This document shows, piece after piece, positions 1 to 20,177 of a DNA stretch of 20,177 nucleotides (positions are counted from its first letter, which is position 1; every line of letters begins with the position of its first letter). The position numbers were made by a program, and so were the translations under genes. The notes beneath the pieces were generated by a model, which was not told the origin of the DNA, searched no databases, and saw nothing but the letters and a program-made list of their open reading frames with translations. This stretch comes from a virus: IMG/VR virus record IMGVR_UViG_3300025325_000167, positions 1 to 20,177 of that record; one strand, written 5' to 3'.

Positions 1-104
1 TTGACAAACACGATCTGCTGACAGTGGAAGCAGGTGATCGAGTCTCGCTCCACCAGCGGCTGATCCGGGTCCACGATGACCGCGTAGCCCTGCGGCTTCA
101 GCAT
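1..104 (-). CDS. Small zinc-binding phage protein, C-terminus cut by window edge
   Basis: The ATG at 104 follows directly on the TAG of the upstream gene (105-107), so the two are translationally adjacent. The 34 visible residues begin MLKPQGYAVIVDPD and contain CFHCQQIVFVK, a CxxC knuckle of the kind found in small phage proteins of about 70-90 residues, which normally carry a second Cys pair further on (beyond the window here). The stop is not visible. Structural zinc binding is inferred from the Cys pair; no function is known to me. It is the most promoter-distal gene seen in the late operon. Confidence 0.7.
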   Translation of the reverse strand, partial: MLKPQGYAVIVDPDQPLVERDSITCFHCQQIVFV

Positions 105-290
105 CTAGGCCGCCTCCGGCAACTCCTCCGCGACGACACGAGACGCCCCCTGCGTCACCTTCCGCCCATGATCCTCAGCGCCCTCGACACTCTCAGCGTA
201 GACGACGAGCTCACCGATCAACCGGTTGCCACGCGGATGAAACGGGAGGTAGATCGCCGCTGGCTCGAACTTTACGAGATACCGGCTCAC
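105..290 (-). CDS. Hypothetical small phage protein, 61 aa
   Basis: A GTG start at 290 overlaps the TGA of the preceding tiny gene (GTGA junction), with GGAAAG about ten bases upstream as a weak ribosome site. The protein begins MSRYLVKFEPAAIYLPF and has one compact mixed alpha/beta-looking domain with no Cys or membrane segment. A longer reading of this frame up to 377 would overlap the Cys-containing gene at 287-403 for its whole extra length, so the short form is preferred. Family not recognised. Confidence 0.6.
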   Translation of the reverse strand: MSRYLVKFEPAAIYLPFHPRGNRLIGELVVYAESVEGAEDHGRKVTQGASRVVAEELPEAA

Positions 291-403
291 GAGAGCGCCT
301 TTCCACAGTGCGGACAGCACCGCCCCTGCTCGGCTTTCCAGCGCCACCAGAACCGCTGATAGTGCTCGTCCCACCACGCAGGCAGGAGCGGTCCTACGAA
401 CAT
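287..403 (-). CDS. Tiny Trp-rich zinc-knuckle protein, 38 aa
   Basis: The ATG at 403 lies two bases after the TAG of the virion-protein gene, and the stop overlaps the next gene's GTG, so it is packed between two genes with no slack. The peptide begins MFVGPLLPAWWDEHY, has a Trp-rich stretch (FWWRWK) and ends CCPHCGKALS, a CPxCG zinc knuckle. One knuckle in 38 residues suggests dimeric zinc binding or a folding partner. Coding is supported by the tight junctions and the knuckle; function unknown. Confidence 0.55.
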   Translation of the reverse strand: MFVGPLLPAWWDEHYQRFWWRWKAEQGRCCPHCGKALS

Positions 404-405
404 GG

Positions 406-855
406 CTACATCTCGTTGAAATGCACTTCGCACGTCACCGCGACCGCTGAACTCGTCGGGGTCCGTGCGTGCAACCCGTTTGAGGCGGTCGCGGGGTAAA
501 CCAATTCACCGCCCGGCGCCGCGACCCAGCGAAATGTCGCGCGCTGGTTCAGGGGGATGCTGAGCAGGAACGCGCCCGCCGTCGCGGTGACATCGATCGT
601 ATGGTTCTCGCCCGCATCCGCCTCAGTCGCCGCGTCCCCCGGATCAATCGTCTGCGGTGTCACCGCCGTTGACGTACCGGCTGCGGTGTGCCGCTGGATT
701 TGCCAGAGGAACGGGTTGTCGGCTGGCGAGGCTTCCGATCCAAACATGATGTCGTAGAACTTACCCCGGCGTGGGCGAGTCGCGTCGGCCGAGACCGAGC
801 CCACGGGAAGGGTGGCAGAAGCTGTCCGATTTTGCTCGACTGCGTACCCGGCCAT
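406..855 (-). CDS. Probable virion structural protein, 149 aa
   Basis: The ATG at 855 has a strong ribosome site (AGGAGGAGACTCT). The protein is Ala/Thr-rich and beta-looking, begins MAGYAVEQNRTASATL, and includes PRRGKFYDIMFGSE, PLNQRATFRWVAAPGGELV and a closing Val-rich strand. Similar proteins are common in uncultured tailed phages beside capsid and neck genes. I infer a head-surface, neck or tail-associated role from composition and position; no catalytic motif is visible. Confidence 0.6.
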   Translation of the reverse strand: MAGYAVEQNRTASATLPVGSVSADATRPRRGKFYDIMFGSEASPADNPFLWQIQRHTAAGTSTAVTPQTIDPGDAATEADAGENHTIDVTATAGAFLLSIPLNQRATFRWVAAPGGELVYPATASNGLHARTPTSSAVAVTCEVHFNEM

Positions 856-883
856 AGAGTCTCCTCCTGTCAGCTAGTGACGA

Positions 884-1198
884 CTAGAACGGTATTCCAA
901 GGATATGGAGCGTACTCCCTGCCCCTGCCGCCCAGAAATTGGACAGCTTCAGCGGCCCCGTGTCAAAACTCCCGATGACGATCGGATAGTCGCCCGCCGC
1001 CGCGACCTCTACCCGCACGCCGTAGTCGGTCGTACTCACGTCCGCATCGTCGCCTACATAGGCCACCGCCCCTGCCGCCGAGAAAAAGAGCTGCCGGTAG
1101 GGAATATCATCTGGCCCGCCAATGGCTGGATTCGCGTACACGACTGAGAGGCGCTGAGCCGCCGCCGCGAGCGTCAGGTTAAAGTGCCGTGCAGCCAT
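884..1198 (-). CDS. Putative virion protein, 104 aa
   Basis: The ATG at 1198 overlaps the stop of the upstream gene (TGATG), indicating coupled translation. Sequence: MAARHFNLTLAAAAQRLS, then an Ala/Gly/Val-rich beta-like body (YVGDDADVSTTDYG, VIGSFDTGPLKLSNFW) and a short hydrophobic end. No Cys, no membrane helix. Composition resembles small phage structural or decoration-type proteins, which also fits its position among late structural genes. Exact role not recognised. Confidence 0.55.
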   Translation of the reverse strand: MAARHFNLTLAAAAQRLSVVYANPAIGGPDDIPYRQLFFSAAGAVAYVGDDADVSTTDYGVRVEVAAAGDYPIVIGSFDTGPLKLSNFWAAGAGSTLHILGIPF

Positions 1199-1491
1199 CA
1201 GCGTTCATCAATCGTGCCGGGATTGCGATCGGTCAGATCCGGGGGCATCGGCGGTGTCCCACTCGGCTCGAAGCGGTTTGGCAGCGACGGGAGCCCTGAC
1301 ACCGAGTTCGGCGTCTCTGCGTTCCCCTGCGCGCCATGAATGGGATCGGGCCAGATCGGCGTCAGCCCTTGTGCCCCCTCGCCCCCCTCCGCGTTCGGAT
1401 CCGAGCCGCGACTGACCACGCCCGCCCCACCCATATCAGGCATGGGAGCCGGGTAGCCCGTCCACGGTGTTTGCAAATCTTTGATCGGCAT
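1198..1491 (-). CDS. Pro/Gly-rich low-complexity phage protein, 97 aa
   Basis: The ATG at 1491 has GGAGGCTCT just upstream, and the previous gene stops at 1501, so start and ribosome site sit in a ten-base gap. The protein is strongly Pro/Gly/Asn/Asp-rich (for example GYPAPMPDMGGAG, GTPPMPPDLTDRNPG), almost without predicted secondary structure. Such disordered proteins occur among phage neck and tail genes as linkers or assembly helpers; here that is only inference. Stop overlaps the next start. Confidence 0.6.
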   Translation of the reverse strand: MPIKDLQTPWTGYPAPMPDMGGAGVVSRGSDPNAEGGEGAQGLTPIWPDPIHGAQGNAETPNSVSGLPSLPNRFEPSGTPPMPPDLTDRNPGTIDER

Positions 1492-1500
1492 AGAGCCTCC

Positions 1501-2445
1501 TCAGTACAGATCCGCGACCGTCGCGTCAGTGGATCTGAGGGATTGATCCCCGTAGGCCAAATCGGCCAGCGGCCACCGCTCCCAGTGGACCCGCTGAAGA
1601 TCATCGCCATAGTGCTCATCGTCGCGCAGGCCCAGTTGCTGCGTGCGCCACTGAAACTCCGTCTCCAACCGGTCGGAGAGCGCGAGATTGAAGTAGGGGT
1701 TCTGGACATCCCCACTCCCTGGCCAGCGTGCCGCCTGCGCCAACGCACCTTTGACCAGCGCATCCTTGCCATCCGCCAGCACGCCGCTGAAGAGTTCCCC
1801 ATTCACCCAACTGTCCGCCTGCTTGTTGTAGAGCGCCGGATAACTACGATTGGCAGTCGGGCGTGGCCAGTACTCATAGCGAATACGACCCAAGGTCAAG
1901 GGATGTGGAGACGGACTTGAGGCGACCAGCACCCGAGGCCCACTGTCCCCCGTCTGGCGGATGGGGTCGAGCAGATTCAGTTGATCCTCCGTGATCCAGA
2001 ACGCCAAGCGTCGGCGAATGTACGGGTCCACGATGATCCGGAAGCTCCCGAAGTCCGCCGGCATGATCGCGTAGCCGTCGTAGATCTCGGCCGAAGCCGT
2101 CCCGTCATCCTCTCCGTACACCCGGTCGAGGGTGATCGTGTTCACGTCCACGAAGGCGACGATGGTGTAGTGCGGATAGGTACTGATCCGGAACGTCCGC
2201 CCATTGTCTGAGGCGACAAACAGCCCGACCGAGGTCACAGTCGCCGACCCGCGTGTCACGGTCACACTCGCCACCGTCCGTGCGGCGTTGATCGTCAAGG
2301 CCAGCTCCCCACGCAGGAAGCTCCACGGTCGGGTACGGGCAAGGGTCTTCCACGCCTCGTTGACCCAGTCCTGCACGAGGAACAACGGCGCCACGGGAAC
2401 GTAGAGCCGCACCGTCCGCCACACATCGGTGAAGCCTTCGGCCAT
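1501..2445 (-). CDS. Probable head-tail adaptor (neck) protein, 314 aa
   Basis: Begins MAEGFTDVWRTVRLYVPVA, followed by DWVNEAWKTLARTRPWSF. An N-terminal helix of the form 'WVN.AW..l...r.WSFL' is typical of phage adaptor proteins that sit under the portal. Then come beta-rich segments with repeated Val/Thr strands and a helical C-terminus (about residues 225-300). Length fits large adaptors of podovirus-like neck complexes. The ATG at 2445 is two bases after the upstream TAG, with GGGA upstream. Role inferred from the N-terminal pattern and from its place downstream of portal and capsid genes; a tail tubular or other neck protein is the alternative. Confidence 0.5.
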   Translation of the reverse strand: MAEGFTDVWRTVRLYVPVAPLFLVQDWVNEAWKTLARTRPWSFLRGELALTINAARTVASVTVTRGSATVTSVGLFVASDNGRTFRISTYPHYTIVAFVDVNTITLDRVYGEDDGTASAEIYDGYAIMPADFGSFRIIVDPYIRRRLAFWITEDQLNLLDPIRQTGDSGPRVLVASSPSPHPLTLGRIRYEYWPRPTANRSYPALYNKQADSWVNGELFSGVLADGKDALVKGALAQAARWPGSGDVQNPYFNLALSDRLETEFQWRTQQLGLRDDEHYGDDLQRVHWERWPLADLAYGDQSLRSTDATVADLY

Positions 2446-2447
2446 CC

Positions 2448-2756
2448 CTAGATCCCAATCGCCTCATACCGCGCCGAGTAGGCGGAGAGGTTCGTCGTGT
2501 CGGCGATCTCCGCGCCCGCGAGATCGAACCACTTCACCCGACCGTTGGTGTAGTCGTAGTTCACAAGGCGGAGATCGGTGCCGTTGGTCCCATGATCGAA
2601 CAGCAGCACGTCAACCCGCCCCAGCCCAAAGGCATTCGGCCCCAGCACCTCTCCCCCGGTGGCGTAGCTGGTCGGCCCCGTGACACGGCCCAGCTTGCGC
2701 GATTTCGACCCTGATCGGTCGTGCCGGTCAGGGACCGTCGTCAAATCAAGCGGCAT
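2448..2756 (-). CDS. Hypothetical small structural-region protein, 102 aa
   Basis: The ATG at 2756 has GGAGG nine bases upstream. The N-terminus is charged and flexible (PDRHDRSGSKSRKLG), followed by a beta-looking domain (YATGGEVLGPNAFGLGRVD, LLFDHGTNGTDLRLVNYDY). It lies between the 196-aa virion-type protein and the adaptor. I infer a capsid-associated protein (decoration or head-completion) from neighbours alone. No known motif. Confidence 0.5.
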   Translation of the reverse strand: MPLDLTTVPDRHDRSGSKSRKLGRVTGPTSYATGGEVLGPNAFGLGRVDVLLFDHGTNGTDLRLVNYDYTNGRVKWFDLAGAEIADTTNLSAYSARYEAIGI

Positions 2757-2768
2757 CCCTGGCCTCCT

Positions 2769-3359
2769 TTAGGTGGTCTCCGGCACGTCCAGATCCACGA
2801 TGGCGGTCGCGTCGCCCAGATCCAAGGCCCCCGCCGTCACCCCGAGCGTGGGATAGGTCGCCGAGGATCCTGCGCCCAGGACATCGGCTTTGCCCGCCGT
2901 CGCGGACGGAATGACAAAGTTGCCCACCGCCGTCACGTTCGCGACGACGACGGCATCGATGAACTTGACACGTCCAGGTCCGTGGACTTGGATGCACCCG
3001 TAGTTCCCGGTGGTAATCGACCCCGTTCCGCCCCCTGTGACCAAGCTCTTGTCCGGGAAGCGTCCTGCAATCCGCCCACGCCCAAGCGCCGTCGGTGAGG
3101 TCGTGACCAGATAGCGCGTCTTGTCCGCCCACCACGCGACCGCGTTCGGGAACGGCGTGACAGTCATCGAGCTGTCGGTACGGATGAGCTGATAGGTCTT
3201 CGAGCGAAACGCCTGAGCGGCGGGCGCTCCAGGCCCAGGGGGCTGCATGATCGTGAAGCGCATCCCCAGGGTACCCGGCGCGTGCAGCGTCGCAACGTCT
3301 TCGGTTTCGGGATCACCGCTCTGCAAGTAGACAGGCGGCATCTCCCAGCGGCTTGGCAT
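2769..3359 (-). CDS. Putative virion protein downstream of capsid gene, 196 aa
   Basis: The ATG at 3359 has AGGAG eight bases upstream. The protein starts MPSRWEMPPVYLQSG, has a charged and polar first half (FRSKTYQLIRTDSSMTVTP), a Gly/Thr-rich centre (VTGGGTGSITTGNYG) and a Val/Ala-rich beta-like C-terminus. Position directly after the probable major capsid gene suggests a decoration or head-stabilising protein, but the family is not recognised. The 38-base gap to the capsid stop holds no other feature. Confidence 0.5.
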   Translation of the reverse strand: MPSRWEMPPVYLQSGDPETEDVATLHAPGTLGMRFTIMQPPGPGAPAAQAFRSKTYQLIRTDSSMTVTPFPNAVAWWADKTRYLVTTSPTALGRGRIAGRFPDKSLVTGGGTGSITTGNYGCIQVHGPGRVKFIDAVVVANVTAVGNFVIPSATAGKADVLGAGSSATYPTLGVTAGALDLGDATAIVDLDVPETT

Positions 3360-3397
3360 GACTGAACTCCTCTAAGCTGCTGAACCTACCTACACAA

Positions 3398-4468
3398 TCA
3401 GGCGGTAATATGGTGCAAAATCCTCGACAGTCGAGGCGCCCGTACCGTCAAGTTGCCTCCGAACAAGGTCTGCCCACTCACTTGGTTGTCTTCCCGCGCG
3501 CCCTTGAACCCCGTGAAGCCAAACGCGAACTTCGCCGACTGCGCGATGTAGAGCCGAATGAACGCATCGTCGCCCTGCGGCCCGAAGTTCAGCCACGCGA
3601 AGACTTCCCCGCCCGTGTCGAGGTAGTTCCCCAAGAAGGCGTCGTTCACCCCATCCTGGCCCGGCGCGTACTGACTCATCATGATCGTCGCATTGTCGAA
3701 CTTGAAGCCGGGAAAGCCGATCTCGGGCTGGGTCGTATCGACGATCTGGTGCGGCAGGAAGTTCTCGGCGATGAACCCGAAGCACCGGTTGGTCGTCACA
3801 CCCACGGTCGGGCGCTCATTCGCAATAATGGTCGAGAGGTAGGAGTGGCGAAGGATCCGGTAGCTGATCGCCCCAGGAGCCGCAAACACTGAAATGTCTG
3901 GATTGCTCACCAGTCCAGTGGGAGCCGTGAGCGCTCCGTTCACGTCGGCACGGGTCTGGCCCCCGTAGCTGGGGAACAGATTGCCCGCCCACGAGGCTTG
4001 CGTGATACTGCCCAGGGCTTCTTCGATCCCGTTGATCTCCCCTGACCGATCGTCCCCCGCCAGCGCCTGGCCGTGATGCCAGAAGGCGATTTCCAAGATC
4101 GCAGAGATCGTCAGGGCCGCCTGCGCCAGGTCCGTGCGAATGACACTGAAGGCCGCACGGGGTCCAGCCATCTCAACTTCAAGATCCTCCAAGAACTCGG
4201 TGACGTTGACTTCGTAGTAACGGGGGGTGAAGAGCATCCCCGTGCGGGTCTGAGGCCGGGTCACGTTGAACGATCCACCCTTTTTGTAGGAGCCGCCGAT
4301 CATCGGGCGGAACAAGAAGTTCTCCTGGATTTGTGGACCAATCCACTTCTTGGTGAACCGACTCTTGCACATCGCAATCATCGGTCCCGCTTTGAAGTAG
4401 TTGTCCACGACCCCAGGCTGGATCTCCTTGGTGACGGTCGTATTGACATCATCGAATTGTAGAGCCAT
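3398..4468 (-). CDS. Probable major capsid protein (HK97-type fold inferred), 356 aa
   Basis: The ATG at 4468 has GGAG upstream. Length (356 aa) and placement after a coiled scaffold-like gene and downstream of the portal are what is expected for a major capsid protein. Visible pattern: N-arm (MALQFDDVNTTVTKEIQPG), a segment with the E-loop look (GSYKKGGSFNVTRPQTRTG), a long helical stretch (about 100-140), then beta-rich P- and A-domain-like segments and FAFGFTGFKGAREDN near the end. Fold assignment is from context and general pattern; a structure prediction matched to HK97-fold capsids would settle it. No frameshift or truncation seen. Confidence 0.65.
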   Translation of the reverse strand: MALQFDDVNTTVTKEIQPGVVDNYFKAGPMIAMCKSRFTKKWIGPQIQENFLFRPMIGGSYKKGGSFNVTRPQTRTGMLFTPRYYEVNVTEFLEDLEVEMAGPRAAFSVIRTDLAQAALTISAILEIAFWHHGQALAGDDRSGEINGIEEALGSITQASWAGNLFPSYGGQTRADVNGALTAPTGLVSNPDISVFAAPGAISYRILRHSYLSTIIANERPTVGVTTNRCFGFIAENFLPHQIVDTTQPEIGFPGFKFDNATIMMSQYAPGQDGVNDAFLGNYLDTGGEVFAWLNFGPQGDDAFIRLYIAQSAKFAFGFTGFKGAREDNQVSGQTLFGGNLTVRAPRLSRILHHITA

Positions 4469-4487
4469 CGATCACTCCACTCTCTAA

Positions 4488-5282
4488 TCAGGCCCCGCCG
4501 CGCACTTGCTGAAGACGGTTGTACTCGGCCTCCGCACTGTCCACGGTGTACCGAGCCTCCCGCACGTCCGGCTTCTCAGCAAAGGCGTCGAGGACTGAGG
4601 GTTCTGCGTTTCTGAGCGGAAACGGCTGGGTCGCAAACTTCGCTCGCTCCGCTGTCAGTTTTTCGTTGACCAGCTTGTCGATCCGCGCGGACTCATCCTT
4701 GTCACGCTTCTCGGTGATCTTGGTCTGGAACTTCGTGTGGTAGGCATCGAGCAGGCCGTACACGCTTCCGTCCGGTTTCTGCTTACCCAAGTTGCGATCC
4801 TGAAGCAGCTCACGTGTGTCGATCACTTCACCAAAATCCTGAAAGTGCTTGAGCGTGAGCGAATTTTGGAGACCGAGGTAGTTCGCCGCCGCTCTCTCGC
4901 GCTCTTCCATGAACGAGGCCAACTCCTCTTTGCTGACACCTGGGGGAGCAGACTCCACCTTGGGCGGTGTTCCGCCTTTGGCCTTGATCTCGTTGTACTC
5001 CTTGATCGCGGCCTCGTTCTTGGCCCACCACGCGGTGTTCTGCTGGTAGAGATCCTGGGCCTTGGCCACCTCGTCGTCGAGCTCCTGCTCTCTGGTGCGA
5101 ATCTCGTCCATCTGCTTGCTGAACTCGCTCTGGGCGAGCCCACGCGCACCAAGCTCGGTGATCGCGTCAGCGGCCTCCGGAGCCGAGAACACCTCAGACA
5201 TCTTGGTCCTCAAGCTCTCGGGGAGCTTGGCGAGTACCAAGTCTGCCAAGGATTTACCTGCGTCGAATGCTTTCCCTGCCAT
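4488..5282 (-). CDS. Probable capsid scaffolding protein, 264 aa
   Basis: The ATG at 5282 has a near-ideal AGGAGGAATC ribosome site. The protein is highly charged, Glu/Lys-rich and almost entirely helical; residues about 50-95 (QSEFSKQMDEIRTREQEL onward) look like a coiled coil, as do about 120-145. It ends with a basic helix (EYNRLQQVRGG), as scaffolds often do to contact the capsid shell. Located immediately upstream of the probable capsid gene, the normal place for a scaffold. No protease motif is seen, so it is likely a pure scaffold. Assignment rests on composition and order. Confidence 0.6.
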   Translation of the reverse strand: MAGKAFDAGKSLADLVLAKLPESLRTKMSEVFSAPEAADAITELGARGLAQSEFSKQMDEIRTREQELDDEVAKAQDLYQQNTAWWAKNEAAIKEYNEIKAKGGTPPKVESAPPGVSKEELASFMEERERAAANYLGLQNSLTLKHFQDFGEVIDTRELLQDRNLGKQKPDGSVYGLLDAYHTKFQTKITEKRDKDESARIDKLVNEKLTAERAKFATQPFPLRNAEPSVLDAFAEKPDVREARYTVDSAEAEYNRLQQVRGGA

Positions 5283-5290
5283 GATTCCTC

Positions 5291-5371
5291 CTACACGACG
5301 CGAGTACCTGCGATCGCGTGGACCACACCAGTACCTGTCGAGCAGCTACGTGACTGCCGTAAGACCTTCAT
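5291..5371 (-). CDS. Possible micro-protein, 26 aa
   Basis: The ATG at 5371 overlaps the TGA of the preceding gene (TGATG), and AGGAACAGTCTG gives a Shine-Dalgarno-like AGGA at normal spacing. The frame reads MKVLRQSRSCSTGTGVVHA and stops at 5291, just before the scaffold ribosome site. It exactly fills what would otherwise be an 80-base gap. Small, basic then hydrophobic, no family known. Coding is plausible from the junctions but unproven. Confidence 0.3.
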   Translation of the reverse strand: MKVLRQSRSCSTGTGVVHAIAGTRVV

Positions 5372-5742
5372 CAGACTGTTCCTGCACCTGCGACTCCACG
5401 GTCAAACGCCGCCGGGAATTGCCGCCCCACGGCCGTCGAACTCATCGCGCCAGCGCCGGACTGCACGAGTTGGGCGAGCACCTGTGCCAACTGATCTTTG
5501 ATCGCCGAGAATTGCATCGCGAGATCAGGGGCGACTTGGGCGTAACTGTCCAAGAGCTCACCGATCTTTTGAGAACTTTGGAGAATGCCTGTGAGAATCT
5601 CCGGGGGCATCTGGTGCGACGGGAGCCCAGGCGCCATCGCCGAGAGGCTGAAGGGTGATGGAGCCCCCATCGGACCTGCCCCAGCCATCTGCGGCGAGGG
5701 CGGCGGGCCGTCAAGTTGCGAGGCGGCTTGAGGGAAGGCCAT
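5371..5742 (-). CDS. Pro/Ala-rich head-region protein, 123 aa
   Basis: The ATG at 5742 follows directly on the previous TAG (5743-5745). The first 45 residues are Pro/Ser/Gly/Met-rich and disordered (GPPPSPQMAGAGPMGAPSP); residues about 48-92 form an amphipathic helical region (ILTGILQSSQKIGELLDSY, FSAIKDQLAQVLAQLVQSG). Such proteins are commonly found between portal and scaffold genes in phages and may act in head assembly; here that is inferred from position. Stop overlaps the small downstream ORF. Confidence 0.6.
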   Translation of the reverse strand: MAFPQAASQLDGPPPSPQMAGAGPMGAPSPFSLSAMAPGLPSHQMPPEILTGILQSSQKIGELLDSYAQVAPDLAMQFSAIKDQLAQVLAQLVQSGAGAMSSTAVGRQFPAAFDRGVAGAGTV

Positions 5743-5919
5743 CTACCGAGACCTCGATACGGTGCGTTCACGCACAAAGGCCGCACCCTTCTTCATCGTG
5801 CCCACTAGATCGCGCCGAGGCGAGGAGAGGCGAATGTCGGTGGACCGGGCACCCTTGATCCCACCTCGCCGTTTGGCACGCGCGAGGGCACCGCGTTCAC
5901 GCAGCGGGGCTTCAGCCAT
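5743..5919 (-). CDS. Small basic phage protein, 58 aa
   Basis: The ATG at 5919 overlaps the upstream TAA (TAATG) and its own TAG is followed at once by the next ATG. The peptide starts MAEAPLRERGALARAKRRGG and is Arg/Lys-rich throughout with little hydrophobic core, suggesting nucleic-acid or acidic-protein binding. It is the third of three consecutive tiny basic proteins (55, 59, 58 aa) between portal and scaffold. A reading extended to 6390 in the same frame is rejected because it would run over both neighbours and the terminator. Function unknown. Confidence 0.55.
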   Translation of the reverse strand: MAEAPLRERGALARAKRRGGIKGARSTDIRLSSPRRDLVGTMKKGAAFVRERTVSRSR

Positions 5920-6098
5920 TAGCGTTTCCCCTGGAGCATCGATCGCTGCACGAGGCTCATGGATTTGGTCATCTTCCGGTGCTGCCGCTTCACGCCCACC
6001 ATCCGCTTCCGATCGGTCATGACCTCGGCGGCGCGGGTGATCGTGCGGTGATCGTCTTCCTCTTGGTAGCGATCCATCGAGGGAGACTTGGGACTCAT
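5919..6098 (-). CDS. Small basic Met-rich phage protein, 59 aa
   Basis: The ATG at 6098 overlaps the upstream TGA (ATGA). The N-terminus is MSPKSPSMDRYQEEDDHRTI, then a basic Met-rich helix (MTDRKRMVGVKRQHRKMTK) and MSLVQRSMLQGKR. An upstream start at 6143 would lie inside the preceding gene and is less likely. Possibly DNA- or capsid-associated on charge grounds; no recognised family. Confidence 0.55.
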   Translation of the reverse strand: MSPKSPSMDRYQEEDDHRTITRAAEVMTDRKRMVGVKRQHRKMTKSMSLVQRSMLQGKR

Positions 6099-6262
6099 CG
6101 CTTCCCTCGCATCGACCGGCCCTTCGCCGACTTGCCATGCCACTTCCGCGATCCGGGCTTGCCTTTGTTAATCGAGGCGTAGAACACGCTCTTCCCCTTC
6201 TTCGCTCCGTAGGACTTCTGCATCGAGGACAGCACCTTGGAGCCAGACTCGGTGATCGGCAT
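6095..6262 (-). CDS. Small basic phage protein of a widespread 'MPIT...KSYGAKKGKSVFYAS' type, 55 aa
   Basis: Starts MPITESGSKVLSSMQKSYG and continues GAKKGKSVFYASINKGKPG; small phage proteins with this layout (short helix, 'YG.KKG..VFYAS.NKG') are common in tailed phages near structural genes, function unknown. The start codon is abnormal in context: the 9-T tract of an intrinsic terminator ends two bases before the ATG, and no Shine-Dalgarno lies at normal spacing (the nearest, GGGGAGG, is in the 3' arm of the terminator hairpin). The family N-terminus argues that the ATG is nevertheless correct. Confidence 0.7.
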   Translation of the reverse strand: MPITESGSKVLSSMQKSYGAKKGKSVFYASINKGKPGSRKWHGKSAKGRSMRGKR

Positions 6263-6264
6263 AC

Positions 6265-6307
6265 AAAAAAAAAGGCCCGACCTCCCCACTCGGAGAAGAT
6301 CGGGCCT
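6265..6307 (-). terminator. Rho-independent terminator inside the late operon
   Basis: On the minus strand the arms AGGCCCGA (6307-6300) and TCGGGCCT (6280-6273) are perfect complements; inner bases (CTTCTCC / GGGGAGG) extend the stem with several G-T pairs around a GAGT loop. A run of nine T follows. Stem, GC content and T-run fit a strong intrinsic terminator for leftward transcription. On the other strand there is no T-run, so it is one-directional. Confidence 0.85.
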
Positions 6308-6328
6308 GAACGGTACTGCTCGTGAGAG

Positions 6329-6550
6329 CTAGGCGTTCGTCGGCGCGAGCAAATCCTTGACAGCCTGCACGAAATCTGAGCGGTTGTCAACGGTCAAGCG
6401 AATCTGCACGGTCTGCATCTCGACGACCTTGGGAATCCCGGACTGGAAATGGAGCCAGATCCCGCCGGTGAAGCGGCGATCATAGAGGGCAGAGAGGAGG
6501 GTACACAGATCGGCGTCGTGCTCGGTGACTACGGGTAGGTCAACTCCCAT
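6329..6550 (-). CDS. Hypothetical phage protein, 73 aa
   Basis: The ATG at 6550 has GGGAG eight bases upstream and overlaps the end of the previous gene by 11 bases; a GTG at 6574 is a less likely start. The sequence MGVDLPVVTEHDADLCTLLS followed by a beta-helix pattern (GGIWLHFQSGIPKVVEMQT, VQAVKDLLA) suggests one small globular domain. It is the last gene before the terminator. Unknown function. Confidence 0.6.
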   Translation of the reverse strand: MGVDLPVVTEHDADLCTLLSALYDRRFTGGIWLHFQSGIPKVVEMQTVQIRLTVDNRSDFVQAVKDLLAPTNA

Positions 6551-6773
6551 CACCAGTCTCCCGTACCAGATCACTGAAGGCGTCTGCGAAGGTCATTCCC
6601 ATGCCCAGGTGCCCGTCAGTGGTTTTCACATAGTGCGTCGGCGTCGGGAGATCTTTGTAGGCGCGCTCGAATGCGACGCGGATCTGCGTATCACGGTCGG
6701 ACTCCAGGAAGGCGCGAACCGCCTTGATCCACGCGAGCGATCCCATGAATACCGTCGGGCCGAGCTCGCTCAT
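6540..6773 (-). CDS. Hypothetical phage protein, 77 aa
   Basis: The ATG at 6773 overlaps the portal stop (ATGA), so it is probably translated with the portal. It begins MSELGPTVFMGSLAWIKAVR, with a helix rich in aromatic and charged residues, and ends TFADAFSDLVRETGDGS. No motif recognised. Its position immediately after the portal suggests a head-assembly role, but that is guesswork. Confidence 0.55.
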   Translation of the reverse strand: MSELGPTVFMGSLAWIKAVRAFLESDRDTQIRVAFERAYKDLPTPTHYVKTTDGHLGMGMTFADAFSDLVRETGDGS

Positions 6774-8899
6774 TTTGAAGATTCCGTGATCGTCGTCCGT
6801 CCCCCCGGCTCATCGCCCTTTGATTCCATCTTTGGCGCTTCCTGCCCACTCGCTTTGCGTCCGGCGCTGTTGGCGACCTGGCCAATACCCATGAGGTTCT
6901 GAGCGACCAACCGCTCCGTGATGGTCTGCGGCACGCGAACCTCCAGCAGTTGCCCGGATGCTGGATCGAAGGTATAGGACTTCCCATCTGGCGCTTGGAG
7001 CGGTGCGTTCACGAGCCCCCCCTGCGCATTCAGCATGAGTTGTTGCACAAGGGCCGCTTGCACCTCTGGAGGAATCGGTTCCAGCGGTGGCAGAGGAATA
7101 GCCGGGGGCGCACCCACGTTCGGGGTTTCCATCGTCTCGTGGTAACTCCAGAAATCGCGGAGTCCCGAGCGGACTTCCTGCATCGCGATCATGCGCCGAT
7201 CCGCCCCGTTGATCGCGAGGATCGAGTTGGGCGCGACCGTGAAAATAAACTGGTTGTGGAAGTACTGGGCTCGCTGATCTCTGGTGGTGAGATCGGGATC
7301 CAGTTCCGGGGTGTAGCCAGCCATGTGCGGCTTGACCGCCGGGACCAGCGTGTCCGGGTCGTAATCAATGTCCGCTAGTGTCGAGGCGCTCTCGCCCAGC
7401 AGCGCAATAAATTGTTTGGTCGTGCGAAATTGGAAGTAGTTCGGTTTGATCAGATCGGCCAGATCGCGCATGAACCCTTCGACCTGCCGGGCTTCATAGC
7501 GGATCTCAGGCGTGAGGGCTTCATAGTACTTCTGGATCGTGTCCGCGGAGGGCATCTGGCGAAGCTGCATGAGTGCGGACAAGTTGGCTGTGCCGCTCAT
7601 GTCCGCGAACTTCTGCGTGAGCCGATCCCACAACTCCAAGCCCAGGGACATGATTTGCGCGTTCGGCCCATCGAGCTTCTTGTACGGATCGCCAAAGCTG
7701 GGATTGGTCTTGAGGCGCTTGCCAGGACGGCGGGTGTCGCTCACGCGCATGGTGGTTTCAGACACGGCGTTCCTGTTGAACACCACGTCCGGGTCCAGCC
7801 ACTGCATCAGCGCCAAGCGCATGTCATTCGCCGTCTCGTTGATCGCGTCCTGGATTGGACAGAGGTCGTTCATCAGCGGGATGCCCAGCAGTTGCCAGGG
7901 GACCGACCAGAGACGCAGGCGGCAGACGGGATAGCGCGCGTGCCAGTAGGTGTTCGGGCCATCGTAGACGACTGCGTCGTCTGTTGCGACTACGAGTCGC
8001 CCGCGGGGATACAACGGTTCGTTCGGCTGGGCGACGTATTGCCACGCTGAGCCAGGCGTGCCCATCACGATCCCACGATCGGTGAGGTTGCGCGTGCGGT
8101 CGCGGAGGTAGGCGCGATAGAGCACGATCTGGCCCGAGCGGGACTTGCGCGTATGCGTGCCCGTCTGTCCTAACCCCGCAAGGGGATCGGCCGGGGTGAT
8201 CAGTCTGGCCGCCATCGTGCGGAACTTGCCCATCACCCGGCCCAACTGATTGTCGCTGGCTGGCCGAAAGAGCGCAGCCTTGGTGGGGTACATGCCTCGG
8301 AGCGCATTGACCGAGTGTTCCTCGCGCAGGACGACTCCTTCCCACAACTGGACTGATCGACCTTGTGAGGGTCTGATCGGCAGAGTATCTCTGGGATCAC
8401 GCGCCGAGTAGCTATTCGCTCCACCGAAGGGCGCATGCGGGTCCCAGTCCACCACTAAGTCCCCAGTCCCACAGGTGAGCGCGTACTTCACACACTCACC
8501 CAGCTCGATGTCGGCCATCGTCATGACCCACTCGGCGATCGCAAGGCGGTTGAGGAGATCGGCCTGACGCTGGAACAGATCGGGGTTGGTGGGCCGCCAG
8601 CCGAACACGGGTTTGAGATCGGTCAGGGCCGAGACGTGGGCTTGGACCGCCTTGCGCGTCTCGTTGATCACGACTTGGGGGAGGTACTTCAGACGCTGGC
8701 GCTCAGGACTCAGTTGTTCGCCGACGAGGTAGAGCTGGGAGCGTTCGATCACGTCGTAGGAGGGATCGGCGCGGTTGATGCGGTCGCCTTCTTCAATCGC
8801 TTCCTGGAGCCAGCCGAGCACACGGGGATCGCCCTTGGCCAGGGTGTCGGCGGTGGTACGGGGTAAATCTCGAATGCCCGCGATGGAGAACTCTGGCAT
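6770..8899 (-). CDS. Portal protein, 709 aa
   Basis: The dodecameric portal forms the DNA entry vertex, to which terminase and neck proteins dock. At 709 residues it has the size of the large P22-like portals. Visible: N-terminal helical region (GDPRVLGWLQEAIEEGDR, YDVIERSQLYLVGEQL), a core with RKAVQAHVSALTDLKPVFG and MTMADIELGECVKYALTCG, a stem/wing-like beta region with PRGRLVVATDDAVVYDG, RYPVCRLRLWSVPWQLLG and PLMNDLCPIQDAINETAND (the 'pi.d....n...d.r..' pattern typical of portals), and a Gln/Pro-rich tail. The ATG at 8899 has GGAGAAG upstream. It follows terminase and accessory genes and precedes scaffold and capsid, the usual order. Confidence 0.8.
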   Translation of the reverse strand: MPEFSIAGIRDLPRTTADTLAKGDPRVLGWLQEAIEEGDRINRADPSYDVIERSQLYLVGEQLSPERQRLKYLPQVVINETRKAVQAHVSALTDLKPVFGWRPTNPDLFQRQADLLNRLAIAEWVMTMADIELGECVKYALTCGTGDLVVDWDPHAPFGGANSYSARDPRDTLPIRPSQGRSVQLWEGVVLREEHSVNALRGMYPTKAALFRPASDNQLGRVMGKFRTMAARLITPADPLAGLGQTGTHTRKSRSGQIVLYRAYLRDRTRNLTDRGIVMGTPGSAWQYVAQPNEPLYPRGRLVVATDDAVVYDGPNTYWHARYPVCRLRLWSVPWQLLGIPLMNDLCPIQDAINETANDMRLALMQWLDPDVVFNRNAVSETTMRVSDTRRPGKRLKTNPSFGDPYKKLDGPNAQIMSLGLELWDRLTQKFADMSGTANLSALMQLRQMPSADTIQKYYEALTPEIRYEARQVEGFMRDLADLIKPNYFQFRTTKQFIALLGESASTLADIDYDPDTLVPAVKPHMAGYTPELDPDLTTRDQRAQYFHNQFIFTVAPNSILAINGADRRMIAMQEVRSGLRDFWSYHETMETPNVGAPPAIPLPPLEPIPPEVQAALVQQLMLNAQGGLVNAPLQAPDGKSYTFDPASGQLLEVRVPQTITERLVAQNLMGIGQVANSAGRKASGQEAPKMESKGDEPGGRTTITESSK

Positions 8900-8909
8900 C
8901 TTCTCCTAA

Positions 8910-9308
8910 CTAGATTCGAGTATAGCCCTCATCGAAGACAGCTGCCGGCGAGAAGGAAGCATAGCCGTCTTTGTAGACAACGTAATAACCACCAACCTGC
9001 GGCTCATGCTTGAGTACGTAGGCAGCCGTCACATTGAACGGAGCATAGCCACTGTCGGCTGGCGTAATGACAGCCGTACCTGACTCAGTGAGACGAATGT
9101 CCACAATCTTCAGCGCCCAGACTTCTTTGTGGCACCGATAACGCGGCATCTCAGTACTCGGTGGAAGTACTTCATCTGGCTGAACGCTACGGATCTCTAC
9201 CCTGTTCGCGTGGGGATGCTCCTGCATCAATTTGTCAAAGACTTGCTTCTTCGTCTCACCGAAATAACTTCCGAGCACATGGTCGCCGCTGTCAAAGGCT
9301 TGTCCCAT
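8910..9308 (-). CDS. Phage hypothetical protein of the 'CHKEVWALKI' type, 132 aa
   Basis: The ATG at 9308 has a strong CAGGAGG site. The C-terminal half, PRYRCHKEVWALKIVDIRL through PQVGGYYVVYKDGYASFSP to FDEGYTRI, is a pattern I associate with a family found in many tailed phages ('GGY.V.Y.DGY.S.SP...FE.GY'). Its role is not established to my knowledge; genes like it often lie in accessory or late regions. The N-terminal half (SYFGETKKQVFDKLMQEHP) is helical. Base composition is slightly AT-richer than neighbours. Confidence 0.6.
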   Translation of the reverse strand: MGQAFDSGDHVLGSYFGETKKQVFDKLMQEHPHANRVEIRSVQPDEVLPPSTEMPRYRCHKEVWALKIVDIRLTESGTAVITPADSGYAPFNVTAAYVLKHEPQVGGYYVVYKDGYASFSPAAVFDEGYTRI

Positions 9309-9322
9309 ACTCTAACCTCCTG

Positions 9323-9517
9323 TTAATGTCTCGTCGCGGGCGGAACCTCCGCATCATCCTCAGAGAGTTCCCGTCCGTCAGCAGACCGGTGAACAACCAA
9401 GGTCGCCGTGCGCCAGTCCTCCTCAAAGATCTGCTCACACCAGGGCTGACACCAGCAGCCGCGTGTCTCGTCGTGCGCGATGGCATCGTTGATCGGGAGG
9501 ACGTGATAGTCGTTCAT
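9323..9517 (-). CDS. Small phage protein, 64 aa, 'HVLPINDAIAHDETRGCWC' type
   Basis: The ATG at 9517 overlaps the upstream stop (ATGA) with AAGGATCGAGG before it. MNDYHVLPINDAIAHDETR, then CWCQPWCEQ, then VVHRSADGRELSEDD: this arrangement (HVLP.ND...H..T..CWC.P......VVH.S.DGRE) is one I recognise as recurrent in tailed phages, function unknown. The Cys cluster may bind a metal. Confidence 0.65.
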   Translation of the reverse strand: MNDYHVLPINDAIAHDETRGCWCQPWCEQIFEEDWRTATLVVHRSADGRELSEDDAEVPPATRH

Positions 9518-9999
9518 CCTCGATCCTTCAGCGCGCTCGTGTTCGACTCATTGACCCCCGGCCCAAACACCACCTCGGGCGCGTCAGCCGATTTCCTGAG
9601 TGTGGCGCCAAATCGCGCCGCCGCTTCCTTTGTCGGAGCCTGCTGCGGGTTCTCACCAAGGGTGTGGACGTGCACATTCGAGCGATCCTGAGAATATCTC
9701 CGCCAGACCATCGGCTGACCTTCCCCATTGCGCGCCATCTGCTCGGACTCGCGCTCGACCTGGCGCATCTTGCGCAGCGAATCGACGAGGACCGGGCGGT
9801 TACGGCCATCGGACACCGTGAACTCTTGGAAGGGCTCCTTGGCGTCGATGAACTGCACGAACGGGATCCAGGCCATTCGCTGAGAGAACCCAGAGCAACG
9901 ACAGATCGGCGGATCGGCTTGCGCACCCACGCTGATCGGGCGGTAGACATCGCGTGCGATCTGTCCGCACGACTCACACCAGAAGTCGAACAGGGGCAC
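9514..9999 (-). CDS. FmdB-like zinc-ribbon phage protein, 161 aa
   Basis: A GTG at 9999 follows the previous TAG by one base, with GAGGA about ten bases upstream; a longer reading would run through the whole upstream gene. The N-terminus MPLFDFWCESCGQIARDV with C8, C11 and C33, C35 (ICRCSG) forms a zinc ribbon of the FmdB-like type. The rest is charged and helical (DSLRKMRQVERESEQMARN, PTKEAAARFGATLRKSADA). Probably a structural or DNA/protein-contact domain; specific job unknown. Confidence 0.6.
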   Translation of the reverse strand: MPLFDFWCESCGQIARDVYRPISVGAQADPPICRCSGFSQRMAWIPFVQFIDAKEPFQEFTVSDGRNRPVLVDSLRKMRQVERESEQMARNGEGQPMVWRRYSQDRSNVHVHTLGENPQQAPTKEAAARFGATLRKSADAPEVVFGPGVNESNTSALKDRG

Positions 10000-10000
10000 C

Positions 10001-10204
10001 CTAGAGATCCTCACGCTCGAGATAGGTGTCCGGATCCACACGCAAGTACTCACGCACCGGGTAATCGATCTTGGTAGGCGGCGCATCGGCGCGATACACA
10101 GACAACTTCAACGGGACTGGAATGAGCCAGCGCGGCGGAAGCGGATCCGGCACTGTCACCAGGCGACAGCCACGCGAGGACAACAGCAACACGTCCCTCG
10201 GCAT
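10001..10204 (-). CDS. Hypothetical phage protein, 67 aa
   Basis: The ATG at 10204 overlaps the upstream TGA (TGATG); a start further up at 10306 would run across the end of the previous gene and is rejected. It begins MPRDVLLLSSRGCRLVTVP and is Pro- and beta-rich (PLPPRWLIPVPLKLSVYRA). No recognised domain. Packed between two other small genes downstream of the terminase. Confidence 0.5.
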   Translation of the reverse strand: MPRDVLLLSSRGCRLVTVPDPLPPRWLIPVPLKLSVYRADAPPTKIDYPVREYLRVDPDTYLEREDL

Positions 10205-10638
10205 CAGAGGCTCCACAGGTCTTGCGTAAACTTCGCCACCAGCCGTTCCATGAACACCCGGACGGTCTGGTTCTGCACCGCTGCCCTCTTCTTGAGCTCT
10301 TCCCACTGCGGCGGACTCAGCTCGACCACGATCTCACCAACTTGGAGACGAGCCAGGCGACTGACGGCGAAGAGGAGATCGTTCGCCGACGTGGTTGCCC
10401 CAAGGCCCAGCACCCGATCAAGATCGGCACGAGTCGCATCCGGGATTGTCAATCCGCTCAGGGCTGGCTCGTAGAGCCGATCGAACTGCGCCGTGGGGAC
10501 CGCGTCCACGATCCGCTCGCCGTTCGCCACGAGCCAGTCCCCCGGATAGACGTGGACGGGATACCCGCTGGGCAGCGTGACCAGCTCCGTCTTCACAGCC
10601 TGCCACGCCGTGAGCAGATCCTGTGGACGTGCACGCAC
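10204..10638 (-). CDS. PGDW-type domain plus ribbon-helix-helix-like C-terminus, 144 aa
   Basis: The chosen start is the GTG at 10638, about ten bases after the terminase TGA, with GGCGGAC nearby; ATGs at 10713 or 10848 would overlap the terminase deeply and add a low-complexity Thr/Pro leader. Residues about 28-58 (HVYPGDWLVANGERIVDAV, FDRLYEPAL) match the 'PGDW...g......p...F...YEP' pattern seen in small phage proteins. Residues about 103-140 (EIVVELSPPQWEELKKRAA, QTVRVFMERLVAKF) have the beta strand, helix, helix layout of ribbon-helix-helix (RHH) DNA-binding domains. A combined protein of this kind could be a regulator; this is inference. Confidence 0.5.
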   Translation of the reverse strand: MRARPQDLLTAWQAVKTELVTLPSGYPVHVYPGDWLVANGERIVDAVPTAQFDRLYEPALSGLTIPDATRADLDRVLGLGATTSANDLLFAVSRLARLQVGEIVVELSPPQWEELKKRAAVQNQTVRVFMERLVAKFTQDLWSL

Positions 10639-10648
10639 CGTCCGCCGA

Positions 10649-12917
10649 TCACTCGTGGGACCGAGGGTCGAAGTAGAGGGCGTCGGGTCCCCAGTCGTCG
10701 TCGGCGTCATCATCGATCCCTTGCTTGGCTCCTTCGGCGCTGGTGGCCGAGTTGCGCCAGTCGCGACGGAGTCCACTTCCACGCGAAGCTTCGAGGGCAC
10801 GGGTCGCCTCCCTGCGATGGCGGCGCTCGCTGATCGGTTCGATCTCACCGCCCATCTGCATATAGCATACGAAGTGTCCGATGGCCGCGCTCATCACACA
10901 GTCGTCATGATGACCTGGAGCGGCTTCGGCGTCGCCTAGTCTAGCACCAGGGACCTTGGGGATGATCAAATGGCGCAACTCTGATCGGGAGATTGGGCTA
11001 TGGAGACGGAGATCGAGGACGTGCGAGAACGGATCTTGCGTCGTGAGGGCTTCGTAGAGCCTGGCGAGAATGATGGGTCTGGTTTGCTTGGTCGTCGCCC
11101 AGCCAATCCGTTTCGTGAAGCGCCCACTGGGATCACCCGCATCCAAGACTTCCCAGACGTAGAAGTTGGAGTAGCCCAGATGCAGTTGGAGTTCGTGCTG
11201 CACGACGAGTCCCGGTCCTAAGTTAGCCTCGACAGCGGCTAACGCCTCGATCCCATCAGTATCGAGGTAGTAGCGGCCGATGGCGTCACAGATCCGCGCG
11301 ATCTCGACCGGGCGATGGACGTTGGACACGAACTGCGCGACTTGCTCGGTCGGTTCTTCCACCGTGGGCATCCGGAAGATATCGATGACCGAGAAGTCCA
11401 GCCCCACGCCGTCCCCGACATCGACTGGCATCACGTACGACCGCACGCCCAGACGGCGGGGATATTCGTAGATGAGGAGCACCCCGGCTTCGCGCAGCCC
11501 TTCCACCCCTTCGATGTCCTTGAGTGCCTCGACTCCCAAGCGCCGGAAGCCGTAGCCAGGCGGCACCTCCACGGTCTCGGCGAGGGCGCGAGGCAACCGA
11601 GGGGCGAGTGGGGCGGGCAGACGATGATCGGGCTTCAGTTCCTCGGGTGCGAGGCGGCGAAGTTCCGCGATATCTCTCGAGGGCTCGACCGCCCAGACAT
11701 CGATCAGGGGCTTGGCTTGCTGATCGATCAGTTGGAGCTGTTCGATGTCGAAGACGCCGTGGCCCGCGTACTGGAAGCATTCGTTAGGGTCGCTAGGGGT
11801 ACTCCTTCAAGAACGCGCTGAGCTTGTTCTTCGCCTCGTAAAAGGCTCTCGTCGTTTCGTACCAGTACTGCTGCGCGAGCGTAGGATGAATCGTCTGGCC
11901 CAGGCACCACTGCGGCGATTCACGCTCGGCCTTCTCCACCCACGCTTTGGTCGTCTCGAGCGGTTCCCACCGATCGGGGGGCGCGAGCGAATATTTACTC
12001 GGCACGGCGTAGGCGGCGATGAACAGATTCCGAAACCGCCCGACCGTGCGCGCAGAGGCTTGCCAGTGCTTGTGCCACCAGTCATCCGAGAGTTCAGCCG
12101 TAGACTCCAGGAGGCCCAACGTATCACGGTAGACAGGAATGCCAGGCAGCAACGCCGAGTCAAGCTGATCGGGGTTGTCCCACGTCGCCAACTCCGAGAT
12201 ATGGAAGGTGCTGTAGGTCCGGCCCCGCTCGATGTTGCCCTTCTTTCCGCCCACTTCTTGCAGCGCACCACGGGTGGACTTACCCCATGCGGTACGCAGC
12301 TCTGAGCCGGTGGCCAGCATCAGCTCTCTATTTTTGTTGTAGCCGGTCTGATCGGGCGCGAGCCACCAGGGGAGATGGCGGAAGAGGCGCTCGGCGATGC
12401 GGAAGAGGTAGCCGGCTTGGGATTCGATATCCGATCCCACCAGCGCGCGGATGTAGGGTTGGGTGAAGATGCGGTGGCAGACCAGTGCGACGCCAAGGGT
12501 GGTGATCCCGACTTGACGGATCTTCAGGATGTTCAGCAGCAGCCCATCGGGGGAGCGTTCCTCGACCCGTTGTACCTCCAAGCGTGCGAGGCGGTCGAGC
12601 ATGAACTGTTGGCTCTCCCAGAGCGGGTAGATCGGGATGAGCCCATGCCCCTCCTGATCGATCATGCAGTAGCGTTCAAGGAAGTGGACCGCGTCGATCT
12701 GGCAGAGCAGCCCTTCGCCGTAGACGAAGCGTTTCTCCTCGTTGATGAGCGGACGGGGCTCATCACCCAGTCGATCGGTCCACGCTCGGCAGTCCGCGAC
12801 CGAATAGCGCGGCAGGCGACGATCAGGGAAGACGAGCTGAGGCTGGAGCACCCCGGCCGGCGGAGACTGGAGAAAGAGCGCGCGCTCGCGGCGGGCGACG
12901 ATCTCGGGGGAGTACAT
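10649..12917 (-). CDS. terL: Terminase large subunit, two frames joined by a +1 shift, about 755 aa
   Basis: The packaging motor and headful/cos nuclease. The first frame (12917 to 11796, 374 aa) holds the ATPase: Walker A-like KIRQVGITT (132-140), a Walker B-like segment STFHISELATW (about 236-246) and LLESTAEL (coupling motif, about 269-276). The second frame (11794 to 10649, 381 aa) holds the RNase H-like nuclease: VDVGDGVGLDFSV, GLVVQHELQLHLGYSN and GHHDDCVMSAA supply the acidic residues. The first frame stops at TAG 11793-11795; skipping one base at CCC-T joins FLKEYP to SDPNECFQYAGHGVFDIE, a conserved terminase stretch. The second frame has no plausible start of its own near the junction. 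The start ATG lies after a 28-base repeat-rich gap. A long acidic tail follows the nuclease (DDDADDDWG). Confidence 0.85.
11792..11807 (-). other. Candidate programmed +1 ribosomal frameshift site in terL
   Basis: Minus strand, codons: AAG GAG TAC CCC TAG C. AAGGAG is a Shine-Dalgarno-like hexamer placed one codon (TAC) before the slippery CCC codon, with UAG next and C after it. The prfB +1 site has the same order: AGG GGG UAU CUU UGA C. The P-site tRNA-Pro can re-pair from CCC to CCU; the next codon becomes AGC and the conserved terminase frame continues. A single extra C in the CCCC run would give the same sequence, so sequencing or assembly error must be ruled out. Confidence 0.6.
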
Positions 12918-12948
12918 ACGCCTGTACTACTGTACTCGTGTACTCCTA
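12918..12948 (-). repeat. Tandem 8-bp GTAC-containing repeats before terL
   Basis: On the minus strand the gap between the holin-like stop and the terL ATG reads GAGTACAC, GAGTACAG, TAGTACAG, then GCGT before ATG. GTAC recurs at exactly 8-base spacing (12943-12940, 12935-12932, 12927-12924). AGG in the last unit is the only weak ribosome site for terL. Short regular repeats beside terminase genes can be terminase recognition sites, but nothing here proves that. Confidence 0.5.
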
Positions 12949-13134
12949 CTCGTCGCGGAACAGGCTCGCCGGCCCTTTCGTGATGAAGCGCAGCGCAATA
13001 TTCGCTCCAGCGACGATCGGCACCGCCGCTTCGGCTGGGATCAGGATCCCAAACTGTCCGCTGCTCACGGCGACCGTCGCGAGGAGCACATTGCTCCAGA
13101 ATACCTTACTCTTGAAAATGGATTTTGCTGGCAC
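12946..13134 (-). CDS. Two-helix holin-like membrane protein, 62 aa
   Basis: The GTG at 13134 sits six bases after GGAGG, which is embedded in the last codons of the homing endonuclease gene; the longer reading to 13182 lacks this site. The peptide MPAKSIFKSKVFWSNVLLA has a basic start, a hydrophobic segment (about 12-28), a Pro-marked turn with LIPAEAA, a second hydrophobic segment (about 35-50, AVPIVAGANIALRF) and a charged tail. Small phage membrane proteins with 'K..SKVFW.N' starts occur in lysis cassettes. Two membrane segments resemble class II holins; an unrelated membrane protein remains possible. Confidence 0.55.
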   Translation of the reverse strand: MPAKSIFKSKVFWSNVLLATVAVSSGQFGILIPAEAAVPIVAGANIALRFITKGPASLFRDE

Positions 13135-13136
13135 GT

Positions 13137-13649
13137 TCAGCCTCCATAGTTGAATCGCTTCACGGCTCGAAGCTCTCGACAATCACGCTGTAAAAGATCC
13201 CACGCCTCAGTCGGCATTCGCTTATGAAAGAATTCAGCCTTCAAGTGAACAAGGCGCTTGAACAACTCAAAATCACGAGCCTTCCTAGTCCGTAGGGGGA
13301 ACTGTTCAAAGAGTGGAATGATCACAGATTGAAGTTCACCGATCTTGTTTACAACAAAACGCGCCATCGGATTAGCGGTTCCGTTCTTCAGATTCTCCTC
13401 AACACGTCCAACTTTCAAAGTTCTGTGAATCAGCCGAAGAATCTCAACATCGTCTGTCCGTAACTGCACTTTGAATAGAAAGAGCATCGACGCACGTACT
13501 TGGGACTTGTTATTCCAGTACACGGAGAAGCACCCTTCTCCATCGGCAAAGCCCGCGAACCACTGTCCAAAGCCAACAGGAATAGGCGGAAATGGATAAG
13601 ACAACTTTCGCTTAGTCAGCGTCCCTCCTGTTGGTGCGCTTGACTCCAC
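13137..13649 (-). CDS. Free-standing LAGLIDADG homing endonuclease, about 160-170 aa
   Basis: WFAGFADGEGCFSVYW (about residues 30-45 from the GTG at 13649) is a clear LAGLIDADG motif with its catalytic acidic residue, followed by the expected alpha/beta body (FKVQLRTDDVEILRLIHRT, VGRVEENLKNG, RFVVNKIGELQSVIIPLFE, KARDFELFKRLVHLKAEFF). One motif means it should act as a homodimer that cuts a long site and spreads its own gene. The start is uncertain: GTG 13649 overlaps the upstream gene, whereas CTG at about 13618 follows GGAGG closely. By eye it is clearly poorer in G+C than its neighbours (about half against well over 60%), a sign of recent arrival. It sits between two lysis-type membrane genes. 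Confidence 0.85.
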   Translation of the reverse strand: MESSAPTGGTLTKRKLSYPFPPIPVGFGQWFAGFADGEGCFSVYWNNKSQVRASMLFLFKVQLRTDDVEILRLIHRTLKVGRVEENLKNGTANPMARFVVNKIGELQSVIIPLFEQFPLRTRKARDFELFKRLVHLKAEFFHKRMPTEAWDLLQRDCRELRAVKRFNYGG

Positions 13650-13816
13650 AAGATGAAGTGTCGATTGATGGCGCGCAGATCCTGGCTGACCAGATCGAGC
13701 TGCTTGCTCTGCGTCTCGATCCGCTCGGTCAAGGCGCCCATCCGTACGCCGAAGCCAAAGATGACCCCGAACAGACTCAACAGGAGACCCAGGATGGCGA
13801 TCTGCTCTTTGGTCAT
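13616..13816 (-). CDS. Single-pass membrane protein with coiled tail (holin/spanin-like), 66 aa
   Basis: The ATG at 13816 gives MTKEQIAILGLLLSLFGVIF, a membrane helix at about 7-25, then a coiled-coil-type helix (MGALTERIETQSKQLDLVS, about 27-55) and a charged end (HQQEGR). This layout resembles XhlA-like or i-spanin-like lysis helpers. A GTG at 13846 is an alternative start with no good ribosome site; AGGAG lies 17 bases before the ATG, with a hairpin between. Position between endolysin and holin-like genes supports a lysis role. Confidence 0.55.
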   Translation of the reverse strand: MTKEQIAILGLLLSLFGVIFGFGVRMGALTERIETQSKQLDLVSQDLRAINRHFILWSQAHQQEGR

Positions 13817-13840
13817 AGAGAAGTGCCAGTCTCTCCTGGC
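13817..13840 (-). promoter_or_regulatory. Hairpin-structured ribosome binding site
   Basis: On the minus strand GCCAG-GAGAGA-CTGGC (13840-13825) forms a perfect 5-bp hairpin that holds the Shine-Dalgarno AGGAGA partly in its stem and loop. It is followed by ACTTCTCT (13824-13817), partly complementary to GGAGAGA, and then the ATG at 13816. Alternative pairings could hide or present the site for the membrane protein gene. Confidence 0.35.
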
Positions 13841-13842
13841 TG

Positions 13843-13979
13843 TCACGGCCCGCGGCGTTTAACGTGTGCCGTTACGTGATTTCTCTCCGCCGCAGAGGGC
13901 GCCACACTACCCCGGAACTTTCGCGGCGCGTCGGGTCACTTGCCTATCCGGGACCGATAATTCGAGAACTCCAACCTCC
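13843..13979 (-). other. Gap between lysis genes with a UGA-interrupted reading frame
   Basis: About 135 bases without a normal gene. A strong GGAGG site follows the upstream TAA at once, and TTG at 13974 begins LEFSNYRSRIGK, which ends at TGA (13938-13936). The same frame then stays open for 30 more codons (PDAPRKFRGSVAPSAAERN and on, basic) to TGA at 13845-13843. It could be a decayed small gene, an unrecognised structured RNA leader, or chance. Confidence 0.3.
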
Positions 13980-14549
13980 TTAGTGGGTCGCTGGCAGCCC
14001 TAGCGCCTGTCTCCACTCGGCGCGATGTTTCGTGATTGACTGCTCCAGTGTGAGGACGTGCCCAGTGGCGTCGCCCGCGACCGCGTCCCAGATCGTGCGG
14101 CCGAACCAGCGGCCCATCCCCGCATCAGGCGGATGGGAGGCGGCGGCGTAGTCCCCAAAGAGGGCGATCCCGACTTGGTCCCAGATCATATCGCCGGGAT
14201 AGGGAATGGGGACAGGACCGGGCGCAGGCTCCTCCTCCCACGCGGCTGGAGGCTTTGGCTGGACCCAGCGATCCGGATCGATCGGCGCTTTCCCATCGCC
14301 CCAGATCGGCCCGGAATCCGTCGCGATGTCCACGATCTCGCCCGTGCCCGCCCACAGGACCAGATCGGTGGACAGCCCCAAGACGTTTGAGCCGGTGAGT
14401 TTCTCGACCAGGCCCCAATGCGCATCGCGCTGAAAGAGCTTCCACGCCGCGGCGCGGGTGAAGGCGGCCTTGCCAGGATCGGTGTGGAGCGTCCAGCCCC
14501 CCTGATCGAACAGCGCCTTCACGGTGGAGAAATGATTGGGGACACTCAT
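13980..14549 (-). CDS. Phage hypothetical protein in lysis region, 189 aa
   Basis: The ATG at 14549 overlaps the endolysin stop (ATGA). N-terminal part: FSTVKALFDQGGWTLHTDP, LFQRDAHWGLVEKLTGSN, LSTDLVLWAGTGEIVDIAT. A Pro-rich linker (about 95-115) separates this from a C-terminal part with MGRWFGRTIWDAVAG and LEQSITKHRAEWRQALGL. Proteins with this two-part layout are found next to endolysins in uncultured phages; the first half may be a wall- or virion-associated domain. No catalytic motif that I can name. Confidence 0.55.
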   Translation of the reverse strand: MSVPNHFSTVKALFDQGGWTLHTDPGKAAFTRAAAWKLFQRDAHWGLVEKLTGSNVLGLSTDLVLWAGTGEIVDIATDSGPIWGDGKAPIDPDRWVQPKPPAAWEEEPAPGPVPIPYPGDMIWDQVGIALFGDYAAASHPPDAGMGRWFGRTIWDAVAGDATGHVLTLEQSITKHRAEWRQALGLPATH

Positions 14550-14974
14550 CCGAGCCTCCGTACTCCAAGCACGCGTGCGATCGGGAATGTGTCGATCGTC
14601 ACCCCGTTGGATTGATTGCCGCCGCAGACGAGGATACGCCCAGTCTCGGCGCCCGCATAGAGGCCCACGTGCCCTTGAGCGGGATTGAGGCCACGACTGA
14701 GGATCACCACGTCGTACTCCGCTCGCGCCAAACTGCTCTCGACGGCGGTGCCAATCCCGAGCCAGGACCTCGCCGCAAGGGATTTACTGCGCGGCAACCG
14801 CTGCACCCACGCGAGCCGGCTCACAAACGCCGAGCACCACGCGATCTCGTCATGGGGCTGATCGGTGATAGGGTGGCAGGCTTCCAGACACCAGAGGATG
14901 AAGGGGTGATCGGCGGCGCCGGGGCGCTCCTCTATCTCGCCGACGAAGCGCATGGCCAGCTGGAGGAGGGTCAT
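14546..14974 (-). CDS. Endolysin, TIGR02594-like cysteine peptidase (NlpC/P60-CHAP type), 142 aa
   Basis: Cuts peptidoglycan stem or cross-bridge peptides at lysis. The catalytic Cys is C47 in DEIAWCSAFV, the His H102 in GHVGLYAG, and the polar third residue probably N120 in CGGNQSNGVTI. AARSWLGIG, YDVVILSRG and the ending ARVLGVRRLG complete the pattern of the TIGR02594 family. Length is normal for a single-domain enzyme; there is no signal peptide or wall-binding domain, so it relies on a holin. The ATG at 14974 overlaps the stop of the preceding membrane gene. Confidence 0.8.
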   Translation of the reverse strand: MTLLQLAMRFVGEIEERPGAADHPFILWCLEACHPITDQPHDEIAWCSAFVSRLAWVQRLPRSKSLAARSWLGIGTAVESSLARAEYDVVILSRGLNPAQGHVGLYAGAETGRILVCGGNQSNGVTIDTFPIARVLGVRRLG

Positions 14975-15204
14975 CCACGCGACTCATGATCGTGCTTCAT
15001 CTGATCTTGGAGCGAGCGGACGACTTCGGTGTTCGCGGTGATGGCGATGCTGTTGTCCTTCACGACCTGCATCAGGGCATCCGATTGTCCACGCCACAAC
15101 TCGGTGTAGAGCTTCACGTCCTTGCGATAGAAATGGAACATGAAGGCGGCGAGCACGCCCCCGACGCCAAGGGTGGCGAGCCACTGGGCGAACTCAGTGT
15201 CCAT
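14971..15204 (-). CDS. Small single-pass membrane protein (holin/spanin-like), 77 aa
   Basis: The ATG at 15204 gives MDTEFAQWLATLGVGGVLA with a membrane helix at about 8-26 and then a charged helical tail (ELWRGQSDALMQVVKDNSI, EVVRSLQDQMKHDHESRG). The reading up to 15369 lies inside the previous gene and is rejected. Placed directly before the endolysin, it is a good holin or inner-membrane spanin candidate. Its tail resembles that of the membrane protein at 13616-13816. Confidence 0.6.
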   Translation of the reverse strand: MDTEFAQWLATLGVGGVLAAFMFHFYRKDVKLYTELWRGQSDALMQVVKDNSIAITANTEVVRSLQDQMKHDHESRG

Positions 15205-15853
15205 CAGGCTCTCGCGGACCAGGTTCAACCGCCGAGGGGCTGAACACGATCTTGGCGGCATCCGCTTGCAGCTTCGCCAAGGACGCGCCCAGGCCCACGT
15301 GCAGCGTCTTGGTCTCCTGGACGTTTTCGTTGTGAATGTTGAGGCCAGCCTTCTGCACCAGTTCGCCAAGCTCCAGCGCCAGCTTTTGTTGATCGAGACT
15401 GGGCTCCTGGTTGATCCAGCCGCCCTCGCACCACGGACACTCGGTGACGATCACCTCACCCTTCACCCGTGTCTTCATGTGTGTCGTGCCGTTACACTCC
15501 AGGCAGAGGACTTTGTGGGTACGAGCGCGGCGCATGGCATCGGCGGCGACGTAGGGGAGCTCACGCGCCACTGGAATCGACGCAAGGACCTTCGCCCGGG
15601 TCTTGAGTGCCCGCTCGTAGGCGAGGAACAGATCGCCGGGCGTACAGTCGGCCATCAGACAGACCGTACTGAGCGTGTTCCGGCGGTGATCGGGGTTGCC
15701 GAGGAAGCTCAGGATCCGCTGAATGGTCTCGGAGGAGTCCGCCTGGGCGAGCACTTCGACGAGGACTTCGCGTCCGCCCAGTTGCTGCTCGAAGCTCTCC
15801 ACCGCGTAGCTGAGGATCGGAAGGACGGGACGGGGAGTAAGGGCGGTGCTCAT
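15194..15853 (-). CDS. DnaJ-type zinc-finger phage protein, possible small terminase, 219 aa
   Basis: The ATG at 15853 overlaps the upstream stop (ATGA). Residues 1-110 are helical (SSETIQRILSFLGNPDHRR, TPGDLFLAYERALKTRAKV), compatible with a helix-turn-helix region. C117/C120 (VLCLECNG) and C139/C142 (TECPWCEGG) form a CxxCxG pair like that of DnaJ. After it comes PSLDQQKLALELGELVQKA and an end with LGASLAKLQADAAKIVFSP. Proteins with this order occur upstream of large terminases in uncultured phages; I infer a DNA-binding or TerS-like role, unproven. Confidence 0.5.
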   Translation of the reverse strand: MSTALTPRPVLPILSYAVESFEQQLGGREVLVEVLAQADSSETIQRILSFLGNPDHRRNTLSTVCLMADCTPGDLFLAYERALKTRAKVLASIPVARELPYVAADAMRRARTHKVLCLECNGTTHMKTRVKGEVIVTECPWCEGGWINQEPSLDQQKLALELGELVQKAGLNIHNENVQETKTLHVGLGASLAKLQADAAKIVFSPSAVEPGPREPDGH

Positions 15854-16146
15854 GCGCTCCCATTCCACTCAGATTGAAACCGTGGATCACGTGCTCGCTC
15901 GTACCGCATCGCAGAGGGCAACCGCTGACGCCGCGCTCGCGCCGCGAGGATCTGTCGTTGCTGCCAGAGGTGATCCTCTGTGATCCCGGTGACACGGATG
16001 GACGCGGGTCCGTAAATCTGCAACCAACCCGGCATTCGACAGAGGCCACGAGGCTGCCCCTCTCTCATCACCAGCTCACCTCGACGGGCGTTTCCAGTCT
16101 CGGTTCGCACGGTGAGCCGCCCCATCCCATCGCGCCACGGTGTCAT
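15850..16146 (-). CDS. Hypothetical Arg-rich phage protein, 98 aa
   Basis: The ATG at 16146 overlaps the upstream TGA (TGATG); a GTG three bases earlier is equally placed behind AAGGAG. Sequence: MTPWRDGMGRLTVRTETG, RGELVMREGQPRGLCRMPG, then TGITEDHLWQQRQILAARA with a basic helix (ARRQRLPSAMRYERARD). Basic and possibly nucleic-acid binding. No family recognised. Confidence 0.5.
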   Translation of the reverse strand: MTPWRDGMGRLTVRTETGNARRGELVMREGQPRGLCRMPGWLQIYGPASIRVTGITEDHLWQQRQILAARARRQRLPSAMRYERARDPRFQSEWNGSA

Positions 16147-16454
16147 CACGAGATCTCCTTCGCGCTCCCACTATCGAGGTGCCCCACGATCTCCTCATCG
16201 GTTGGCCAGCGCCCGAAGGTCCGATACATGTAATTTTGGAAATCGAGGATGCGGCTCTGCTCGGCGTCGCGGGTGAAGCTGATCCCGGTAGACTTGAGAT
16301 CGGACTCAGTGGAGGTTGCGATCACCGGAGCGATCTGATCAGCGATTCTCGACAAGGACGCGGCGATACTGGCCAGGTGTGGAGTCTGCTGCTCCAGGGC
16401 CGTGAGAATCCGGCGGAGCACGAGCCCATTGCGGATCAGATCGGTGAGCTTCAT
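16146..16454 (-). CDS. Hypothetical helical phage protein, 102 aa
   Basis: The ATG at 16454 overlaps the preceding stop (ATGA). MKLTDLIRNGLVLRRILTAL and LEQQTPHLASIAASLSRIA give a long amphipathic helix with a coiled-coil look (about 1-45); the end (YMYRTFGRWPTDEEIVGHL) is a small acidic helix. Probably oligomeric. Not recognised. Confidence 0.5.
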   Translation of the reverse strand: MKLTDLIRNGLVLRRILTALEQQTPHLASIAASLSRIADQIAPVIATSTESDLKSTGISFTRDAEQSRILDFQNYMYRTFGRWPTDEEIVGHLDSGSAKEIS

Positions 16455-16909
16455 GACACACCCACTTGACTGAACGGTTTCTGGAGCAGGCGCTTTTGCT
16501 GATCAGCCGACCAGCCAGTCTTTGCCCACCCGGCTCGCTGAAAACAATAGCCTGGATTGGGTGACTGAATCTTCTTCTTCCACACGTAGGTCAACAGTCC
16601 ATCGGGACCGCACGTGACGCCAGCGTCCTTGAGCATCTGCTCAGCCGCCAAGATCAGTATTGAAGATCGTGTAGGTGATTCGTTTCGAAAGATCGTGCAG
16701 GTCCATCCATCCTTCCTGTTCATCGCCTGGATCCCTGAGCGTGGATGCGGTCGCCACCAACCAAAAACAGCTTGCTCGTCCAAGGAGAGCAGAATCAATG
16801 TCTCACCAGGTGGCATGAACTGCGGCGCCCCGATCTTCCGCCGGGAGTAGTGGCGATCAGCGAGCGCGGCACTGCGCGGATCGAACTTTGTGACACGTTG
16901 CCAGATCAT
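16451..16909 (-). CDS. GNAT-like protein, possibly Mom-related DNA modification, 152 aa
   Basis: MIWQRVTKFDPRSAALADRH with H20-Y21 in RHYSRR, then MPPGETLILLSLDEQAVFGW (beta strands), TCTIFRNESPTRSSILILA (about 71-87) and VWKKKIQSPNPGYCFQRAGW (about 109-128). The strand-helix order and the 'RHYS...FRNE.P..SS.L...NPGYCF..AGW' signature recur in tailed-phage proteins, and I believe they are related to GNAT-fold enzymes such as Mu Mom, which modifies adenine to escape restriction. That link is from memory of pattern, not a search. ATGA overlap with the gene before it. If real, it would protect phage DNA. Confidence 0.4.
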   Translation of the reverse strand: MIWQRVTKFDPRSAALADRHYSRRKIGAPQFMPPGETLILLSLDEQAVFGWWRPHPRSGIQAMNRKDGWTCTIFRNESPTRSSILILAAEQMLKDAGVTCGPDGLLTYVWKKKIQSPNPGYCFQRAGWAKTGWSADQQKRLLQKPFSQVGVS

Positions 16910-17064
16910 CGTGATCCCAGCCAGTCGATCAGCCCGAGGACGATCGTGACCAGCGCCCCGCTGAGCAGCCCTCCTAGTCCGAAGGCCGTGCCGCAGGTGG
17001 GGCAGAAGGGCCAGAGCCGCGCGATCCGATCGGTGTCACAGAAGACGCAGGGCTTCCTGACCAC
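16906..17064 (-). CDS. Zinc-ribbon plus membrane-helix micro-protein, 52 aa
   Basis: First gene of the leftward operon: GTG at 17064 with GAGGA five bases before it. It reads MVRKPCVFCDTDRIARLWPF, then CPTCGTAF (C6/C9 and C21/C24, a CxxC-x11-CxxC ribbon), then a hydrophobic helix (about 29-48, GLGGLLSGALVTIVLGLID). A zinc ribbon followed by one membrane span is common in tiny membrane proteins. Stop overlaps the next ATG. Function unknown. Confidence 0.6.
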   Translation of the reverse strand: MVRKPCVFCDTDRIARLWPFCPTCGTAFGLGGLLSGALVTIVLGLIDWLGSR

Positions 17065-17122
17065 GTGTCCTCAGTGAGTAGCTGATTCTCGCATGGAAGT
17101 CAAGTCAGACAAAACCCTGAGA

Positions 17123-17142
17123 TGTGAACAAACTGTGCATAA
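17123..17142 (-). promoter_or_regulatory. Pair of DnaA-box-like sites
   Basis: On the minus strand TTATGCACA (17142-17134) fits the DnaA consensus TTATNCACA exactly, and TTGTTCACA (17131-17123) differs at one base. They share orientation and start 11 bases apart, about one helical turn. An A-rich repeat lies just to the right. Possible origin or DnaA-regulated site. Confidence 0.4.
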
Positions 17143-17256
17143 GTCCTTGCTCATCAGTCGGTTACACAAAAATTCTACAAAAATCGGTGGATTCAGGCGC
17201 CTGCACAGGGGCCCGCATCCCTCCCTACCCTCGCGGACAATGCCTAGTCTCCCTCG

Positions 17257-17308
17257 GCAAGGACTATGCCATGCCTGCGGCGCTAAGCAAGGCCTATGCC
17301 AGCCTAGC
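17257..17308 (+). repeat. Imperfect direct repeat, 30-bp spacing
   Basis: GCAAGGACTATGCCATGCCT (17257-17276) and GCAAGGCCTATGCCAGCCTA (17287-17306) start exactly 30 bases apart and share the core GCAAGG-N-CTATGCCA. Possible iterons or operator sites. Confidence 0.45.
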
Positions 17309-17321
17309 ATGGCACGCGATA

Positions 17322-17347
17322 TGCTATATTGAGTGTAGTAGACTCAA
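17322..17347 (+). promoter_or_regulatory. Extended -10 promoter element with overlapping dyad
   Basis: TGCTATATT (17322-17330) matches the extended -10 form TGnTATAAT at all but one position. The dyad TTGAGT (17329-17334) / ACTCAA (17342-17347) lies over the expected start of transcription, as repressor operators often do. No good -35 hexamer is seen. Confidence 0.4.
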
Positions 17348-17467
17348 GTAGCTCAGTGTACGCTCGCGAACAAGTCAGCCAGGTTGCGACTATTGGTGAC
17401 TTTAGGCGCGGCCCAGGCAGACTTAGCCTAGCGAAGGTAGAGCGAAATAGGTCGATTGGCGTGATAG

Positions 17468-17498
17468 TTGACATACGGCACTAAGCGTGCTAAGCTTG
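17468..17498 (+). promoter_or_regulatory. Sigma-70-type promoter with tandem CTAAGC operators
   Basis: TTGACA (17468-17473), a 17-base spacer and TAAGCT (17491-17496). Tandem 9-bp repeats CTAAGCGTG and CTAAGCTTG (17481-17498) cover the spacer end and the -10. The predicted transcription start is at or next to the ATG at 17503, so the first gene may be leaderless from this promoter. The second gene encodes a ribbon-helix-helix protein, a good candidate binder. Confidence 0.65.
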
Positions 17499-17502
17499 CT
17501 AC

Positions 17503-17748
17503 ATGGAAAACATCATACAGACAGACCAGCCCAGCTTCCGGCCTGCGCCAACAGGCGTTCGAGGATGGGCGACTCGTCAGGATGCGACTCGTCACAACAG
17601 GGCGGCTGGCACTTGCACGCGCTGCGGACGTTCGTTCGTGGAGTGCTTCTCGGCCCAGTCGTGCGATGCCAACCTGGCAGAGCGCATGACGAACAGCGGA
17701 GAGATTGGCACCTTCAGGCACCGGGATACACGGCAATATCTCCCATGA
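17503..17748 (+). CDS. Cys-rich (zinc-finger-like) early protein, 81 aa
   Basis: The ATG at 17503 lies right at the expected transcription start and has no ribosome site; the stop overlaps the next ATG (ATGA). The N-terminus is Pro/Arg-rich and disordered. GTCTRCGRSFVECFSAQSC gives C38, C41, C48 and C54, a possible zinc site, followed by ERMTNSGEIGTFRHRD. First gene of the rightward operon, so perhaps a regulator or host-takeover protein; family not recognised. A rival frame over the same bases has lower quality and lacks the coupling to the next gene. Confidence 0.5.
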   Translation: MENIIQTDQPSFRPAPTGVRGWATRQDATRHNRAAGTCTRCGRSFVECFSAQSCDANLAERMTNSGEIGTFRHRDTRQYLP

Positions 17749-17930
17749 AGTCCTACCTCATTCGTGGCATCGACGACGAGCTCTGGTACGCGATACGCCA
17801 GCGAGCACTCACAGAGCGAATTGAGGTGCAAGTTGCAGTGATGAATGCACTTAAGGCGTATATTGCAAGTGTTACCAAAGGTAACGAATCGACCATCGAC
17901 CCAGAAAGTGTGACGAAAGGGAACAGGTGA
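17745..17930 (+). CDS. Ribbon-helix-helix (Arc/CopG-type) regulator, 61 aa
   Basis: MKSYLIRGIDDELWYAIRQR gives the beta strand (about 3-8) and first helix (10-24); EVQVAVMNALKAYIASV gives the second helix (28-41). This is the standard RHH fold, which binds short repeated operators as a dimer of dimers. After it comes a tail with the repeat SVTKGN twice. It is the second gene after the promoter that carries two CTAAGCkTG repeats, so self-repression is likely (inference). Start is fixed by the ATGA overlap. Confidence 0.65.
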   Translation: MKSYLIRGIDDELWYAIRQRALTERIEVQVAVMNALKAYIASVTKGNESTIDPESVTKGNR

Positions 17931-18009
17931 CTACGCTATCCCAGCGGTCAAGGCTAAGGTAGCCCACGGTGTCACGGGAATGCCACAGACAGGAGAGGAG
18001 AGGCACACC

Positions 18010-18255
18010 ATGAAACTCATACTCGGCTTGACAGTCGCGGAAGGTCGGCGAGTCGGCGAGGCGTACCCAATGGCGACACAATCGCCCTATTGCCACGAGC
18101 GGGCGGCCGATGATGACCGGTCAACCTACACGTGTACGCGGAATGCAGGCCATGAAGGACCACATGTCGCGCATGTCCCCGATGGGACCGCTGTCGTCCT
18201 ATGGCCGGCGGTCATGGCAGACCGTACGCTCTTGGCTGGCAGGAACCACAGCTAA
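18010..18255 (+). CDS. Small Cys/His-rich protein, 81 aa
   Basis: The ATG at 18010 has AGGAGAGGAGAGG upstream, a strong site; a start at 17980 is less well placed. C28, C42, H48, H52 and H55 lie in SPYCHE and TCTRNAGHEGPHVAH. 'C....GHEGPH.AH' is a common small metal-site motif in phage and actinobacterial proteins. Function unknown. It is separated by about 80 bases from the regulator. Confidence 0.6.
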   Translation: MKLILGLTVAEGRRVGEAYPMATQSPYCHERAADDDRSTYTCTRNAGHEGPHVAHVPDGTAVVLWPAVMADRTLLAGRNHS

Positions 18256-18281
18256 CCCTATATCTCGGAAAGGACAGGCCC

Positions 18282-18701
18282 ATGTACCAGACTATCGAGC
18301 TCAAGTCGGCGCCCGAAGTGAAAGCCGTCGTGCTCGCAGCCTTCCCCAGCTACCGGAAACAGAAGGCGACCCTCTCAGTGTTCAATGGCGGCGTGAATAT
18401 CAATTCCTACTGGGATGGCGGATCAAGGTCCGAGTATGCCGTCGTCGAGCTCGCCAGCCTGCAAAGGAAACGCCTACCGACACACTCTCATCCGTACTTC
18501 GATGTGGCGAGGCATGGGATCGTAAACGTTGAGACTCAGGACGTAGCCGTTGATCGTGTCGGCAATCTCACGCTCATACGCTTGCCGGCAGGCTTTGCGC
18601 TTGTCAGCGCAGGGACGTTCTGCGGAAAGCCAGCTACGGCCCATGTCTACCTGAACGCTGGGAACATGGCAAAGCTACTGCCAGGAGGAAACCACGGCTA
18701 A
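18282..18701 (+). CDS. Hypothetical early phage protein, 139 aa
   Basis: The ATG at 18282 follows AGGACAGG. MYQTIELKSAPEVKAVVLA, SYRKQKATLSVFNGGVNIN, YWDGGSRSEYAVVELASL, then LIRLPAGFALVSAGTFCGKP and ATAHVYLNAGNMAKLLP. A single domain with alternating beta strands; the 'YWdgGsR..yavV.L' and 'GFALVs.GTFCGKP..aHVY' stretches recur in uncultured phage proteins as far as I recall. Function not known. Confidence 0.55.
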   Translation: MYQTIELKSAPEVKAVVLAAFPSYRKQKATLSVFNGGVNINSYWDGGSRSEYAVVELASLQRKRLPTHSHPYFDVARHGIVNVETQDVAVDRVGNLTLIRLPAGFALVSAGTFCGKPATAHVYLNAGNMAKLLPGGNHG

Positions 18702-18751
18702 CTTGCGGCTGGGACGGATTACATTTGGCGACTAAACGGAAAGAACAGACC

Positions 18752-19093
18752 ATGAGAAAACCCAGCTACGCCCTACTCGAATCCCACGCGAGTCAGCTCC
18801 AGCATGATCTATGGTTGACACAGATCGCCTTGCAGTGTGTCCAAAACGAGCAGCCAGTCGCGAGCGAAACCATGAGAGAGGATTCCGGGCCTGCACGGTA
18901 CCGATTCGACCTCTATCGGCCTGAGAGCGCACACGGGGGGATCTTAGTGATCACGTTCAGGCTCAACGGTCAGTCGAACAGTACGACCGCACACTATTTT
19001 GAGCAGTATCGGCTCATGCCGTCCCTGGCGAGGTTCGAGCGGATCGCCTGTGAACGGTTAGCTATCAAACGGTTTGCTAGGGTGCCAGCATGA
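18752..19093 (+). CDS. Hypothetical early phage protein, 113 aa
   Basis: The ATG at 18752 has GGAAAG upstream; a TTG at 18725 is a weaker alternative. A helical N-terminus (YALLESHASQLQHDLWLTQ) is followed by a beta-like body (RYRFDLYRPESAHGGILVI) and a helical, basic end (SLARFERIACERLAIKRFA). No known family. Stop overlaps the next ATG. Confidence 0.5.
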   Translation: MRKPSYALLESHASQLQHDLWLTQIALQCVQNEQPVASETMREDSGPARYRFDLYRPESAHGGILVITFRLNGQSNSTTAHYFEQYRLMPSLARFERIACERLAIKRFARVPA

Positions 19094-19473
19094 CGGCCGG
19101 CACCTATCTCGGGCAACCACCAGATCGCATTCGGGCCACATTGCGCCTGCTGCAACACTTTCGGGCCTTTCTCGCCAGCACGTGTACCGAAATGCGCGAT
19201 CCGTACGATCACCAGTGGCGTGAGGCAGCCCAGCGGCTCACCAAGGGACAGGCTCAGCGCAAGCTGACCTGGCTCGTCCATATCGCGATTAACCGGAAGG
19301 CCGGCTGGGCCGACGACGGCTCGACCGTCAGTGACAAGGAGCGTCACTTGCGGCAGTTGGCCTACCGGCTGAACACGCCACGGTTGATCGTGCGGGAAGA
19401 CGAACTTGGGGAGTGGCGAGCGTGGATCATGGCGAGACTGCCGGAGCGGATTACCACACGGGAACAGGAATGA
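19090..19473 (+). CDS. Hypothetical early phage protein, 127 aa
   Basis: ATGA start at 19090. Helical protein: RIRATLRLLQHFRAFLAS, DHQWREAAQRLTKGQAQR, LTWLVHIAINRKAGWADD, WRAWIMARLPERITTRE. Arg- and Trp-rich, possibly nucleic-acid binding, but no motif I can name. Both ends are translationally coupled to neighbours. Confidence 0.5.
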   Translation: MTAGTYLGQPPDRIRATLRLLQHFRAFLASTCTEMRDPYDHQWREAAQRLTKGQAQRKLTWLVHIAINRKAGWADDGSTVSDKERHLRQLAYRLNTPRLIVREDELGEWRAWIMARLPERITTREQE

Positions 19474-19670
19474 GCGAACCTCTCAGAATCGGCGATCACG
19501 TGGTGTACGGGCCTGATCCGCGTGCGAAAGGCTTCACGCTTGATCCACGCGAAGTCGGCCGTGTAGTCGGACGCTACGAGAACGCAGGCGTCGAGTACGC
19601 CAAGATCGCGTATGGGATGCGGACAGCTCGCTGGCGGATCGAAGACTTGACACGAATCGAGCAAGAATGA
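19470..19670 (+). CDS. Small SH3/KOW-like beta-barrel protein, 66 aa
   Basis: ATGA start at 19470. MSEPLRIGDHVVYGPDPRA, PREVGRVVGRYENAGVEYA and KIAYGMRTARWRIEDLTRI have the strand-turn-strand pattern of small SH3-like barrels ('GD.V.y...g.GrVv......y..V.......w...dL'). Such domains bind RNA, protein or polymerase. Specific role unknown. Confidence 0.5.
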   Translation: MSEPLRIGDHVVYGPDPRAKGFTLDPREVGRVVGRYENAGVEYAKIAYGMRTARWRIEDLTRIEQE

Positions 19671-20128
19671 TTATCAGGCTCTTCGCTCAGCTCCTCGCCT
19701 TCCGCTACTGCTGCCCGTCCTGTGGCACGCTGAACACGATCTACCACGGTCAGCGGCACCAGAAGAAAGGGCGCTACAACCGGATCACCGGGCAGATCAG
19801 GTGCGAGGGCTGCCAGAAGGTCTACTGGACAGGACTCTTGCTCTGGCCGAGAAAGCCGCGCGACCACAAGCGCATCGGCGGACACCCGGACACCAGTCCG
19901 ACCCTGCGCGAACTCGCCTTGATCCGACAGGAATATGCCATTACCCAAGTACCCAGGACCGATCAAGGGCGCTTTGTCCCCGTACGCAAGGGCAAGCGGG
20001 ATCTGGTCAATCGAATCTTTGAGGAGGAGCCGGGCGAGGCGGAATTAGCGGAAGTGGAACCGGACGAGCCGGAGAGCGCCGGGCCGAAGAGCGGATATAG
20101 GAAACGGAGAGGAAAGGGGACACCATGA
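19667..20128 (+). CDS. Zinc-ribbon protein with acidic tail, 153 aa
   Basis: ATGA start at 19667. Cys at 16, 19, 46 and 49 (RYCCPSCGTLNTIYHG and GQIRCEGCQKVYW) form a zinc ribbon; the middle (SPTLRELALIRQEYAITQV) is helical, and the end is acidic (EEEPGEAELAEVEPDEP) then strongly basic. An early phage ribbon protein of this kind could touch DNA or polymerase; unproven. Last full gene of the rightward operon. Confidence 0.6.
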   Translation: MIIRLFAQLLAFRYCCPSCGTLNTIYHGQRHQKKGRYNRITGQIRCEGCQKVYWTGLLLWPRKPRDHKRIGGHPDTSPTLRELALIRQEYAITQVPRTDQGRFVPVRKGKRDLVNRIFEEEPGEAELAEVEPDEPESAGPKSGYRKRRGKGTP

Positions 20129-20177
20129 CGAGACGCTGATGCGGTGGTATTATCGAAAGATGTACCTCTAGGTGGGT
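20125..20177 (+). other. Start site of a downstream gene, unclear frame
   Basis: A strong ribosome site (GGAAAGGGGACACC) precedes ATG 20125, but the frame stops after four codons (MTRR, TGA at 20137-20139). ATG 20139 overlaps that stop and gives MRWYYRKMYL then TAG. No real gene can be assigned in these bases. Confidence 0.3.

What the first reader, a model, noticed from the sequence alone, without database searches (positions are those of the whole stretch)
11765..11830. prfB-like programmed +1 frameshift splitting the terminase ATPase and nuclease domains
Sequence on the minus strand: AAG GAG TAC CCC TAG C. This matches the prfB site codon for codon in layout (AGG GGG UAU CUU UGA C): internal Shine-Dalgarno hexamer, one spacer codon, slippery codon that can re-pair after +1, stop, C. 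The +1 product runs FLKEYP directly into SDPNECFQYAGHGVFDIE, which is collinear with terminases, and the nuclease half has no start of its own at that boundary. I know of no described +1 recoding in a large terminase. It could set how much full-length motor is made, or leave a free ATPase fragment of 374 aa.
Basis: partly seen in the sequence, partly recalled or inferred. Interest (0 to 1): 0.93.

Follow-up and report, generated by a model that had tools for sequence, protein, structure and literature searches.

The report
Frameshifted phage terminase gene, probably recoded
In one phage lineage the gene for the DNA-packaging motor is cut by a single extra base exactly where a bacterial ribosome is prone to skip one base, so the phage probably still makes the whole protein by a ribosomal frameshift; but none of its relatives has the interruption, so it looks like a tolerated mutation at a lucky spot and not an old regulatory device.

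Summary
On the minus strand the 374-aa TerL ATPase frame ends AAG GAG TAC CCC TAG C. The +1 frame continues the protein without losing a residue (FLKEYP|SDPNECFQYAG), and the shift must fall within four codons. A second assembly (IMGVR_UViG_3300025313_000160; 16,234 bp overlap, 5 SNPs, no indels) carries the same site, so a consensus error is unlikely. All other window genes with relatives are in one frame, and the nuclease half is as conserved as the ATPase half.

TerL is uninterrupted in all 22 distinct related junctions (31 loci). The 'Shine-Dalgarno' hexamer is simply the codons for conserved Lys-Glu: 14 of 22 intact junctions have AAGGAG, and L068 has the whole AAGGAGTACCCCT in frame. Only the one-base gain that creates TAG is specific to this phage. 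A random insertion gives this layout about 5e-6 to 5e-5 of the time, so chance alone is a poor account.

Best reading: a lineage-specific indel at a pre-existing shift-prone site, survived by +1 slippage of tRNA-Pro on CCC_UAG ('corrective' recoding). A conserved, regulated prfB-like programme is not supported. Precedents: Listeria phage CCC_UGA +1 shifts, and proposed bypassing in Streptomyces phage Hau3 TerL.

The parts
11793..12917 (-). TerL ATPase half, zero frame, 374 aa, MYSPEIV...FLKEYP*
   Evidence: ORF; phrog_5989 terminase large subunit E 6e-11; collinear with intact relatives; fold of relative L068 matches T4 gp17 ATPase
10649..11794 (-). TerL nuclease half, +1 frame, 381 aa, SDPNECF...DPRSHE*
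   Evidence: phrog_24361 terminase; family profile matches RB49/T4 gp17 nuclease; 88 of 94 residues invariant in relatives kept
11802..11807 (-). AAGGAG, Shine-Dalgarno-like hexamer, also codons Lys-Glu of the conserved FLKEYP motif
   Evidence: sequence; duplex with anti-SD -8.3 kcal/mol; also present in 14 of 22 intact related junctions
11796..11798 (-). CCC, slippery proline codon, re-pairs as CCU after +1
   Evidence: sequence; CCC_stop +1 sites in Listeria phages and E. coli (PMC5009743)
11793..11795 (-). TAG stop followed by C; created by the one-base gain
   Evidence: sequence; absent from all relatives
11807..11809 (-). TGA in the +1 frame, upstream limit of the frame overlap
   Evidence: six-frame translation
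13137..13649 (-). LAGLIDADG homing endonuclease gene, lineage-specific, upstream of terL (possible but unshown link)
   Evidence: PF00961 E 4e-17; no homologue in relatives' loci

Best explanation
A lineage-specific single-nucleotide gain broke the terL frame at the Pro-Ser junction at the end of the ATPase domain. It landed just 3' of a coding sequence, AAG GAG UAC CCC, that by descent already resembles a +1 frameshift stimulator plus slippery codon. Ribosomes translating terL pause at UAG-C with peptidyl-tRNA-Pro on CCC. The anti-SD of 16S rRNA pairs with AAGGAG three bases upstream, tRNA-Pro re-pairs +1 on CCU, and translation continues as AGC GAC..., giving a 755-aa full-length TerL beside a 374-aa ATPase-only fragment. 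This is 'corrective' recoding that keeps an essential gene working, not an old regulatory switch. Shown here: sequence layout, collinearity, presence in two assemblies, intactness of the other conserved genes, absence from relatives, and ancestral origin of the SD-like codons. Inferred: that slippage really occurs in the host, its efficiency, and that enough full-length motor is made.
For: Layout and four-codon overlap; only CCC can re-pair there. Perfect collinearity with intact relatives. Same junction in a second assembly with 5 SNPs and no indels over 16,234 bp. Every other conserved window gene is in one frame against syntenic relatives, so this is not a decayed phage. The nuclease half is as conserved as the ATPase half (0.527 vs 0.528 mean identity; 88/94 vs 81/92 invariant residues kept). 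Start sites of this phage use strong SDs, AGGAGG or AGGAG, so the host ribosome uses the anti-SD. Random insertion rarely gives the layout. No alternative start for the nuclease half near the break. Precedent: Listeria phage tsh (AAA)CCC_UGA +1 shifts, and 3-nt SD spacing for +1 (PMC5009743); tRNA-Pro is shift-prone on CC[C/U]-[C/U] (PMC4519876); CCC is among the next most slippery codons before a stop after CUU (PMC10274946).
Against: No conservation: 22 of 22 distinct related junctions are in frame, and no other phage in the collection has the motif interrupted this way. No expression data. The SD duplex is weaker than that of prfB (-8.3 vs -10.7 kcal/mol) and one base closer to the P site in anti-SD register. 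UAG is not found as the prfB stop (PMC12421855). No stimulatory structure downstream. The two assemblies may share a sample.
Confidence: 0.57

Rival explanations
1. Plain inactivating frameshift in a defective or dying variant of the phage; the prfB-like look is coincidence, helped by the Lys-Glu-Tyr-Pro codons that pre-exist.
For: Absent from all relatives; SD hexamer explained by codons (14 of 18 Lys-Glu junctions AAGGAG, 10.1 expected from codon usage); L068 carries AAGGAGTACCCCT in frame.
Against: Allele is the consensus in two assemblies; no other broken conserved gene; no decay downstream; chance of this layout about 5e-6 to 5e-5 per insertion.
Confidence: 0.2
2. Evolved, regulated prfB-like +1 programme that sets a ratio of ATPase fragment to full-length motor.
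For: Codon-for-codon layout of prfB; truncated product would be an almost complete ATPase domain.
Against: No conservation in 22 related junctions; SD-like hexamer predates the break; RF1 stop, weaker duplex, no other stimulator.
Confidence: 0.1
3. Two separate proteins: ATPase fragment plus a nuclease started on its own, working as a split TerL.
For: An unrelated contig, L034, has TerL ATPase and nuclease halves in separate ORFs about 1.3 kb apart, the nuclease with its own ATG.
Against: First start in this nuclease frame is TTG 11596, 66 codons past the break, with no SD visible upstream; the frames are exactly one base apart inside a conserved motif, not at a gene boundary.
Confidence: 0.06
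4. Sequencing or assembly error at the short C run.
For: A single base accounts for the break.
Against: Two assemblies with different ends and 5 SNPs agree, with no indel between them over 16 kb; other conserved genes are in frame.
Confidence: 0.05

Closest known systems
Bacterial prfB (release factor 2) +1 programmed frameshift
   Same: SD-like hexamer, 3-nt spacer, slippery codon, stop, C in the same order and phase
   Different: CCC instead of CUU; UAG instead of UGA; AAGGAG one base off in anti-SD register and weaker; no conservation and no autoregulatory logic, as TerL is not a release factor
Listeria phage PSA/A118/A500 tsh +1 frameshift at (AAA) CCC_UGA
   Same: +1 slip of tRNA-Pro on CCC before a stop in a phage structural-module gene (PMC5009743)
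   Different: Different gene; there it is shared by three phages and yields two structural proteins; here one lineage only, with an SD-like sequence
Proposed bypassing in terL of Streptomyces phage Hau3
   Same: Recoding inside a large-terminase gene with an SD-like sequence 5' of the break (PMC5009743)
   Different: There a longer coding gap at a UUA codon; here a single-base +1 shift at a stop
'Corrective' frameshifting of problem indels (mainly mitochondria)
   Same: Indel at DNA level compensated by the ribosome (PMC5009743)
   Different: Here in a tailed-phage packaging gene, and only inferred
T4 gp17 / RB49 gp17 large terminase
   Same: Same two-domain fold (L068 model: ATPase Z 21.8 to 2o0h, nuclease Z 17.3 to 3c6h)
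   Different: Those are encoded in one frame

Membership tests
TerL (large terminase) | ATPase domain sequence or fold | tested here: met
   phrog_5989; relative L068's model matches T4 gp17 ATPase, Z 21.8, rmsd 3.0, 256 aligned
TerL (large terminase) | RNase-H-like nuclease domain with catalytic acids | tested here: met
   Family profile hits RB49 gp17 nuclease E 1e-7; window keeps the Asp of VDVGDG, CDAIG and HHDD
prfB-type programmed +1 frameshift | SD-like sequence 3 nt before slippery codon, then stop and C | tested here: met
   AAGGAG UAC CCC UAG C
prfB-type programmed +1 frameshift | CUU (or UUU) slippery codon and UGA (or UAA) stop | tested here: not met
   CCC and UAG; prfB stops are UGA or UAA only (PMC12421855)
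prfB-type programmed +1 frameshift | Conserved among orthologues | tested here: not met
   0 of 22 distinct related junctions
Functional +1 recoding site | Measured trans-frame product | not testable with these tools
   needs reporter assay or proteomics
Functional +1 recoding site | Downstream frame under purifying selection | tested here: inconclusive
   No decay of the nuclease half, but the break may be too young to leave a mark
Naturally split TerL (two genes) | Own start and ribosome site for the nuclease half | tested here: not met
   Nearest start TTG 11596, 66 codons downstream, no SD

The most novel reading that the evidence does not exclude
The break is linked to the lineage-specific LAGLIDADG endonuclease gene lying 1.3 kb upstream: a recoded terL allele that resists cleavage by the endonuclease yet still yields TerL by +1 slippage, similar in logic to the proposal for the T4 gene 60 bypass. 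Both endonuclease and break are found only in this lineage among the loci examined.
Probability: 0.05. Interest if true: 0.75.

Novelty: new variant of a known kind. Interest (0 to 1): 0.42.

Why it matters
If the slip works, it shows how a conserved protein motif (Lys-Glu-Tyr-Pro) can, through its ordinary codons, provide a ready-made frameshift signal that rescues an essential phage gene from an indel, and hints at how programmed sites begin. It also warns that frame-split terminases in metagenomic phages need not be dead.

Tried and rejected
Conserved programme: tested with 31 intact-frame loci (22 distinct junctions) and rejected. Stop-codon reassignment (TAG as sense): the zero frame meets TAA three codons after the TAG, so it does not restore the protein. 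Transcriptional slippage: no A or T run at the site. Intron: the halves join with no residue missing and only one extra base; no Rfam match in the window. Downstream pseudoknot or hairpin: z-scores -0.45 and 1.04. Recurrence in other phages: pattern scan found only this phage; the in-frame control pattern found just 6 contigs, all terminase-like, so the denominator is small. Prophage relatives: none found in genome contigs by TerL or portal. Pfam gave no hits for the TerL halves. Origin of the second assembly's sample (search for 3300025313) was not found in papers. The Devaraj-Fredrick and Sanders-Curran papers on SD spacing are not held.

Full report
The window is a 20,177-bp virus record. 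On the minus strand it holds a head and packaging module: portal, major-capsid-like protein and other genes shared with relatives, and terL. The reported junction is exactly as described: AAG GAG TAC CCC TAG C at 11807-11792. The zero frame gives 374 aa ending FLKEYP*. The +1 frame gives SDPNECFQYAG and 381 codons to 10649. The +1 frame is closed by a TGA at 11809-11807, so the shift must take place within AAG-GAG-TAC-CCC. Of these only CCC lets its tRNA re-pair in the +1 frame, as CCU.

TerL identity is firm although Pfam has no model that fits. PHROGs call both halves terminase. A profile of 16 intact relatives matches the RB49 and T4 gp17 nuclease chains. An AlphaFold2 model of relative L068 (mean pLDDT 67, 16 sequences, so moderate quality) aligns with the T4 gp17 ATPase over residues 1-334 (Z 21.8) and with the RB49 nuclease from residue 338 (Z 17.3). 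The break falls at L068 residue 326/327, in a loop about 11 residues before the start of the nuclease domain. The truncated product would therefore be nearly the whole ATPase domain.

An error is unlikely. IMGVR_UViG_3300025313_000160 overlaps 16,234 bp with 5 substitutions and no indels, has different ends and carries the same site. I could not learn whether both assemblies come from one sample. Against syntenic relatives every conserved window gene runs in one frame except terL. The nuclease half is as conserved as the ATPase half: mean identity to 16 relatives 0.527 against 0.528, invariant residues kept 88/94 against 81/92. So either the break is young or the downstream frame is still translated.

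Conservation is the main test, and the site fails it. A portal-based search gave 45 related loci. Of 32 rows spanning the junction, all but this phage's own were uninterrupted, and they hold 22 distinct intact junctions. A tree puts the window on its own long branch (0.97 changes per site) beside L022 and L004, both intact. FLKEYP is a conserved protein motif and its Lys-Glu is encoded AAGGAG in 14 of the 22 intact junctions. Where Lys-Glu is present in 18 scored genes, 14 use AAGGAG and 10.1 are expected from codon usage. L068 even has AAGGAGTACCCCT in frame. The SD-like element is therefore ancestral coding sequence, and only the base gain that makes TAG is new.

Chance alone is nevertheless a poor account. 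Of 184,800 single insertions simulated in 21 intact relatives, one gave SD, spacer, re-pairing codon and stop. Of 101,844 in window and related genes, five did. The finding was also picked out by a reader looking for oddities, so these numbers overstate the evidence. Selection by survival fits well: among indels in an essential gene, those at a shift-prone site are the ones that can persist.

Mechanism, inferred: peptidyl-tRNA-Pro on CCC, UAG-C waiting in the A site, anti-SD pairing with AAGGAG (-8.3 kcal/mol; -10.7 for a prfB-like site; register one base closer to the P site), slip to CCU, and continuation. No downstream structure helps. The phage's start sites use strong SDs, so the host ribosome has a working anti-SD. 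Literature support: Listeria phages shift +1 at (AAA)CCC_UGA, +1 shifts use a 3-nt SD spacing, and bypassing has been proposed for terL of phage Hau3 (PMC5009743); tRNA-Pro is shift-prone on such sequences (PMC4519876); CCC follows CUU in slipperiness before a stop (PMC10274946). prfB itself has UGA or UAA (PMC12421855).

Verdict: a real, well-placed one-base break in terL, probably bypassed by +1 slippage (0.57), and best described as corrective recoding in one lineage. A conserved regulatory programme is not supported. Lacking any expression evidence, the claim remains a prediction that a simple reporter assay would settle.

Noticed in passing
window 13137-13649 (-): Free-standing LAGLIDADG endonuclease gene (PF00961) just upstream of terL; no homologue in the related loci. 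The gene block 12946-15369 around it also gave no matches in relatives, where only a few hundred bases separate terL from the homologue of ORF 15194-15868.
   Followed up: partly
L048 about 1927-2682 (IMGVR_UViG_3300048080_000352): TerL of a relative appears to carry an in-frame intein with a LAGLIDADG-like stretch (FDGEGSHLKIG) near residue 83, inferred by eye from the translation.
   Followed up: no
L034 about 5,100-8,000 (IMGVR_UViG_3300046533_001021): Unrelated TerL split into two ORFs: the ATPase half ends at QYMLESNT*, then about 1.3 kb with other small ORFs, then the nuclease half with its own ATG; no Rfam intron found.
   Followed up: partly
window 18744-18753: Three of the five differences from the second assembly lie within 10 bp; the others are at 9577 (silent) and 10668 (Asp to Ala, six residues from the TerL C-terminus).
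   Followed up: no
window 14546-14974 (-): TIGR02594 / phrog_1259-like tail-lysozyme domain as a small separate gene, near a likely lysis cluster.
   Followed up: no
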